DNA of 64,000 nucleotides from Thermophilibacter mediterraneus (GTDB lineage Bacteria; Actinomycetota; Coriobacteriia; Coriobacteriales; Atopobiaceae), in assembly GCF_900119385.1 (NCBI RefSeq), contig NZ_FPKO01000008.1:186001-250000 (forward strand), given 5' to 3'. Position 1 is the stretch's first letter. Each line of letters opens with the position of its first letter. Position numbers and translations under genes: made by a program. This document shows positions 1-64,000 of this stretch, piece by piece. The notes below the pieces were generated by a model. The model was not told the origin of the DNA. It worked only from the letters and a program-made list of their open reading frames with translations, and did no database searches.

Positions 1-391
1 TGGCGGCGCACTCGATCACGGTTCGCGGGCCGACCTTTGCGACGGCCTTGTAGAGGCGCGTGGTCTTCGCGAGCGTCGTCGCCACGAGCGCGAGCGTGCA
101 GCTCTCGTTGGGGTTGGCGAGGTAGCCGACGATGGCCTCGGAGACGGCCTTGGGCAGCTTCTCGGCCGACTCGATCACCACGACGCGGCGGTCCCCGCCC
201 ATGGGGAGCGTGTTCAACGAGGCGAGCACCGAGACGTCGTCCATGTCCCCCGACGCGGTGAGCTCCTCGAGGTTGAAGGCGGAGAAGGGCCCGTCCACGC
301 GCGCCCTGAGCCGGGCGAGGGCCTGCTTGCGCTTGAGCTCGTCCGGCCCCACGATGAGGTACGCCGGAAGCAGCGCTGGCCTGTCAGCCAT
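1..391 (-). CDS. holA: DNA polymerase III subunit delta, partial
   Basis: Only the N-terminal 130 or so residues are in the window; the gene runs off the left edge. Translation from the ATG at 389-391 begins MADRPALLPAYLIVGPDELK and continues through VVVIESAEKLPK, which fits the N-terminal domain of HolA, the clamp-loader subunit that opens the beta sliding clamp. A GGGGAGG-like ribosome-binding site lies just upstream on the reverse strand. It is the last visible gene of the reverse-strand comEA-comEC-holA run, an order often seen in Gram-positive bacteria. The identification rests on the N-terminus and this context; the catalytically uninformative domain leaves some doubt. Confidence 0.75.
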   Translation of the reverse strand, partial: MADRPALLPAYLIVGPDELKRKQALARLRARVDGPFSAFNLEELTASGDMDDVSVLASLNTLPMGGDRRVVVIESAEKLPKAVSEAIVGYLANPNESCTLALVATTLAKTTRLYKAVAKVGPRTVIECAA

Positions 392-554
392 GTGAGCCTC
401 CCCTCTCGCGGCACCGGCGGCCGCGCCTCGTCACGCCCCGCGCGCGGCGGGCGGCGTCGCGCCGTGCCCGGCGGCGACCGAGGCCCGAGCCGCGACCGTG
501 GCCACCCAGTGTAGCACACGCCACCCGCGCCCCCACCCCGCCGCGGGAGCGACG

Positions 555-2921
555 TCAGGGCGGTGGGCCCCTCCGGCAGCTGACCCGCGGCCCCTCGACG
601 CCGGGCTCCACGGTGACGTCCCCCGCCTCGATCGTGCACAGGAAGGTCGAACCGACCCCCTCGAGCGCGGCGACGCAGGCGGGGTCGGGGTGACCGTAGC
701 GGTTCCCCGCCCCCGCGCTCGCGACGCTCACCTCGGGGTCGAGCGCCGCGGCGATCTCGGGCGTGACCGAGGCGGCGGAGCCGTGGTGGCCGACCTTGAG
801 CAGGTCGACGTCCCCGACCTCCCCGCGCTCGATGGCGGCACCGGTCTCCTCGCGCTCCGCGTCGGCGGCGAGCAGCGCGGTGAGCGAGCGGTCGCCGTCG
901 TCGAAGGTGAGCAGGAGCACGAGGGACCCCTCGTTGCCCTCGCCCCCGGCCGGCTCGAGCGGCGAGACGACCCTGAGCTCGAAGCGGCCCACGCGCAGCG
1001 CGTCGCCGTGGCCGACCTCGGCGACGGGGAGGTCGCGCGCGCACTCGGGGGCGGCCGCGCCCTCCGGAACCACCACCCCTCCGACGCCCACGGCGCCGAG
1101 CACCGCCTCGAGCCCGCCCGCGTGGTCGGCGTGCAGGTGGGTGAGGACCACCGCGTCGAGGTGGGTGACGTGCGCGCGGGCGAGCGCCTCCGCCACCGCG
1201 TCCCCGGGCCCGGTGTCCACGAGCGCGGACGCGGCGCCGTCCGTGACGAGGATGGCGTCCCCCTGCCCCACGTCGAGCACGCACACCCGGGCGGGCGCGA
1301 GGAGGCGCCAGCGAAGCGCCCACGCAAGGCCGCAGGCGGCGAGCGCCCCGCACGACGCGAGCACGGCCCGGCGCGAGACTCGCGGCCACCACGCGAGCCA
1401 GACGGCGAGAATGACGACGAGCGCCGCGAGCGCGGGCCCCTCCTCAACGCTGACCGGCACGCAGGCGAGCGGCAGGGACGCGAGGGCGCGAAGGGCGACC
1501 ATGAGGCAGGACCCCACGGCGTCGCAGCAGGCGAGCGCGACCGCCTGGGCAGGCGGCGCCCAGACGAGGCACGCCGCGGCCAGCCCGAGCGAAAGCAGTG
1601 CCGAGAAGAGCGGCGCGAGCACCACGTTGGCGAGCGGCGCCACGAGCGAGAGCTGCGCGAAGGCGGCGCAGGTGAGCGGCATCGTCACCACCTGCGAGAC
1701 GAGCGTGAGCGAGAGGGCGCCCTCGGCGTCCGAGCGCGCGCGGGCGAGCGCCCGACCAAGGGCGCCGCGCGGGCGGGGCGGCGCCGGCATGACCGCGCCG
1801 ACCACGTAGCCGGCGTACGGGCCGAGCGCGCAGATCCCGCAGACGCAGGCGACCGAGAGCACGAAGCCGAGCTGGCCCGTCACCCCGGGGTCGGCGAGCG
1901 CCATGGCCAGCCCCGCCGCGGAGGCGGAGCTCAGCGGGTACGACCTGCGCCCGAGGAGCCCCGCGGCCTCGGAGACGACCGACATGGCCCAGGCGCGCAC
2001 CGCGGAGGCCGGCGCGCCGCAGAAGACGACGAACGCCCCCGTGAGCGCGAGCAGGGCGAGGGCGCGCGCGACGGGCGGCAGGGCGGCGCGTCGCAGCAGG
2101 CGCGCGGCGAGGGCGCACACGAGCACGAGGTGGCCGCCCGAGACGGCGACCAGGTGGGAGACCCCGCACGCGGCGAAGACGTCGCCGAGGCCGCGCCGCG
2201 ACATGGCCGACGTGGAGCCGCAGACGGTCCCCGCGAGCAGCGCCCGCGCGTCGGACGACGACGCGTCGAGGCTCGCGAGGACGGCGCGCCTCAGCCGCAG
2301 CACCGCCCCGCGCGGGCCCGCGGCGTCGACGCGGGAGAGCGTGCGCACGACGCGAACCGTGCCGACGAGGCCCTGGGAGCGCGAGCTCGCGCCCCACTCG
2401 TCGTCGGCGTTGGGCGAGAAGCGCCCGACGCAGCGCAGGGTCGCCCCGAGCTCCTCCGGCTCGTCGGCGAGCAGCCACCCCCCGCCGAGCGCCCGGCCGC
2501 CGCCGAGCACCTCGGCGCGCCCGCGCCAGCCCGAGGCCCCCTCGGACATGTCCGTCTCGACGCGCAGCTCCCAGGCGGACACGGGGCTCGAGCCGAGCCG
2601 CGACGAGAGCTCGGCCTGCCGCGCGAGCTCGCCCGCCGACGCGAGCGCCGCCGCGACCGAGGCCGCGCAGACGAGCGCGACGGAAAGGAGCGGGCGCCCC
2701 GCCGCCCCGGCACCTGGGCGCGCCACCGCCCGTCGCACGCGGGCGAGCGCGAGGACGGCCAGCGCCGCGCCAGAGACGAGGGCGAGGGCGGCCGCGGACG
2801 ACGCGAGGGCGCGCGGTTCGGGCGCGAGCGCGAGCGACGCCCGCTCGAGCGCGACTGCCGCGACGAGCGCCCAGAGCAGGGGCGGGAGCATGGGGCGCTC
2901 GGGGCGCTCGGGCTCAGACAC
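555..2921 (-). CDS. comEC: ComEC/Rec2 DNA-uptake channel protein
   Basis: A 788-residue membrane protein with an N-terminal hydrophobic cluster, a soluble region (residues about 90-210), a central block of many hydrophobic segments (about 210-520, the Competence domain), and a C-terminal metallo-beta-lactamase-like domain that starts near DVGQGDAILV (about residue 550) and contains the metal-binding signature THLHADHAGG. This is the full three-part ComEC architecture and usual length. ComEC forms the inner-membrane channel through which single-stranded DNA enters during transformation. Its start overlaps the comEA stop by a few bases, so the two are probably translationally coupled. All expected domains are present, so the protein looks intact. 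Confidence 0.93.
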   Translation of the reverse strand: MSEPERPERPMLPPLLWALVAAVALERASLALAPEPRALASSAAALALVSGAALAVLALARVRRAVARPGAGAAGRPLLSVALVCAASVAAALASAGELARQAELSSRLGSSPVSAWELRVETDMSEGASGWRGRAEVLGGGRALGGGWLLADEPEELGATLRCVGRFSPNADDEWGASSRSQGLVGTVRVVRTLSRVDAAGPRGAVLRLRRAVLASLDASSSDARALLAGTVCGSTSAMSRRGLGDVFAACGVSHLVAVSGGHLVLVCALAARLLRRAALPPVARALALLALTGAFVVFCGAPASAVRAWAMSVVSEAAGLLGRRSYPLSSASAAGLAMALADPGVTGQLGFVLSVACVCGICALGPYAGYVVGAVMPAPPRPRGALGRALARARSDAEGALSLTLVSQVVTMPLTCAAFAQLSLVAPLANVVLAPLFSALLSLGLAAACLVWAPPAQAVALACCDAVGSCLMVALRALASLPLACVPVSVEEGPALAALVVILAVWLAWWPRVSRRAVLASCGALAACGLAWALRWRLLAPARVCVLDVGQGDAILVTDGAASALVDTGPGDAVAEALARAHVTHLDAVVLTHLHADHAGGLEAVLGAVGVGGVVVPEGAAAPECARDLPVAEVGHGDALRVGRFELRVVSPLEPAGGEGNEGSLVLLLTFDDGDRSLTALLAADAEREETGAAIERGEVGDVDLLKVGHHGSAASVTPEIAAALDPEVSVASAGAGNRYGHPDPACVAALEGVGSTFLCTIEAGDVTVEPGVEGPRVSCRRGPPP

Positions 2922-3345
2922 AGACCATCGCCTCGAGCTTGGCGAACTTCTTCTCCCCGATGCCCGAGACGCGCATGAGGTCCTCGGGCGTCGAGAAGGG
3001 CCCGTTGCGCTCGCGGTCCTCGATGATGGCGCGAGCCGTGGCCTCGCCCACCCCGGGCAGCGCGTCGAGCTCCTCGACGCCCGCGGTGTTGAGGTTGACC
3101 GGGGCCGCGGGGGTCGAGTCGGCGCCTCCCCCAGCGGCGTCGCCCGCGACGTCGCCGGCCGCGGCCGACGCCCGCTCGCCCTCGCGCGGGACGTGGAGCT
3201 TCTCGCCGTCGACGAGCGGCGCCGCGAGGTTCACGCCCGTGGTGTCGGCGCCCTCGGAGAGCCCGCCGGCGGCGAGGATCGCGTCGTTGGCCCGGGCGCC
3301 CGCGGGCAGGGCGTAGACCCCCGGCGCCGCCACCGCGCCGTCCAC
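2914..3345 (-). CDS. comEA: ComEA DNA-binding competence protein, 5' end damaged
   Basis: The 143 residues from the GTG at 3343-3345 hold an SLBB-like segment (VDGAVAAPGVYALPAG) and a C-terminal double helix-hairpin-helix (VNLNTAGVEELDALPGVGEA ... VSGIGEKKFAKLEAM), the DNA-binding core of ComEA. ComEA normally starts with a transmembrane anchor; here none can be read. The frame stays open upstream through an acidic Gly/Glu/Asp-rich linker and then runs straight into two perfect inverted repeats (3453-3586), with no credible start. I therefore think the true N-terminus is missing from this sequence and the annotated start is only a placeholder. It lies directly upstream of comEC. Confidence 0.8.
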   Translation of the reverse strand: MDGAVAAPGVYALPAGARANDAILAAGGLSEGADTTGVNLAAPLVDGEKLHVPREGERASAAAGDVAGDAAGGGADSTPAAPVNLNTAGVEELDALPGVGEATARAIIEDRERNGPFSTPEDLMRVSGIGEKKFAKLEAMVCV

Positions 3346-4682
3346 GTGGACGACGACGGTCCCCGGGGCGGTCCCGTCGCCGGGCGCGCCCTCCCCGTCG
3401 CTCTCGGCGGCGCCGTCCCCCTCGTCCGGAGAGCCCCCGCCGCCCTCGCCCGCGTCCCCCTCGCCCCTCTCGCCGGCCCCCTCGTCCGGGGCCGGCGAGA
3501 GGGGCGAGGGGGACGTGGGAGAGCTTCGACCACGCCGCCATGGTCGACGAGCTCGTCGACCATGGCGGCGTGGTCGAAGCTCTCCCAGGCCTCGAGCACG
3601 TCGGCGATGCGCGCGTGGGTCTCGGGGCGGCGCGGCATGAAGAGCGTGCAGCAGTCGGGCGCCGTCTGGCAGCAGATGTCATACGTGCCGATGCTGTGGG
3701 CGCGCGCGATGATCTCCTGCTTGTCCGAGCCGATGAGCGGACGCAGCACCGGCATGGTCACCGCCTCGTTGACGGCGGCGATGTTGTCGAGCGTCTGCGA
3801 GGCGACCTGCCCGAGCGACTCGCCGGTGACGAGCGCCTTGGCGCCCTCGAGCCGCGCGATGCGCTCGGCGACCTGCAGCATGACGCGCCGGTACATGATG
3901 ATGCGCAGGCTCTGCGGCACCGCGAGCGAGATCTCGCGCTGGCGCTCGCCGAACGGTACGACGTAGAGGCGCCCGACGACGCCCGCCGGGGCGAGGGCGT
4001 CCACGAGGTCCTGGCAGAGCCACTCGCTCGTGTCCGAGGTCATGGGGCGCCCCGAGAAGTGCACGGGCACGCAGGTGGCGCCGCGGCGCCCCACCATCCA
4101 GGTGGCGACGGGAGAGTCGAAGCCGCTCGAGAGCAGCGTCACGACCTTGCCGGCGGTGCCGACGGGAAGGCCCCCCACGCCGGGCGCGGAGGCGGCGTAG
4201 ACGAAGGTGCTGCCCTGCACCACGTGGACGATGACGGTGACGTCGGGGGTGTGGACGTCGACCTTCTTCTCGGGGAAGGCCTCGCAGAGGGCGGCGCCCA
4301 CGATGCGGTTCATCTCGAGGCTGTGACGCTCGTAGGTGGTCGACGAGCGGCGCGCGTGCACCTTGAAGGTCGCGAAGTCGCCGGCCTCGCCGAGCGCGCG
4401 GACGGCGGCCGCGCAGTACTCCCCCTCGTCGAGCCCGCACTTGTAGGCGAGCGACACGCGCGCCACGCCGGGCACGCGCCGGATGGCGGCGGCGAGCTCC
4501 TCGGTCGCGCGCCGGTCCTCCGTCTCGACGGCGATGTGGCCGGAGATGCGCGCGATGCTCGACACCGGGAAGGGGCGCAGCGCCCGGTGCAGGTTGGTGA
4601 CGAGCTGGTTCTCGAACGTGGAGCGGTTCTTGCCCTTGAGGCCGATCTCGTGGTAGTGGACGAGGCAGAGTCTCTCGGTCAT
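3231..4682 (-). CDS. thiI: tRNA 4-thiouridine synthase ThiI, 3' end damaged
   Basis: ThiI transfers sulfur to U8 of tRNA and can feed thiamine thiazole synthesis. Visible features: ferredoxin-like/THUMP N-terminal half (residues about 1-165), the PP-loop ATP-pyrophosphatase motif LLSSGFDSPVA near residue 190, and the conserved SLGQVASQTLDN and MPVLRPLIGSDKQEI segments. No rhodanese domain is present. Native sequence continues to about AWESFDHAAMVDE (base 3552), roughly the expected family length minus 10-20 residues. After that the frame reads through an inverted copy of its own end and then out-of-frame comEA, giving a meaningless Arg/Pro/Gly tail to 3231. ATG 4682 is preferred over the GTG at 4688 because AAGGG sits 5 bases upstream of it. 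Confidence 0.85.
   Translation of the reverse strand: MTERLCLVHYHEIGLKGKNRSTFENQLVTNLHRALRPFPVSSIARISGHIAVETEDRRATEELAAAIRRVPGVARVSLAYKCGLDEGEYCAAAVRALGEAGDFATFKVHARRSSTTYERHSLEMNRIVGAALCEAFPEKKVDVHTPDVTVIVHVVQGSTFVYAASAPGVGGLPVGTAGKVVTLLSSGFDSPVATWMVGRRGATCVPVHFSGRPMTSDTSEWLCQDLVDALAPAGVVGRLYVVPFGERQREISLAVPQSLRIIMYRRVMLQVAERIARLEGAKALVTGESLGQVASQTLDNIAAVNEAVTMPVLRPLIGSDKQEIIARAHSIGTYDICCQTAPDCCTLFMPRRPETHARIADVLEAWESFDHAAMVDELVDHGGVVEALPRPPRPSRRPRTRGPARGARGTRARAAGALRTRGTAPPRATGRARPATGPPRGPSSSTWTARWRRRGSTPCPRAPGPTTRSSPPAGSPRAPTPRA
3453..3515. repeat. Perfect inverted repeat at the thiI/comEA junction (distal)
   Basis: A 28-base arm (3453-3480) and its exact reverse complement (3488-3515) are separated by 7 bases. 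The arms are G+C-only apart from a few bases and hold CCCCTCGCCCCTCTCGCCGG. It abuts a second perfect inverted repeat. It lacks a T-tract on either strand, so it is not a typical terminator, and it lies where the comEA N-terminus should be coded. Confidence 0.95.
3517..3586. repeat. Perfect zero-loop palindrome at the thiI 3' end
   Basis: Bases 3517-3551 and 3552-3586 are exact reverse complements, 35 bases each, with no loop. The right arm is the genuine thiI sequence encoding WESFDHAAMVDE; the left arm is its inverted copy. A loopless palindrome of this length inside a coding region is typical of foldback artefacts, or of a genuine palindromic rearrangement. Confidence 0.95.
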
Positions 4683-4690
4683 GGGCACCC

Positions 4691-4975
4691 TTACAGGACG
4701 ATCGCGTTGGCGCCCCGGATCTCCTCGTCGAAGTCCTCCTTGACGAAGCCCAGGGTGTCGTCCTCGATCTCCTGCATGGCGATGGACACCGGGTCCTTGC
4801 CGGACACAACGGTGGTGATGTCGTCGAAGTCCTGGATTGCCGTCACGCGCAGGTGCTGGCCGCGCACCATGTTGTTGATGTCGCAGGCGCGCTTCGACGC
4901 GATCGAGCAGAGCAGGAAGGGGTTGTGCTCGGTCTTGTCGAGCAGGGTGTCAATCTCGGGCTTGATCACAGACAT
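4691..4975 (-). CDS. rpoZ: DNA-directed RNA polymerase omega subunit
   Basis: The 94-residue product begins MSVIKPEIDTLLDKTEHNPF and contains the omega hallmark segment CSIASKRACDINNMVRGQH. Omega helps fold and assemble the beta' subunit of RNA polymerase. It sits between gmk and thiI; its start lies inside the 3' end of gmk (26-base overlap), and only eight bases separate its stop from the thiI start. The gmk-rpoZ pairing is conserved in many bacteria. Nothing unusual is seen. Confidence 0.92.
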   Translation of the reverse strand: MSVIKPEIDTLLDKTEHNPFLLCSIASKRACDINNMVRGQHLRVTAIQDFDDITTVVSGKDPVSIAMQEIEDDTLGFVKEDFDEEIRGANAIVL

Positions 4976-5555
4976 CTTCCGTGTGACCTCCGTTGTTCTC
5001 GTAGGTTTCGATCACTTCTTGCAGCTCGGAGCAGGCGCGCTCGAGGTCGTCGTTGACGACGCGCACGTCGTAGCTCCCCGCCTGCTCGAGCTCGCCGCGC
5101 GCTCCCGCGAGGCGTCGCTCGATGGACGCCTCGTCCTCGGTGCCGCGCCCGCGCAGCCGGCGCTCGAGCTCCTCGGCGCTCGGCGGCTCGATGAAGACGA
5201 GCACGGCGTCGGGGACGGAGCGGCGCACGTTGAGGCCGCCCTGGACGTCGATCTCGAGCACGACGGAGCGACCCTGCGCCCGCACGCGCTCGACCTCCTG
5301 GCGCAGCGTCCCGTAGCGGTGGCCGTGGACCCACGCCCACTCGAGGAACTCGCCTGCCTCCGCGCGGCGGTCGAACTCGTCCTCCGAGAGGAAGTAGTAC
5401 GCGACGCCGTCCCGCTCCCCGGGACGGGGCTCCCTCGTCGTGGCAGAGACCGTCAGGCCCAGGCGCGGGAGACGCTCGCGCAGCATCGCGACGAGCGTGC
5501 CCTTGCCCACGCCTGACGGCCCCGAGACGACGAAGAGCCGAGCCTCCCTCGCCAA
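4950..5555 (-). CDS. gmk: Guanylate kinase
   Basis: A 201-residue P-loop kinase converting GMP and ATP to GDP and ADP. The Walker A is GPSGVGKGTLV near residue 12, followed by the GMP-binding ATTREPRPGERDGVAYYF segment, and the lid region with FIEPPSAEELERRLRGRGTE. The length is typical. The start is one base downstream of the mihF stop, and the end overlaps rpoZ. The gene is intact and belongs to the mihF-gmk-rpoZ-thiI operon. Confidence 0.95.
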   Translation of the reverse strand: MAREARLFVVSGPSGVGKGTLVAMLRERLPRLGLTVSATTREPRPGERDGVAYYFLSEDEFDRRAEAGEFLEWAWVHGHRYGTLRQEVERVRAQGRSVVLEIDVQGGLNVRRSVPDAVLVFIEPPSAEELERRLRGRGTEDEASIERRLAGARGELEQAGSYDVRVVNDDLERACSELQEVIETYENNGGHTEDVCDQARD

Positions 5556-5556
5556 C

Positions 5557-5865
5557 TTACTTGGAGAGAGCCTCGACGAGCTGCTCGCGCTGGCGGGCGC
5601 CGAGGCCCTTGACGCGACGGGTGGCGGAGATACCCAGCTCGTCCATGATCTTGGCGGCCTTGGCCTTGCCGTAGCCGGGGAGGGACTCGATGAGGGTGGA
5701 GACCTTCATGCGGCTGGCGATGGGGTCGTCGGAGTCGAGGACGTCCTCGAGGGTGACCTTGCCGCTCTTGATCTTCTCGCGCAGCTCGGCGCGCTCGTGG
5801 CGGGCCTGGGCGGCCTTCTCGAGGGCGGCCTTGCGCTGCTCGTCGGTAAGCTGGGGTAGAGCCAT
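5557..5865 (-). CDS. mihF: Actinobacterial-type integration host factor
   Basis: A 102-residue basic protein beginning MALPQLTDEQRKAALEKAAQ, with a helix-two-turn-helix-like core (ESLPGYGKAKAAKIMDELGI, then RRVKGLGARQREQLVEAL) matching the actinobacterial integration host factor family (mIHF), a nucleoid DNA-bending protein unrelated to HU/IHF. In Actinobacteria this gene is characteristically next to gmk, as here. A strong AAGGAGGAAA ribosome-binding site precedes the ATG. About 250 bases of non-coding DNA separate it from pyrF; a short GCCGGC...GCCGGC hairpin lies in its leader. Confidence 0.88.
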   Translation of the reverse strand: MALPQLTDEQRKAALEKAAQARHERAELREKIKSGKVTLEDVLDSDDPIASRMKVSTLIESLPGYGKAKAAKIMDELGISATRRVKGLGARQREQLVEALSK

Positions 5866-6072
5866 GTGTTTCCTCCTTCAATCATGGGCCGGCGGAGCTG
5901 TCCTGCCGGCCTCGCAAGAAATCAGTTTGCCCATTTAGCTCACGTTTTGCAATACCTCTCCACCAAAGGTGCAGCTCAGAGGCAATCATTCACAGGGTGG
6001 GCGCAAAATCGGGGCCCTCCCGTGACCGAGCGGGGCAGGGGGGCGAGAGGGACGGCGGCGCCGCGGCGCAAG

Positions 6073-6101
6073 CCGGCCGCCCCGGGGGCCAGGGCGGCCG
6101 G
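6073..6101 (-). terminator. Hairpin downstream of pyrF
   Basis: CCGGCCGCCC (from 6073) and GGGCGGCCGG (6092-6101) can form a GC-only stem about 20 bases after the pyrF stop on the reverse strand. There is no clear T-tract, so termination is inferred. The rest of 5866-6119 holds the mihF leader and a GC-rich stretch; I see no gene there. Confidence 0.45.
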
Positions 6102-6119
6102 GGCGCGTCGAGAGGGGCG

Positions 6120-6842
6120 CTACGCCATGAGCTCGGCGCAGATGGCGTCGAAGGCGGCCACCGGGTCCTCGGCGCCCGTGATCGGGCGACCGATGACCAG
6201 CTTGGAGGCGCCGGCCTCGATGGCGGCGGCGGGGGTGGCGATGCGCTTCTGGTCGCCGACCTCGGCGCCGGCGGGGCGCACGCCCGGGGTCACGATGAGG
6301 GCGTCGGGCCCGAGCAGCTCGCGCATCTGCGCGGCCTCCTGCGGCGAGCACACGATGCCGTCGGCGCCCGCGCCGTAGGAGAGCGAGGCCAGGCGCGCGA
6401 CCTCCTCCGCGACCGGGGACGTCACGCCGATCTCGGCCAGGGCGTCCTGGTCCATGCTCGTGAGGACGGAGATGGCCACGAGCCGCGTGCGCTCGCCGCC
6501 ACGGGCCTCGGCCGCCTCCTCGGCGCCGGAGCGGGCGGCAGCGACCATCGCGGAGGACCCCAGGCCGTGGATGGAGAGGATGTCGGCCCCGGTGAGCGAC
6601 GCCGCGCGCACCGCGCCCTGCACCTGGAAGGGGATGTCGTGGACCTTGAGGTCGAGGAAGACGCGCAGGCCGCGCTCGCGCATGGCCTCCACGATGGCCG
6701 GTCCCTCGGCGTAGAAGAGCGTCATGCCCACCTTGACCCAGGTGGCCTTGCCGGAGAGCATGTCGGCGAGCTCGAAGGCCCGCTCGCGGGAGCAGTCCAG
6801 GGCGATGATGACCTTGTCGCTCGCCTGTTCGTACGTCAGCAT
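6120..6842 (-). CDS. pyrF: Orotidine 5'-phosphate decarboxylase
   Basis: A 240-residue TIM-barrel enzyme that decarboxylates OMP to UMP, the last step of de novo pyrimidine synthesis. The catalytic signature DLKVHDIP is at about residue 63, followed by SIHGLGSSAM and the phosphate-binding VTPGVRP and VIGRPIT segments. The ATG at 6840-6842 overlaps the pyrD stop (ATGCTGA), so translation is coupled. It is the terminal gene of the pyr operon. Length and motifs are normal. Confidence 0.94.
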   Translation of the reverse strand: MLTYEQASDKVIIALDCSRERAFELADMLSGKATWVKVGMTLFYAEGPAIVEAMRERGLRVFLDLKVHDIPFQVQGAVRAASLTGADILSIHGLGSSAMVAAARSGAEEAAEARGGERTRLVAISVLTSMDQDALAEIGVTSPVAEEVARLASLSYGAGADGIVCSPQEAAQMRELLGPDALIVTPGVRPAGAEVGDQKRIATPAAAIEAGASKLVIGRPITGAEDPVAAFDAICAELMA

Positions 6843-7774
6843 TCCACAGCTCCAATCAACTCGTTGATGTCGGTTGCACCCTGCTCGGCCGCCCATGCGG
6901 CGAGGCCGTCCACGATGTCGGAGGCGGCCGTGGGGTCGTAGAAGCTCGCCGTGCCCACGCTGACGCTCGTGGCGCCCGCGAGGATCATCTCCGCGGCGTC
7001 GCGCCAGGTGGCGACCCCTCCCATGCCGTTGATCGGGATCTTGACGGCCTGCGCCGCCTCCCAGACCATGCGCACGGCGATCGCGTGGACGGCGGGCCCG
7101 GAGACGCCGCCGGTGGGCTTGGAGAGGCGGCTCCTCCTCGTGCGCACGTCGATCGACATGCCGTTGAGGGTGTTGATGAGCGACAGCGCGTCGGCGCCCT
7201 CCGCCTCGCAGGCGCGGGCGATCTCGTCGACGCGGACCGGCGCCATCTTGACGAGCAGCGGCCGGCGCACGCGCGGCCGCACCGCGCGCACGACCTCGGC
7301 CGCGCTCTCGGGCGTGCCCCCCACGAGCGCGCCGCCGCGGGCGATGTTGGGGCAGGAGATGTTCATCTCCACGCCGCTCGCCCAGGGGCAGAGCTCCTCG
7401 ATGAGCTCCACGGCGGCGACGTACTCGTCGACGGAGTGCCCCGCCGCCTGCACGATCACGCGGCAGCCGCGCTCCTCGAGCCCGGCGAGGTACGCGCCGT
7501 ACTGCTCGACCATGCCGGCCACGCCGGGGTTGGCGAGGCCGACGGTGTTCATCATGCCGCTCGGGACCTCGCACATGCGCGGCGCGGGGTTGCCGTCCCA
7601 CGGCACGGCGGAGCAGCCCTTGGTCGTGATCGCACCGAGGCGCGCCACGTCGAAGAAGCCCTCGAACTGCTCGCCGAAGCCAAAGGTCCCCGAGGCGGTG
7701 CTCACGGGGTTGGCCATGCGGACGCCGCCGAGATCGACGGACATGCTCACCGAGCCCGGGTTCTTCTCGCTCAC
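6836..7774 (-). CDS. pyrD: Dihydroorotate dehydrogenase B, catalytic subunit
   Basis: This 312-residue FMN enzyme oxidises dihydroorotate to orotate. The conserved TASGTFGFGEQF N-terminal segment, TTKGCS, the catalytic-loop segment NISCPN and the FMN-binding INGMGGV and GATSVSVGTASF segments are all present. It is type 1B because it lies directly after pyrK, its electron-transfer partner. The GTG start (7772-7774) overlaps the pyrK TGA as GTGA and has GGAGGTGG upstream. Confidence 0.94.
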   Translation of the reverse strand: MSEKNPGSVSMSVDLGGVRMANPVSTASGTFGFGEQFEGFFDVARLGAITTKGCSAVPWDGNPAPRMCEVPSGMMNTVGLANPGVAGMVEQYGAYLAGLEERGCRVIVQAAGHSVDEYVAAVELIEELCPWASGVEMNISCPNIARGGALVGGTPESAAEVVRAVRPRVRRPLLVKMAPVRVDEIARACEAEGADALSLINTLNGMSIDVRTRRSRLSKPTGGVSGPAVHAIAVRMVWEAAQAVKIPINGMGGVATWRDAAEMILAGATSVSVGTASFYDPTAASDIVDGLAAWAAEQGATDINELIGAVEC

Positions 7775-8562
7775 CACGCCACCTCCTCGGCGTCGAAGAC
7801 GGGACCGTCCTTGCAGCAGGAACGGTAGGTGCCGTCGGCCATGGCGACGTTGCAGGTGTTGCACGCGCCGAAGCCGCAGCCCATCATGCGCTCCATGGAG
7901 ACCCGGCACGCGACGCCGGCCTCGCGGCACAGGCGAGCCACGCCGGCCATCATGACCTCGGGCCCGCACGTGTAGACCACGTCGTAGCCGCCCTCGGCGA
8001 GGAGGTCGGCGAGGGCGGCGGTGGTGAACCCCGCCCGCCCGGCGCTGCCGTCGTCGGTGGTGACGACGACGCGGCCGGCGCCGAGGCCCTCGAGGACGTC
8101 GGCCCCCCAGAGCCTCCCGGCCGTCTGGGCGCCCACGACGGCGTCGAAGGCCACGCCGGCCCCCGCGAGCATGCGCGCGCAGGCGACGACCGGGGTGATG
8201 CCCACCCCGCCGGCGACCACGCACGCCCGGCGGGCGCCCGCGGGCAGGGGCCAGGGGTTGCCGCAGGGGCCGACCGCGGTCGAGGTCTCCCCCGCCGCCA
8301 TGGCCGCGAGGCGACGCGTGCCGTCGCCCACCACGGCGTAGACGATCTCGACGGTGCCCGCCTCGCCGTCGGCGCGGCTGAACGAGAGCGGGACCCTCAG
8401 CACCTGGCTGGCGTCCCCCGGCACCGCGACGTTCACGAACTGCCCCGCCGAGAGCTCGCGCGCGAGGGCGGGGGCCGAGAGGACGACGCGCATGAGCCCC
8501 TCGGCCGCCGGCTCGTTGGAGACGACGGAGAACTCGTGCAGGCCGACTGCGGGCGCGCTCAT
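7771..8562 (-). CDS. pyrK: Dihydroorotate dehydrogenase B, electron transfer subunit
   Basis: A 263-residue FAD/[2Fe-2S] protein that passes electrons from PyrD to NAD+. The FAD-binding barrel holds LRVPLSFSRAD, the NAD-binding domain holds VAGGVGITPVVA, and the C-terminus holds the Fe-S ligand cluster MGCGFGACNTCN...SCCKDG with the expected four cysteines. The start overlaps the pyrC stop by ATGA, and its own stop overlaps pyrD. Intact. Confidence 0.94.
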   Translation of the reverse strand: MSAPAVGLHEFSVVSNEPAAEGLMRVVLSAPALARELSAGQFVNVAVPGDASQVLRVPLSFSRADGEAGTVEIVYAVVGDGTRRLAAMAAGETSTAVGPCGNPWPLPAGARRACVVAGGVGITPVVACARMLAGAGVAFDAVVGAQTAGRLWGADVLEGLGAGRVVVTTDDGSAGRAGFTTAALADLLAEGGYDVVYTCGPEVMMAGVARLCREAGVACRVSMERMMGCGFGACNTCNVAMADGTYRSCCKDGPVFDAEEVAW

Positions 8563-9872
8563 CGCAGGACCCGCCTGACGGGGGTCACCACGCCGTCGGT
8601 GAGGGTGTGGCGGCCGGCGACGAAGACGTCGCAGGCGGCGCCGGCGAGCGTCGCGCCGAGCCACGCGGAGTTCTTGGAGCGGCTCTGCAGCCAGTCCTCG
8701 GTCACCGTGACCTCGGCGGCGGGGTCGATCAGCGTGAGGTCGGCGGTGCTGCCGGCCTCCACGCGCACCTCGGGCAGGCGCAGGCAGCGCCTGGGGTTGA
8801 CCGCCATGACCTCGACGAGGCGCGACCAGCTCATCTTGCCGGGCAGCACGAGGTTGGTGAGCATGAGCGGGAGCGACGTCTCGAGGCCCACGATGCCGAA
8901 GAAGGCGATCTCCCACTCGCAGTCCTTCTCGTGCGGGGCGTGCGGGGCGTGGTCGGTCACGACGCAGTCGATCGAGCCGTCGAGGATGCCCTCGACGAGG
9001 GCCGCCGCGTCGGCGGCGGTGCGCAGCGGAGGGTTCATCTTGAGGTTGGTGTCGTAGGCGTCGGTGATGTCCTCCTCGCTGAGGAAGAGGTGGTGCGGGG
9101 TGACCTCGCAGGTCACCGGCAGCCCCTCGGCCTTGGCGGCGCGCACGAGCTCGAGGCCCTTCTCGGTGGAGATGTGGGCGATGTGCAGCGCGCAGCCGGT
9201 CATGCGGCAGAGCTCGATGTCGCGGTAGATCTCGAGCTCCTCGCCGAGCGCCGGCCAGCCGAACATGCCGAGGCGCGTGGAGGCGCGGCCCTCGTTGATG
9301 ACGCCGTGCGTGGTGAGCGACTCGACCTCGCAGTGGGCGGAGACGACCTTGTCGAACTGCGAGACGTACTCCATGCAGGTGCGCATCATGCCGGCGCTCT
9401 GGACGCCGTGCCCGTCGTCGGAGAAGGCGACCGCGCCCTCCATGACCATGTCGCCGATCTCCGCGAGCGTCTGGCCCTTCTCGCCCACCGTGAGCGCGCC
9501 GATGGGGCGCACGTGGCAGAGCCCGGCGTGGCGGGAGCGGTCGATCTGGTAGCGGACCTCGGCGCCGTTGTCGGTCACCGGGTCGGTGTTGGGCATCGTC
9601 GCGACGTCGGTGAAGCCGCCGTGGGTCGCGGCGCGGGCGCCGGTCTCGATGGTCTCCTTGTACTCGAAGCCGGGGTCGCGGAAGTGGACGTGCATGTCGA
9701 CGAGGCCGGGCACGAGGTACTTCCCGGAGGCGTCGATGACCTCCGCGCCCTCGGGCGCGTCGAGGGACTCGGCGACCGCGGCGACCTTCTCGCCGTCGAT
9801 GAGGACGTCGCGAACGTCGTCGAGGCCCACCTGCGGGTCGACGACGTGGGCACGCTTAAGCAGATACGCCAT
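8559..9872 (-). CDS. pyrC: Dihydroorotase
   Basis: A 437-residue class I dihydroorotase that cyclises carbamoyl-aspartate. The metal site DMHVHFRDPG is near residue 58, with further ligands in SAHCEVESL, HIAHISTEKG and the TDHAPHAPHEKD segment. The N-terminal and C-terminal small beta domain (about residues 1-55 and 380-437) are complete. The start overlaps the end of pyrB by 17 bases. In many bacteria this enzyme pairs with PyrB, which fits the order here. Confidence 0.95.
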   Translation of the reverse strand: MAYLLKRAHVVDPQVGLDDVRDVLIDGEKVAAVAESLDAPEGAEVIDASGKYLVPGLVDMHVHFRDPGFEYKETIETGARAATHGGFTDVATMPNTDPVTDNGAEVRYQIDRSRHAGLCHVRPIGALTVGEKGQTLAEIGDMVMEGAVAFSDDGHGVQSAGMMRTCMEYVSQFDKVVSAHCEVESLTTHGVINEGRASTRLGMFGWPALGEELEIYRDIELCRMTGCALHIAHISTEKGLELVRAAKAEGLPVTCEVTPHHLFLSEEDITDAYDTNLKMNPPLRTAADAAALVEGILDGSIDCVVTDHAPHAPHEKDCEWEIAFFGIVGLETSLPLMLTNLVLPGKMSWSRLVEVMAVNPRRCLRLPEVRVEAGSTADLTLIDPAAEVTVTEDWLQSRSKNSAWLGATLAGAACDVFVAGRHTLTDGVVTPVRRVLR

Positions 9873-10791
9873 TGTTCTCTCCTCCCAGAAGCAGGTACAT
9901 CTCGGCCATGCGGGTCAGGACACCGGCGTTGACCTGGTCCAGGATGCGCGAGCGCGCGCAGTCGGCCACGTCGGCGTTGATCTCCATGCCGCGGTTCATG
10001 GGGCCGGGGTGGCAGATGATGGCCTCGGGCTTCATGCGGTTCACGCGCGCCATGTCGAGGCCCCAGAGGCGGTTGTACTCGCGCCTGGACGGGATGGCCG
10101 CGCCCTCCATGCGCTCGAGCTGGACGCGCAGCATGTAGACGACATCCATCTCGGGGATGACGGCGTCGAGGTCGGCGGTCTGCGGGACGCCGTAGTAGTC
10201 GGGGTCGTCGACCTGGAAGGTGGGCGGCCCCACGAGCGTGACGTCGGCGCCCATGGTCTTGAGGGCGGGCACGAGGCTGCCGCACACGCGGCTGTGCGAG
10301 AGGTCGCCGACGATGGCGACCTTGAGGCCGTCGAGGTGGCCGAAGTTCTCGCGGATGGTGTAGAGGTCGAGCATGGCCTGCGTGGGGTGCTGGTGCTTGC
10401 CGTCGCCGGCGTTGATGACGATGGCGTCGGTGTGCTCGGTGATCTTCTGCGGGGTGCCGGCGAGCCTGGCGCGGCAGATGAACATGTCGACGTTCATGGC
10501 GTCGATGGTCTCGATGGTGTCTGCGAGGCTCTCGCCCTTGACCACGGAGCTGGTGGCCCCGCCCATGGAGAGGGAGTCGGCCGAGAGGCGCTTCTCGGCG
10601 AGCTCGAAGGAGCTCTTGGTGCGCGTCGACGGCTCGAGGAACAGGTTGACGATCGTGCGGCCGCGAAGCGCGGGGACCTTCTTGATGGCGCGCTTGTTGA
10701 CCTCCGAGAACGAGCGGGCCGTGTCGAGGATCTGGGTGATGTCGTCTGCGGTGAGGCTCGTCGTGTCGATCAGGTGTTTGACGGACAGCAT
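9856..10791 (-). CDS. pyrB: Aspartate carbamoyltransferase, catalytic subunit
   Basis: A 311-residue transcarbamoylase joining carbamoyl phosphate and aspartate. The carbamoyl-phosphate site is FLEPSTRTKSSFELAEKRL near residue 53, the 80s-loop-like SSVVKGESLADT follows, and HPTQAMLDL lies at about residue 135. No pyrI regulatory subunit gene is seen, as usual where PyrR controls the operon. A 35-base gap separates it from pyrR. Confidence 0.95.
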   Translation of the reverse strand: MLSVKHLIDTTSLTADDITQILDTARSFSEVNKRAIKKVPALRGRTIVNLFLEPSTRTKSSFELAEKRLSADSLSMGGATSSVVKGESLADTIETIDAMNVDMFICRARLAGTPQKITEHTDAIVINAGDGKHQHPTQAMLDLYTIRENFGHLDGLKVAIVGDLSHSRVCGSLVPALKTMGADVTLVGPPTFQVDDPDYYGVPQTADLDAVIPEMDVVYMLRVQLERMEGAAIPSRREYNRLWGLDMARVNRMKPEAIICHPGPMNRGMEINADVADCARSRILDQVNAGVLTRMAEMYLLLGGENNGVSA

Positions 10792-10826
10792 CTAGGTGGC
10801 ACCTCCTGTGCTCTGCGTTGGGGCGG

Positions 10827-11378
10827 CTACGCGACGGGTCGGGTCCAGATCTCGACGGAGTTGGACTCGTCGTAGGGCCGGATGGACACGCGGACGTCCT
10901 CCTCGTGGGAGGAGGGGACGTTCTTACCCACGTAGTCGGCGCGGATGGGCAGCTCGCGGTGGCCGCGGTCGACCATCACGGCAAGCTGAACGGTCTTGGG
11001 GCGCCCGAGGTCGATGAGGGCGTCGAGGGCGGCGCGGATGGTGCGGCCCGTGTAGAGGACGTCGTCGACGAGCACGATGTCGCGGCCGTCGACGTCGAAC
11101 TTGATGTCGGTGCCGAACTCGACCGGGGCGATCCGGCGGCTCACGTCATCGCGGTAGAAGCTCACGTCGAGCGAGCCCACGGGCGGGCGGGTGCCCTCGA
11201 TCTTGGCGATCTCGTCGGCGAGCATCGGCGCGAGCGCCGCCCCGCGGCGGACGATGCCGACGAGGGCGACGCCGTCGGCGCCCTCGTTGCGCTCGATGAT
11301 CTCGTGGGCAATGCGGGTGAGCGCGCGGCTCATGGCCTGCTCGTCCATGATCTGGGCCTTGAGCTGAGGCTGTTCCAT
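10827..11378 (-). CDS. pyrR: Pyr operon attenuator / uracil phosphoribosyltransferase PyrR
   Basis: A 183-residue type I phosphoribosyltransferase. The PRPP-binding loop [20 protein letters not shown] is clear, and the N-terminal [19 protein letters not shown] segment matches PyrR, an RNA-binding attenuator protein that responds to UMP/UTP and PRPP. It leads the pyr operon and lies just behind a leader containing an intrinsic terminator, so autoregulation by attenuation is likely. Strong ribosome-binding site AGAAGGGAG precedes the ATG. Confidence 0.94.
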
Positions 11379-11520
11379 GGGACTCCCTTCTCACAAAAAG
11401 ACGCCCTGCCGTACCCGGCACGAGCGTCACGTTAAGGCTATGAGAAGCGTCCCTGGGCGCGCCCGGGGGCCTGACCTTGCTGGCGTCTCGCACCGGCTTA
11501 AAAATCTTTTTTAGTGTACA
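11379..11520 (-). promoter_or_regulatory. pyr operon promoter and attenuator leader
   Basis: Reading on the reverse strand, a TACACT -10-like box (11515-11520) is followed by a leader of about 110 bases that ends in a GC-rich hairpin (11400-11428; GACGC...TGCCG/GGTA/CGGCA...GCGTC) and a run of five T. This is a textbook intrinsic terminator just before the pyrR ribosome-binding site. PyrR-controlled attenuation is the obvious reading. I did not find the Bacillus-type PyrR binding-loop consensus, so the exact binding site is unknown. Confidence 0.7.
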
Positions 11521-11622
11521 CCATGCGGGCGCGCGGGGCGCGCGGCGTCGCGAATCTGCGCGGCGCCGAGCCCGGCGGACCCGCGGCCGACGCGAGACGG
11601 GGGGCGGGTCGGGCCGGCCGGG

Positions 11623-13356
11623 CTAGTCGAGGCGCCGCGGGCGCGGCTGGAAGTTGACGGCCATCGTCGCGGCCTCGGCGCGGGTGAGCGCCGCGGGCGC
11701 GTTGACGTAGCCGCCGCCCCCGATGACCCGGCGCGAGACTGCCCAGGCCACGGCGTCGCGCGCCCACGGCGAGATGTCGTCCGCGTCGATGACCTCTGCG
11801 AGCGCGTCCTCGGCGGGCTCCGCGTACTCGCCGCGGGCGCGGGCAAGGCGCGCGAGCATCACCGCGAACTCCTCGCGGCTCGTGGCCGAGTCAGGGCGGA
11901 AGCGGGGCTCATCCCCGGAGGGGGTCACCACCCCGCGCGCGAGCGCCCAGTCGACGGCGCTCGCGTAGGGCTCGTCCCCCGACACGTCGGCGAAGACGCC
12001 TCGGGACGGCCCGGCGGCGGCGCCCACCGCCTCGCCCTCCCCCGCCGCCGCGTCGACGCGCGAGAGCAGCGTCACCGCGTCCGCGCGGCAGATCGCCTCC
12101 CCCGGGTGGAAGAGGTCGTCGGGGAGGTCGGCGAGGTAGCCCAGGTTGTACGCGCGCTCGATCGGCAGCGAGTACCAGGCCGCCGAGTTGACGTCGGCGT
12201 AGTGGCCGTAGCGGCGCACGGTGAAGCTGAACGTGGTCGCGAGCAGCTCGTAGCGCCCGCGGGCGTGGTCGGCGAGGTCGATCTCGACGGTGTAGGTGCC
12301 CTCGCCGATGGCCTCGCGCACGATCGTGCCGTCGTCGCGCCTGAGCGAGACCACGGAGTAGAGCGAGGGGTCGAGGGTGGCGTAGAAGTAGGCGTCCCCC
12401 TTGCGGACCTCGTAGCGCACCGCGGGCACGCCGAGCGGCATCCCCGTGTAGACCACGAGCTGCTGGTTCTTCTCGCCATCGGGGCCCTTCTCGGGGATCT
12501 GCCCGGTCGTGGGGTCGGCGGGGAGCAGCGCGTCGGCCGTGTCGGCGACCAGCCGGTCGATCACGATGCGCTCGCCGGTCACCGCGGGGGCCGGGTCGAA
12601 CTGGGCGCGGTACGCCTCGAGCACCTCGCGCGAGGGGCCGTCCATGCGCATGACGCCCTTCTCGATCCAGATGACGCGGTCGCAGATGCGCGCGACCTGC
12701 GCCATGGAGTGGGACACGAACAGCACCGTGACGTTGCCGGAGTCGATGAAGCTCCTGATGCGATCCTCGCACTTCTGCTGGAAGAAGACGTCGCCCACCG
12801 AGAGCGTCTCGTCGACGATGAGCACGTCGGGCTCGGTCACCGTCGCGATGGCGAACGCGATGCGCGCCACCATGCCCGACGAGTAGTTCTTGAGGGGCAT
12901 GTCCATGAAGTCCGCGAGCTCGGCGAAGTCGATGATCTCCTGGAGGTGCTCGTCGATGAACTCGCGGGAGTAGCCGAGCAGCGCCCCGTTGAGGTAGATG
13001 TTCTCGCGCGCGGTGAGCTCGAGGTCGAAGCCGGCGCCGAGCTCGATGAGCGGCGCGATGTTGCCGCGCACGTCGATCGTGCCCTCGGAGGGCTCGAGCA
13101 CGCCCGCGATGCACTTGAGCATGGTGGACTTTCCCGACCCGTTGGTCCCCACGAGGCCCACGACCTCGCCGCGGCGCACCTTGAAGCTCACGTGGTCGAG
13201 CGCACGGAACTCCTTGAAGAACAGCTCGTGCCTCATGAGCTTGATGAAGTACTCCTTGAGGTTGTTGAGCTGCTCGCTGGCTATGTTGAAGATCATCGAG
13301 ACGTCGTCGACCTCGATGGCGTAGTCCTTGGCGGCGGAGGCGGAGGTGTCTTGCAT
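11623..13356 (-). CDS. Polysaccharide/teichoic acid export ABC ATPase with C-terminal SLH repeats
   Basis: A 577-residue protein. Residues about 1-245 form a Wzt/TagH-type ATPase: Walker A GTNGSGKSTM near residue 71, the family-typical signature YSSGMVARIAFA, Walker B VLIVDETLSVGD, and H-loop FVSHSM. A linker and a beta-rich section follow (about 290-380, YEVRKGDAYFYATLDPSLYS). Residues about 382-577 then read as three S-layer homology repeats: YADVNSAAWYSLPIERAYNL, FADVSGDEPYASAVDWALAR with FRPDSATSREEFAVMLARLA, and ISPWARDAVAWAVSRRVIGG with LTRAEAATMAVNF. SLH repeats usually bind secondary cell-wall polysaccharide outside the cell, so a cytoplasmic ATPase is an odd host; substrate recognition during export is my inference. 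It pairs with the permease just upstream. Confidence 0.88.
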   Translation of the reverse strand: MQDTSASAAKDYAIEVDDVSMIFNIASEQLNNLKEYFIKLMRHELFFKEFRALDHVSFKVRRGEVVGLVGTNGSGKSTMLKCIAGVLEPSEGTIDVRGNIAPLIELGAGFDLELTARENIYLNGALLGYSREFIDEHLQEIIDFAELADFMDMPLKNYSSGMVARIAFAIATVTEPDVLIVDETLSVGDVFFQQKCEDRIRSFIDSGNVTVLFVSHSMAQVARICDRVIWIEKGVMRMDGPSREVLEAYRAQFDPAPAVTGERIVIDRLVADTADALLPADPTTGQIPEKGPDGEKNQQLVVYTGMPLGVPAVRYEVRKGDAYFYATLDPSLYSVVSLRRDDGTIVREAIGEGTYTVEIDLADHARGRYELLATTFSFTVRRYGHYADVNSAAWYSLPIERAYNLGYLADLPDDLFHPGEAICRADAVTLLSRVDAAAGEGEAVGAAAGPSRGVFADVSGDEPYASAVDWALARGVVTPSGDEPRFRPDSATSREEFAVMLARLARARGEYAEPAEDALAEVIDADDISPWARDAVAWAVSRRVIGGGGYVNAPAALTRAEAATMAVNFQPRPRRLD

Positions 13357-13421
13357 GGGTCACGTCCTCGGTGTGCGCTGGGTGAACAGGAACGGGCGGG
13401 GGCCGGACGGGCGGCCGGGCG

Positions 13422-14246
13422 CTAGATGAACAGGATGAACTTGTGCTCGGTGCGACGGAACACGGCCACGCCCACCGCGAGTGCCAGCGCGGCCCACGCG
13501 ACGGCGAGAAGGACCACGATCGGCTCGGGGGAGGTCTGGTAGACGATCGCGCAGCGCATCATGTCGATGAAGTTGTACATGGGGTTCGCCTTGACAACCC
13601 ACACCACGAGCTGCGGCGCGCCGGCGTTGGTGAGCAGCGACAGGTCCCAGAAGACCGGCGTGAGGTAGTTCCACGCGGTGATCGCGACGCTCCAGAGGTG
13701 AATCATGTCGCGGAAGAAGACGGCGGCGGCACCGATGAGCAGGCTGATGCCCACGCAGAAGACCGTCAGCAGCGCGAGGGCGGGGACCATCCAGACGACG
13801 TGCCAGGTGGGGACCACGCGGAAGAACAGCATGACGATGACCACGGCGATGAGCGAGAACCCGAAGTTCATGATCGCGGAGAAGACCTTCTGGACCGGGA
13901 AGACCCAGCGGTCGACCTTGACCTTCTTGAGCAGCGGGGCCGCGTCGATGATCGAGCGCAGGCCGCCGTTGGTGGCCTCGCTCATCAGCGAGAAGGTGAT
14001 GTTGCCCACGATGAGGTAGAGCGGGTAGTTCTCGACGTTGGACCCGCGCAGGAAGTAGGAAAACACGAAGCTCATGATGATCATCATGAGCAGCGGGTTG
14101 AGCACGCTCCAGATGACGCCGAGCACCGAGCGACGGTAGCGGAGCTTGAAGTCCTTCGTCACGAGCTGCTGGAGGATGAAGCGGTCCTTTGCCCGCGTCC
14201 CGTTGGTGTGCGCGGCCCCCGCCGGGGCCATGGAGTCGTGGGTCAA
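13422..14246 (-). CDS. ABC-2 type polysaccharide/teichoic acid export permease
   Basis: A 274-residue membrane protein with about six hydrophobic segments, beginning after a short hydrophilic N-terminus with the family-typical LVTKDFKLRYRRSVLGVIWSVLNPLLMM. It matches Wzm/TagG permeases, which together with a Wzt/TagH ATPase export undecaprenyl-linked polymers. The long upstream-open frame passes through tRNA-Asn and is not real; the TTG at 14244-14246 has GGGAGG 4 bases upstream, while the ATG at 14231 has no nearby ribosome-binding site. The downstream neighbour is the cognate ATPase, about 65 bases away. Confidence 0.87.
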   Translation of the reverse strand: MTHDSMAPAGAAHTNGTRAKDRFILQQLVTKDFKLRYRRSVLGVIWSVLNPLLMMIIMSFVFSYFLRGSNVENYPLYLIVGNITFSLMSEATNGGLRSIIDAAPLLKKVKVDRWVFPVQKVFSAIMNFGFSLIAVVIVMLFFRVVPTWHVVWMVPALALLTVFCVGISLLIGAAAVFFRDMIHLWSVAITAWNYLTPVFWDLSLLTNAGAPQLVVWVVKANPMYNFIDMMRCAIVYQTSPEPIVVLLAVAWAALALAVGVAVFRRTEHKFILFI

Positions 14247-14460
14247 GGTGCCTCCCGCGTGCGTGCGTCGTGGTTTCGCTGACGTTGGAAATCCTATCAC
14301 AGCGCGTCGGGGGTCATAGAAACGGCAGAGTGGGGCCAGGCGCGAGGGCGCCGGGGTGCTTGGGCGGCCTCGTGTCCCGCGATGGGGGTCGAGCCCGCAG
14401 GTCAAAGGGCGCGTCAAAGACGCGCGCAAGCGGCGTGCGAAAGAAATCTCAAAATCTCGC

Positions 14461-14488
14461 TTGCATCCTGCGGGCGCATCTGTATACT
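14461..14488 (+). promoter_or_regulatory. Promoter of tRNA-Asn
   Basis: A TTGCAT -35 box (14461-14466) and TATACT -10 box (14483-14488) are separated by 16 bases, about 30 bases upstream of the tRNA. This is the closest match to the sigma-70/HrdB consensus seen in the window and points in the right direction. Confidence 0.75.
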
Positions 14489-14517
14489 CTTCTCTTGTGC
14501 AAACGCACCCCACCAAT

Positions 14518-14592
14518 TCCCCGGTGGCGCAGTGGTAGCGCAGCTGACTGTTAATCAGCGTGTCGTAGGTTCGAATCCTACCCGGGGAGCCA
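14518..14592 (+). tRNA. tRNA-Asn (anticodon GTT)
   Basis: A complete cloverleaf: acceptor TCCCCGG pairs with CCGGGGA, followed by discriminator G and an encoded CCA (14590-14592). The anticodon loop CTGACTGTTAATCAG places GTT at 14550-14552, reading Asn codons AAC/AAU. The T-arm holds GTTCGAATC. It is the only tRNA gene in the window and stands alone, with its own promoter and terminator. Confidence 0.97.
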
Positions 14593-14601
14593 GCAAAGTC
14601 G

Positions 14602-14638
14602 CAGGTCGGAGGCATTGATTGTCTCCGACCTGTTTTGT
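14602..14638 (+). terminator. Intrinsic terminator after tRNA-Asn
   Basis: CAGGTCGGAG (14602-14611) and CTCCGACCTG (14623-14632) form a 10-bp stem followed by TTTTGTTG, ten bases after the tRNA 3' end. Confidence 0.88.
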
Positions 14639-14673
14639 TGTCGCACCGGTCGCGGGGCCCGCCACCGCCGCCC

Positions 14674-14730
14674 GCGAGAACAGCACCCGCCCGCGAGAAC
14701 CGCACCCGCCCGCGAGAACCGCACCCGCCT
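14674..14730. repeat. 19-bp tandem repeat, three copies
   Basis: The unit GCGAGAACCGCACCCGCCC occurs three times in a row with a 19-base period (starting 14674, 14693, 14712), the first copy with one substitution and the last with a diverged end. It lies in the 535-base non-coding interval between tRNA-Asn and rpoD. No gene is apparent in that interval. Confidence 0.85.
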
Positions 14731-14818
14731 CCGCGGCGTTGACCAGACATGCGGGCGAGTGGGTAATCCGAGGGAGGCGCGTCTGCCGCGAGGGCGGTTT
14801 TTGCGAAGAAGACCCCAT

Positions 14819-14970
14819 GATTGGGTGTCGACCCGAGGGTCCTTCTCTCCCCCTCCGTCATCCTCAGCCAAGAAAGGCACCCAGTTGGGTGGGAAACGCG
14901 GCGGACGGGGGCGCCGGGGCCACCCTCGGAGCCCTGGGGCGATGCCCTGCATCAAACTTTATACCCAATC
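14819..14970. repeat. Intergenic element bounded by GATTGGGT / ACCCAATC (copy 1)
   Basis: The 8-base terminal arms GATTGGGT (14819-14826) and ACCCAATC (14963-14970) are exact reverse complements 152 bases apart, end to end. On the reverse strand the end reads ATGCGATTGGGTATAA followed shortly by TTTGATG; the same string occurs on the plus strand at 63162-63184, where a similar 163-base bounded element lies. Both copies also contain TCGACCCGAGGG. Identity is unknown: a small mobile element or a structured RNA are both possible. Confidence 0.5.
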
Positions 14971-15077
14971 GCATCGAGATCTCGCCCGAGAGGGCGATTG
15001 AGGCACGCAGGCGCGCCGGGGAGGCTCGGCGCGAGCCCGACCGGCCGCGGCGCGGTCCCGCGCGCGGGCTCACGCAG

Positions 15078-15104
15078 TGCGGCCCCGCAGGGTGCGGGGC
15101 CGCA
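15078..15104 (-). terminator. Terminator hairpin after rpoD
   Basis: TGCGGCCCCGC (15078-15088) and GCGGGGCCGCA (15094-15104) form an 11-bp perfect stem with a 5-base loop, 24 bases past the rpoD stop on the reverse strand. There is no T-run. Confidence 0.65.
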
Positions 15105-15127
15105 GCTGAGACAGGTGTGTGGGGACG

Positions 15128-16486
<1,359 letters not shown>

Positions 16487-16530
16487 GTAAATCCCCTTCG
16501 ACGCATGAACGCTCAAAAGTATACCCAAAA

Positions 16531-18666
16531 CTATTCCTCGGAAACTGAGGAAATCTCGCGAGAGAGCTCGGCGACGCGGCGCTGGAGGACGGTCGCCTCG
16601 CGGAAGAGCCGCTCGGAGTCCTCGTCGGGCGTGCCCGAGCCCGAGAGCTGCGCGCGGATCTGGCGCACGCGCCGCCTGCACGAGCAGAGCTCGGCGGTGT
16701 CGACGATGAGGTCGAGCTTCTCGCTGTCGCTGAGCTCGCCGTCGCTCATCACCCGCCCTCCCGAGAGGATCCGCGGGGCCTCGGGCACCACCGCGCTCGC
16801 CGCGGCGACGACCTCGGCCGGGCTCGTGCCCTCGGGCGTCGAGAGCATGGCCCACGCCATGGCCTCGTGACGCGCGTCTGCCCAGAAGAGCGACGCGATG
16901 CGCTCCTCGTAGGGCCTCAGGGCGTCCGGGCGCTGGGCGAGCGCGCTGAGCAGCTCGCGCTCCGCCGTGACCTGCATGCGCTCGTCGGCGGAGAGCGCGG
17001 AGAGCGGCGCCGACCGGGGCTCCGCGCGCCATGCGGGCCGGGGGGCCGGGGGGTCCTCGCGCGACGCCGGCGCCGGGACGAGAGGCCGCGCGCTGCGGAC
17101 GGTCCTCGTCGAGCTGGCGGAGAGCGCGGAGAGCGGCGCCTCGCGCGCGGGGGCCGGGCGGGCGGGCGCCTCGGGCGCCGGCGCGCCGTCCTCGTACGCC
17201 TCGGCGGGCACGTAGTCGTCGGGGCCGAGCTCGTCGGAGCCGGGGCCCGCGGCCCAGGCGCCGGCGTCGCGCGAGGACCCCCCGGCCCCCCGGCCCGCAT
17301 GGCGCGCGGAGCCCCGGTCGGCGCCGCCGCCGGGACGAGAGGCCGCGCGCTGCGGACGGTCCTCGTCGAGCTCGACCACCTTGGCGTCGCGGATGGCGCG
17401 CTTGGTCTCGCTCACGTCCATGCCGAGCGTGTCGGCGAGGCGCGTGGCGTACTCGTCGAGCAGCACCGAGTGCTTGAGCGGCGCGAGCAGCGAGGCCATG
17501 TCCTCGAGCGCGCGGACGCGCCGGCCCGGAGCCGAGAGGTCGTGCGCGGCGAGGCGCTTCTCGAAGACGAAGTCCATGAGCGGGCGCGCGGCGTCGAGGA
17601 CGGGGCGCAGGGCGTCCGCCCCCCGGACCGCGAGGAACTCCATCGGGTCCTGGTTGTCCGGCAGCACCACGCACAGGAGCGCGGCGGAGGTCTTGTCGAG
17701 GTAGCGCACCGCGCGCTCCGCCGCGCGCTGCCCCGCCGCGTCGCCGTCGAACATGCAGATGATCTTGCTCACGCGCTGGCGCTCCATGAGGCGGACGTGG
17801 TCGAGGCGAAACGCGGTGCCGAGGGCGGCGACGGCGTTGGTGAAGCCGGCCTCGTGCATGGCGATGACGTCGGTGTAGCCCTCGCAGACGATGGCCACCC
17901 CCGTGGCCGCCATCGTCTCCTTGGCGCGGTCGTAGGCGAAGAGGTGCTTGCCCTTGTTGAACGCGGGGGTGTCGCGCGTGTTCACGTACTTGGCGACCCC
18001 GTCGCGCTTGGCCCCCAGGACGCGCCCGCCGAAGGCGATGGTGCGCCCGAGCTCGTCGTGGATGGGGAACATCACGCGGTCGTAGAAGCGGTCCGTCACC
18101 CGGCCGGATCGGTCGTAGGCGAGGTCGGCGGCGATCATCTCCGCCTGCCCGAAGCCCTTGGAGCGAAGCCGCGCCACGAGCTGCCCGCGACCCGGAGCGT
18201 AGCCGAGGCCCCACCTGCGGCACACGTCCGAGCCGAAGCCGCGCCCCGAGAGGTAGCGGCGCGCGGCGTCCGGGCCCTCGCCGCGGCCGCGCATGAGCAT
18301 GAGGTGGTAGAAGGACTCGGCCTCGCCGAGCGCCTCCATGAGGCGGGTCTTGCGCGGCCCGCGCCCGGCCCCGCGCTCCTCGGCGAGCTCGATGCCCGCG
18401 CGGTCGGCCAGGTAGCGGATGGCATCGGGGAACTCGAGGCCCTCGCGCCGCTGGACGTAGGAGAAGACGTCGCCGCCCTCCCCGCAGCCGAAGCAGTGCC
18501 AGAGGCCCGTGGCGGGGTTGACCTTGAACGAGGGGGTCTTCTCGCCGTGGAAGGGGCAGCACCCCCAGAACTCCTGCCCGCGCTGCCGCAGCTCCACGGT
18601 CTCGCCGACGAGCTGCACGAAGTCGGTGGCCTGGCGGACGCGCTCCTTGTCCTCCTCGGAGATCAC
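16531..18666 (-). CDS. dnaG: DNA primase, with a repeat-distorted linker
   Basis: A 711-residue primase that makes RNA primers at the fork. The N-terminal CHC2 zinc finger ([11 protein letters not shown]...[16 protein letters not shown]) starts near residue 37; the TOPRIM core has [18 protein letters not shown] and [15 protein letters not shown]; the C-terminal helicase-binding domain (about residues 570-711) is present. The linker between core and C-terminal domain (about residues 430-560) is Ala/Pro/Arg-rich and contains exact direct and inverted copies of itself, so its length and sequence are not trustworthy, although the frame is kept. The start overlaps the ribF stop. Confidence 0.92.
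16987..17371. repeat. Nested direct and inverted repeats inside dnaG
   Basis: Three repeat pairs interlock here. A 68-base perfect inverted pair lies at about 17006-17073 and 17257-17325. A 44-base perfect direct pair (GCCGGGACGAGAGGCCGCGC...) lies at 17072-17115 and 17328-17371. A 25-base direct pair (GGCGGAGAGCGCGGAGAGCG...) lies at 16987-17011 and 17116-17140. The inverted pair codes [20 protein letters not shown] in one copy and its reverse-complement translation [20 protein letters not shown] in the other. Confidence 0.93.
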
Positions 18667-19895
18667 GAGTCCCCCTCCCCCAGCAGCGAGACCCCGCGCT
18701 CGCCGAGCGTCGCGCGCACCCAGCCGACGTTGCCGAGGACCGTGCGCTCGAGCTCCTCGAGCGACGCAAAGCTGCGCGGCTCGCGCAGCCAGCGAGCGAA
18801 GACCACGCTGACCTCCTCTCCGTACAGGCTGCCCTCGAACCCCAGGAGGGTGGCCTCCAGGAAGGCCGCGTCGCGCTCCCCGGGCGAGAAGGACCTCGGC
18901 TTGCCGACGTTGATCGCGGCCGGCCAGGCCATGGCCCCGACCGCGACGAAGCCGGCGTAGACACCCTCGGCCGGAAGGCAGAGGGACTCGTCCACGGCGA
19001 CGTTGGCCGTGGGGAAGCCGAACCCCGTCCCCTCGCCGCGGCCGTGCTCCACCCGTCCGCTCACGTAGTGGCAGCGCCCGAGCAGGCCCGCCGCGTCCTC
19101 GACGCGGCCCGCGCGCACGAGGGAGCGCACGCGCGTCGCGCTGATCGGGGCGCCCCCCTCGTCGGCGAGCTCCATCCCGATGACGTCGAACCCCTCGCGC
19201 GCCCCGACGCGTCGCGGAAGACGCGGCCGGTCACGGCGCCGCCGAGCAGCTCGAGCTCGCGCGCGCCCCATGTGCAGTCCACGGCGACGAGCGAGGCGCG
19301 CACCAGCTCGCGCGCGCCTCGCTCGTCGCCGTGGACACTCGAGGTCGACGAGCGCGTCGAGGGCGCCGCGCACGAAGCGCTCGTACGGGAGCGCCGCGAG
19401 CTCGGGCGTGAAGTCGAGGACCACGAGGGCGTCGGCGCCGGAGAGCTCCATGACGGCGTGCTGGCGGACGGCTGGCGGGAGCAGCGCGTCACCGGGGCGC
19501 CCCGGGGCGAGGACGTCGGCGGGGTCGGGAGAGAAGGTCACGACCGCGAGCTCGGCGCCGCGGGCGTCGGCCTCGTACCTCGCACGGCCGAGCAGCGCGG
19601 CGTGCCCGCGGTGCGCCCCGTCGAAGGCCCCGACGGCGCAGACGGCGCGCGGGCGCGCGAGGGGCTCGCCCCAGGGAGCGCGGCGCAGCGGGAAGGTCGC
19701 GCCCCCCGACGCGTCGCGGAAGACGCGGCCGGTCACGGCGCCGCCGAGCAGCTCGAGCTCGCGCGCGGCCCATGTGCAGTCCACGGCGACGAGCGAGGCG
19801 CGCACCAGCTCGCGCGCGCCGACGGCGCCGAGCGGGCGGTCGGGGGCGAGGGCGAGGAGCGCGGAGCGGAGGTCCCCCGCACCCGCGCGGCTCAT
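18663..19895 (-). CDS. ribF: Bifunctional riboflavin kinase/FAD synthetase, internally disrupted
   Basis: A 410-residue frame making FMN and FAD from riboflavin. The adenylyltransferase domain has [11 protein letters not shown] (unusually far in, near residue 93), [12 protein letters not shown] and [14 protein letters not shown]; the riboflavin kinase domain has [22 protein letters not shown] and INVGKPRSF. Between ALDALVDLE and [10 protein letters not shown] the expected HVG-NFRFG segment is missing. In its place are about 49 Arg/Ala-rich residues coded by a 117-base copy of the gene's own 5' region in another frame. The product as written would probably be defective. The start overlaps truB by ATGA. 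Confidence 0.85.
19202..19336. repeat. Copy of ribF 5' sequence inserted in mid-ribF, plus inverted tail
   Basis: Bases 19202-19318 repeat 19704-19820 (117 bases, one mismatch, offset 502). Directly attached, GCGCCTCGCTCGTCGCCGTG at 19314-19336 is the exact inverse of 19278-19300. So the inserted block is a direct copy ending in a foldback, the same signature as in dnaG and thiI/comEA. Confidence 0.93.
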
Positions 19896-20809
19896 GGGCG
19901 CACCCCCTCGATGGCCTGCGGGAAGTTCGTCTCGCAGACGAGGAAGCGGCCCTCCCGGCGCCAGATGCCCGCGAGGCCGCCGCCAAAGGTGAGCGCCACG
20001 CGCCCGGGCGCCTCGTCGCGCGCGTCGAGGCGCCGCCCGCACGACACGTCGGCGATCTCGGTCACGGCGAGCTCGCGCGCGGGCAGGCCGAGGACGGCGA
20101 CCGGGTCGAGGCAGCGCTCGCGCACGAGGTCGGCCCCGCCGGCCTCGAGCTCGTCGAGCGAGAGGCAGTCGACGAGGCTCACCGGCCCGGAGAAGACGCG
20201 GCGCAGCGACCCGACGTGCGCGCGGCAGCCGAGCGCCCGCCCGAGGTCCCGGGCGATGCTGCGAACGTAGGTCCCCTTTGAGACGTCGAGGTCGACCACC
20301 CAGGCGCGCTGCTCGGGGAGCACCGCGACGAGGTCGGCCCCGTGGACGCGCACGCGGCGCGGGGCGAGCTCGAGCGCCTCGCCGGAGCGCGCGGCGTCGT
20401 AGGCGCGCCGCCCGCCCACCGAGACGGCCGAGTACGCTGGCGGCACCTGGTCGTGCTCGCCCACGAGCGCGGCGACCTCGCGCCCGGCGCGCCCGGCGTC
20501 GAGCAGCTCGGGCCCCACCTCCGCGCTCGCGACGACCTCGCCCTCGGCGTCGTCGGTCGTGGTCTCCGCGCCGAGGCTGATGGTCGCCCGATACCCCTTC
20601 CGATCGAGGGTGAGCATGCCGAGGAGCTTGGTCGCCTGGCCGATGCCCACCACGAGCACGCCGGTGGCGGCGGGGTCGAGGGTGCCGGCGTGGCCCACGC
20701 GCCGCTCCCCCACCGCGCGGCGGACGCGGGAGACGACGTCGTGGCTCGTCATGCCGGCGGGCTTGTCGACGGCGATGAGCGCCGAGAAGGCGCTCGGACG
20801 CCGGCTCAA
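19892..20809 (-). CDS. truB: tRNA pseudouridine-55 synthase
   Basis: A 305-residue enzyme isomerising U55 in the tRNA T-loop. The N-terminal KPAGMTSHDVVSRVRR, the catalytic motif GHAGTLDPAATGVLVV and SKGTYVRSIARDLG are in place. The TTG at 20807-20809 has GGGAGG 7 bases upstream and overlaps the nrnA stop as TTGA. The rbfA-nrnA-truB-ribF order is well conserved in Gram-positive bacteria. Confidence 0.94.
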   Translation of the reverse strand: MSRRPSAFSALIAVDKPAGMTSHDVVSRVRRAVGERRVGHAGTLDPAATGVLVVGIGQATKLLGMLTLDRKGYRATISLGAETTTDDAEGEVVASAEVGPELLDAGRAGREVAALVGEHDQVPPAYSAVSVGGRRAYDAARSGEALELAPRRVRVHGADLVAVLPEQRAWVVDLDVSKGTYVRSIARDLGRALGCRAHVGSLRRVFSGPVSLVDCLSLDELEAGGADLVRERCLDPVAVLGLPARELAVTEIADVSCGRRLDARDEAPGRVALTFGGGLAGIWRREGRFLVCETNFPQAIEGVRP

Positions 20810-21858
20810 CGGGCGCCCTCCCCGCAGCGGGGCGCGCCCGTCTGGGCCCCTCCGGTCGCGTAGAGGGCCCGGAGCTTGGGAAGCACGGTGGAGAGGGCCT
20901 GGTCGATGTCCCCCTCGACGGTGAACCCGGCCGCCGCCGGGTGCCCGCCGCCGCCCATCTCGCGCGCGATGACCGAGATGTCGCGGTCGGACTTGGCGCG
21001 CAGGTTGCCGCGCACGAGCCCGCCGGGCACCTCCTTGAGGAACAGCGCCACCTCGCAGCCGTCGACGCGGCGCACGAGGTCGACGAGGCCGTCGCACTCC
21101 GCGACGGGGACGCCCGTGGCGGCGAGGTCGGCCGAGGTCGCGTAGCTGTAGGCGATCCTGCCCTGCTCGAAGGTGACGATGCGCCCCATGACGGTGGCGG
21201 AGAGGTGCAGGTACGCGAGACGGTCGCTCTGATAGACGTGCAGGGACACCTCGGAGGGCGAGGCGCCGGCCTCCACGAGCGAGCTCGCGACGCGGAACGC
21301 CTCGCCGTTGGCGTTCTGGTACTGGAAGCAGCCCGTGTCGGTCATGAGGGCGCAGAGCAGGTTCTGCGCGATGGAGGGCGTGAGGGCGCAGCCCACGTGG
21401 CGGGCGAACTCGGCCACGATGACGCCGGCCGCCGCAGCGTCGGGCCGCACCACGCCGGCGTCCCAGCAGGGCTCGTCGCAGGGATGGTGGTCGAGCACGG
21501 CGACCCGCGCGGAGCGCTCGAGCACCGCGCGGGCGTCGGCGAGGCGGCTCGGCTGCGAGAGGTCGACGCAGATGAAGAGGTCGGGCGCGCCCTCGAACTC
21601 GCGGGCGCGCACGTAGCGCTCCGCGCCGGGGAGAAACGCATAGGTCCTGGGGACCACGTCGTTGTCCGCCAGCAGGCACGTGACCTCGCGCCCCGGCCAG
21701 CTGCGCTCGATGATCTCGGCGAGCGCGAGGCCGGAGCCGAGCGCGTCGCCGTCGGGCGAGGTGTGCGCGCAGATCGCGATCGTGCGGGCGCCCTCGACGA
21801 GGCGGGCGATCGCGTCGAAGCGCTCGCCCTGGCCCATGCGGTCGGATGCCTCCCCCAT
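20806..21858 (-). CDS. nrnA: DHH-family nanoRNase/pAp phosphatase
   Basis: A 350-residue DHH/DHHA1 phosphoesterase that degrades short RNA oligonucleotides and dephosphorylates pAp in its family. The motif SPDGDALGSGLAL is near residue 34, the eponymous DHH is in VAVLDHHPCDEP, and the DHHA1 glycine loop is GGGGHPAAAGF. It ends where truB starts and begins nine bases after the rbfA stop. The exact substrate preference cannot be read from sequence. Confidence 0.9.
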   Translation of the reverse strand: MGEASDRMGQGERFDAIARLVEGARTIAICAHTSPDGDALGSGLALAEIIERSWPGREVTCLLADNDVVPRTYAFLPGAERYVRAREFEGAPDLFICVDLSQPSRLADARAVLERSARVAVLDHHPCDEPCWDAGVVRPDAAAAGVIVAEFARHVGCALTPSIAQNLLCALMTDTGCFQYQNANGEAFRVASSLVEAGASPSEVSLHVYQSDRLAYLHLSATVMGRIVTFEQGRIAYSYATSADLAATGVPVAECDGLVDLVRRVDGCEVALFLKEVPGGLVRGNLRAKSDRDISVIAREMGGGGHPAAAGFTVEGDIDQALSTVLPKLRALYATGGAQTGAPRCGEGAR

Positions 21859-21867
21859 GCGAGCCCC

Positions 21868-22323
21868 CTACTCCCCGTCGGCGGCGGGCGCCGCCGCGGC
21901 GTCGCCGTCCTTCTCGCCCGCGGCCGCGGCGCCGTCGGCGGCGGCCTCGAGCGGGTAGCCGAACTCGTCCTTCTCGACGGCGAGGGTGGGCGGAACCTCC
22001 TCGAGGGCGCGCGAGATGCGCTCGGCCTCGTCGGTGGTGGTGTCGATGCGGAAGTCCAGCTCGGGGGTCACGCGCCACCCGAGCGAGCGCCCGAGCAGCG
22101 AGCGGATGCGGCCCTTGGCGCGCGCGAGCGCGGCGCTGACCTCGTCGTAGCGCGCCGAGTCGCAGCTCACGTAGGCGCGCAGGTAGGACTTGTCGACCGA
22201 GACCTCGACGCCCGTGACGGTCACGAGCGCCAGGTCGGGGTCCGAGACCTCGAAGAGCAGGATGCTCGCGAGCTTGACGCGCGCCTGCTCGTTGGTCCGC
22301 CTGGAGTGCTGGTTCTGCTTCAT
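21868..22323 (-). CDS. rbfA: 30S ribosome-binding factor A
   Basis: A 151-residue KH-fold protein needed for late 16S rRNA 5'-end maturation and cold adaptation. The core holds ASILLFEVSDPDLALVTVTG and LGWRVTPELDFRID. The C-terminal 35 or so residues form an Ala/Gly/Asp-rich acidic tail beyond the family core. It lies between infB and nrnA. Confidence 0.92.
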   Translation of the reverse strand: MKQNQHSRRTNEQARVKLASILLFEVSDPDLALVTVTGVEVSVDKSYLRAYVSCDSARYDEVSAALARAKGRIRSLLGRSLGWRVTPELDFRIDTTTDEAERISRALEEVPPTLAVEKDEFGYPLEAAADGAAAAGEKDGDAAAAPAADGE

Positions 22324-22363
22324 CTCTGCCTATCCGTTCGTGTCCTGAGCGTGCCCCGCGCGC

Positions 22364-24301
22364 CTACTCCGTGCGCGCGACCTGGTCGATGCGGAAGCCC
22401 TCGATCTGGTCGCCGGGGTGGACGTCCTGGAAGTTCTCGAGGCCGATGCCGCACTCGAAGCCCGCCTTGACGCTCTTGACGTCGTCCTTGTAGCGGCGCA
22501 GCGACGCGATCCTGCCCTCGTAGACGACGATGCCGTCGCGCACGAGGCGCACCTGGTCGTCGCGGGAGATCTCGCCCTCCTGGACCATGCAGCCCGCGGC
22601 GATGCCGACCTTGGGCACCTTGAAGGTGTCGCGGACCTCGGCCGTGCCCGTCTGGACCTCGACCTCGGTGGGCTTGAGCATGCCGATGCGGGCGGCGTCG
22701 ATGTCCTCGATCGCCTTGTAGATGACGCTGTAGGTGCGGATCTCGACGCCGTCGCGCTCGGCCGCGGCGCGGGCCTTGGCCTCCGGGCGCACGCCGAAGC
22801 CGATGATGATGGCGTTGGAGGCGTCCGCGAGGACGACGTCGGTCTCGGTGATGGCGCCCACTGCGGAGTGGATCGTGTTGATGCGCACCTCGGACTGGTC
22901 CATCTTGTTGAGGGAGTCCTGGAGCGCCTCGATCGAGCCCTGGACGTCGGCCTTGATGATGAGGTTGAGCTCCTTGACCTCGGCGTCGGCCATGGTGTCG
23001 AAGAGGTTCTCGAGCGTGACGTGCTTGACGCGGTTCTGCTCCTCGATGCGCGCCTTGAGCGCTCGCTGGTCGGCGAGGTCGCGGGCGTCGCGCTCGTCCT
23101 GGAAGACGCGGAACTCGTCGCCGGGCGACGGCACGCTCTGCAGGCCGAGGATCTCGACGGCGTCGGAGGGCCCGGCCTCGGTGACGTTGTTGCCCTTGGG
23201 GTCGAGCATCGCGCGCACGCGGCCGTAGGAGAGGCCCGCCACGAGCGCGTCGCCGATGCGCAGCGTGCCGCGCGTCACGAGCACGGTGGCAACCGAGCCG
23301 CGGCCGCGGTCGAGCTTGGCCTCGAGGACGTTGCCGGAGGCGAAGGTGTCCGGGTTGGCCTTGAGCTCGAGGACGTCGGCCTGGAGAAGGACGGTGTCGA
23401 GCAGCTCGTCGATGCCGATCTTCTTCTTTGCGGAGATGTTGACGAACATGTTCTGCCCGCCCCACTCCTCGGGGATGATGCCGTACTCGGTGAGCTCCTG
23501 GCGCACCTTGTCGGGGTTGGCGCCCGGCTTGTCGATCTTGTTGACGGCAACGATGATCGGCACGCCCGCCGCCTTCGCGTGGTTGATGGACTCCACGGTC
23601 TGGGGCATGACGCCGTCGTCGGCCGCCACGATCAGGATGACGATGTCGGTCACCTTGGCGCCGCGGGCGCGCATGGCGGTGAAGGTCTCGTGGCCCGGGG
23701 TGTCGATGAAGGTGATCTTGCGGTCGCCAACCATGACCTGCGAGGCGCCGATCGCCTGCGTGATGCCGCCGGCCTCGCCCTCGGCGACGCCGGTGTGGCG
23801 GATGGCGTCGAGCAGCGAGGTCTTGCCGTGGTCGACGTGGCCCATGACCGTGACCACCGGCGGGCGGCCCTTGAGGGTGGCCGGGTCGTCGTAGAAGGTG
23901 AAGGAGTTCTCCTCCTCCTTGGTCATGACCTTGACGTCGCGCCCGAGGTCGTCGGCGACGAGCTCGATGAGCTCGTCGGACATCGACTCGGTGAGCGTGA
24001 GCGGGGTGCCCAGGAGGAAGAGGCGCTTGATGATGTCGTTTGCCGGCACGCCGAGCAGCTCGGCGAGCTCGCCGACCGTGGAGCCCTGCGGCACCTTCAC
24101 GGTGTCGAGCTGGGAGAGGTCCTGGTCGTTGGCGAGCGCCTCCTCGATGCGGTGCTCCATCGCCGCCTCGGCGGCCTGCTTCTGGCGGCGCTCCTTGCGG
24201 CGCTTGCGGCGGCCGGTGGACTCGCGCGACGCCTCCTCGACGGCCACGCGGGCCTCCTCGAGGACGCGGCTGCGGTTGTAGGCCTCGGCCTCGCGCGCCA
24301 T
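22364..24301 (-). CDS. infB: Translation initiation factor IF-2, central and C-terminal part
   Basis: The 645 residues readable from the ATG at 24301 include the IF2-N subdomain ([20 protein letters not shown]), the G domain with [23 protein letters not shown] and [12 protein letters not shown], and the C-terminal domains that bind initiator tRNA. The true frame continues upstream of this ATG (RPAPSSPAPQGAGDGRRRG...), so 24301 is not the real start: the gene begins at 25058 and the frame is broken near 24410 at the edge of a duplicated 95-base block. If the break is an artefact, the gene is normal. Confidence 0.9.
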
Positions 24302-24365
24302 GCGGCTGTAGCGGTCCTCGCCGCCCTCGCCGCCGCGACGCCCCTTCTTGCCGCGACGACGCCCG

Positions 24366-25058
24366 TCACCGTCGCCGGCGCCCTGCGGGGCGGGCGACGA
24401 GGGCGCGGGCCTTGCGGCGCTGCTCGGCGGCGATGCGCTCCTGCTCCGCCTTCTCGGCGGCGATGCGCGCCTCCTCGGCCTTGGCCTGCTCCTCGGCGCG
24501 GCGCGCGGGGGCCTCGGGGCGGCGGCCGCGGCCGTGGCTCTCGGCCTTCTTCTGGGCGGCCTCCTCGGCCTGGCGCTTGAGCACCTCCTCCTGCTGCGCG
24601 ATCTGGTCGAGCAGCGACGAGAAGGACGGGATGGACTTGGGCGCGTTGTCGCGCACGCGGTTCCTCTCCGCCTCCTCGCGGGCCTTGCGCTCGGCCTCTG
24701 CCTTGGCCTCCTCGCGGGCCTTGCGCTCGGCCTCGGCCGCGGCGCGGCGGCGCTCCTCCTCGGCGCGCTCGCGCTCGCGGCGCTGCTCGGCGGCGATGCG
24801 CTCCTGCTCCGCCTTCTCGGCGGCGATGCGCGCCTCCTCGGCCTTGGCCTGCTCCTCGGCGCGGCGCGCGGCCTCGATCTCGGCGGCGCGGGCCTCGAGG
24901 ATGGGCTTGAGCTTCTTGCGAACCATGGAGACGTAGGCGTCCTCGAGGGTCGAGGACGCGGACTTGGCCGGAATCTTCATGTCCTGGAGGTGCCCGAGCA
25001 TCTCCTTGCTGGACATTCCGTATTCCTTAGCGAGGTCATGAACGCGCGTCTTTGCCAT
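24366..25058 (-). CDS. infB: Translation initiation factor IF-2, N-terminal part (frame-broken)
   Basis: The authentic infB start: MAKTRVHDLAKEYGMSSKEM is the classical IF-2 N-terminus (IF2-associated domain). A long charged Ala/Glu/Lys/Arg helical region follows, then FSSLLDQIAQQEEVLKRQAE. The segment EEQAKAEEARIAAEKAEQER occurs twice; after the second copy the frame runs out of register and stops at 24366, while the correct frame continues into the 22364-24301 part. So this is the 5' piece of one gene, not a separate protein. Confidence 0.88.
   Translation of the reverse strand: MAKTRVHDLAKEYGMSSKEMLGHLQDMKIPAKSASSTLEDAYVSMVRKKLKPILEARAAEIEAARRAEEQAKAEEARIAAEKAEQERIAAEQRRERERAEEERRRAAAEAERKAREEAKAEAERKAREEAERNRVRDNAPKSIPSFSSLLDQIAQQEEVLKRQAEEAAQKKAESHGRGRRPEAPARRAEEQAKAEEARIAAEKAEQERIAAEQRRKARALVARPAGRRRR
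24414..24508. repeat. 95-base direct duplication inside infB
   Basis: Bases 24414-24508 are identical to 24777-24871 (offset 363). The downstream (lower-coordinate) copy abuts the point where the infB reading frame shifts. The coding content is the charged helical repeat EEQAKAEEARIAAEKAEQER, which could be a real protein repeat, but the frame loss at its edge argues for a faulty junction. Confidence 0.93.
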
Positions 25059-25124
25059 GTGACCTACCTTCCCTGCGGCGGGCGCGGGGCCCGCGAAATC
25101 TCATGCTTGCTTGCCCCGTGCGAC

Positions 25125-26369
25125 CTAGATGAGGGAGTCGGGGTCGGAGGAGACCTCGACGTCTGCCATCTGCTCGTGGACGCCGCAGAAGCGAGAGCCC
25201 GGGCGGGCCATGTTGCGGCACTGGATGCCGTTGTCGCCCACGTACTCGCAGCGGTGCGACTCGCCGTCGTCGGCGAGGTCGTCCTCGGCGACGACATGGG
25301 AGAGGTCGCGCAGGACGCCAGCGGCGAGCGACTCGTTCTTGATGTCGATGTGCAGGCCCGTGAGGCGCGCGGCCAGGCGCGCGTTCTGGCCCTCCTTGCC
25401 GATGGCGAGGGAGAGCTGGTCGTCGGGCACGATGACGGTGGCGTAGCTGTTCTCGTCGTCGATGATGACGCGCGAGACGCGGGCCGGGGAGAGCGCCGCG
25501 GCGACGCGACGGGCCGGGTCGTCGCTCCACAGGACCACGTCGACGCGCTCGCCGCGCAGCTCGGAGACGACGGTGCGCACGCGGCTGCCCTTGGGGCCGA
25601 CGCAGGCGCCCACCGGGTCGAGGTGCGAGTCGTTGGAGGAGACGGCGACCTTGGAGCGGACGCCGGGCTCGCGGGCGATGCTCCTGACCTCGACGATCCC
25701 GTCATAGACCTCGGGGACCTCGAGCTCGAAGAGACGGCGCAGCAGGTCGGGGTGGGTGCGCGACACCACGATGGGCGGGCGCTGGCGCTCGCCGCGCACG
25801 GCGGGCTGGGTGGCGTTGGGGTCGCGAACGTCGATGATGATGGCGCGGATGCGCTGGTTGTGGCTGTAGCGCTCGCCGGCGGGGCGCTCGTTGCGCTCCT
25901 CGGGGAAGCGGCGCTGGTCGAAGTGAGGCAGCTCCGCCTCGACGCCCTCGCGGATCTTGATGATCGTGAAGTCGGGCGTGGTCTGGAGCACCGTGCCGGT
26001 GATGATGTCGCCCACGCGCTGCGAGAACTCCTCGTAGATCTGGACGCGCGCAGCGTTGCGCACGATGGCCTTGATCTCGGCCTTGGCGTGCTGCGCGGCG
26101 ATGCGGCTCGTGTCGGGCGGGGTCACGTCGACCTCGTCGAACTCGGAGTACTCCCCGGTCTCGGGGTCCTCCTCGCCGCGCGGGACGAGCTCGTAGACGT
26201 AGACGCGACCGGTCTGGCGGTCGATGGTGACGCGCGCGCCGAAGGGCAGGTGCAGCACGTCCGTGTAGCTCTTGGCGAGCGACTGCTCGAGGCGGTCGAT
26301 CAGGTAGAGCTGGTCGATGTGCTTCTCCTGGCAGAGGAGCTCGAGGGCTTCCATCATCTCAGAGGCCAT
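25125..26369 (-). CDS. nusA: Transcription termination/antitermination factor NusA
   Basis: A 414-residue protein with the N-terminal RNA polymerase-binding domain, an S1 domain ([20 protein letters not shown]) and KH domains ([38 protein letters not shown]). The ATG at 26367-26369 is preferred because it follows GGAAAGGATAACC. The C-terminus carries a compact Cys/His motif, [22 protein letters not shown] followed by GVH, which looks like a small zinc site and is not part of canonical NusA. No ylxR gene separates nusA from infB. Confidence 0.94.
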
Positions 26370-26385
26370 GGTTATCCTTTCCCGC

Positions 26386-26889
26386 TTACCTAGACGCGCC
26401 CGACGCGGAGAAGTCGGGCTTGATCGTGCACTTCCTGATGTCTTCGAGGGCGAGCTCGACGCGCTGCCCGTCGCACTCGAGGGCAACCGTCTCGCCGCCG
26501 GCCTCGCCCTCGATGCCGAGGAGGGTCCCCGTGAAGCGGCGGCGCCCCTCGCCCGGGGTCAGCGAGACCTGGACGACCTGACCCGCGAATCGCGCGAAGT
26601 CGCGCGGCTTGCGCAGCGGGCGGGCCATGCCCGGGGAGGACACCTCGAGCGTGAAGCTCGAGGGGATGGGGTCGAGCTCGTCGAGGACGTCGGAGATCCA
26701 CCCGGTCTCGACCGTCACCTCGTCGAGCGAGATCGTGGGCGCGTCCTCGTCCGCGTGGTCGATGCGAACGCGGACGCACGGCGCCTTGCTCGCGCCGACC
26801 ACCTCGACGTCCACGACGTCGATGCCGCGCTCGGCGGCGCGGGGCTCCAGCGCGTCGATGATCTCCCGCTCAAGGCCTTGCTTGGGCAT
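26386..26889 (-). CDS. rimP: Ribosome maturation factor RimP
   Basis: A 167-residue protein required for 30S subunit maturation. It shows the RimP N-terminal alpha/beta domain (IDVVDVEVVGASKAPCVRVR) and SSPGMARPLRKPRDFARFAG, a family signature, followed by the C-terminal SH3-like barrel. It is the first gene of the nusA-infB operon; the start has GAGGAGGGTTC upstream. Confidence 0.93.
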   Translation of the reverse strand: MPKQGLEREIIDALEPRAAERGIDVVDVEVVGASKAPCVRVRIDHADEDAPTISLDEVTVETGWISDVLDELDPIPSSFTLEVSSPGMARPLRKPRDFARFAGQVVQVSLTPGEGRRRFTGTLLGIEGEAGGETVALECDGQRVELALEDIRKCTIKPDFSASGASR

Positions 26890-26924
26890 GAACCCTCCTC
26901 ACCTCTCCTCACCTGCATACAGAA

Positions 26925-26958
26925 AGGAAGCGGGGCGAGAAGATCCACCCCACTTCCT
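26925..26958 (-). promoter_or_regulatory. Hairpin in the rimP operon leader
   Basis: AGGAAG/GGGG (26925-26935) and CCCC/CTTCCT (26948-26958) can fold into a stem with one mismatch, and on the reverse strand it is followed by TTTCTG, about 35 bases before the rimP start. It may attenuate the operon. The element also contains the GGCGAGAAG string seen in other intergenic regions. Nothing else is recognisable in 26959-27120. Confidence 0.4.
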
Positions 26959-27159
26959 ACGATTACAGCTTCGAATACGCTGGTATTTTACGGTGAATCG
27001 GGGCGTGCGTCAACTAAGCCTCCACGAGATGGCCACAAGCGCGTCGGCGAGCGGACGGGGCGGCGAGGCGACGGGGCCCGCCGCCCGCCGGGGCGCCATC
27101 GCCGACCGCGCGACCGTCGGCCTATACTTGACCCCATGTCACGCGAACTGGGGGTCATC

Positions 27160-28140
27160 ATGGCTGAGAACACACCGAGCTACGTGATGTACGCCGACCT
27201 CAAGCGGTTTGGGCGAGTCTCCAACTACGAGGCGGCGCGCCTGCTGCTCTCGGGCGAGTGCCGGGACGGCGAGCGCCTCTCCCCGCGGGACCGCATCGAG
27301 GACCGCACCTTCCTGTCGCGTCGCGTCGTCAACGCCGCCCCCGGCGAGCTGCCGCCCGACTTCTTCGAGGACGCGGGGCGCGCCGCTCAGTCGCTCGTCT
27401 CGCTCATGCTCTCGCGTCGCCCCCAGGGGGCGGAGAGCCGCGCCGCCATCGAGCGGCACTACGCCGGGGAGGCGCCCGAGGCGATGTGCCGGGCGCTCAG
27501 GGACCACGGCATCGACGCGAACGTCTACCGGAACCTCGTCGCGCGCGTCAGCGCGCGCGAAGACCTCGCCGGGGCGCAGCGGACGGCCCTGCTGCTCACG
27601 CTCTTCCTCGTGATGGGCTGCCGGAGCGACCCTGGCGAGGCCGTCGCGCGCACGGAGGACTTCGTGAGCCGGAACCTGCTGAGCGGGGCCCGGACCGCGG
27701 AGACCTCGCCCGGGGGGCGGGGCCAAGACGACCGCGCGGCGAGCGGCGCCGGGGGGACCGGGCTCGGGCTCATGCGCCTGTTCCCCGACGGGTCGCTGCG
27801 CGCCGTGGTCTACCGGCTCTCCGAGGCGGAGGGCGGCACCGTCGTCGGGTCGCTCGCGTGCGAGCCGGGCTCGATCACGGACGTCGACGCCGACGTCTCG
27901 CGCCGCCACCTGCGCATCGTGTGCGAGAACGGCCGCTGGTACGCCGAGGGACTCGGCTCGACCAACGGGACGGCGATCCTGGCGCCGGGCTCCGATACGC
28001 CCGAGCCGCTCGAGGAGCCCCGGTCGCGTCGCGCCGACGGCGTGGCTCCCGCCCGGAGGCGCATCCGCCACGGCGACGTCCTGCTGCTCGGCGCGACCAC
28101 GCGCTTCCTCGTGGTCCGCCTCGCGCCCGAAGGCGCGTAG
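27160..28140 (+). CDS. FHA domain protein, partner of the downstream kinase
   Basis: A 326-residue protein. The N-terminal 180 residues are helical and unfamiliar. Residues about 195-325 form a forkhead-associated domain, with the phosphothreonine-binding signature VSRRHLRIVCENGRWYAEGL followed by GSTNGTAIL. ATG 27160 has GGGGG 6 bases upstream and is preferred; ATG 27136 in the same frame lies 7 bases after a TATACT box (27123-27128) and would make a leaderless message, so it is a real alternative. It is transcribed towards a protein kinase gene 107 bases downstream, suggesting a phospho-dependent pair. The partner is inferred, not shown. Confidence 0.8.
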   Translation: MAENTPSYVMYADLKRFGRVSNYEAARLLLSGECRDGERLSPRDRIEDRTFLSRRVVNAAPGELPPDFFEDAGRAAQSLVSLMLSRRPQGAESRAAIERHYAGEAPEAMCRALRDHGIDANVYRNLVARVSAREDLAGAQRTALLLTLFLVMGCRSDPGEAVARTEDFVSRNLLSGARTAETSPGGRGQDDRAASGAGGTGLGLMRLFPDGSLRAVVYRLSEAEGGTVVGSLACEPGSITDVDADVSRRHLRIVCENGRWYAEGLGSTNGTAILAPGSDTPEPLEEPRSRRADGVAPARRRIRHGDVLLLGATTRFLVVRLAPEGA

Positions 28141-28247
28141 CGGCACCCAAGGGGCGCCACCGTCCCGCCCCTCGCTCGACTTTTTGCGCAAATTTCTTGC
28201 CCCGAGTCGCGATAACCTGAAAAGACGGGAATACGGAGGGGGGCACC

Positions 28248-30248
28248 ATGACCGCCGAGAGCAGCTCCTCGCGAAGGCTGGTCGAGCTCACGTCGTTCGT
28301 CGCCGCCGCGCCCGCGCGGCCGGGCGGGGACGGACCGGAGCGGCGCTTCCCCCGCCTGCTCGCCGACGACGGCGCGTCTGTGCGCACGGGCGCCACGAGC
28401 ACCGTCTCCCGGGTCGAGAACGCCGCCGGGGAGGCCTTTGCCCTCAAGGTGCTGCGCCCCGCGCGCGAGGGGGCGAGCCCCGCCCTCATGGCCGCCCGCG
28501 AGGACGCCTTCTACGAGGAGTACCGCAACCAGCTCGTGGTCTCGGGCCTGCACGGATTCCCCGAGGTCTTCGGCTTCGGGCGCGCGGGCGGTCGGCCCGC
28601 CATCCTCATGGAGTGGGTCGAGTGCGCGTCGCTTCACCAGGTGGAGCGCGACGCCGGCGTCCCGTGGGACGGCGGGCGCGTCGCGCGCCTGGGGGCCGCC
28701 GTCGCCGCGATCCTCGACAGCACCTCCGCGCTCGACCGCGGGTTCGTCCATCGCGACCTCTCGCCCAGGAACATCGTCCTGCGCACCTCCTCGACGAGCG
28801 TGACCGACCAGCTCGAGACCGGCGAGTTCGACGTGTGCCTCGTGGACATGGGGAGCTCCGTCGCCCTGAGCGACGCGGACGGGTCGTTCACGATGCTCGC
28901 CGACGTGTGGCGCAACGGCACGCCCGACTACGCGCCGCCCGAGATGCTCACGCGCGACGTGACCGGCATCGACGAGCTGCGCCACTCCCCCGCCGTCGAC
29001 GTCTACGCGCTCTGCAGCGTGCTCTACGAGCTCTACGCCGGCTTCGCCCCGTTCCGGGTGTCCGAGCACCCGGAGGCCTCCCCCTACCGGCTCAAGATGG
29101 ACACGTCCCCCGCCCCGCTGCGCGCCCGCTCCTCCCGCGACGAGGGGCTCTGCGCAATCGTCATGGCGGGCCTCGCGCGCGACCCCGAGGGGCGCCCGAC
29201 GGTCGCGAGCCTGCGCGCGGCGCTCGAGGCATGGGTCTCGGGCGACGCCGGGGCTGAGGCCCTTCTCGCCCCCTTCGGCGGGACGCCCCCCGAGGGCGCC
29301 GAGAACGGGGCGAGCGGCGAGAAGGACGGCGCGTCCGGCGACGCCCCCGGGAAGAGGCGCGCCGTGAGCCGTCGCGCGCTCCTCGCCGGCGCGGGGGCCG
29401 TTGCCGCGGTCGGCGTCGTCGCGGCGGCGACGGGGGGCTTCGGGCTCGTCGGGTCGGGCTCGCGGAGGTTTCCCGACCTGACCTGGGACGACCTCGCCGA
29501 GGTCTCGGCCGAGATCGCCGACGCGGGGGGCGAGGAGGCCGCGATCGAGGTGGCCCGGCGCCACGGCATCTGCGACGAGGACGGCCTCATCGACCGCTCG
29601 CTCGTAAAGCCGCTCATGGTCGCGGGCGCCGAGCTCGCGGCCCAGGTGGCGGGCATCGCCCACGACGTGCGCGCCGACGGCTCCCTCATCGGGCTCACCT
29701 TCCTGCTCACGAGCGTGATGCCCGAGCAGCGCGCGATGGCAGACGAGGCGTACCAGGGCGGGTGGGAGACCTCGGGCATGCGCTCGTGGATGGCCGGGGA
29801 CCTCCTCGACCAGCTTCCCGAGGAGCTGGCCCGCAACCTCGTGGCCGCGGCCAAGCTCACCAACAACGTCGGCCCCGCCCAGGACGCGGGAGACGTCACG
29901 GTCACGGAGGACCTGCTGTGGCTGCCCTCGTACTGCGAGCTGGTGGGCGCGCGCGACCGGACCTCGTTCAGCGAGAACTACCAGTACCTCGCCGACGTCC
30001 TCAACGCGGAGGGGTCACAGTACAAGCTCTTCCGCGACCAGGGGCTGCTCGCGCGCGGGGACTACGAGCCGCTCGTCCGCGAGCGCAGGGGCGTCGCGGA
30101 CTACTGGTGGCTGCGCTCGGCGAGCCCGGACGTCTCGCTCAGCGAGGGCATGGCGTACTTCAACCGCACGGCGCCCAACGGAGACCCGTTCCACTACGCC
30201 ACCGCGTGCACCGACGCCTCCGGCGTGCTGTTCGGGTTCTGCGTGTAG
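28248..30248 (+). CDS. Membrane-anchored Ser/Thr protein kinase-like protein with DUF6273-like C-terminus
   Basis: A 666-residue protein in three parts. Residues about 30-340 are a Hanks-type kinase: GATSTVSRV loop, ALKVLRP with the ATP-binding Lys (about residue 67), catalytic loop HRDLSPRNIV (about 168), and GTPDYAPPEML. The metal motif reads VDMGSS in place of DFG. A hydrophobic segment (about 375-400) follows SRRALLAGAG, which resembles a twin-arginine signal but is internal. The C-terminal part (about 405-666) has GGWETSGMRSWM, LWLPSYCELVG, YWWLRSA and a terminal FGFCV, matching the DUF6273 family of putative extracellular modules. A GGAGGGGGG ribosome-binding site precedes the ATG. Confidence 0.82.
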   Translation: MTAESSSSRRLVELTSFVAAAPARPGGDGPERRFPRLLADDGASVRTGATSTVSRVENAAGEAFALKVLRPAREGASPALMAAREDAFYEEYRNQLVVSGLHGFPEVFGFGRAGGRPAILMEWVECASLHQVERDAGVPWDGGRVARLGAAVAAILDSTSALDRGFVHRDLSPRNIVLRTSSTSVTDQLETGEFDVCLVDMGSSVALSDADGSFTMLADVWRNGTPDYAPPEMLTRDVTGIDELRHSPAVDVYALCSVLYELYAGFAPFRVSEHPEASPYRLKMDTSPAPLRARSSRDEGLCAIVMAGLARDPEGRPTVASLRAALEAWVSGDAGAEALLAPFGGTPPEGAENGASGEKDGASGDAPGKRRAVSRRALLAGAGAVAAVGVVAAATGGFGLVGSGSRRFPDLTWDDLAEVSAEIADAGGEEAAIEVARRHGICDEDGLIDRSLVKPLMVAGAELAAQVAGIAHDVRADGSLIGLTFLLTSVMPEQRAMADEAYQGGWETSGMRSWMAGDLLDQLPEELARNLVAAAKLTNNVGPAQDAGDVTVTEDLLWLPSYCELVGARDRTSFSENYQYLADVLNAEGSQYKLFRDQGLLARGDYEPLVRERRGVADYWWLRSASPDVSLSEGMAYFNRTAPNGDPFHYATACTDASGVLFGFCV

Positions 30249-30347
30249 GGACTCGGCGTCCCGTCGCGAGGGCGCCGCGCGCACAACGAGGGCATTGGCA
30301 CGGCGAGAAACGCGCAGCCTGGGGCTCTTATCGCCAGTGCCATCAAA

Positions 30348-30387
30348 CGGGCCACCCTGGCAGACGACGATCTGCCAGGGTGGCCCG
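30348..30387. terminator. Bidirectional terminator hairpin between the kinase and leuS
   Basis: A perfect 17-bp stem, CGGGCCACCCTGGCAGA (30348-30364) with TCTGCCAGGGTGGCCCG (30371-30387), with a 6-base loop, lies in the 208-base gap between two convergent genes. It lacks a T-run. Confidence 0.8.
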
Positions 30388-30456
30388 ATTCGTGGCGACC
30401 CCCGCCAAGGGGGCCTGGCCCGCGACGTCCTCCCGGGCGCGCGGGACGAGGGCTAC

Positions 30457-33024
30457 CTACACGGCAACAATGTTCACCAGGCGGCCGCGGATCACGATGA
30501 CCTTCTTGATCTCTTTGCCGGCGAGCTGCTCCGCCACGGCAGCCTTGGCAGCGGCCTCGAGCTCCTCGTCGGAGGCATCCGCCGCAACGGTCACGCGGCC
30601 GCGCACCTTGCCCTTGATCTGGACGGCGATCTCGACCTCGTCGGCCTTGGCGGCCGCCTCGTCGAACTCGGGCCAGGCGGCGTCGTAGACCGAGCCGTCC
30701 TGGTGCAGCGCCTCGTGCCAGAGCTCCTCGGCCCAGTGCGGGCAGATCGGCGCGAGCATGGTCACGATCGCGTGCGCCACGGCGAAGCAGAGCGCGGCGT
30801 CGCGCCTCTCGACCGGCACGTCGTTCACGTACTTCGACGCGGCGTTGGTGATCTCCATGACCGCGGAGATGGCGGTATTGAACTGGCCGCGGTCGAAGTC
30901 GGCGGTGCACTTGAGGCCCATGCCGTTGAGCGTGCGCCACAGCTCCTTGCCCGCCTTGTCGAGCGAGGCGGCGCTCACGGAGCCGGCCGCGGCGCCCTGG
31001 GAGAGCAGCCAGACCACGCGCCAGGCGCGCTTGATGAAGCGGTTGGCGCCGGCGACGGCCTCCTCGTCCCAGTTGAAGTCCTTCTCGGGCGGGGCGATGA
31101 AGAGGATGGCGAGGCGCATGGTGTCCGCACCGAAGGGCTCGATGACGCTCGAGGGCGGCACGACGTTGCCCTTGGACTTGGACATGGTGTCGCCGTTCGC
31201 GTCCTTGACCATGCCCTGGCACAGCAGGTTCTCGAACGGCTCGTCGCAGTCGATCATGCCGAGGTCGCGCAGGACCTTGGTGAAGAAGCGGCTGTAGAGC
31301 AGGTGCAGGATGGCGTGCTCGATGCCGCCGATGTAGTTGTCCACCGGCATCCAGCGGTCCACGGCCTCCTTGGAGAAGGGCAGCTCCTCGTTGTGGGGGT
31401 CGCAGTAGCGCAGGTAGTACCAGCTCGAGCACGTGAAGGTGTCCATCGTGTCCGTGATGCGCCTGGCCGGCCTGCCGCACTTCGGGCAGGTGGTCTCGTA
31501 GAACGGCGCGTACTCGGCGAGCGTCTCGCCGGCGCCGAGGTCGAGGTTCTCGGGCAGCGTGACGGGCAGGTCCTCGTAGGGCACCGGCACGTCGCCGCAG
31601 CAGTCGCAGTGGATCATCGGGATGGGGTTGCCCCAGTAGCGCTGGCGGCTGATGAGCCAGTCGCGCAGGCGGAACTGCACCGTCTTGCGGCCGAGGCCCT
31701 GCTCGCCGAGCCACTCGATGATGGCGTCGACGGCCTCGGAGTGCTTGCCGCCCTTCATGCCGGTGAACTGCCCGGACTGCACGAGGTAGCCCTCGGCCTC
31801 CATGGCGTGGTCCCAGTCGACGGAGGTCACGACGAGCTCGCGCTCGTCCTTCAGGCGCTCGTAGAGCGGGTCGTCCTTCTCGCAGATGATCGGCGCGATC
31901 TCCAGGCCGTACTTCCTGGCGAAGTCGAAGTCGCGCTGGTCGCCGCAGGGCACGCCCATGACAGCGCCGGTGCCGTAGTCCATGAGGACGTAGTCGGCGA
32001 CCCAGATCGGGGCCGGGCGGCCGTTGACCGGGTTGATGACGTAGCGTCCGGTGAAGAAGCCGTGCTTCTCGCGCTCGGAGCCCTGGCGGTCGACCGAGGA
32101 GACCTTCTCCGCGGCGGCCTTGAGCTCGAGGAAGGCGGCCTCGTGCTCGGTGCCGGCGACGAGCTCGGCGGCGAGGGGGCTCTCGGGCGGCAGCAGGAAG
32201 AAGCTCACGCCGAAGAGCGTGTCAGGGCGCGTGGTGAAGACGGTGATCTTGGTGTCCGTGGGCGTCACGCCGTCGACGTCGGCCAGGGCGAAGTCGATCT
32301 CGGCGCCCTCGGAGCGGCCGATCCAGTTGGCCTGCATCGCTCGGACGCGCTCGGGCCACTTGCCCTCGAGGAGCTTGAGGTCGTCGAGCAGCTCCTGCGC
32401 GTAGTCGGTGATCTTGAAGTACCACTGGGAGAGCGGGCGCTTCTCGGGGATCGAGCCGCAGCGCCAGCACTTGCCGTCGACGACCTGCTCGTTGGCGAGC
32501 ACGGTCTGGCAGCCGGGGCACCAGTTGACCGGCGAGGTGTCGCGGTACACCAGGCCCTTCTCCCACATCTTGAGGAAGATCCACTGGCCCCACTTGTAGT
32601 ACTCGGGGTCGCAGGTGTTGAACATGCGGTCGTAGTCGTAGGAGAAGCCCATGCGGCGCATGGTCTTGACGGCCTGCTCGATGTTCTTGTGCGTCCAGAC
32701 GCCGGCCTGGGTGTTGTGCTTGATGGCGGCGTTCTCGGCGGGCAGGCCGAAGGCGTCGAAGCCCATGGGGTGCAGCACGTCGAAGCCGCGCATGCGGGCC
32801 TGGCGGGCCATGGCGTCGCCGATCGTGTAGTTGCGCGCGTGGCCCATGTGCAGGTCGCCCGAGGGGTACGGGAACATCTCGAGCACGTACTTCTTGGGCT
32901 TGTCGGGGCTCTCCTCGGTCTTGTAGAGCTCCTCGGCGTCCCAGGCCGCCTGCCACTTGGTCTCGATGGCCTCGGCGTCGTAGGCCGGGACCTCGAAGTC
33001 GGTCTTCTTAGCGTCGTCGCACAT
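30457..33024 (-). CDS. leuS: Leucine--tRNA ligase
   Basis: An 855-residue class I aminoacyl-tRNA synthetase of the bacterial LeuS type. The HIGH-like motif is in [20 protein letters not shown] (about residue 49), zinc-ligand cysteines in [12 protein letters not shown] and CWRCG, an editing domain with [13 protein letters not shown], and the KMSKS loop MSKSKGNVV. The length is typical. Start ATG 33024 has AAGGAG upstream; longer frames upstream are not credible. The gene is single and flanked by guaB on the same strand. Confidence 0.96.
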
Positions 33025-33061
33025 CTGCGCTGCTCCTTCGTTGCGGTACTCCAACCGTGTC

Positions 33062-33067
33062 ATTGTA
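33062..33067 (-). promoter_or_regulatory. Extended -10 promoter of leuS
   Basis: Reverse-strand TGCTACAAT (the TACAAT part at 33062-33067) lies about 40 bases upstream of the leuS ATG. No good -35 box is seen, consistent with an extended -10 promoter. The identical TGCTACAAT occurs before guaB. Confidence 0.55.
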
Positions 33068-33099
33068 GCAGCACGAGCGCAAGCGGCGAGAAGAACCTG

Positions 33100-33241
33100 G
33101 CGCCTCCCACGATGCCCCGAGTCCCGCGCACGGTTTGTGGCGGCTGAGCGTGCGTTTGGCTCGGGCCATGGGGCGCCTGCCGCGATACTCCGAGCCTCGC
33201 GCACGGTTTGTGGCGGCTGAGCGTGCGCCGGGCTCGGGCCA
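33100..33241. repeat. 73-bp tandem duplication between guaB and leuS
   Basis: Two copies of a 69-base block (33100-33168 and 33173-33241; period 73) share long identical runs such as GCGCACGGTTTGTGGCGGCT and differ at several scattered positions, so this is an older duplication, unlike the exact copies in dnaG and infB. No gene is visible here; it lies upstream of the leuS promoter. Confidence 0.88.
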
Positions 33242-33270
33242 GCGCGGAAGCGCGAGGTCGCGAACGAGAA

Positions 33271-33303
33271 GCGGCCCCGACGCCGCAGGGGCGTCAGGGC
33301 CGC
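33271..33303 (-). terminator. Terminator hairpin after guaB
   Basis: GCGGCCCCGACGCC and GGCGTCAGGGCCGC pair across a short loop, 33-65 bases past the guaB stop. The GGCGAGAAG motif sits between the stop and the stem. No T-run follows. Confidence 0.65.
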
Positions 33304-33335
33304 GAGCCGACCGTTCTTCTCGCCCGGCGAGGTGC

Positions 33336-34847
33336 CTAGCGGTAGCTCACCGAGTGCTGGGAGTCCTTGACCACGACGTCGTGCGCGCCGCCCTCGACGA
33401 TGGAGGTGGAGCTCACGAGCGTGAGGCGAGCCTTCTCCTGCAGCTCCTTGATGGTCTTGGCGCCGCAGTTGCACATCGTGGACTTGATCTTGTAGAGCGT
33501 GTTGCGCACGCCCTCCTTGAGCGAGCCGGCGTACGGCACGTAGGAGTCGACGCCCTCGACGAAGCCGAGCTTGGAGGCGCCGCCCTGGTCGTAGCGCTGC
33601 CAGTTGCGGGCGCGCGCGGAGCCCTCGCCCCAGTACTCCTTCATGTACTGGCCGTTGACGTTGACGCGCTCGGTGGGAGACTCGTCGAAGCGGGCGAAGT
33701 AGCGGCCGAGCATCATGAAGTCGGCGCCCATGGCCAGCGCGAGCGTCATGTGGTAGTCGTAGACGATGCCGCCGTCGGAGCACACGGGCACGTAGACGCC
33801 GGTCTCCTCGAAGTACTTGTCGCGCGCGCGGCACACGTCGATGACCGCGGAGGCCTGGCCGCGGCCGATGCCCTTGGTCTCGCGCGTGATGCAGATCGAG
33901 CCGCCGCCGATGCCGACCTTCACAAAGTCCGCGCCGCAGTCCGCGAGGAAGCGGAAGCCGTCCTCGTCGACCACGTTGCCGGCGCCCACGCGCACGGTGT
34001 CGCCGTAGTTGGCGCGGATCCACTCGATGGTGCGCTTCTGCCACTCGGAGAAGCCCTCGGAGGAGTCGATGCACAGCACGTCGGCGCCGGCCTCCACGAG
34101 CAGCGGCACGCGCTCGGCGTAGTCGCGGGTGTTGATGCCCGCGCCCACCATGTAGCGCTTGTTGGCGTCGAGCAGCTCGTCGGGGTTGGACTTGTGCTGG
34201 TCGTAGTCCTTGCGGAAGACGATGCCCATGAGGTGGTCGTTCTCGTCGACGACGGGCAGGGCGTTGAGCTTGTGCTCCCAGATCACGTCGTTGGCGCTCT
34301 TGAGCGTGATGTCCTTGTCGCCCACGATGAGCTTCTCGCGCGGGGTCATGAACTCGGCGACCTTCTTCTGGTGGTCGTCACGCGTGGGGCGGTAGTCGCG
34401 GCTGGTCACGATGCCGAGGAGCTTGCCGCGCGGGGTGCCGTCGTCGGTGACGGGCATGGTCGAGTGGCCGGTCCTGGCCTTGAGGTCCATGACCTGCTCC
34501 ATGGTCATCTCGGGCGTGAGCGTGGAGTCGGACTGCACGAAGCCGGCCTTGAAGTCCTTGACGGCCTTGACCATGGCGGCCTCGGACTCGGGCGTCTGGT
34601 TGCCGTAGATGAAGGCCATGCCGCCCTCCATGGCCAGCGCCACGCCCATGTCAACGCCGGAGACCGACTGCATGATCGCGGAGACCATCGGAATGTTGAG
34701 GCTGATGGCCGGCTCCTCGCCGCGGCGGAACTTCACGAGCGGGGTCTTGAGGGACACGTTGGCGGGGATGTTCTCCGCCGAGGAGTACCCCGGAACGAGC
34801 AGGTACTCGGAAAAGGTGTGGGACTCCCCCTCGAAGAACGTTGCCAT
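33336..34847 (-). CDS. guaB: IMP dehydrogenase
   Basis: A 503-residue enzyme that oxidises IMP to XMP, the committing step to GMP. The N-terminal catalytic half has [12 protein letters not shown], two CBS domains follow (about residues 100-215, with [11 protein letters not shown] and [17 protein letters not shown]), then the catalytic loop [12 protein letters not shown] with the active Cys (about residue 313) and [16 protein letters not shown] in the flap. All expected parts are present. A strong GGAGAGGAGCC ribosome-binding site precedes the start. Confidence 0.95.
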
Positions 34848-34905
34848 GTGTCGTGGCTCCTCTCCCCGCGCACGGCGGAAACAACCCCGTAACTAAATTT
34901 GAGTC

Positions 34906-34934
34906 ATTGTAGCATCCGCTCACGGGTTTTTCAG
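34906..34934 (-). promoter_or_regulatory. Promoter of guaB
   Basis: On the reverse strand: CTGAAA (34929-34934), 17-base spacer, TACAAT (34906-34911) preceded by TGC. Transcription would start about 50 bases before the guaB ATG. Confidence 0.6.
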
Positions 34935-35028
34935 TGACCGTTTGCCGAGAAGTACCAGCTCACGATAAGGACACGACGAGAGGCGGCGAAGAGGGACGCT
35001 CCAGCGCGGGGCGGCACAGAGGCCGACC

Positions 35029-35183
35029 TGTGTCACTATTTCCGAGGTCTGGGTATTGGGCAGGCTCTATCGTCTCCTTGCGGCCACATTTGGCTGGCTC
35101 CCATCAGGGCGTTCCTCCCGAAGGCCGGATGGGACTGGATTCTATGGCTGTCTGGGCACCCAGACCTCGCAAAAAGTGACACA
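35029..35183. mobile_element. MITE-like element with 26-bp terminal inverted repeats
   Basis: The ends TGTGTCACTATTTCCGAGGT (from 35029) and the reverse complement of 35158-35183 (TGTGTCACTTTTTGCGAGGT...) match over 26 bases with two mismatches, bounding 155 bases that hold no credible gene. No target-site duplication is obvious. The size and ends fit a miniature inverted-repeat element or an internally deleted insertion sequence. Confidence 0.6.
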
Positions 35184-35206
35184 GTCGCCCGCTATTGCAT
35201 CCCCGG

Positions 35207-35234
35207 CTGACGTCCTCGCTCGACGAGATATTCT
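35207..35234 (+). promoter_or_regulatory. Likely promoter of the AraC-family gene
   Basis: CTGACG (35207-35212), 16-base spacer and TATTCT (35229-35234) lie 40 bases upstream of the GTG start. Both boxes are partial matches to consensus. Confidence 0.4.
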
Positions 35235-35273
35235 AGAGACGTTTCACCGCGAGTCTCGATGAGAGGGGGTCCC

Positions 35274-36107
35274 GTGGACGGTGCGCGCGTTGCCGCGGCA
35301 GTACGGCAGATCATGGACGAGACGGGCAGGCGCGAGCCGCGGGCAGGGCGCCACGTCCTCATGCTCGCGTGGTTTGAGGACGAGCTGGACGGGCTGCCGC
35401 CCAACCCCGGAGACTTCGACATCATCTCGGCGAGCGTGCCGCTCCCCAAGATCGTCGGGGAGCGCGAGGAGGCGGATGACTGCCGGAAGGTGGTTCTCGC
35501 CCTCTACTTTAGGACCAAGCGGTTCGTGCAGAGCCTCATGCCCATCGCGGACGAGGGGTCACCGCTCTTTCGCATGCTCACCGCCACCGTCACGAAGAGC
35601 CACCCCGTGCGCCGCGTCAGCACGCCCGACCCCGACAGCGAGCTCATGTCCGACCTCTTTGCCGCCGCGGCGGTGACGTACGCGGAGCGGCGCGACGGCT
35701 GGGAGCAGGTAGTCGAGGCGCTCGGCGTCGCCATCACGGCCCTGGTCTCCCCCGTCGTCCCCGAGGAGGGGACCAGAAGCGCCGACGAGGTGCTCGCCGT
35801 GATCTTGCAGGACATCGCCGCGAGCCCGGAGAGCGCGAGCCTCGCGGACCTGGCGCGGCGCTACTCCTACAGCACCACCTACCTCTCCGAGCTCATCCAC
35901 GAGCGCTGCGGCATGACGTTCACCGAGCTCGTGACCAGGCAGCGCATGGAGCGCGCGGCGATGCTGCTGCGCGCGACGAGCCTTCCGGTGCGCGAGGTGG
36001 CCCGCCAGGTGGGCTACGCCGGGACGAGCAACTTCTACCGCGCGTTCCGGGCGCAGTACGGGTGCGGGCCGGCCGAGTGGCGGAACGCGGACAGCCGACG
36101 GGAATAG
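35274..36107 (+). CDS. AraC-family transcriptional regulator
   Basis: A 277-residue regulator from the GTG at 35274, which has GAGAGGGGG 4 bases upstream; the in-frame ATG at 35259 lacks a ribosome-binding site. The C-terminal 95 residues are a two-helix-turn-helix AraC/XylS domain: SLADLARRYSYSTTYLSELI, then VREVARQVGYAGTSNFYRAF and the closing GCGPAEWR. The N-terminal sensor part (about 170 residues) has no fold I recognise. It converges on a tandem pair of ABC exporters across a shared terminator, so control of those transporters is plausible but unproven. Confidence 0.88.
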   Translation: MDGARVAAAVRQIMDETGRREPRAGRHVLMLAWFEDELDGLPPNPGDFDIISASVPLPKIVGEREEADDCRKVVLALYFRTKRFVQSLMPIADEGSPLFRMLTATVTKSHPVRRVSTPDPDSELMSDLFAAAAVTYAERRDGWEQVVEALGVAITALVSPVVPEEGTRSADEVLAVILQDIAASPESASLADLARRYSYSTTYLSELIHERCGMTFTELVTRQRMERAAMLLRATSLPVREVARQVGYAGTSNFYRAFRAQYGCGPAEWRNADSRRE

Positions 36108-36111
36108 ATCG

Positions 36112-36180
36112 GCCGACCGCGCACACCCCCGGTTTTTCAGGGAGCTTGGGCCCTGAAAAGCGGGGGTGTGCGCGGTCGGC
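36112..36180. terminator. Long bidirectional terminator between araC-like gene and ABC exporter
   Basis: Arms GCCGACCGCGCACACCCCC (36112-36130) and its exact complement (36162-36180) continue, after a short bulge, into GTTTTTCAGGG / CCCTGAAAAG. This gives about 28 paired bases around an 8-base loop, with T-runs on both sides, between convergent genes. Confidence 0.85.
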
Positions 36181-36193
36181 TGAGGCACCTCCC

Positions 36194-37786
36194 CTACTTC
36201 ACGCGCTCCAGCCGCCCGTCGCGGACCTCGTAGATGCGGTCCGCCGCGGCATCGAGGTCATTCGAGTGCATGATGGCCACGACGGTCTTGCACCCCTTGA
36301 GCCCCGCGAGGTAGTCGCAAAGCCGCGCGCTCGTGGCGGCGTCGAGGTTTGTGAGCGGCTCGTCGAGCAGAACCGCCGGCTCCGTGCGCGAGAGGGCGCG
36401 CAGCAGGCCCAGCTTCTGGCGCTCGCCGAGCGAGAGGTTGAGCGGTTGGTCGGTGATGGCACGCTCGGGGAGGTCGCCCAGGTCGAGCGCGCGAGCGACT
36501 TCCTGGTCGGCCGCACCGCCGAGGAGGTTGTAGGTGAGGTCCCCAGTGAACACGGGGACGGGATACGTGAGGTACGCTGCGTCCAGGAGCTCCGGCGCGA
36601 GCACGGCCTCGCCGTCGAGGTCGGCCGGGTCCGAGAGAGCGCGCAGGAAGTCGAGAAGGCGGGACTTGCCCGTGCCGTTGGCGCCGCGCACCACCACGAG
36701 CTCGCCGGGGCGCACCTCGAGCTCCCCCGCGAAGAGCCGCTTGCCATCCGCGCCGCGCTCGGGGGTGGCCCAGAGCGTCCCCTCCACGTGCGCCGCGGAA
36801 CCGTCGGAGCCCTTCGTCGCGAGCGCCTCGAAGCCAGAGGGCTCCGAGGCCTCGGCCGCCGCGCCGCGCAGGCGCTCGACGTGCGGCAGGTTGCCGCGCA
36901 CCTGAGCCACATGCTGCACGATGGCGGTGAGCGGCGCCTGCACGAGCTGCGCGAGCGAGTACGCCACGAGCACCTGCCCCACGCCCGCCGCGCCCGCAGC
37001 GCAGCGCCAGGCGGCGACCCCCATCATCGCCGCCGCAAGCACGCAGGCAAGCAGCGTGGGCGCGTTCGAGATGAGCGTCTCGAGAAAGCGGTAGCGCAGA
37101 ATCGTGCCCACGTAGGCGTCCGAACGCTCGCGGTAGCGAGCCGAGAAGTATGTGTCGGCCCCTGAGGCGTTTATGGCGCGCTTGGACTCGACGATGCGCT
37201 TGGACTCGCCGAGCCAGGCGTCCTGCGCGGGGAGGATGTCGCGCTGGAGCGCGGCGAGCGAGCGCGCGGGGAGCCGCAACGCGAGCCAGAAGACGGGCAC
37301 GTACGCCACCATGAGCGCGGCCATCAGCGGGTCGATTGCCGCTGCGAGCGCCATGATGCCGAAGAGGGCGAGCGCCGCCCCGGGCACGCGCACGTTGACG
37401 GCCGCGTAGAGGGTTCCGTAGATGTCCGCCGAGCTCGAGAGGAGGTTGACGTGATAGCCCTTGTCGTGGCGCTCAAAGGCGCGCTGCGACGCGGACAGCA
37501 GCCCGCGGACGCACCGCACGGCGGCGGCGAAGCCGCGGCGCAAACCCACCCAGGTGGGCACGCACTCGCCGAGCGCGACCGTGGCCGCGGCGGCGGACAG
37601 CGCGAGGGCGAGCGCGGCGACGAGCGGCGCGGCGACGTCCGCCCCGCCGGCGGCGAGCTTGTCGACGATGCCGCCCACGACGACGCTCGTCGCAGCCGCG
37701 AGCAGCGTCGCCGCGGCCGTGCCCAGGGAGCGAAGGCAGTTTGACGGGGTGGGGTCGAGCAGCGGATATGACGTCTTCTCTTTCAT
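36194..37786 (-). CDS. ABC exporter half-transporter, copy 1
   Basis: A 530-residue fusion of a transmembrane domain (about residues 1-320, some six hydrophobic stretches) and an ATPase domain: Walker A RGANGTGKSRLLDFL, signature LNLSLGERQKLGLLRAL (LSLGE in place of LSGGQ), Walker B AVLLDEPLTNLD and H-loop AIMHSNDLD. MKEKTSYPLLDPTPSN at 37786 aligns with the start of the neighbouring paralogue and is preferred over a GTG at 37843. It probably forms a heterodimer with the upstream gene. The substrate is unknown. Confidence 0.82.
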   Translation of the reverse strand: MKEKTSYPLLDPTPSNCLRSLGTAAATLLAAATSVVVGGIVDKLAAGGADVAAPLVAALALALSAAAATVALGECVPTWVGLRRGFAAAVRCVRGLLSASQRAFERHDKGYHVNLLSSSADIYGTLYAAVNVRVPGAALALFGIMALAAAIDPLMAALMVAYVPVFWLALRLPARSLAALQRDILPAQDAWLGESKRIVESKRAINASGADTYFSARYRERSDAYVGTILRYRFLETLISNAPTLLACVLAAAMMGVAAWRCAAGAAGVGQVLVAYSLAQLVQAPLTAIVQHVAQVRGNLPHVERLRGAAAEASEPSGFEALATKGSDGSAAHVEGTLWATPERGADGKRLFAGELEVRPGELVVVRGANGTGKSRLLDFLRALSDPADLDGEAVLAPELLDAAYLTYPVPVFTGDLTYNLLGGAADQEVARALDLGDLPERAITDQPLNLSLGERQKLGLLRALSRTEPAVLLDEPLTNLDAATSARLCDYLAGLKGCKTVVAIMHSNDLDAAADRIYEVRDGRLERVK

Positions 37787-37840
37787 GATCTGTCCAATCT
37801 GGCGCTTTGTGCGCCGTCCTCGCAGAGATGTATCGTGCCC

Positions 37841-37903
37841 CACCTCGCACGACGCCGCCTTTGAGGGGCGATTCGACCATCAAAACGCGCGACGTGCGAG
37901 GTG
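37841..37903. repeat. Inverted repeat between the two ABC exporter genes
   Basis: CACCTCGCAC (37841-37850) and GTGCGAGGTG (37894-37903) are exact complements around a 43-base spacer in the gap between the two half-transporter genes. It could be a processing or partial termination site, or an operator. Confidence 0.55.
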
Positions 37904-37919
37904 AGCGGAGAGGCAGGGG

Positions 37920-39530
37920 CTATCTCACGCGTTCCAGCCGCCCGTCGCGGACCTCGTAGATACGGTCCGCCGCAGCGTCGAGGTCGTCCGAGTGCATAAT
38001 CGCGACCATAGTGCGGCTGCCGCGCAGGCCGGCGAGGTAGGAGCACAGACGCGAGCGCGCGCCCTCGTCGAGGTTGGCGAGCGGCTCGTCGAGAAGCACC
38101 ACCGGCTCCGGGCGCGAGAGCGCGCGCAGCAATCCCAGCTTCTGGCGCTCGCCGAGCGAGAGGTTGAGCGGCTGGTCCGTGATGGCACGCTCGGGGAGGT
38201 CGCCCAGGTCGAGCACGCGCGCGACCTCGGGGCCGGCCGCCTGGCCGAGCAGGTTATCCCCGAGCGTGCCGGGCACGACCGGCACCGGGTAGGTGAGGTA
38301 GGCCGCGCCGAGCGCCTGGGACGAGAGCTGCGCCTCGCCGTCGAGGTCGGCCGGGTCGGAGAGGCCGCGCAGGAAGTCGAGCAGACGGGACTTGCCCGTG
38401 CCGTTGGCCCCGCGGACCACGACGAGCTCGCCGGGGCGCACGTCGAAGCTCCCCGCCCAGAGCCGCTTTCCGTCCTCGCCGCGCTCCGGCGTGGCCCAGA
38501 GCGTCCCGTCCACGCGCGCCACCAGGTCCTTCTCGCCCGCCGCGAGCGCCTCGAAGCCGGAGGGCTCCGCAGCCTCGGCCGCCAGTTCGCGCAGCAGGTC
38601 GAGGTTGCCGCGCATGGCCACGCAGAAGCTCACGAGCGAGCAGCACTCCGCCATCGGCGCCTGCACGAGCGAGAAGAGCTGCCAGGCCGCAACCGCCGCG
38701 CCCAGCGTGACCGCACCCGTCGACCAGAGCGCGGCGCACACGGCGAGCACCACCACCTGCAGCGCCGGCGAGATCGCCGTCGGCAGCGCCGTCTGGACGC
38801 AGTCGGCCACGCCCTGCCGGCAGCGACGCGCCTGGTACTCCCGCGCGCATCCCGCAAAGCGCTCTGCATAGAACCCCTCGGCGCCGGAGGCGTTGGCCGC
38901 GCGCTTCTCCTCCACGACCCTGCGGATCTCCTCCTTCCAGGCGTCGCGCGCAGGCACCATCTCCACGAGCAGGCGACTCGCCTCGCGCGCCGGCGCCCAG
39001 TTGACGACGAAGTAGAGCGCGAACCCCACAAGAAACACCGGCACGAGCACCACGTCAATCGCCGCAGCGCACGCCAGCAGCGCGACGGACGCGATCAGGC
39101 ACCCCACCACGTTCACGGTGAGGTAGACCAGCATCGATCCGTAGCCAAACGCCGCCTCGTTCACGGCGGTGAGGAGGTGACCGGCGTCGTGGCGCTCGAA
39201 CGCGCGCTGCGACAGGGCGAGCACCTTGTCCACCGCATCCTTCGACGCGTCGAGCTCAGCCCACAGGTTCTCCCTCATCGGCAGCCAGTCGTCGAGCAGA
39301 AACTTCGCGAGCGCAGCCGCCAGCGTGACGGCGAGGTAGGCCGCGAGCCGCGCTACGGTCTCGCCCGGCGCCAGCGCGCCCGACGCGATGCCGTCGACGA
39401 GGCCTCCCAGCACGTAGGCCGCGCCCGCCGAGAGCACGGTCCCGGACGCCACGCCGAGCGCGAGAGCCACGCGGCGCGGCGTGGGCGCAAAGAGCGGGTA
39501 CGCCTTCCCGCGCGAGGTTCCCTTTGTCAT
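37920..39530 (-). CDS. ABC exporter half-transporter, copy 2
   Basis: A 536-residue paralogue of the next gene, with a six-segment membrane domain and an ATPase domain carrying RGANGTGKSRLLDFL, LNLSLGERQKLGLLRAL, VVLLDEPLANLD and AIMHSDDLD. From about TLWATPERG to the C-terminus the two proteins are almost identical, while the membrane domains are far apart in sequence. ATG 39530 has AAGGAG 6 bases upstream and is chosen over the in-frame ATG at 39560. Together with copy 1 it would make a complete exporter. Confidence 0.83.
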   Translation of the reverse strand: MTKGTSRGKAYPLFAPTPRRVALALGVASGTVLSAGAAYVLGGLVDGIASGALAPGETVARLAAYLAVTLAAALAKFLLDDWLPMRENLWAELDASKDAVDKVLALSQRAFERHDAGHLLTAVNEAAFGYGSMLVYLTVNVVGCLIASVALLACAAAIDVVLVPVFLVGFALYFVVNWAPAREASRLLVEMVPARDAWKEEIRRVVEEKRAANASGAEGFYAERFAGCAREYQARRCRQGVADCVQTALPTAISPALQVVVLAVCAALWSTGAVTLGAAVAAWQLFSLVQAPMAECCSLVSFCVAMRGNLDLLRELAAEAAEPSGFEALAAGEKDLVARVDGTLWATPERGEDGKRLWAGSFDVRPGELVVVRGANGTGKSRLLDFLRGLSDPADLDGEAQLSSQALGAAYLTYPVPVVPGTLGDNLLGQAAGPEVARVLDLGDLPERAITDQPLNLSLGERQKLGLLRALSRPEPVVLLDEPLANLDEGARSRLCSYLAGLRGSRTMVAIMHSDDLDAAADRIYEVRDGRLERVR

Positions 39531-39623
39531 GTTCTTCTCCTTCCACGAGACTGACGTCATCGTAGGGGCAAGAAGAACAGCGCAGGTCAGGACAGCGCCG
39601 CGTCCGAAACCGCGTCCTCAGAC

Positions 39624-39674
39624 ACCCGAAGATCCGGCGCACCGCCCTTATGGGAGTGCGCCGGACCTTCGGGT
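39624..39674 (-). terminator. Terminator after the glycosyltransferase gene
   Basis: ACCCGAA...TCCGGCGCAC (39624-39642) pairs with GTGCGCCGGA...TTCGGGT (39656-39674), interrupted by a 2-base mismatch, 26 bases past the glycosyltransferase stop. It may also shield the ABC genes from read-through. Confidence 0.75.
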
Positions 39675-39699
39675 TGCGTTGCGCGTGTTGCGGGCGCGC

Positions 39700-41004
39700 C
39701 TACGCGGCGTCCCCGCCCACGACGTCGTCGACGTTGACCACGACGTCGTGCTTGGTGGGCACCCACTCGACCTTCTTGAACAGGGCGACCACCGTGATGG
39801 GGATGTAGGTCATCATGAACAGCGGGAACGTGAAGAGGTTGGTGATGACGCGCCACTTCTTCTTGGCGTGGATGTGGCTGCGCTCGGAGACCGTGGTGAT
39901 GATCGCCAGGATGAGAAACACGACGTACATCGAGGCAAAGGTCATGATGAGCGAGCCCACGCACATGTCGAGCTCGCTCTGCGTGGCGATGAACCCGTGG
40001 CTGAGCGAGCCGACGATCAGGTAGGTGGCGTTCACGAAAAACGACAGCAGCGTCAAGATCATGCCCGGGGCGACCGTCATGAGCATGTCGTAGCTCGCGA
40101 AGCGGCCCTTGGAGATACCCTTCACAAGGTCGCGACCGTAGCTGAAGAACACCTGGTAGAAGCCCTTGGTCCAGCGCATGCGCTGCACCCAGGAGGCCTT
40201 GAGGGTGACGGGCTGCTCGTCGAAGAACTCCGCGGGCGCGTAGCCGATCTGCACGTTGTTGGCGCAGCAGAACGTCGAGAACTGGATGTCCTCGGTGAGC
40301 GTGTGGAAGCCCCAGCCGTGCATGCCGCGCACGATGCGCTCGGAGACCATCCAGCCCGAGCCCGAGATGGCGCAGCTCGTCCCCATCATCATGCGGGCGT
40401 TGTTGAGGAACTTCGCCTCGCGCATGAACCAGAGGGCGTAGGCCGAGCTGATCCAGCTGGAGTCGAAGTTCTTGGAGTTGCGATAGCCCGTGCAGACGAG
40501 GTAGCCCGCGTCAAAGGCCTGGTTCATGACCTTGAGGTAGTCGCGGGAGACGAGGTTGTCGGCGTCAAAGACGATGAACGCCTCGTAGCGGTCGCCGTAC
40601 TCGTTGAGGATGCGGTCGAAGCCGTAGTCCATCGCCCAGCTCTTGCCGCGACGCGCGAGGTCGTTGCGGTCCCAGACGATGGCGCCGGCCTCCTCGGCCG
40701 CGGCGTGCGTGTTGTCGGTGCAGGCGTCGCACACCACGAAGACGTCCATGAGCTCGCGCGGGTAGTCCTGGTCGAAGATCGAGCGCACGAGGTTGCCGAT
40801 GACGAGCTCCTCGTTGTGGGCGGAGATGAAGAACGCGTAGCGGTGCTGCCGCTTTGCCTCCGGCAGGCGCACCGTCCCCTTGAGGAGCACGCGGATGATG
40901 TAGACGATCTGGTAGAAGTACGCCAGCGTGAAGAAGAGCCAGATGACCATGTTAAATATCACGAGCGGCGTCAGTCCGAGCCGGTTGAACTCAAGCATGG
41001 GCAT
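39700..41004 (-). CDS. Membrane family-2 glycosyltransferase
   Basis: A 434-residue processive GT2 enzyme. An N-terminal membrane segment (about residues 12-40) precedes a GT-A domain with ISAHNEELVIGNLVRSI, CDACTDNTH, the metal site FDADN, the acceptor-site TED (HTLTEDIQFS) and the QRMRW motif (QRMRWTKG) typical of synthases such as cellulose, hyaluronan or PNAG enzymes; three or so membrane segments follow. Its polymer is unknown. GGAGGGG precedes the start. It stands alone between ABC exporters and rluD. Confidence 0.87.
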   Translation of the reverse strand: MPMLEFNRLGLTPLVIFNMVIWLFFTLAYFYQIVYIIRVLLKGTVRLPEAKRQHRYAFFISAHNEELVIGNLVRSIFDQDYPRELMDVFVVCDACTDNTHAAAEEAGAIVWDRNDLARRGKSWAMDYGFDRILNEYGDRYEAFIVFDADNLVSRDYLKVMNQAFDAGYLVCTGYRNSKNFDSSWISSAYALWFMREAKFLNNARMMMGTSCAISGSGWMVSERIVRGMHGWGFHTLTEDIQFSTFCCANNVQIGYAPAEFFDEQPVTLKASWVQRMRWTKGFYQVFFSYGRDLVKGISKGRFASYDMLMTVAPGMILTLLSFFVNATYLIVGSLSHGFIATQSELDMCVGSLIMTFASMYVVFLILAIITTVSERSHIHAKKKWRVITNLFTFPLFMMTYIPITVVALFKKVEWVPTKHDVVVNVDDVVGGDAA

Positions 41005-41031
41005 GTCAGCGAACCCCTCCGTCGTAGCCTG

Positions 41032-42048
41032 CTAGGCGCCGAGCGCAGGACAGATCTCCTCGCCCGCCCCGGTGCGCCCCATCGAGCTTTCCTTCAGTGA
41101 TTCTAGTACATCGAGCAGGTCGTCCGGCAGCCGGTCGGCGACCTCTACGACCTCTCCGGTCTCGGGGTGGTCGAAGCGCACGCGCCACGAGTGGAGGAAC
41201 TGGCGCGAGAGGCCGCGGTTGACGCGCTCGTCGCCGCGCCCGTAGAGCTGGTCGCCCACGAGGGGGTGACCGATGTGGCGCATGTGGACGCGGATCTGGT
41301 GGGTGCGGCCGGTGTAGAGGTGGCACTCCATGAGGGTGTAGCCCTCGTCGCGCCGCCCCGCCTCGAAGCGCTCGAGCACGCGGAAGGTCGTGATGGCCTC
41401 GCGCGCGCCGGGCGCGTCCGAGACCGCCATGCGGATGCGGTCGCGCGTGGAGCGGGCGATGCCCGTCTCGATGGTCCCCTCGTCGTGCGCCACGTAGCCG
41501 TGGACGAGCGTCACGTAGCGACGGTCGAGCACGCGCAGGCGGATGAGGTCCTGCAGGGCCCTCTGCGTGGCGTCGTCCTTGGCGGCGAGCATGAGGCCCG
41601 TGGTGTCCATGTCGAGGCGGTGCACGATGCCGGGCCGCTCCTCGCCCTGGAGCATGCCGAGGTGGTCGTAGCCGCAGTGGGCCACGAGCGCGTTGGCGAG
41701 CGTGTCGTCGACGTGGCCCGGACTCGGGTGGCACACGAGGCCCGCCTGCTTGGAGAGGACGATGAGGTAGTCGTCCTCGTAGCGGATGTCGAGCGCGATG
41801 TAGGGGTTGGGCGCGAGCAGGCCGCCCGCAGGCTCGGGCTCGTCCACGAGGGCGCGGACGCGGTCGCCGAGGAGGACCCGCTCGGACTTGCTCGTCGCGG
41901 GCGTCTCGTTGATGGTGACGCCGCCCCCCTCCACCAGGCGGGCGCAGGCGGAGCGGCTCGGCATGTCGTCGGCCGCGGCGAGGAAGGCGTCGAGGCGCAT
42001 GCCGTCCGACTCGGGCCCCACGAGCAGGTTGACGAGGCGCTGGGGCAT
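41032..42048 (-). CDS. rluD: 23S rRNA pseudouridine synthase, RluD-like
   Basis: A 338-residue RluA-family enzyme. An N-terminal S4 RNA-binding domain (MRLDAFLAAADDMPSRSACA) precedes the catalytic domain with PGIVHRLDMDTTGLML (the catalytic Asp in HRLD), YVTLVHGYV and GRTHQIRVHMRHIGHPLVGD. The ATG at 42046-42048 has AAAGGAG 8 bases upstream; the much longer upstream frame is not coding. Which uridines it modifies cannot be read here. lspA-rluD adjacency is common in bacteria, and here an insertion element sits between them. Confidence 0.9.
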   Translation of the reverse strand: MPQRLVNLLVGPESDGMRLDAFLAAADDMPSRSACARLVEGGGVTINETPATSKSERVLLGDRVRALVDEPEPAGGLLAPNPYIALDIRYEDDYLIVLSKQAGLVCHPSPGHVDDTLANALVAHCGYDHLGMLQGEERPGIVHRLDMDTTGLMLAAKDDATQRALQDLIRLRVLDRRYVTLVHGYVAHDEGTIETGIARSTRDRIRMAVSDAPGAREAITTFRVLERFEAGRRDEGYTLMECHLYTGRTHQIRVHMRHIGHPLVGDQLYGRGDERVNRGLSRQFLHSWRVRFDHPETGEVVEVADRLPDDLLDVLESLKESSMGRTGAGEEICPALGA

Positions 42049-42123
42049 GGGGTCGGGCTCCTTTCCGGCGGCGGGCTGCGGTCGCCGCGCGGCGCGGGCC
42101 GGCGCGGCTGCTCTCGGCAGGCT

Positions 42124-42129
42124 ATCGTA
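42124..42129 (-). promoter_or_regulatory. Extended -10 promoter of rluD
   Basis: Reverse-strand TGCTACGAT (TACGAT at 42124-42129) lies about 75 bases upstream of the rluD start. No -35 match is seen. Confidence 0.45.
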
Positions 42130-42355
42130 GCACGGGCGACGCGGCCGCGGGATCGGGGCCGGGGCGAGGCAGAGGGGCCGGCTGGAGGCTCTTCTCGCCT
42201 CGATAGGCGTTACCTTGACAGGGCGCGGGTTCGCACAATTCCGAGTTTGTGCGACCGCGAGGTCGCAGTGGAGCGGATTCGTGGGCGAGAAGAACCTCGG
42301 GCAGGGGAAAACCCCTGTTGACACGGCGTCGACCGGAGACGAGGGCATCGCGATG

Positions 42356-43560
42356 CCGCACAGTTTCGAAATTGTGGCCCCTAACGAGAAGCATAGTCCC
42401 AGGGTTTCTGTCCGGTCGCCGGAGTACGCTCGCGGCGCAGGGCACGACGGCGTGGGGAGGTCGCGATGGCGAGCATGACGGGCAGGGACGTGGCGGCGGC
42501 GAACGGCGGGGACGGGACGCTGGTCGACTGGATGGCGCGCTTCGGCACCGAGGAGGCCTGCGAGGAGGAGCTGCTGCGCAGGATGTTCCCGGAGGGGTTC
42601 CGCTGCCCCTCCTGCGGGCACGCCAGGTGCGCCCGGGTCAGGGGCCGGGCGCGCAAGTGGCAGTGCACGCGCTGCTCCAGGCAGTTCTCCGTCACGGCGG
42701 GCACCGCGATGAGGGGCACCAAGCTGCCGCTGGTCAAGTGGTTCCTCGCCGCCTACCTGATGACGCACTCCAAGCGCGGGGTCTCCGCGATCGAGCTCGC
42801 GAGGCACCTCGGGGTCTCCGAGCGCACCGCCGGCTACGTGCTGCTGCGCCTCCGCGGCGCCATGGCCAGATCGGAGTCCGTTCAAGCGGCTTGACGGCAC
42901 CGTCGAGGTCGACGAGATGTACCTCGGGGCGACGGTCGCCGGGAGGGTGGGCCGCGGCTGCGAGAAGGTGCCCCTGCTCGTCGCCGTCGAGGCCCCCGGC
43001 CCGCGCGGCCCGGGCCGCTGCTCGGCCAGGGTCGCCTCCGACGTGACGGCGGGCTCCTACCGGGAGTTCCTCCGCGCCCGCGTCAGCGTGCTCGCCCGCG
43101 TGCGCTTCGACGGCTTCCTGCCCATAGGCTGCGCGGTCGCGTCGTGGCCGCGCGCCGAGGCCGGCAGGTCGCCCTCGGGCGGGGCGCCGGGGACGTGGCT
43201 GCGCCTGGCGCACAAGGTGATCTCCAACCTGCGCGCTTACGCCCAGGGGACCTACCACGGGCTCTCGAGGACGCGGACGCAGGGCTTCGTGGACGAGTTC
43301 TGCTGGAGGTACTCGCACCGCGCCCCGGGAGGGCCCGGGATCGCCTCGGAGCTGCTGGGGGAGGCCGCGCGCGGTCACGTGCCGAGGGCCGACCTGCTCT
43401 CCTCGACGTTCTCGGCGCAGGGCCCGGGCAGGAGGTTCAGGAACGCGGGGCGGGAGCGCCGCGAGAACGAGGGGTGGGTCGCGGCGGCGATCGCCGAGGC
43501 GGCGAAGGAGCGGATGGCTAACTATGCCGCTCGTTAGGGGCCACATTCGAAATTGTGCGG
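42356..43560 (+). mobile_element. IS1595-family-like insertion sequence
   Basis: A 1205-base element bounded by imperfect terminal inverted repeats: left end CCGCACAGTTTCGAAATTGT... (42356-42387), right end, on the reverse strand, CCGCACAATTTCGAATGTGG... (43531-43560), alike except for one substitution and a 2-base length difference. It carries a single frameshifted transposase. The 8 bases outside each end do not match, so no target-site duplication survives. It separates rluD from lspA, genes that are often adjacent. Confidence 0.82.
42466..43537 (+). pseudogene. IS1595-like transposase, frameshifted
   Basis: The first frame (42466-42894) holds an N-terminal zinc ribbon, CPSCGHARCARVRGRARKWQ then CTRCSRQFSV, and the IS1595-typical KWFLAAYLMTHSKRGVSAIE. 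It ends prematurely. The second frame (to 43537) holds the DDE-type core: VEVDEMYLG, then KVISNLRAYAQGTYHG and FVDEFCWRYSHR, which resemble the SNLK..GTHHG and LDEF.FRFNRR signatures of the family. Removing one T near 42877 joins them as ARSEPFKRLDGTVEVDEMYL, so a one-base insertion explains the break. GGGGAGG precedes the ATG, and the stop lies inside the right inverted repeat. Confidence 0.85.
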
Positions 43561-43623
43561 CCGGGCCGCCAGGCGGCCGGCCGGGCGGGGCGGGGCGCGG
43601 CTGGAGCTTCGACCCGCCCGGGG

Positions 43624-44184
43624 TCAGCGCCCCTCCCCCGCCGCGCGCTCGCGCTCCGCGTCCCAGCGCCAGAAGAGCACGAGGGCCACGACGACGCCGC
43701 AGGTCACGAAGATGTCGGCAACGTTGAAGATCGCGAAGTCGACGAACGTGGTCTTGAAGAAGTCGGTGACCGCCCCGAGCGCGACCCGGTCGATCGCGTT
43801 GCCCACTCCCCCGCCGGCCACCGCCCCCAGCACGAGGGCGATGGGGAGCGGCACCTCCGTACGGAACGCCGCGACCCAGACGCCGAGCGCAAGGATCGCC
43901 GCGGCGATGAGGACGAAGACGGGGCCCGCGCCCTCGCCGAGCGAGAAGGCCGCCCCCGTGTTGAACACGAGGCTGAGGTCCATCACGCCCGGAATCAGCG
44001 TGACGGGCTCGCCGGGCACGAGCGCCGCGCGCGCGGCGGCCTTGCTCAGCTGGTCGAGGGCGACGACCGCCGCCGCGACCAGGGCGAACAGCGCGAGCCT
44101 GCGCGCGGACGGGCGCGGGCGCGACCCCGAGGAAGCGTGCGGGTTTAGGACGCTTCCCGGGCCGAAACCGTCCGAACCCCGCAC
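43624..44184 (-). CDS. lspA: Lipoprotein signal peptidase
   Basis: A 186-residue membrane aspartyl protease that cleaves prolipoprotein signal peptides. Four hydrophobic segments are present, with the family motifs ALDQLSKA, FNTGAAFSL, GGGVGNAIDRVALGAVTDFF (first catalytic Asp) and FAIFNVADIFVT (second Asp). No ATG, GTG or TTG occurs in the last 25 codons before the first membrane helix, so GTG 44184, with GGAGAAGAAC in front, is the best start; the open frame to 44283 runs through two palindromes and is probably not translated. It follows ileS, the classical partner. Confidence 0.88.
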   Translation of the reverse strand: MRGSDGFGPGSVLNPHASSGSRPRPSARRLALFALVAAAVVALDQLSKAAARAALVPGEPVTLIPGVMDLSLVFNTGAAFSLGEGAGPVFVLIAAAILALGVWVAAFRTEVPLPIALVLGAVAGGGVGNAIDRVALGAVTDFFKTTFVDFAIFNVADIFVTCGVVVALVLFWRWDAERERAAGEGR

Positions 44185-44257
44185 GTTCTTCTCCGCCGCG
44201 TCGGACTCGTGCTGGTTCCGGACGGAATCGTCGCCAAAACCGTCCGGAACCCGCACG
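44137..44257. repeat. Two adjacent palindromic units between ileS and lspA
   Basis: Unit A (44137-44184) runs from GTGCGGGTTTAGGACG to CGTCCGAACCCCGCAC; unit B (44208-44257) pairs GTGCTGGTTCCGGACGG with CCGTCCGGAACCCGCAC, 17 bases with one mismatch. The units resemble each other, like a REP-type pair. Unit A covers the proposed lspA start codon. Confidence 0.8.
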
Positions 44258-44286
44258 TCCCTGTCACCTTGGCAGCCGGCCACGCG

Positions 44287-47124
44287 CTACTCCGCGTCCC
44301 CGTGTGCCGCCACGGCGTCGTGGCAGCGCGGGCACAGGCCGTCCTCGCCGAGCTCGCGGAAGTTCCAGCAGCGCGGGCACTTCTCGCCCGCCGCGGGCTC
44401 GACGGAGCACGTCAGCTCCTCGCCCTCAACGAGCTCGACCTCGGAGCACACGAAGGGCTCGGCGAGGTCGCAGCCGAGCTCGCCGGAGAGCAGCCCGTAG
44501 GCCTCCGCCGGCGCCACGAGCGTGACGCGCGCGGCCTGCGTGGTCTTCTCGGCGAGCGTGCCGTCGGCCACCGCGGTCTCGTAGGCCTTGGTGAACGCGG
44601 CACGGGCCTCCACGACGGCGTCGTAGGCGGGCAGGTAGCGCTCGTAGACCTCGGCGGTCCAGGGCGCCTGGTACCAGTCGAGAAGGGCGGCGAACTCCTG
44701 GCCGTCGCGCAGGGACGCGGGCAGGTAGGCCATGGCCTCGTCGGTGGTGTAGACGAGGATCGGCTGCAGGTCGTGCACAAGCATCGAGAGGATCTGCGCC
44801 CAGACGGTGAGCGCGGAGCGGCGCTCGTAGGAGTCCTTCTCGCCGCAGTACACGCGGTCCTTGGTGGCGTTGAGGTAGCCGTTGGAGAGCTCGGTGATCA
44901 CGTAGTCGTAGAGCGTGCGGTAGACCTGGTTGAAGCGGTAGCCCTCGTAGGCGGCGCTCACCTGGTCGTGGACCTGGCACAGGCGCGCGAGCGTGAGCTT
45001 GTCGTAGGGCGTGAGCTCGTCGTAGGGCACCGCGTCGGTCGCCGGGTCGAACTGGCCCTCGATCTCGCCGAGGAGGAACCGCAGGGTGTTGCGGAAGCGG
45101 CGGTAGGCCTCGCCCACGTGGTCGAGGATCGCGTCGTCGCAGGGGATGTCGTTGGACGTGTCGACCGAGGTGACCCACAGGCGCAGGATGTCGGCGCCGC
45201 GGGTGTCGCACTCGGCGTTGGGATCGATGACGTTGCCGAGCGACTTGGACATCTTGCGGCCCTGGCCGTCGAGGGTGAACCCCTGGGAGACCACCGACTT
45301 GTACGGCGCGACGCCGTAGGCGCCCACCGACGTCATGAGCGAGCTCATGAACCAGCCGCGGTGCTGGTCGGAGCCCTCGAGGTACATGTCGGCCGGGAAC
45401 TTGAGGTTGTCGCGGTGGCGGCAGACGGCGGTGTGGGAGACGCCGGAGTCCCACCACACGTCGAGGATGTCGGAGTTGGCCTTGAGGTGATGGGAGCCGC
45501 ACTTGGGGCAGACGCAGGCGTCGCCGAGGTAGCTCGCCGGGTCGTCGGTGAACCAGGCGTCGGAGCCCTTCTCCCTGAAGAGCGCGATCACGGCGTCGAG
45601 CGTGTCGTCGTTCATGACGGTCTCGCCGCAGTCGGCGCAGGTGTAGGCCGGGATCGGCACGCCCCAGTTGCGCTGTCGGCTGATGCACCAGTCGGGGCGA
45701 CCCTCGACCATCGAGCCGATGCGCTTGATGGCGTGGCCCGGGTAGAAGCGGACCTTCGAGAGCTCCTCGAGCGCCTGCTCGCGGAGGCTGCGGCCGCCCG
45801 CGAGCGGCTTGTCCATCGAGACGAACCACTGGCTCGTGGCGCGGAAGATGACGGGCTCCTTGCAGCGCCAGCAGTGCGGGTAGCTGTGGTTGATGTCCTC
45901 GTGCAGGATCAGCGTGCCGCGCTCGCGCAGCCACTCGATGATCTTGGGGTTGGCCTCGTTGACCTCCATGCCGGACCACGGGCCGCCCGTGCCCATCTTG
46001 TCGCCCACGAAGAAGCGGCCGTCGTCGTCGACCGGCATGACCGTGGGGATGCCGAACTTCTGGCCGGCGAGGTAGTCGTCCACACCGTGGCCGGGCGCGC
46101 AGTGGACGATGCCGGTGCCGTCGTCGAGGGTCACGTAGTCGGCGTAGATGAACTCGCCCGTCTCGCCCTGGTCGGCAAAGATGGGCTGCTTGTAGCGGTT
46201 GTGCGCGAGGGCCTCGCCCGTGGCGCGCCAGGGCTCGCCGTCCGCTCCGCGCACGAGCTCGAGCTCGCCGTAGCCGAACTTCGCCACGAGGCGCTCCGCC
46301 AGGGCCTCGGCCACGATCTCGGCGTGACCGTCGTGCACGAGCGCGACGTAGGTGGCCTCGGGGTGCAGGATGACGGCGTCGTCTGCCGGCAGGGTCCAGG
46401 GCGTGGTGGTCCAGATGTCCACGAACAGGCGCCCGGCCCACTCCTCAAGCCCCTCGGGGACCGTGGTCATCTCGAAGCGCACGAAGATGGCGGGCGAGAC
46501 CTCGTCGCCGTACTCGATCTCGGCCTCGGCGAGGGCGGTGTGGCAGTGGGAGCACCAGTGCACGGGCTTGGAGCCCTGCGTGATGGCGCCGGCGTCGAAG
46601 ATGGCCTTGAAGATCTCGATGTCGGTGGCGTCGTAGTCGTTGACGTAAGTGAGGTAGGGGTTGTCCCACTCCCCCAGCACGCCCAGGCGCTTGAAGCCCT
46701 GGCGCTGGGTGTCGACCTGCTCGACGGCCATCTTGCGGCACAGCTCGCGGATCTTCTCGGTGGGGAGCTGGTTGAACTTCTCCGTGCCGAGCATGGTCTC
46801 GACCTTGTGCTCGATGGGCTGGCCGTGGCAGTCCCAGCCGGGGACGTAGGGCGTCTGGTAGCCGCGCATGGACCAGTAGCGGTTGATGATGTCCTTGGAG
46901 ATCTTGTTCTGGGCGTGGCCGAGGTGGATGGGGCCGTTGGCGTACGGGGGGCCGTCGTGCAGGACGAACTTGTCGTGACCCTCGTTCTTGGCGATCATCT
47001 GCTCGTAGACGTGGTTCTCCTCCCACATCGCGAGGCGCTTGGGCTCGTTCTGCGCCAGGCTGGCGCGCATCGGAAAGCCCGTGCTCGGCAGGTTGGTCGT
47101 CTTCTTGTACTCGTTTTTCGCCAC
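44287..47124 (-). CDS. ileS: Isoleucine--tRNA ligase
   Basis: A 945-residue class I synthetase. Motifs: HIGH in PPYANGPIHLGHAQNK, the editing-domain WTTTPWTLPADDAV, the Ile-specific GWDCHGQPIE, and the KMSKS loop GRKMSKSLGNVIDP. The C-terminal zinc finger CPRCWNFRELGEDGLCPRC is complete. The GTG at 47122-47124 with AAGGAGGAG upstream is the start; the frame remains open into the leader. Expression is very likely controlled by the T-box in the leader, responding to uncharged tRNA-Ile. Confidence 0.96.
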   Translation of the reverse strand: MAKNEYKKTTNLPSTGFPMRASLAQNEPKRLAMWEENHVYEQMIAKNEGHDKFVLHDGPPYANGPIHLGHAQNKISKDIINRYWSMRGYQTPYVPGWDCHGQPIEHKVETMLGTEKFNQLPTEKIRELCRKMAVEQVDTQRQGFKRLGVLGEWDNPYLTYVNDYDATDIEIFKAIFDAGAITQGSKPVHWCSHCHTALAEAEIEYGDEVSPAIFVRFEMTTVPEGLEEWAGRLFVDIWTTTPWTLPADDAVILHPEATYVALVHDGHAEIVAEALAERLVAKFGYGELELVRGADGEPWRATGEALAHNRYKQPIFADQGETGEFIYADYVTLDDGTGIVHCAPGHGVDDYLAGQKFGIPTVMPVDDDGRFFVGDKMGTGGPWSGMEVNEANPKIIEWLRERGTLILHEDINHSYPHCWRCKEPVIFRATSQWFVSMDKPLAGGRSLREQALEELSKVRFYPGHAIKRIGSMVEGRPDWCISRQRNWGVPIPAYTCADCGETVMNDDTLDAVIALFREKGSDAWFTDDPASYLGDACVCPKCGSHHLKANSDILDVWWDSGVSHTAVCRHRDNLKFPADMYLEGSDQHRGWFMSSLMTSVGAYGVAPYKSVVSQGFTLDGQGRKMSKSLGNVIDPNAECDTRGADILRLWVTSVDTSNDIPCDDAILDHVGEAYRRFRNTLRFLLGEIEGQFDPATDAVPYDELTPYDKLTLARLCQVHDQVSAAYEGYRFNQVYRTLYDYVITELSNGYLNATKDRVYCGEKDSYERRSALTVWAQILSMLVHDLQPILVYTTDEAMAYLPASLRDGQEFAALLDWYQAPWTAEVYERYLPAYDAVVEARAAFTKAYETAVADGTLAEKTTQAARVTLVAPAEAYGLLSGELGCDLAEPFVCSEVELVEGEELTCSVEPAAGEKCPRCWNFRELGEDGLCPRCHDAVAAHGDAE

Positions 47125-47137
47125 GCTCTCCTCCTTC

Positions 47138-47200
47138 CGTGCAAAGGGGACAGTCCCTTTTGCACGCTTCCTGTGCAAAAGGGACTGTCCCCTTTGCACG
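47138..47200. repeat. Perfect 28-bp palindrome directly before the ileS ribosome-binding site
   Basis: Arms 47138-47165 (CGTGCAAAGGGGACAGTCCC...) and 47173-47200 are exact complements with a 7-base loop. A shorter relative lies at 48184-48226. It sits between the T-box terminator and the ileS ribosome-binding site, so the ileS mRNA would carry a long hairpin there. Confidence 0.93.
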
Positions 47201-47221
47201 TCGCCCTCGGGCACGAAAAAA

Positions 47222-47490
47222 CGCGCCCCGTCCCTCCTGCTGGGACGAAGCGCTTCGTAAGGAGCACTTCGCTTGTAAACCACCCAGCGAGCGGATATCC
47301 GCCGTACTCGGCTGGCCTGTGTCGGCGGCCACTCCGGCGACGCCTACTCGCGCGGCGAGAAGGACCTGCCCTCGCCGGCTTTGGGGCCGCGGCTCGGGGG
47401 TGATCTTCGCCGGGACGCGACCGCGGGCTCCCACCGTCCCCGCTCTCTCTTGGCCGCGCGCCCCCGGGTACTCTCCCCGTCAACGCCTGT
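47222..47490 (-). ncRNA. T-box riboswitch leader of ileS
   Basis: On the reverse strand the leader contains a T-box-like core GGGTGGTTTACAAGCG (near 47280) followed by CGCTTCGTCCC, a GC-rich hairpin around CGTCCC/GGGACG, GGGGCGCG and a run of six T (about 47221). Upstream, a long GC-rich Stem I candidate includes AGTA and the string GAAGATCA, whose ATC would be the isoleucine specifier codon. Order, spacing and the cognate downstream gene fit a T-box. The secondary structure was not computed, so the boundaries are approximate. Confidence 0.72.
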
Positions 47491-47497
47491 GGTGAGG

Positions 47498-47526
47498 ATG
47501 GTAGCACGTCCGGGCGGGCGGGTCAC
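47498..47526 (-). promoter_or_regulatory. Promoter of the ileS leader
   Basis: On the reverse strand: GTGACC (47521-47526), 17-base spacer, TACCAT (47498-47503) preceded by TGC. Transcription would begin close to 47490, just ahead of the T-box. Confidence 0.55.
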
Positions 47527-47573
47527 GCGCGGAGCGGTCCCGTCGGCGTAAAGTTGTTGTTGGCGGCACCCCC

Positions 47574-47919
47574 TCAGCTCGCCCGGTACCTGACGTCCGA
47601 CGCGAGCCCGGCGAGGGAGGCGCAGACGGGGCACTCCCACCCCCTCCCCTCGGATTCCACCCTCGTCCCGGGCTGGGAGGAGACGAACCTCGCGAGCCGC
47701 GCGTCCCGGCGCGCGGCGCGGCGCATCGAGCGGGCAGAGCGTGTTCCTGGCCCCGTCCAGCAGGACAGTCCTGCGGAACGTGACGTCGCCGAGCGTGGTG
47801 GCGAGGGTGCGTGTGCGCCCCGAGTGCACGCGCGCGCCGGCCGGCCTCGACGACGCCAGCAGCTCGCGGTCATGGGCCTCGAGGGCGGCGACCACCCCCG
47901 GCACGATGCCAAGATTCAC
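47574..47919 (-). pseudogene. Decayed transposase fragment, ISLre2/UPF0236-like
   Basis: One frame reads GRTRTLATTLGDVTFRRTVL followed by LDGARNTLCPLDA, resembling the N-terminal RT..TLLGEVTFRRRYY..G....LDE segment of ISLre2-family transposases. After that a frame shift leads into RLARFVSSQPGTRVESEGRG and ECPVCASLAG before a stop at 47574. Only about 110 residues exist, no catalytic core follows, and the ileS promoter lies just beyond. I read it as a remnant; the family assignment is tentative. Confidence 0.4.
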
Positions 47920-48027
47920 TTGTGGGCCTTCCTCTCCTCCGAATCAGCCAATCCGAAGGGTAAGGGAGGCCCGCCCCAGACTTAAACCAACAGAAACTTT
48001 ATGCCGATCGACCGCACGAAACCTCGT

Positions 48028-48145
48028 CGAGTGCGCGCTCTTCCCGAGGGGCGGGCGCGCACTCGGCGGGATTCCTGTCCGAACGGACAAGAAAGGGCAC
48101 GAGTGCGCGATGGTCAGCGCGCACTCGACGCGATTCCGGTCCGGT
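48028..48145. repeat. Tandem pair of palindromic units upstream of fbp
   Basis: The stem CGAGTGCGCG / CGCGCACTCG occurs at 48028-48037 with 48056-48065 and again at 48100-48109 with 48118-48127. Each is followed by a related tail, GGGATTCCTGTCCG and GCGATTCCGGTCCG. The 770-base interval 47520-48290 otherwise holds the transposase remnant and no intact gene. Confidence 0.82.
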
Positions 48146-48183
48146 CGCCAACGGGGGCGGCACGCGGCGCGATGCGTGCAATG

Positions 48184-48226
48184 CGTGCAAAGGTGCCTGT
48201 CCCTTTTGCACGGACACCTTTGCACG
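48184..48226. repeat. Short palindrome related to the ileS leader palindrome
   Basis: CGTGCAAAGGTG (48184-48195) and CACCTTTGCACG (48215-48226) are exact complements, and the loop contains GTCCCTTTTGCAC, identical to part of the 47138-47200 palindrome. It lies about 65 bases before fbp. Confidence 0.8.
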
Positions 48227-48290
48227 CGAAACCGCCCCGTCACACTGCCGTGAGAGAATGAGGGAGAGAAGAACCCGAGGAAGGACCACC

Positions 48291-50195
48291 ATGGCAGGCA
48301 AGACCGCTTCCGCCGCCGACCGAAAGTACCTCGCGCTGCTCTCGGAGAAGTTCCCCACGGTCCGCTCAGCCGTGACCGAGATCATCAACCTCGAGGCCAT
48401 CCTCAACCTGCCCAAGGGGACCGAGCACTTCGTCTCGGACGTGCACGGCGAGTACGACGCCTTCAAGCACATCCTCAGCAACTGCTCGGGCGTCATCCGC
48501 GAGCGCGTCGCCGACACCTTCCGCCTCGAGCTCACGGGCGCCGAGCAGGCGGACCTCTGCACGCTGATCTACTACCCGCACCGCAAGCTGCGGCGGCTGC
48601 GCGACGAGGGCGTCGCGAGCGACGAGTGGTACGCCATCACGCTCATGCGCCTCGTGCGGCTCGCCCGCTACCTCTCGGACTCCTACACCCGCTCCAAGGT
48701 GCGCAAGGCCATGCCCGACGAGTACGCCTACATCATCGACGAGCTGCTCCACGCCTCCCCCGGGGAGTCGGACGGCCGCCAGGGCTACCACCGGCGCATC
48801 ATCGACACGATCGTCGACACCGGGGCAGCCGACGACTTCGTCGTCTCGCTCGCGTCGCTCGTCAAGCGCCTGGCGGTGGACCACCTCCACGTGGTCGGCG
48901 ACGTCTTCGACCGCGGGGAGCACGCCGACAAGATCATGGACCGCCTCATGGGCTACCACTCCGTCGACCTGCAGTGGGGCAACCACGACATCGTCTGGAT
49001 GGGCGCCGCGGCGGGCTCGGCGGCGTGCCTCGCCGCGGTCATCCGCAACAACGTCCACTACGACTCGCTCAAGATCCTCGAGAGCGCCTACGGCATCCCC
49101 CTGCGCGAGCTCGCCCTGTTCGCCGAGGCGACCTACCGCGCCGACGACGGCATGAGCCCGGTCGAGAAGGCCATCTCGGTCATCCTCTTCAAGCTCGAGG
49201 GGCAGACCGTCCTGCGCCACCCCAACTGGGGGATGGGCGACCGCCTGCTGCTGGGCCGCGTCGACGCGGCGCAGGGTACCTGCGAGGTGGGCGGGCGCGC
49301 CTGGGAGCTGCGCACGCGCGACTTCCCCACCCTGAGGGCCGACGACCCCTACGCGCTCACCGACGAGGAGCGCGGCGTCATGGACAACCTGCTCGAGGCC
49401 GTCCGAACCTCGGACAAGCTGCGCGCGCACGTGAACTTCCTCTACGAGCGCGGCAGCGCCTACCTCGTGCGCAACGACAACGTCCTGTTCCACGCGTGCG
49501 TCCCCATGGACGAGGACGGGACGTTCCACCCCGTGAACCACCAGGGGAGGCTCCTGGCGGGTCGGGCCTACTACGACTACGCCGACCGCCTCGCGCGGCG
49601 CGCCTGGCTCGAGGGCGACCAGGTCTCGCTCGACTGGATGTGGTACCTGTGGTGCGGCCGCTACTCCCCGCTCTCGGGCCGCGTGATGAAGACCTTCGAG
49701 CGCACCTACTTCACCGACCGCTCCACCTGGGACGAGCCGCGCGACCCCTACTACCGCCTCATGGCGGACCCGGCGGCGTGCGGGCGCGTCCTCGAGGAGT
49801 TCGGCTGCGACCCCGAGCGCGGCCACGTGATCAACGGGCACACGCCGGTCCACGCCTCGGAGGGCGAGAGGCCCGTCCGGGCGGGCGGGAGGCTCGTGGT
49901 CATCGACGGCGGCTTCTGCCAGGCCTACCACAAGACCACCGGCATCGCCGGCTACACGCTCATCGCCGACCCGCGCGGCATGCGCATCAAGGCGCACCGG
50001 TCCTTCGCCTCGATCGCCGACGTGCTCGACCTCAACGCCGACATCATGAGCGACGACGACCGCTTCGAGCTCGAGCCGCGCCCGCTCACCGTGGGCGACA
50101 CCGACACCGGCGACGAGATCCGCGAGCAGATCGCCGACCTGCGCGCGCTGCTCGCCGCCTACCGCGCCGGCGAGCTGCCCGAGCGGAAGGCCTAG
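48291..50195 (+). CDS. fbp: Fructose-1,6-bisphosphatase class III
   Basis: A 634-residue metallophosphatase-type FBPase that removes the 1-phosphate in gluconeogenesis. Metal-binding motifs in order: VSDVHGEYDAF (about residue 48), VVGDVFDRGEHADKIMDRL (about 200), QWGNHDIVWMG (about 225) and VINGHTPVHA (about 520). The length and motif order match the Bacillus-type class III enzyme, unrelated to the Mg/Li-dependent classes. ATG 48291 follows GAGGAAGG with 6-base spacing; the in-frame ATG at 48258 has no such site. Confidence 0.94.
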   Translation: MAGKTASAADRKYLALLSEKFPTVRSAVTEIINLEAILNLPKGTEHFVSDVHGEYDAFKHILSNCSGVIRERVADTFRLELTGAEQADLCTLIYYPHRKLRRLRDEGVASDEWYAITLMRLVRLARYLSDSYTRSKVRKAMPDEYAYIIDELLHASPGESDGRQGYHRRIIDTIVDTGAADDFVVSLASLVKRLAVDHLHVVGDVFDRGEHADKIMDRLMGYHSVDLQWGNHDIVWMGAAAGSAACLAAVIRNNVHYDSLKILESAYGIPLRELALFAEATYRADDGMSPVEKAISVILFKLEGQTVLRHPNWGMGDRLLLGRVDAAQGTCEVGGRAWELRTRDFPTLRADDPYALTDEERGVMDNLLEAVRTSDKLRAHVNFLYERGSAYLVRNDNVLFHACVPMDEDGTFHPVNHQGRLLAGRAYYDYADRLARRAWLEGDQVSLDWMWYLWCGRYSPLSGRVMKTFERTYFTDRSTWDEPRDPYYRLMADPAACGRVLEEFGCDPERGHVINGHTPVHASEGERPVRAGGRLVVIDGGFCQAYHKTTGIAGYTLIADPRGMRIKAHRSFASIADVLDLNADIMSDDDRFELEPRPLTVGDTDTGDEIREQIADLRALLAAYRAGELPERKA

Positions 50196-50270
50196 GGAGA
50201 AGGACGGGGGCCGGGCCCCCTCGCCGGGAGAGGGGCCGCGGAGCCGGGTCCTTCTCGCCGCGCGGTTTTT
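50196..50270 (+). terminator. Terminator after fbp
   Basis: GAGAAGGAC just after the stop can pair with GTCCTTCTC (50249-50257) around an inner GGCCCC/GGGGCC stem, and the structure is followed by GCGCGGTTTTTC. Good candidate for an intrinsic terminator. Confidence 0.7.
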
Positions 50271-50360
50271 CTGGCCTCGCCGACGAAACGGTGTGCGTCC
50301 CCCATAATCTGGGTATCTATGAACCCAAGTACCGCATCGCATGAAGGGTAACCGCAACAG

Positions 50361-52262
<1,902 letters not shown>

Positions 52263-52320
52263 CGCTGACGTCAGGCCATAGCGTCGACCTGGCGCAGGCG
52301 TCAGGTCGCAGCGTCACGTG

Positions 52321-52344
52321 AGGGCCCCCGACCGGGGGCCCTTC
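52321..52344 (+). terminator. Terminator after ftsH
   Basis: AGGGCCCCC and GGGGGCCCT form a 9-bp perfect stem around a 4-base loop, 59 bases after the ftsH stop, followed by TCCC. Preceding it, GCGTC/GTCAGG strings repeat imperfectly. Confidence 0.72.
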
Positions 52345-52383
52345 CCGTGCGGCGCCCCGCCCCGCGCGCGTCGCCCCGGGCCC

Positions 52384-53202
52384 CTACCGGAAGAGCTGCC
52401 AGAACGCCACGGCCGAGCACGCGGCGACGTTGAGGGAGTCGACGTCGTGGGACATCGGGATGACGACGGGGCGGTCGCACGCCTCGACCGTCTCGCGCGC
52501 GAGGCCGGGCCCCTCGCTGCCGAAGACGAGCGCGCGGCGCTCGGACGCCAGCAGCGACGGGTCGTCCAGCGCGACGGCGCCGGGCTCGAGCGCCATGGCA
52601 TAGACCGCGAAGCCGCGCTCGCGCAGGCCGCCTATCGTGGCGCGCGGCCAGTCCGCGCGCTCGGCGCGCGCCCACGGCACCTGGAAGACGGTGCCCATCG
52701 AGGTCCTGACGGCGCGCCGCACCAGCGGGTCGGCGCAGCGCGGCGAGAGCACCACCGCGTCGGCGCCGAGCGCCGCGGCGGAGCGGAACAGCGCGCCCAC
52801 GTTGGTCACGTCCACGAGGTCCTCCACGAGCGTCACGCGCCGCGCGCCGGCCGTGACCTCCTCGACCGAGCGCGGCGCCGGGCGCTCCATGGCGCACAGG
52901 AACCCGCGCGTGACGTTGTAGCCGGTCAGGAGCTTCATCTGGTCGTGCGGCAGGACGAAGGCGGGGACGTCGTCGCCGGCGCGGTCGAGCAGGCCCGCGC
53001 AGCTCGACGCCTGGCGCTCGTCCACAAGAAACGACACGGGCCGCACGCCGGCGTCGAGCGCCACGTCCACCACGAGGCGAGACTCCGCGACGAGCACGCC
53101 GCGCTGCGCCTCGACGCGCGCCCTGAGCTGGTGGTCCGTGAGGCGCGCGTAGACGTCGAGCCGCTCGTCGGACAGGCTCTCGAGCCGTGTTATGCGGGAC
53201 AT
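52384..53202 (-). CDS. SpoU/TrmH-family RNA 2'-O-methyltransferase
   Basis: A 272-residue SPOUT methyltransferase. The N-terminal substrate-binding domain holds AQRGVLVAESRLVVDVAL, and the trefoil-knot domain has VTLVEDLVDVTNVGALFRSA (motif 1), VFGSEGPGLA (motif 2) and IPMSHDVDSLNVAACSAVAF (motif 3). Substrate rRNA or tRNA site is not determined. AAAGGAGG lies 4 bases upstream of the ATG. It is divergent from the L,D-transpeptidase gene. Confidence 0.9.
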   Translation of the reverse strand: MSRITRLESLSDERLDVYARLTDHQLRARVEAQRGVLVAESRLVVDVALDAGVRPVSFLVDERQASSCAGLLDRAGDDVPAFVLPHDQMKLLTGYNVTRGFLCAMERPAPRSVEEVTAGARRVTLVEDLVDVTNVGALFRSAAALGADAVVLSPRCADPLVRRAVRTSMGTVFQVPWARAERADWPRATIGGLRERGFAVYAMALEPGAVALDDPSLLASERRALVFGSEGPGLARETVEACDRPVVIPMSHDVDSLNVAACSAVAFWQLFR

Positions 53203-53311
53203 GTGTCCTCCTTTGGAAAGGTCCGAGAAACGTCGCGACGGCGGCGCCGTCCTAGGGTACGATAGCAACTCGCAGACAGCATAAACACACCAGATTCACG
53301 GGGGTCAGCCC
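53203..53311. promoter_or_regulatory. Divergent promoter region
   Basis: Between the methyltransferase and the L,D-transpeptidase, the overlapping boxes TACGAT (plus strand, 53258-53263) and TATCGT preceded by TGC (minus strand, 53259-53264) could drive the two genes in opposite directions. No -35 boxes stand out. Confidence 0.4.
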
Positions 53312-54889
53312 ATGGCATCCCACATGAAACCAGCATCGTCCGCGAAGGGCCCCGGAGCGTCGAGGGGGTCCAAGGCGGCGCCCTCCCCCTCGAAGACGAC
53401 GGTCCAGCCCAAGGCCGGGCCCGCGGCCGCCGGCGGCGGGGCGGCCGGCGGCGGGGCGCGGGGGCGCGGGCGCGTCGCCCTGATCGTCGCCGCGAGCCTG
53501 CTCGTCCTTCTCGGCGGGGCCTACGTCGGCGGGGCCCTCTACTTCCAGACGACCTTCATGCCCGGGACCGCGCTCAACGGCCAGGACGTCTCCCTGCGCC
53601 GCGTCGAGGAGGTCGCGGCGGAGAAGAGCGCGTCGCTCGACGGGACGCAGGTACACGCGAGCGGCAAGGGACTCGACCTCACCGTCACGGCGGAGCAGGC
53701 GGGCCTCGCGCTCGACGGCGAGGCCTACGTTCGCGACGCCCTCGCGCAGGAGAACCCGTGGGCGTGGCCGCTCGCGCTCGCCTCCGGGGAGCGCGACCTC
53801 ACCGCCGAGCCCGTCGTGAGCGTCGACCGCGACAAGGTCGCCGCCGTGGTCGAGCCCGCCGTCGAGGCGCTCGCGGCCTCCTCGACCGTCGAGGGCCACG
53901 GCATCTCCTTCAGCGCCGACGCGGGCGCCTTCGTGCTCGACGAGGCGGCCGTGGCGAGCCGCCTGAGCTCCGACCTCGTGACCGACGCGATCGTGGCCGC
54001 CCTCGAGGCGGGCGAGGCCGAGCTCACCATCGGCGACGAGTGCGTCGAGACCGAGACCGCGCTGCAGGACGCCGTCGACGCCGCCAACGCGCTCGTGGGC
54101 GCCACGGTGACGCTCACCCTCAGCGGGACCAACGTCGTCGAGGTCACGCCCGACATGATCGCGGGCTGGGTCACCATCGGCGACGACCTCTCGGTGGGCC
54201 TCGACGACGCCGCGATCGAGAGCTGGTGCCGCGGCGCCCTCTCGGACTACCTCGACACGCTCGGCAAGGACCGCACCTACACGCGTCCCGACGGCCGCAC
54301 CATCACGGTGCTGGGCACCGACCCGAGCTACGGCGCGAGCACCTACGGGTGGAGCATCGACGGCGGCTCGACGGCGACGCTCATCGCGGAGAGCATCCGC
54401 TCCGGCCAGCCCGGGACCGTCGACATCCCCTGCTTCTACACCGCTGCGAGGGTCAACCCCGGCGGGCAGGACTGGCCTGACCGCTACATCGACGTCGACC
54501 TCACCGCGCAGCACGCCGTCATGTACGACAACGGCTCGGTCATCTGGGAGGCGGCCATCACCACGGGCCAGCCCAACCTCGGGCAGGAGACCCCCGTCGG
54601 CGTCTGGACCATCACCAACCGCAAGTCGCGCGCCACGGACGGCGACATCAACCTCAAGGGCCCCATCGACCCCGAGACCGGCGAGCCGGAGTGGGACAGC
54701 CACGTCGACTTCTGGCTCGGCGTCGTGGGCAACCTCGTGGGGTTCCACAACGCCCCGTGGCAGTCCACGTTCGGCGGCAACATCTACACGTACTACGGCA
54801 GCCACGGCTGCATCCGCATGAGCTACGCGAGCGCGCAGGCGCTCTACAACGCCGCGCGCGTGGGCGACGTGGTCGTCATCCACAAGTAG
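53312..54889 (+). CDS. L,D-transpeptidase (YkuD) with peptidoglycan-binding-like region
   Basis: A 525-residue membrane-anchored cell-wall enzyme. A basic Ser/Pro/Gly-rich cytoplasmic N-terminus (about 50 residues) precedes one membrane helix (VALIVAASLLVLLGGAYVGG). Two repeats of a PG_binding_4/VanW-like region follow (about residues 85-330). The C-terminal YkuD catalytic domain (about 400-525) shows VGFHNAPW and the active-site signature SHGCIRMS, with the nucleophilic Cys. Such enzymes make 3-3 peptidoglycan cross-links or anchor proteins. GGGGG lies 7 bases before the ATG. Confidence 0.9.
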   Translation: MASHMKPASSAKGPGASRGSKAAPSPSKTTVQPKAGPAAAGGGAAGGGARGRGRVALIVAASLLVLLGGAYVGGALYFQTTFMPGTALNGQDVSLRRVEEVAAEKSASLDGTQVHASGKGLDLTVTAEQAGLALDGEAYVRDALAQENPWAWPLALASGERDLTAEPVVSVDRDKVAAVVEPAVEALAASSTVEGHGISFSADAGAFVLDEAAVASRLSSDLVTDAIVAALEAGEAELTIGDECVETETALQDAVDAANALVGATVTLTLSGTNVVEVTPDMIAGWVTIGDDLSVGLDDAAIESWCRGALSDYLDTLGKDRTYTRPDGRTITVLGTDPSYGASTYGWSIDGGSTATLIAESIRSGQPGTVDIPCFYTAARVNPGGQDWPDRYIDVDLTAQHAVMYDNGSVIWEAAITTGQPNLGQETPVGVWTITNRKSRATDGDINLKGPIDPETGEPEWDSHVDFWLGVVGNLVGFHNAPWQSTFGGNIYTYYGSHGCIRMSYASAQALYNAARVGDVVVIHK

Positions 54890-54925
54890 CGCGGGCCCGT
54901 CGGGAAGAGACGGCGAGAAGGACCT

Positions 54926-54959
54926 CGGCCCCCGCGGCGCAACCGAGCCGCGGGGGCCG
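54926..54959 (+). terminator. Terminator after the L,D-transpeptidase gene
   Basis: CGGCCCCCGCGGC (54926-54938) and GCCGCGGGGGCCG (54947-54959) form a 13-bp perfect stem; GGCGAGAAGGACC lies just ahead of it. Confidence 0.78.
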
Positions 54960-55028
54960 TCGCGTGCGCGACGACGCTGCGGGCGGCGCGGCTCGGGCGG
55001 GGCGGCACGGGAGGCGCGGCTCGACCAG

Positions 55029-55094
55029 CGAAACGGAGCGAAATGCAAAATCTGGCGCGATCGAGGCGCTGTTTTTGCATATCGCTCCGTTTCG
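55029..55094 (-). terminator. Inverted repeat after ffh
   Basis: CGAAACGGAGCGAAATGCAA... (55029-55050) pairs with 55073-55094 over 22 bases with one mismatch around a 22-base loop, 44 bases beyond the ffh stop in the convergent gap. Runs of A and T flank the loop. It may terminate transcription from both sides. Confidence 0.6.
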
Positions 55095-55137
55095 GCGCGC
55101 GCCTCGAACGCGGGCCCCCGGCCCGCGCGGCGCCCCG

Positions 55138-56499
55138 CTAGCGCAGGTTCATGTCGCGCATCATCTGCTGCATGGCGCGACGGCCCTTCTTGCCGCCCCC
55201 CTGGCTCATGAGGCCCTTCATCTTGCCCATCATCTTGTTCATCTCGTCCCACTGCTTGATGAGCTGGTTGACCTCCTGGACCGTGCGCCCCGAGCCGGCG
55301 GCGATGCGCTTGCGGCGCTGCCCGTTGATGATCTTGGGGCGCGCCCGCTCCTCGCGCGTCATCGAGTGGATGATCGCCTCGATGCGCGTCATCTGCGAGT
55401 CGTCGACGGCCTGCGGGGCCTGCGCCATGGCGCGCTCCATGCCCGGGATCATGCCCATGATCTTGGCGAGGCCGCCCATCTTGCGGATCTGCTGCATCTG
55501 CTTGAGCAGGTCGTCCATCGTGAAGCCCTCGCGCAGCATGCGCTCCGCGTCGGCCATCTGCTGCTCGTCGGCGACCTTCTGGGCCTGCTCGATGATGCCG
55601 ACGACGTCGCCCATGCCGAGGATGCGCTTGGCCATGCGGTCGGGGTGGAACACCTCGAGCGAATCGGGCTTCTCGCCCATCGATACGAACTTGATCGGCT
55701 TGCCGGTGACCTCGCGCACGGACAGCGCGCCGCCGCCGCGGGCGTCGCCGTCGAGCTTGGACATGATGACGCCGTCGAAGTCCACCCGGTTGGCGAACTC
55801 GGTAACCACGTTCACGATGTCCTGTCCGGTCATGGCGTCGACGACCATGAGAATCTGGTCGGGGCGCACCGCGCGCTTGATCGCGACGGCCTCCTCCATC
55901 ATCTCCTCGTCGATCTGCAGGCGCCCCGCCGTGTCCACGATCACGATGTCGTTGAGGTGGTCGACGGCCTCGCGGATGGATCCCTGCGCCACCGCGACGG
56001 CGTCGCGCCCGTCGCCCCGGTAGACCGACACGCCGATCTCGCCGCCAAGGGTGGCGAGCTGGTCGGCCGCGGCGGGACGGTGCGTGTCGCACGCCGCCAG
56101 CAACGGGCTGTGGCCCTGGCTCTTGAGCAGGTAGGCGAGCTTCGCCGCGGCCGTCGTCTTGCCCGAGCCCTGGAGGCCGACGAGCATGATGACGTTGGGC
56201 GTGCGGTTCTGCGCGAGCGTGAGCCGCGAGTCCGTGGAGCCGAGAAGGACGGTGAGCTCGTCGAGGACGATCTTCACGACGTTTTGCGCCGGCGTGAGCG
56301 ACTCCATGACCTCGGCCGTGAGGCACTTCTCCTTGCAGCGCCCCACGAAGCTCTTGACCACGCGGTAGTTGACGTCCGCCTCGAGCAGGGCCATGCGGAT
56401 CTCGCGCATGGCGACGTTGATGTCGTCCTCCGTGAGGCGGCCCTTGCCGCGCAGCTTCTCGAAGGTGTCCTGGAGGCGGTCGGAGAGAGAGTTGAACAT
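55138..56499 (-). CDS. ffh: Signal recognition particle protein Ffh
   Basis: A 453-residue SRP GTPase. N-domain ALLEADVNYRVVKSFV, G-domain with GLQGSGKTTAAAKLAYLL, DTHRPAAADQL, DTAGRLQID and SKLDGDARGG, then the methionine-rich M domain (QMQQIRKMGGLAKIMGMIPG; RIEAIIHSMTREERARPKII) that binds signal peptides and SRP RNA, with the SGRTVQEVNQLIKQ helix. It binds FtsY, encoded directly upstream. A start at 56499 lies 2 bases from the ftsY stop. No SRP RNA gene was recognised in the window. Confidence 0.96.
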   Translation of the reverse strand: MFNSLSDRLQDTFEKLRGKGRLTEDDINVAMREIRMALLEADVNYRVVKSFVGRCKEKCLTAEVMESLTPAQNVVKIVLDELTVLLGSTDSRLTLAQNRTPNVIMLVGLQGSGKTTAAAKLAYLLKSQGHSPLLAACDTHRPAAADQLATLGGEIGVSVYRGDGRDAVAVAQGSIREAVDHLNDIVIVDTAGRLQIDEEMMEEAVAIKRAVRPDQILMVVDAMTGQDIVNVVTEFANRVDFDGVIMSKLDGDARGGGALSVREVTGKPIKFVSMGEKPDSLEVFHPDRMAKRILGMGDVVGIIEQAQKVADEQQMADAERMLREGFTMDDLLKQMQQIRKMGGLAKIMGMIPGMERAMAQAPQAVDDSQMTRIEAIIHSMTREERARPKIINGQRRKRIAAGSGRTVQEVNQLIKQWDEMNKMMGKMKGLMSQGGGKKGRRAMQQMMRDMNLR

Positions 56500-56501
56500 G
56501 G

Positions 56502-57404
56502 CTACATCCCTTCGCCCACGAGCGCGCGGCAGAACTCGAGCGCGTCGAAGGCCTGGAGGTCGTCGAGGGTCTCGCCCACGCCGATGCGGTAGATGGGCAG
56601 GCCCAGCTGGCTGGAGATGGCGAGCGCGATGCCGCCCTTGGCGGTCCCGTCGAGCTTGGTGACGATGATGCCGTCGAGCTCGAGGGCGTCGTTGAACTCG
56701 CGCGCCTGGTTGAGGCCGTTCTGGCCGGTGGTGGCGTCGATCACGAGCACCACCGAGACGGGCATGGACTGGCAGCGCTTGCGGGTGACCCCCACCACCT
56801 TGGCGAGCTCGCGCATGAGGTCGGAGGAGGTGTGCAGGCGCCCGGCGGTGTCGATGAGCACAAGGCGGCTCCCGCGGCGCTCGGCCTCGTCCACCACGTC
56901 GTAGCACACGCTCGCGGGGTCCGCGCCGCGCTCGCGCGTGACCACCTCGACGCCCGCGCGCCGGCCCCAGACCTCGAGCTGCTCGATCGCCGCCGCGCGG
57001 AACGTGTCCGCCCCGCCGATCAGGCACTCGACGCCCGCCTCGCGGGCGCGCCCGGCGAGCTTGCCCACCGTGGTGGTCTTGCCGGCGCCGTTGATGCCCA
57101 CGAAGAGCACGCACGAGGGCAGGTCGGTGAAGGGGTCGCGCGCGGCCGCGGGGAACTCCTGGGCGAGGCGGCGCGCCAGGGCGTCGCGAAGCTGCTCGGC
57201 GCGGGTGAGGTTCTCGCGCGCGGCCTGCTCGCGCAGGTCGTCGGTCACGCGCATGGCGACCTCGGCGCCCATGTCGCCCATGACGAGCGTGTCCTCGAGG
57301 TCCTCCCAGAAGTCCTCGTCGACCTCGCCGCCCATGTAGAAGATCTCGTTGAGGGCCTCGCGCGATCGCTGCAGGCCCGCCTTGAGGCTGTCGAGAAATC
57401 CCAT
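56502..57404 (-). CDS. ftsY: Signal recognition particle receptor FtsY
   Basis: A 300-residue SRP receptor GTPase without the long acidic A domain of E. coli FtsY. The N domain has FWEDLEDTLVMGDMGAEVAM; the G domain has VGINGAGKTTTVGKLA, GGADTFRAAAIEQLEVW, DTAGRLHTSSDLM and TKLDGTAKGG. The start directly follows the smc stop. The smc-ftsY-ffh order is typical of Gram-positive bacteria. Confidence 0.96.
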   Translation of the reverse strand: MGFLDSLKAGLQRSREALNEIFYMGGEVDEDFWEDLEDTLVMGDMGAEVAMRVTDDLREQAARENLTRAEQLRDALARRLAQEFPAAARDPFTDLPSCVLFVGINGAGKTTTVGKLAGRAREAGVECLIGGADTFRAAAIEQLEVWGRRAGVEVVTRERGADPASVCYDVVDEAERRGSRLVLIDTAGRLHTSSDLMRELAKVVGVTRKRCQSMPVSVVLVIDATTGQNGLNQAREFNDALELDGIIVTKLDGTAKGGIALAISSQLGLPIYRIGVGETLDDLQAFDALEFCRALVGEGM

Positions 57405-60400
57405 TTACGCATCAACCACCTTTCCGGTGGCGTGGTCGAGGCGCTGCGAGACGACGCGGCTCACGCCGTCCGCCTGCATCGACACGCCGTAGAGGACGTC
57501 CGCCTGCTCCATCGTCCGCCTCTGGTGCGAGATGACGATGAGCTGCGTGGTTTCCTTGAGCCGCTCGATGGCGTCGAGCAGCTTGGAGAGGTTGGAGTCG
57601 TCGAGCGCGGCCTCAACCTCGTCGAACACGTAGAACGGCACGGTGCGCACCTTGTAGACCGCGAAGAGCAGCGCGAGCGCCGTGAGGGACTTCTCGCCGC
57701 CGCTCATGAGCATCATCTTGGCGATGCGCTTGCCGCGCGGCTGCGCCACGATCTCGATGCCGGTCTCGGAGGGGTTGTCCGGGTCGGTCATCTCGATGTG
57801 GGCCTGGCCGCCCGGGAACAGCAGCGAGAAGATCTCCGAGAAGTTCTCGTTCACCCGGTCGAAGACCGCGAGGAAGCGCGTGCGCATCTTGCGGTCGATG
57901 GCGGCCGTGATCTTCTTCAGGGACGCCCGCGCCGCCTCGAGGTCGGCGACCTGCTCGCCGATGTAGTCCGCGCGCTCCTTGAGGCGCTGGTACTCGTCCA
58001 TGGCGACGGCGTTGACCGGCCCGATCGACTCGATCTGGCGCCGCAGCTCGGCGACGCGGCGCTCGGCGGCGTCCCGGTCCTCGGGCTCGGGGACCAGAAG
58101 TGCCTCGTCGAGAACGGCGCCGGTCGCCGTGATGGCGTTGATGGCGCCCTCGACCTGCACCTCGAGCCGCCCGAGGTCGACCTTGACCTCCGACGCGGCC
58201 TCGCGGGCGGCGTCGAGCTCCTCCGACGCGGCCGCGGCGGCCTCGCGGGCGGAGCCGATGGTGCGCTTGAGCGAGTCGGAGTCGGCCTCGGCGAGCGAGG
58301 CGCGGTCCTTGAGGCGCGCCGCCCACTCGAGGGCGCGCGTGCGCACGGCGTCGTAGCGGTCGTGCAGCGGGTCGACGCGCAGGCGGACGACCTCGAGGGA
58401 GCGCGAGCTGCGCTCGGTCGCCACGATGCGCGCGGCGAGGTCGTCGGCGCGGCGCGCGAGGTCGCGCTCGCGGGTCTCGAGGTTGGCGCGGCGCTCGCTC
58501 GTCATGGCGAGCTCGAGGCGCGCGTCGGAGAGCTCGCGGCTCGCCCTCCCCTGCTGCGCGACGGCGTCCTGGTGCTCGTCGGAGCGCTCGGAGAGCTCGG
58601 TCGCGAGGGCGTCGGCGCGCTCGCGGGCGGCGCGGGCGGCGCTGCGGTGGGCGTCGATCTGCCCGCGGGCCTCCGCGGCGCGCGCGGCGGCGGCGGCGCG
58701 GCGCTTCTCGACCTGGGAGCGCTCCGAGGTGGCGCTCGCGAGCTGGGCCTCGAGCCTGCCGCGCTCGGCGGTGGCGGAGCTCAGCTCGGCGCTCAGGCGC
58801 GCGAGCTCCCCCTTGGCGGCCGCGAGCCGCTCGCGGGCGGCCGAGAGGCCGTCCTCCCCCTCCGAGACGCGCTCCTCGGCGGCCGCGAGCGCCTCCTCGA
58901 GCGCGGGCATCCCCTCGTCGAGCGCGCGGATGCGACGCTTGCGCTCGAGGGCGCCCGCCTCGCTCGTGGGGGCGCTCCCCACGTGCAGCCTGCCGTCCGG
59001 CAGCACCGCCACGCCGTCCATCGTGACGTAGGTGAGCTGCGGGGCCGCCTCGTGGGCGCGCACCGCCTCGGTCGCGTCCCCCACGAGGCGGACGTCGCCG
59101 AGAAGGACCTCGATCAGGGCGCGCGCCTCGTCCCCCACGCGCAGCCGGCTCAAAAGCGGCGTCCCCGGCGCGCCCGGCGCCGCCTCGCGGCCGGCGGCGC
59201 GCAGCCAGGAGATGGTGGCGCGGCCCTCGGTGCCGGAGAGCGAGAGCGCCTCGTCCGCGAGGCGGGCGGCGGCGTCGGAGTCCGCCACGACGAGCGCGGC
59301 GAGGTCATCCCCGAGCAGCTGCTCGACGAGGCCCTCGACCTCCTCGTCGGCGTCGATGAGGTCGGCGAGGCGGCACCTCACCCCCTCCCCGGCGCGCTCC
59401 GCGAGGCTCGCCGCGAGCGGGCTCGCCTTCTCGACGTCGGCGTCGACGGAGCGCAGCGCGTCGAGGGTGGCCCGCGCGGACGAGAGCGCGGCGCGGGCGT
59501 CGCGCTCCTCGGCGCGGGCGGCGTCGAGCTCGGAGGAGCGGCGGGATATCTCGGCGGAGAGGGCATCCGCGCGGCCGCGGGCCTCGTCGAGCTCGATGGC
59601 GAGGTCGGCGCTGCGGTCGGAGCGCTCGGCGATGGCCTCGGAGGTGGTGCGGGCGGTCTCCTCGAGCTGCTCGAGGCGCGAGGCGAACATCTGGTCCTCG
59701 ACCTCGGCGTTGCCCACCTGGTCCTCGAGCTTGGCGTAGGCGAGCGTCTCGCGGTCGGCCTCGGTGCGGGCCGCGCGCTCGGCGGAGGAGAGGCGGCTGA
59801 GCTCGTCGTCGAGGGCGCGGCGCCTCGCGACCGCCTCGTGCGAGGCGCGCGAGAGCTCGTCGAGCGACGCGCGCAGGTCGCGCTCGCGCACGCGCGCGTC
59901 CGAGAGCTCGCCGGCGACGCGCTCGTGCTCCTCGCGGGCGTCGGCGCGCTGCTTCTGCATGGCGGAGAGCTGCATGCGCATGTCGGACAGGCGCCCGACC
60001 ATGTTCTTGCCCTTCTCCTCGAGCAGGCGCATGTCGGAGTCCATCTGAGCGAGCTGCGCCTGGAGGCGCCGGCGCTGCTCGCCGAGGTCGCCGACGAACA
60101 GGCCCTTCTGCTCGAGCAGGGACTGGAGCTTCTCGAGCTCGCGGTTCTTCTCGTCGCAGCGGTACTGGGCGAGCTCGATGGCCGCGTCGGCCTCGCGGCC
60201 GCGGGCGACGAGCCGGTCGTAGGCGCCCTGGAGCCTCCGCAGGTCGTCGACGGCGAGCTGCGTGGTGAGCTCCCTGAGCTCGTCCTCGAGCGCGCGGGCG
60301 CGCTGGGCCTTGTCGACCTGGCGCTCGAGCGGCCTCAGCTGCCGCGCGAGCTCGCGCGAGAGGAGCTTGGCCCGGGTGAGGTTCTCGTCCATGGAGACGA

Positions 60401-60941
60401 GCTTGCGCTGGCTGCGCTCCTTGCGGCGGCGGTGCTTCGAGATGTCGGCGGCCTCCTCGATGAGGGCGCGCCGCTCCTCGGGGCGGCTCGAGAGGATCGA
60501 GTCGAGCTTGCCCTGCGAGATGATCGAGTGTGTGTCCTTGCCGAGGCCCGAGTCGTGCAGGATGTCCTGGACGTCCATGAGGCGCGAGGGGGCCCCGTTG
60601 ATGAGGTACTCCGACTCGCCCGAGCGGTACATCCGCCGCGTGACGCCCACCTCGGTGAAGTCGATGGGCAGCGTGTGGTCGGAGTTGTCGAGCACGAGCG
60701 TGACCTCGGCCACGCCGACCGCGCCGCGCGCGGACGAGCCCGAGAAGATGACGTCCTCCATGGCCTGGCCGCGCAGCTGCTTGGCGCTCTGCTCGCCGAG
60801 GACCCACAGGATCGCGTCGGAGACGTTTGACTTGCCGGAGCCGTTGGGCCCGACCACGACCGTGAGGCCGGGGTCGAACACCATCTGCGTCCGGTCGGCG
60901 AAGGACTTGAACCCCTTGAGTGTCAGCGACTTCAGGTACAC
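57405..60941 (-). CDS. smc: Chromosome segregation protein SMC
   Basis: A 1178-residue SMC ATPase. N-terminal head with GPNGSGKSNVSDAILWVLGE (Walker A, about residue 32), a first coiled coil (about 170-500), the hinge (about 510-670, with LADLIDADEEVEGLVEQLLG and YVTMDGVAVLPDGRLHVG), a second coiled coil, and the C-terminal head with signature LMSGGEKSLTALALLFAVY and Walker B FYVFDEVEAALDDSN. Full length. It lies between rnc and ftsY; no scpA/scpB are in the window. Confidence 0.96.
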   Translation of the reverse strand: MYLKSLTLKGFKSFADRTQMVFDPGLTVVVGPNGSGKSNVSDAILWVLGEQSAKQLRGQAMEDVIFSGSSARGAVGVAEVTLVLDNSDHTLPIDFTEVGVTRRMYRSGESEYLINGAPSRLMDVQDILHDSGLGKDTHSIISQGKLDSILSSRPEERRALIEEAADISKHRRRKERSQRKLVSMDENLTRAKLLSRELARQLRPLERQVDKAQRARALEDELRELTTQLAVDDLRRLQGAYDRLVARGREADAAIELAQYRCDEKNRELEKLQSLLEQKGLFVGDLGEQRRRLQAQLAQMDSDMRLLEEKGKNMVGRLSDMRMQLSAMQKQRADAREEHERVAGELSDARVRERDLRASLDELSRASHEAVARRRALDDELSRLSSAERAARTEADRETLAYAKLEDQVGNAEVEDQMFASRLEQLEETARTTSEAIAERSDRSADLAIELDEARGRADALSAEISRRSSELDAARAEERDARAALSSARATLDALRSVDADVEKASPLAASLAERAGEGVRCRLADLIDADEEVEGLVEQLLGDDLAALVVADSDAAARLADEALSLSGTEGRATISWLRAAGREAAPGAPGTPLLSRLRVGDEARALIEVLLGDVRLVGDATEAVRAHEAAPQLTYVTMDGVAVLPDGRLHVGSAPTSEAGALERKRRIRALDEGMPALEEALAAAEERVSEGEDGLSAARERLAAAKGELARLSAELSSATAERGRLEAQLASATSERSQVEKRRAAAAARAAEARGQIDAHRSAARAARERADALATELSERSDEHQDAVAQQGRASRELSDARLELAMTSERRANLETRERDLARRADDLAARIVATERSSRSLEVVRLRVDPLHDRYDAVRTRALEWAARLKDRASLAEADSDSLKRTIGSAREAAAAASEELDAAREAASEVKVDLGRLEVQVEGAINAITATGAVLDEALLVPEPEDRDAAERRVAELRRQIESIGPVNAVAMDEYQRLKERADYIGEQVADLEAARASLKKITAAIDRKMRTRFLAVFDRVNENFSEIFSLLFPGGQAHIEMTDPDNPSETGIEIVAQPRGKRIAKMMLMSGGEKSLTALALLFAVYKVRTVPFYVFDEVEAALDDSNLSKLLDAIERLKETTQLIVISHQRRTMEQADVLYGVSMQADGVSRVVSQRLDHATGKVVDA

Positions 60942-60957
60942 GCGGCGTCCCCCTGCG

Positions 60958-61686
60958 CTAGTTGGTGGTGCCGGCGCCCTCGAAGTCGTCCCGCTCGGCG
61001 TAGCCGAGGGAGACGAGCGCGTCGATGGCGGCGGCGCTCTCGGAGGACTTCTTCGAGGAGCCCGTGCCGCGGCCGACGCGACGCCCCTCGACCATCACCA
61101 CGGACGTGAAGGTGGGGTCGTGGGCGGGCCCCTCCTCGGCGACGAGGCGGTACTCGGGACCGCAGTGCAGCTCGCGCTGCGTGACCTCCTGCAGGCGCGA
61201 CTTGGGGCTGATGGGCTTGCGCGCGAGCGCGGGCGAGACCTCGGGGCCGAGGGTCCGCATCACGAACTCGTGCGTGGCGGTGTAGCCGGCGTCGAGGTAG
61301 AGCGCGCCGACGATGGCCTCGTAGACGTTCTCGAGCGCCGAGTGCATGCCGCGCGCCCCCGTGCCCTTCTCGGACTCCCCCATGACGATGAGCTCGGCGA
61401 CGCCGAGGCGCTCGGCCACGCTCGAGAGCATCTTGCCCGAGACGAGGCTGATCTTGGCCTGGGTGAGGGCCCCCTCGTCCATGTCGGGGAAGCGCTCGAA
61501 GAGGTCCCTGGCCACGATGGCGCCCAGGATCGAGTCGCCGAGAAACTCCAGCCGCTCGTAGGAGGCGGACACGGGCATCCCCTCGGCGGCCGAGGGGTGC
61601 GTGAGCGCGGACTCGATGAGCTCGCGCCTCTCAAAGTGGTGGCCGCAGACCCGCTCGGCCTCGGCCACCCGCTGGTGCATCTTCAA
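60958..61686 (-). CDS. rnc: Ribonuclease III
   Basis: A 242-residue double-strand-specific endonuclease that processes rRNA precursors. The catalytic signature ERLEFLGDSILG is near residue 44 and the second acidic site is ENVYEAIVGALYLDAG (about 118). A double-stranded RNA-binding domain fills the C-terminus (PKSRLQEVTQRELHCGPEY ... GTGSSKKSSESAAAIDAL). It lies between acpP and smc, a widely conserved position. Confidence 0.96.
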   Translation of the reverse strand: MKMHQRVAEAERVCGHHFERRELIESALTHPSAAEGMPVSASYERLEFLGDSILGAIVARDLFERFPDMDEGALTQAKISLVSGKMLSSVAERLGVAELIVMGESEKGTGARGMHSALENVYEAIVGALYLDAGYTATHEFVMRTLGPEVSPALARKPISPKSRLQEVTQRELHCGPEYRLVAEEGPAHDPTFTSVVMVEGRRVGRGTGSSKKSSESAAAIDALVSLGYAERDDFEGAGTTN

Positions 61687-61702
61687 CGAACGTGCCCCCC
61701 GC

Positions 61703-61942
61703 TCACTGGGCGCCTGCGATGGCGTCGACGACCTGGCCGACGGTGGCGATGGAGCCGACGGCGTCGTCGGCGAACGTCATGGAGAACTCGTCCTCGAGCG
61801 CGGTGACGAGCTCGAGCAGGTCGAAGGAGTCCGCACCGAGCTCCTTGAGGTTGGTGGACTCGTCGAGGGTGACGTCGTCTCCGAGCGAGAGCGTGTCGTC
61901 GACGACCTCGATGACCTTTGCGAGAATTGCGTCGCGATCCAT
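61703..61942 (-). CDS. acpP: Acyl carrier protein
   Basis: A 79-residue acidic four-helix protein with the phosphopantetheine attachment site GADSFDLLELVTALEDEF (Ser of DSFD, about residue 39). The family more often reads DSLD; the Phe is a mild variation. It is the fatty-acid carrier, and its place after plsX and before rnc matches the usual fatty-acid/phospholipid locus, here without fabD or fabG. Confidence 0.94.
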   Translation of the reverse strand: MDRDAILAKVIEVVDDTLSLGDDVTLDESTNLKELGADSFDLLELVTALEDEFSMTFADDAVGSIATVGQVVDAIAGAQ

Positions 61943-62033
61943 GGTTCCTCCTAGCTTCTGGGCTTGCCCTATTCTACCCCGCGCCCGCCCCGATGCGACC
62001 GTCGCCGGGCCGCGGGCGCGCCGCGCGTCGCCG

Positions 62034-63017
62034 CTACAGCTCGCAGGCCGCGGCGATCTTCTCCACCAGGCCGGCCCGAACCGCCGCGGCGGCCGCGAGC
62101 GTGCCCTTGCGGACGGCCTGGGCGCTCGTCGCGCCGTGCCCCTTCACGACCGGCGCGCGCAGCCCCAGCAGGATCGCGCCGCCGTACTCGTCGCCGGACA
62201 TCTCGGCGGCGAGGGACTTGAGCGACCTGGCGAGCAGCGCCATGCCGATCTTGTTGCCGAGCGACTCCCCCATCGCGGCCTTGAGCCGCTTGACGACGAA
62301 CTTGCCGGTGCCCTCGATGGACTTGAGGGCGACGTTTCCGGTGAAGCCGTCCGCCACGATGACGTCGAAGGTGCCCGCGAGCAGGTCGGTGCCCTCGGCG
62401 TTGCCCGCGAAGCCGCAGTTGCCGGCGGCGAGCGCCTCGTGGTAGGCGAGCGCCATCTCGGAGCCCTTGGTGTCCTCGGAGCCGTTGCAGAGCAGGCCGA
62501 CGCGCGCGTTCTCGACGCCGAGGACGGCGTGGGCGTAGGCGCGCCCCATGTGGGCGAACTGCACCATCACGTCGGGCTTGACGTCCGCGTTGGCGCCCAT
62601 GTCCAAAAAGACGGTGCTCCTTCCCGAGATGCCCGGGAAGGGCAGCGAGAGCGCGGGGCGCTTGACGCCCCTGATGCGACCCACGCCGAAGGTGGCGGCG
62701 GTCAGCACCGCGCCCGTGGAGCCGGCGGAGAAGAGGCCGTCCGCCTCGCCGGCGTGCACCGCCGCGGCGGCGCGCACGATGCTCGCGTCCTTCTTCTTGC
62801 GCACGGCCTGTGCGGGGTGCTCGGACATGGCGATGACCTCGGTGGTGACGAGCGCGCGGGCGCGCGCGTGCGACGCGCAGAACGGCTCGACGACGTCGGC
62901 CGACCCGGCGACGAGGACCTCGAGGTCGGGGTCGTCGGCAAGCGCCATGGCGACGCCCTCGAGCAGGACGGCGGGCTCCTTGTCCGCACCCATGACGTCA
63001 ACGCAGATGGTGGTCAT
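62034..63017 (-). CDS. plsX: Phosphate acyltransferase PlsX
   Basis: A 327-residue enzyme converting acyl-ACP to acyl phosphate for PlsY-dependent phosphatidic acid synthesis. It shows the N-terminal VDVMGADKEP, GLFSAGSTGAVLTAATF, FLDMGANADVKP and the C-terminal GVRAP-like segment LGLRAPVVKGHGATSAQAV. The start ATG has AAGGAGG upstream, and a CATAAT box (63056-63061) may be its -10. The neighbour acpP supplies the carrier. Confidence 0.95.
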   Translation of the reverse strand: MTTICVDVMGADKEPAVLLEGVAMALADDPDLEVLVAGSADVVEPFCASHARARALVTTEVIAMSEHPAQAVRKKKDASIVRAAAAVHAGEADGLFSAGSTGAVLTAATFGVGRIRGVKRPALSLPFPGISGRSTVFLDMGANADVKPDVMVQFAHMGRAYAHAVLGVENARVGLLCNGSEDTKGSEMALAYHEALAAGNCGFAGNAEGTDLLAGTFDVIVADGFTGNVALKSIEGTGKFVVKRLKAAMGESLGNKIGMALLARSLKSLAAEMSGDEYGGAILLGLRAPVVKGHGATSAQAVRKGTLAAAAAVRAGLVEKIAAACEL

Positions 63018-63165
63018 GCTGCCTCCTTGGCTCTGGCTCGCGGTTCAACCGCTCTATTATGACGCATCGCGGGCGGCGGGGTGCGGGGCGCGGGAGAGTC
63101 GGCAGGTCGCGGGCAGCGAGGAGGTGCGGGACGGCGAGGAGGCGAGTTTGTCAGCTCACCCATGC

Positions 63166-63328
63166 GATTGGGTATAACCTTTGATGTTCCCGCGACCGGG
63201 CGGTCACGCGTTGTGGAACAGATTAATCTCTTGCATGTTCTTCTCGCCCTCTTATTGTGTGTTGAGGTTCCACGAGGGTGATCGAACCTCCCCCGACCGA
63301 GCATTTCGACCCGAGGGAGTACCCAATC
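63166..63328. repeat. Intergenic element bounded by GATTGGGT / ACCCAATC (copy 2)
   Basis: GATTGGGT (63166-63173) and ACCCAATC (63321-63328) are exact complements 163 bases end to end. The left end reads ATGCGATTGGGTATAA then TTTGATG, repeated almost exactly on the opposite strand at 14819-14970. TCGACCCGAGGG near the right end also recurs in copy 1. Confidence 0.5.
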
Positions 63329-63394
63329 AGGGCGGTCTCCTGACAAAACTGGCCCTCCCGTGAGCGCGGGAGCCCCAAAACACCCAATGGTGCG

Positions 63395-63519
63395 GGAAAC
63401 GTGGCATAGACGCGCGGGCGGTCGGGCACGCGCGCGACCGGGGCGGGCACGGGCGCGGTCGGGCACACGCGAGCGGAGCGGGCACACGCGCAGGAAACGT
63501 GGCATGGACGCGCGGGCGG
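63395..63519. repeat. 27-bp direct repeat in the rpmF-plsX interval
   Basis: GGAAACGTGGCATAGACGCG and following bases (63395-63421) recur at 63493-63519 with one mismatch, 98 bases apart, in a GC-rich field of shorter repeats. Confidence 0.8.
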
Positions 63520-63687
63520 GGCGTGCGCGCGCGGGCGGGGCGGACGCGCGGGCAACGCGACCCCCGCGCGGGCAACGCGGCCCCCGCGCCCCGGCGGACC
63601 CCGCACGGGGCGACCTGATCGACGCCACGCAAAGAGGCCGACCCATTGCTGGGCCGGCCTCGAAGGTGCGTCATGCCGCGCGGCGGA

Positions 63688-63867
63688 CTACTCGGTGACG
63701 ATGACCTCGCGGTCCTTGTAGTGACCGCAGTTGGGGCACACGTGGTGCGGAAGCTTGGGGGCGCCGCACTGCGGGCACACGGAACGAGCCGCGGCCGAGA
63801 CCTTGCTGTTGGCCGAACGACGGGTGTGGGTGGCGCCGCGGCCCTTCTTTTGCTTGGGTACTGCCAT
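63688..63867 (-). CDS. rpmF: 50S ribosomal protein L32
   Basis: A 59-residue basic protein beginning MAVPKQKKGRGATHTRRSAN with the zinc-binding CPQCGAPKLPHHVCPNCGHY, two CXXC pairs, so it is the zinc-containing form of L32. RpmF often precedes plsX, as here, although a 670-base gap intervenes. AGGAGAG lies 7 bases ahead of the ATG. Confidence 0.95.
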   Translation of the reverse strand: MAVPKQKKGRGATHTRRSANSKVSAAARSVCPQCGAPKLPHHVCPNCGHYKDREVIVTE

Positions 63868-63942
63868 GTCAAACTCTCCTGTCCAAAACCTCTGCCCCTC
63901 CGCTCGCGCAGCGGCAGGCGTGTCTGAGTCATGCGAGGAGAC

Positions 63943-63971
63943 ACTATACCACGACTGTCCCCCGCGCGAAA
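63943..63971 (-). promoter_or_regulatory. Promoter of rpmF
   Basis: On the reverse strand TTTCGC (63966-63971), a 17-base spacer and TATAGT (63943-63948), the latter preceded by TGG, lie about 75 bases before the rpmF start. The last 30 bases of the window hold no recognisable gene. Confidence 0.6.
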
Positions 63972-64000
63972 CGGCTCATCAGCAATTCTTCACGCGGAAG

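Follow-up and report, generated by a model that had tools for sequence, protein, structure and literature searches.

The window, a stretch of 64,000 nucleotides of Thermophilibacter mediterraneus DNA, carries a conserved pair of genes encoding an FHA partner protein and a membrane protein kinase (Table 1). Comparison with relatives indicates that the sensor end of the kinase is swapped, whereas its kinase domain and the partner stay constant. The data suggest that the kinase is probably a ligand-sensing receptor that signals through its dedicated FHA adaptor, working like PknH-EmbR without being of that family. A first-pass annotation of this DNA had described an FHA protein, a membrane kinase and a DUF6273-like module; all three were confirmed by Pfam matches over the cut-offs, FHA with 31.9 bits (1.8e-7; cut-off 20.7), Pkinase (PF00069) with 57.7 bits (1.5e-15; cut-off 31.7) and DUF6273 with 44.8 bits (1.6e-11; cut-off 23.5). 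Beyond that description, the outer module is interchangeable and lectin-like in its DUF6273 part, and a conserved helical domain forms part of the partner. Genes were called by a simple in-house script, not an established program; the two genes lie on the same strand with a 107 bp gap, and both are conserved in other genera, so they are not due to chance. The neighbours of the pair, named by eye, are rimP-nusA-infB and leuS.

Table 1. Positions in the window of the two genes, their domains and the sites discussed.
Feature	Position	Strand	Basis
FHA partner gene, 326 aa	ATG 27160..stop 28140	+	Pfam; start backed by alignment of relatives
N-terminal all-helical domain, residues 1-173	27160..27678	+	structure model; no Pfam match; weakly resembles HTH_3 helices 1-2
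FHA-fold domain, residues 199-324; Ser231 for the usual Arg	27754..28131	+	Pfam, model
Palindrome TTGCGCAA, 64 bp before kinase start	28184..28191	.	recurs in relatives ahead of kinase or partner genes
Membrane kinase gene, 666 aa	ATG 28248..stop 30248	+	Pfam, relatives
Protein kinase domain, residues 47-322	28386..29213	+	Pfam; catalytic residues
Activation-segment Thr215, candidate autophosphorylation and docking site	28890..28892	+	alignment
S-R-R (374-376) and single membrane span (377-395), predicted internal Tat signal	29367..29432	+	motif, span
Predicted extracytoplasmic DUF6273 module, C-type-lectin-like, residues 405-666	29460..30245	+	model pLDDT 92.7

Among 396 Coriobacteriia genomes, the helical domain of the partner was found in 94 and the kinase in 86. 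Both were present in 84, including the genome of this window, the partner alone in 10, the kinase alone in 2 and neither in 300 (Fisher p 8.5e-72), which bears out the compact signalling pair that had been proposed at first sight. A kinase lay within 5 kb at 106 of 121 partner places, on the same strand in 102 of the 106; the other 15 had no kinase within 5 kb, and some of these partners stood beside PP2C/VWA or SpoIIE-type genes. Partner distances followed kinase distances (r 0.84 over 60 pairs; best of 2000 permutations 0.16), a correlation that still includes the shared ancestry of the host genomes. The comparisons below used the 72 distinct kinases at retrieved loci, out of 116 kinase places; 11 loci (L066-L076) were duplicates of other genome loci, so neither the census nor the upstream counts include them. 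Seven of the 72 kinases had no called partner within three genes, and at L130, L135, L150 and L175 a six-frame search showed an adjoining partner, so these were gene-caller misses. The gene pair is real, and the two genes very likely work together.

The kinase looks catalytically complete, because nearly all 72 relatives retain K67, E91, HRD, N175 and DxG. In the alignment, K67, E91, D170 and N175 were present in 72/72 kinases, and D200 and G202 in all 71 that have residues there; the loss of ATP binding that the first-pass annotation had considered was not seen in these residues. The motifs it had listed were all present (K67; HRDLSPRN, 168-175; DMG, 200-202; PPEML, 230-234). DMG does stand in place of DFG, but it does not mark lost function: position 201 is variable (F 49, L 13, M 9, gap 1), and a pseudokinase on account of DMG was rejected, DMG being ordinary variation there. 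The position of Ser172 is normally Lys in typical Ser/Thr kinases, and HRDxS replaced HRDxK in 71/72 sequences. By these alignments, HRDxS and the missing 'GR' arginine of the FHA domain (below) are more telling than DMG. The Thr215 position was Thr in 66 of 72 kinases.

That the protein is an anti-phage defence kinase of the PD-T4-6 or MAD6 type is very improbable. The PADLOC models mad6 and PD-T4-6 did match it, with up to 83 bits, but the same model set gave up to 485 bits for the genome's own PASTA-type kinase, so the matches are generic and were discarded after this control; the neighbouring rimP-nusA-infB and leuS also speak against defence.

Gram-positive Hanks-type kinases are known chiefly for sensing the cell wall through PASTA repeats, and the outer domain of PknH is, like the one here, a non-PASTA domain. 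The absence of PASTA repeats from the extracellular-type module, remarked on from the sequence, held up: no PASTA repeat was found in the kinase by Pfam, and the PASTA-kinase model NF033483 (Stk1/PknB) was not reached (43.6 against 450 bits). In the census of 72 distinct kinases, 19 ended in DUF6273 and 10 in WG repeats, 35 were multi-span, 6 had no span and 2 had another single span; in one DUF6273 kinase (L169) the span was visible at a lower threshold only. The multi-span kinases mostly stood beside a separate, exported-looking protein, which we call c7 after a profile built in this analysis. At more than 20 bits c7 was found beside 27/35 multi-span kinases and 0/37 others (p 5e-13), low-scoring members being uncertain; at 40 bits it was found beside 21 and at 60 bits beside 16, and beside 0/37 others at any threshold.

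The DUF6273 end modelled confidently as a C-type-lectin-like fold. Its model matched 9qa6, the T. ramosa IgA peptidase, with Z 14.1 (173 aligned, rmsd 2.8, peptidase residues 32-282), the region where the DUF6273 domain of that enzyme lies (PMC12402451). For true C-type lectins the best Z was only about 5, which the tool grades as possibly a common arrangement. Foldseek with the sensor model returned nothing under 0.001 from the PDB; a second aligner and a viral library did match.

The internal twin-arginine-like segment reported for the kinase, S-R-R 374-376 directly before its one membrane span (377-395), extends to its relatives. The motif, S/T-R-R at the span, was found in 19/19 DUF6273 and 9/10 WG kinases, in 2/35 multi-span kinases and in 1/168 other internal single spans (p 1e-31). 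A narrower definition gave 15/19, 6/10, 6/35 and 4/168, respectively (p 5e-18). The narrower definition came first, its first control having used another span threshold, and the wider window was set after the sequences had been viewed; the final counts for both were recomputed with one span threshold. The presence of the motif in 28/29 kinases against 1/168 controls points to an internal Tat signal behind the kinase part of 370 residues. Alternatively, the two arginines would be only a positive charge cluster acting as a stop-transfer signal, and the protein would be inserted by Sec/YidC. In its favour, no Tat profile passed its cut-off on the RR segment of ten trimmed proteins (six matched one there below the cut-off), two of the ten matched unrelated models there instead, and RR of any kind precedes 33/168 other internal single spans; a plain RR also preceded the first span in 20/35 multi-span kinases. 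Against it stands the 28/29 count set beside those of the controls (1/168) and multi-span kinases (2/35), and three of the few N-terminal single spans with the motif (4/67) were, by eye, Tat lipoproteins. Insertion by Sec/YidC is doubtful, and Tat-dependent export of the sensor, as read from the motif, is the likely course. It is highly probable that the kinase lies inside and the module outside.

In the partner, the FHA fold was modelled well (Z 14.2 against 3po8, rmsd 1.9, 98 aligned). FHA domains read phosphothreonine with an Arg after a conserved Gly and with Ser, His and Asn of the loops. The earlier view of the partner as a phosphothreonine reader was weaker than claimed and is unproven, because the usual 'GR' Arg was missing in 68/69 members, being Ser in this partner; three other readable FHA domains of the same genome retain it. 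What stood of the claim are the other residues: Gly230, Ser247, His250, Ser267, Asn269 and Gly270 were kept in 64 to 69 of 69 members (binding-loop Ser 68/69, His 69/69, Asn 64/69). The lost Arg would fit a phosphorylation-independent regulator or scaffold, whose FHA domain would have lost phosphothreonine binding and would keep hold of the kinase by an interface that is always on. However, a dead site would not need the six kept residues, and an unusual specificity is reported for the binding of MupFHA to its kinase (PMC4238996); such a regulator or scaffold seems rather improbable. The chances that the FHA domain docks on the phosphorylated kinase appear evenly balanced.

The helical domain was modelled with pLDDT 87-98 per block of ten, to residue 170. 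Its PDB matches by sequence were two repeat proteins (E 0.0012 and 0.0014), which we take to be designed proteins from their names and repeats, one named as designed (0.095) and a transposase (0.66); they were taken as a composition effect. The Foldseek and VIA lists for the whole partner model were filled by FHA domains, so that a known fold for the helical part may exist; in the VIA table, the alignment with EmbR was confined to the FHA part (model 196-322). In 27 partner members, neither the winged-helix DNA-binding domain nor the BTAD of the EmbR type was found (Pfam, E<=5).

An EmbR-type control of transcription, in which the partner binds DNA through a divergent N-terminal helix-turn-helix and docking switches a regulon, perhaps at the palindrome TTGCGCAA, is unlikely. 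A 69-sequence profile of residues 1-66 scored 19.9 against the HTH_3 proteins of the genome, a score that none of 100 column shuffles reached (best 15.2), but the HHalign probability was only 19%, over 20 columns, one of 40 shuffles had equalled the score in an earlier 27-row test, and 0/27 partner members matched an HTH family (Pfam, E<=5). The palindrome occurred within 250 bp upstream of 16/72 kinase genes and of 47/595 other genes (p 0.0004), the highest upstream count among 96 palindromes of identical composition (the runner-up had 4), and it also preceded the partner gene in a kinase-free genome (L186). Within the genus, sites were a little more numerous in the 14 genomes with the pair than in the 17 without it (mean 15.8 against 12.1; p 0.10). 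Yet pair-free genomes carry sites too. In one of them (G019) 9/15 were no more than 100 bp from a called gene start, and in another (G026) 8/20 were inside called genes, most others lying within long open frames. The genome of the window itself has 16 sites, of which about three fall within open frames and two in a repeat that looks by eye like 16S rRNA. Because pair-free genomes carry sites, 9/15 of them near called starts in G019, the palindrome was demoted as an operator of the partner, and another factor probably binds it. Output through DNA binding is improbable.

For the receptor kinase with its FHA adaptor, we propose the following course. The catalytic domain would lie in the cytoplasm, and the single span with its internal twin-arginine signal would carry the folded C-type-lectin-like (DUF6273) sensor outside. 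A surface ligand, which may be a sugar, a piece of the cell wall or a protein from the host or a neighbour, would alter kinase activity, probably via clustering; the active kinase would autophosphorylate its activation segment, with Thr215 as the best candidate; and the dedicated FHA partner would dock on the kinase and in turn be set free or become phosphorylated, with the output passed on by its conserved helical N-terminal domain. Relatives keep the kinase domain and partner and change the sensor, which is lectin-like, made of WG repeats or, where the kinase is multi-span, a separate exported-looking protein next to it. More tentatively, these may form one family of receptor kinases with an interchangeable, pre-folded sensor (lectin-like or WG-repeat) delivered via Tat from an internal signal that follows a complete cytosolic kinase domain, and with an FHA adaptor with a re-tooled phosphate site, a sister branch having a separate exported sensor that docks on a multi-span kinase.

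No published description of this kinase-FHA system was found in a search of open full-text literature. The nearest system is PknH-EmbR of Mycobacterium tuberculosis, in which the kinase gene adjoins embR in one operon, the FHA domain is required for the interaction with the kinase, and no phosphorylation of EmbR was found in vivo in normal growth (PMC9239209). It shares with our pair the adjoining kinase gene and a partner with a helical part, in EmbR the middle one, and a C-terminal FHA domain (PMC9239209), whereas the OmpR/PhoB-type DNA-binding domain and the BTAD of EmbR are not matched here, and our pair differs by its interchangeable sensor and RR motif. PknQ and MupFHA of Mycobacterium ulcerans, encoded on one plasmid, are likewise a kinase and an FHA protein, likened by description only; MupFHA binds activation-loop residues and suppresses autophosphorylation, and the abstract mentions no lectin-like sensor (PMC4238996). 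Cyanobacterial kinase-CLec proteins, diversified by retroelements, also have an N-terminal kinase and a C-terminal C-type-lectin domain but are mostly predicted to be cytosolic, and an FHA partner is not mentioned in the passages (PMC7517822). Tentaclins and the T. ramosa IgA peptidase share the DUF6273 Pfam family and a similar fold, but as modules of phages or of a secreted peptidase, not of kinases (PMC10743442, PMC12402451). The actinobacterial Rieske protein QcrA has a non-cleaved internal Tat signal that exports a folded C-terminal domain, as predicted here, although two Sec-inserted spans precede its signal and not a soluble enzyme domain (PMC4383559).

The pair would represent a plug-in design, in which one type of kinase and one type of adaptor serve different outer sensors, so that sensor swaps and fusions would be a direct way to its ligands and outputs. 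Which residues are truly needed for reading phosphopeptides could be tested on the altered FHA site. If the Tat step is true, a folded domain that follows a cytosolic enzyme is exported from within a long protein; the precedent known to us for such export from an internal position is the Rieske protein.

The FHA partner gene and the kinase gene form a two-gene islet on the forward strand of the window, flanked on the reverse strand by genes that we take, from names assigned by eye, to be rimP-nusA-infB and leuS. The first-pass annotation had described an FHA and kinase pair here, and it proved to be real: both genes and their Pfam domains were confirmed, and both are kept in relatives. The genome carrying the contig is 2.37 Mb, and the named relatives are uncultured Atopobiaceae at 61-62% identity, followed by Collinsella, Enorma, Candidatus Limicola and Enterorhabdus, so the host is probably a member of the Coriobacteriia, the lineage that includes Atopobiaceae.

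Features of the FHA-kinase pair
Feature	Location	Remark
FHA partner gene	27160-28140	+ strand
Kinase gene	28248-30248	+ strand
FHA	residues 239-273 of partner	Pfam match above cut-off
Pkinase	residues 47-322 of kinase protein	Pfam match above cut-off
Single membrane span	residues 377-395 of kinase protein	C-terminal to kinase domain
DUF6273	residues 484-628 of kinase protein	Pfam match above cut-off

When 60 relatives were examined, a kinase-domain match above 150 bits was found in 20 genomes, and the FHA gene was present in all 20. A single draw of 396 Coriobacteriia genomes was searched with profile A4 (N-terminal helical region of the partner, E ≤ 1e-3) and profile A5 (kinase domain, E ≤ 1e-40). 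The partner was detected in 94 genomes and the kinase in 86, with both in 84 and neither in 300, and a kinase lay within 5 kb at 106 of 121 partner places, so the co-occurrence put forward as a check was borne out. The two genes shared a strand at 102 of the 106 places, the partner leading at 43 of them and the kinase at 59. Genome G018, with two scattered kinases and two scattered partners, was the source of 2 of the 15 partner places without a kinase within 5 kb. At L077 (G018:C22, 3298-14217) a surface protein of the S-layer-homology/beta-helix type, 1819 aa long, lies between a partner and a kinase, and 32 kb separate the second kinase and second partner on G018:C10. In a phylum draw (396 genomes), the partner domain occurred in 13, of which 12 were the own genome or its order; the 13th, outside that order, was marginal (E 7e-4, 64/173 positions). 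As far as sampled, the partner domain is a Coriobacteriia trait. Partner and kinase-domain pairwise distances correlated (r 0.84, 60 pairs; maximum 0.16 over 2000 permutations), a correlation that must owe part to common descent of the genomes.

The catalytic core appears ordinary as judged from its residues, with no sign of a dead kinase. K67, E91, H168, D170 and N175 were present in all 72 distinct kinase relatives compared, D200, G202, T225, P231 and E232 in all 71 with residues at those positions, R169 in 70 and T215 in 66 of 72; the loss of ATP-binding residues that was checked for was thus not seen. The DMG in place of DFG is present as first described, but is not atypical, the middle position being F in 49 of the 72, L in 13, M in 9 and a gap in 1. 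Ser172 (71/72) stands where the usual motif, HRDxKPxN, has Lys. This version is not peculiar to the pair, because another kinase of the own genome reads HRDISPRN; Pkinase matches were obtained at five places in that genome.

The partner model, built from 28 sequences (mean pLDDT 88.7), showed a helical domain at residues 6-173 joined by a linker of low prediction quality to an FHA fold at 199-324, which aligned to 3po8 with Z 14.2 over 98 residues. Gly230, Ser247, His250, Asn269, Gly270 and Thr271 were kept in 64-69 of 69 partners. In FHA domains, Arg after the conserved Gly contacts phosphate, and GR was found at that site in the other readable FHA domains of the own genome (L001, L003, L004). 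The residue after Gly230 was Ala in 38 partners, Ser in 18, Cys in 6, Thr in 3, and Phe, Tyr, Leu and Arg in one each. The partners keep Ser247, His250 and Asn269 but nearly all lack this Arg (present in 1/69), which makes the proposed phosphothreonine reader less secure than first described; the altered site is an unusual feature of the pair. The helical domain matched no Pfam family. Its profile beat 100 shuffles against own-genome HTH_3 proteins, at 19% probability and over 20 columns only, and one of 40 shuffles had tied the score in an earlier comparison; an HTH_3-like domain is a lead only.

PknH-EmbR and PknQ-MupFHA are the closest working models for a kinase and FHA pair (PMC9239209; PMC4238996). 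The pair probably functions like these two, yet the partner is not of EmbR type, since the EmbR DNA-binding and BTAD domains found no match in it. In some genomes that lack the kinase, the neighbours of the partner (or of a weak FHA match) are VWA and PP2C genes (L164, L149) or a 5TMR-LYT/HAMP/SpoIIE-type sensor phosphatase (L140, L145), again a phospho-signalling setting.

The internal twin-arginine-like segment was also found. The motif [STAN]RRx[FLAVIG][LIVFAMT] directly before the span occurred in 19/19 DUF6273 and 9/10 WG kinases (HRRRKF in the tenth), with S or T first in all 28, vs 1/168 internal single spans of other proteins from the loci (2/139 in a first count); it preceded the span in 2/35 multi-span kinases. 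Among N-terminal single spans it occurred in 4/67, three of which look by eye like Tat lipoproteins (two genomes, one genus). A narrower definition, used first, gave 15/19, 6/10, 6/35 multi-span and 4/168, and RR of any kind 29/29, 20/35 and 33/168. The linker ahead of the motif is otherwise poorly conserved. NCBIfam/Pfam Tat models matched the segment in 6/10 trimmed proteins, all below cut-off, and unrelated models matched in two others. Read from an in-frame ATG, a separate DUF6273 protein from a different family (L030) shows what looks like a Tat-type signal including a lipobox-like Cys, though the spans of other free DUF6273 proteins are plain. The RR segment, conserved internally before the span, is an unusual feature and a predicted Tat signal. 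Actinobacterial Rieske proteins provide an established case of an internal Tat signal that is not cleaved, tested there by replacing RR with KK (PMC4383559).

In 27/31 genus genomes the ends of rimP and leuS that point towards each other were on the same contig, with a gap of 187-1790 bp in 20, 3.6-15.9 kb in six bearing the pair there (G000, G006, G010, G014, G016, G018) and 35.6 kb in G012, where the pair was not detected. Since DUF6273-type pairs (G000, G006, G016) are oriented opposite to rimP/leuS and WG-type pairs (G010, G014) in the same direction, the site seems to be used repeatedly, with the pair gained or lost as an islet. In the window, this apparent insertion site of the genus is the interval 26889-30457. 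The palindrome TTGCGCAA lies at 28184-28191, 64 bp upstream of the kinase start. It was found within 250 bp upstream of 16/72 kinase genes vs 47/595 other genes, in 39/84 loci no more than 300 bp from the gene cluster, and closely preceding genes in a genome without the pair; the own genome has 16 sites, about ten intergenic and several, by eye, ahead of apparent signal-peptide proteins. In a genome without the pair, VWA-like and kinase-like genes (by eye; L234, L235, G019:C11 ~55.6-60.7 kb) each have GTTGCGCAAC less than 100 bp upstream. Elsewhere in the window (35259-39560), an AraC-like regulator adjoins a tandem pair of half-size ABC transporters, as assigned by eye.

The model of kinase residues 405-666, built from 19 sequences (mean pLDDT 92.7), gave no Foldseek match to PDB below 0.001. 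With a second aligner, the model matched residues 32-282 of Thomasclavelia ramosa IgA peptidase, a region reported as DUF6273 (PMC12402451), at Z 14.1 across 173 residues. Treponema variable protein 1 reached Z ~5, as did many C-type lectins, a range (Z <8) in which similarity may reflect a mere common arrangement. The viral library yielded 21 hits below 0.001, and DUF6273 appears in the names of several. Published models already call DUF6273 C-type-lectin-like (PMC10743442). The module is a predicted C-type-lectin-like candidate sensor that may bind sugar.

The 72 kinases were sorted with profiles made in this analysis, some members being cross-checked with Pfam. After one span, 19 carried DUF6273 and 10 WG repeats; 35 had at least three spans without either, 6 had no span and 2 were other single-span forms. 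A gene for c7, an exported-looking family, adjoined 27/35 multi-span kinases at 20 bits (21/35 at 40 bits), and the profile search of neighbour genes found it beside 0/37 of the others. Its members have a low-complexity stretch or linker and a conserved helical-looking end, several also a hydrophobic segment at the N-terminus, and the four tested had no Pfam match; L079:9271-10071 is an example. On this census the kinase seems either to carry its sensor in cis or to receive it in trans, the kinase domain and partner staying the same, and such plug-in sensors are an unusual feature of the pair.
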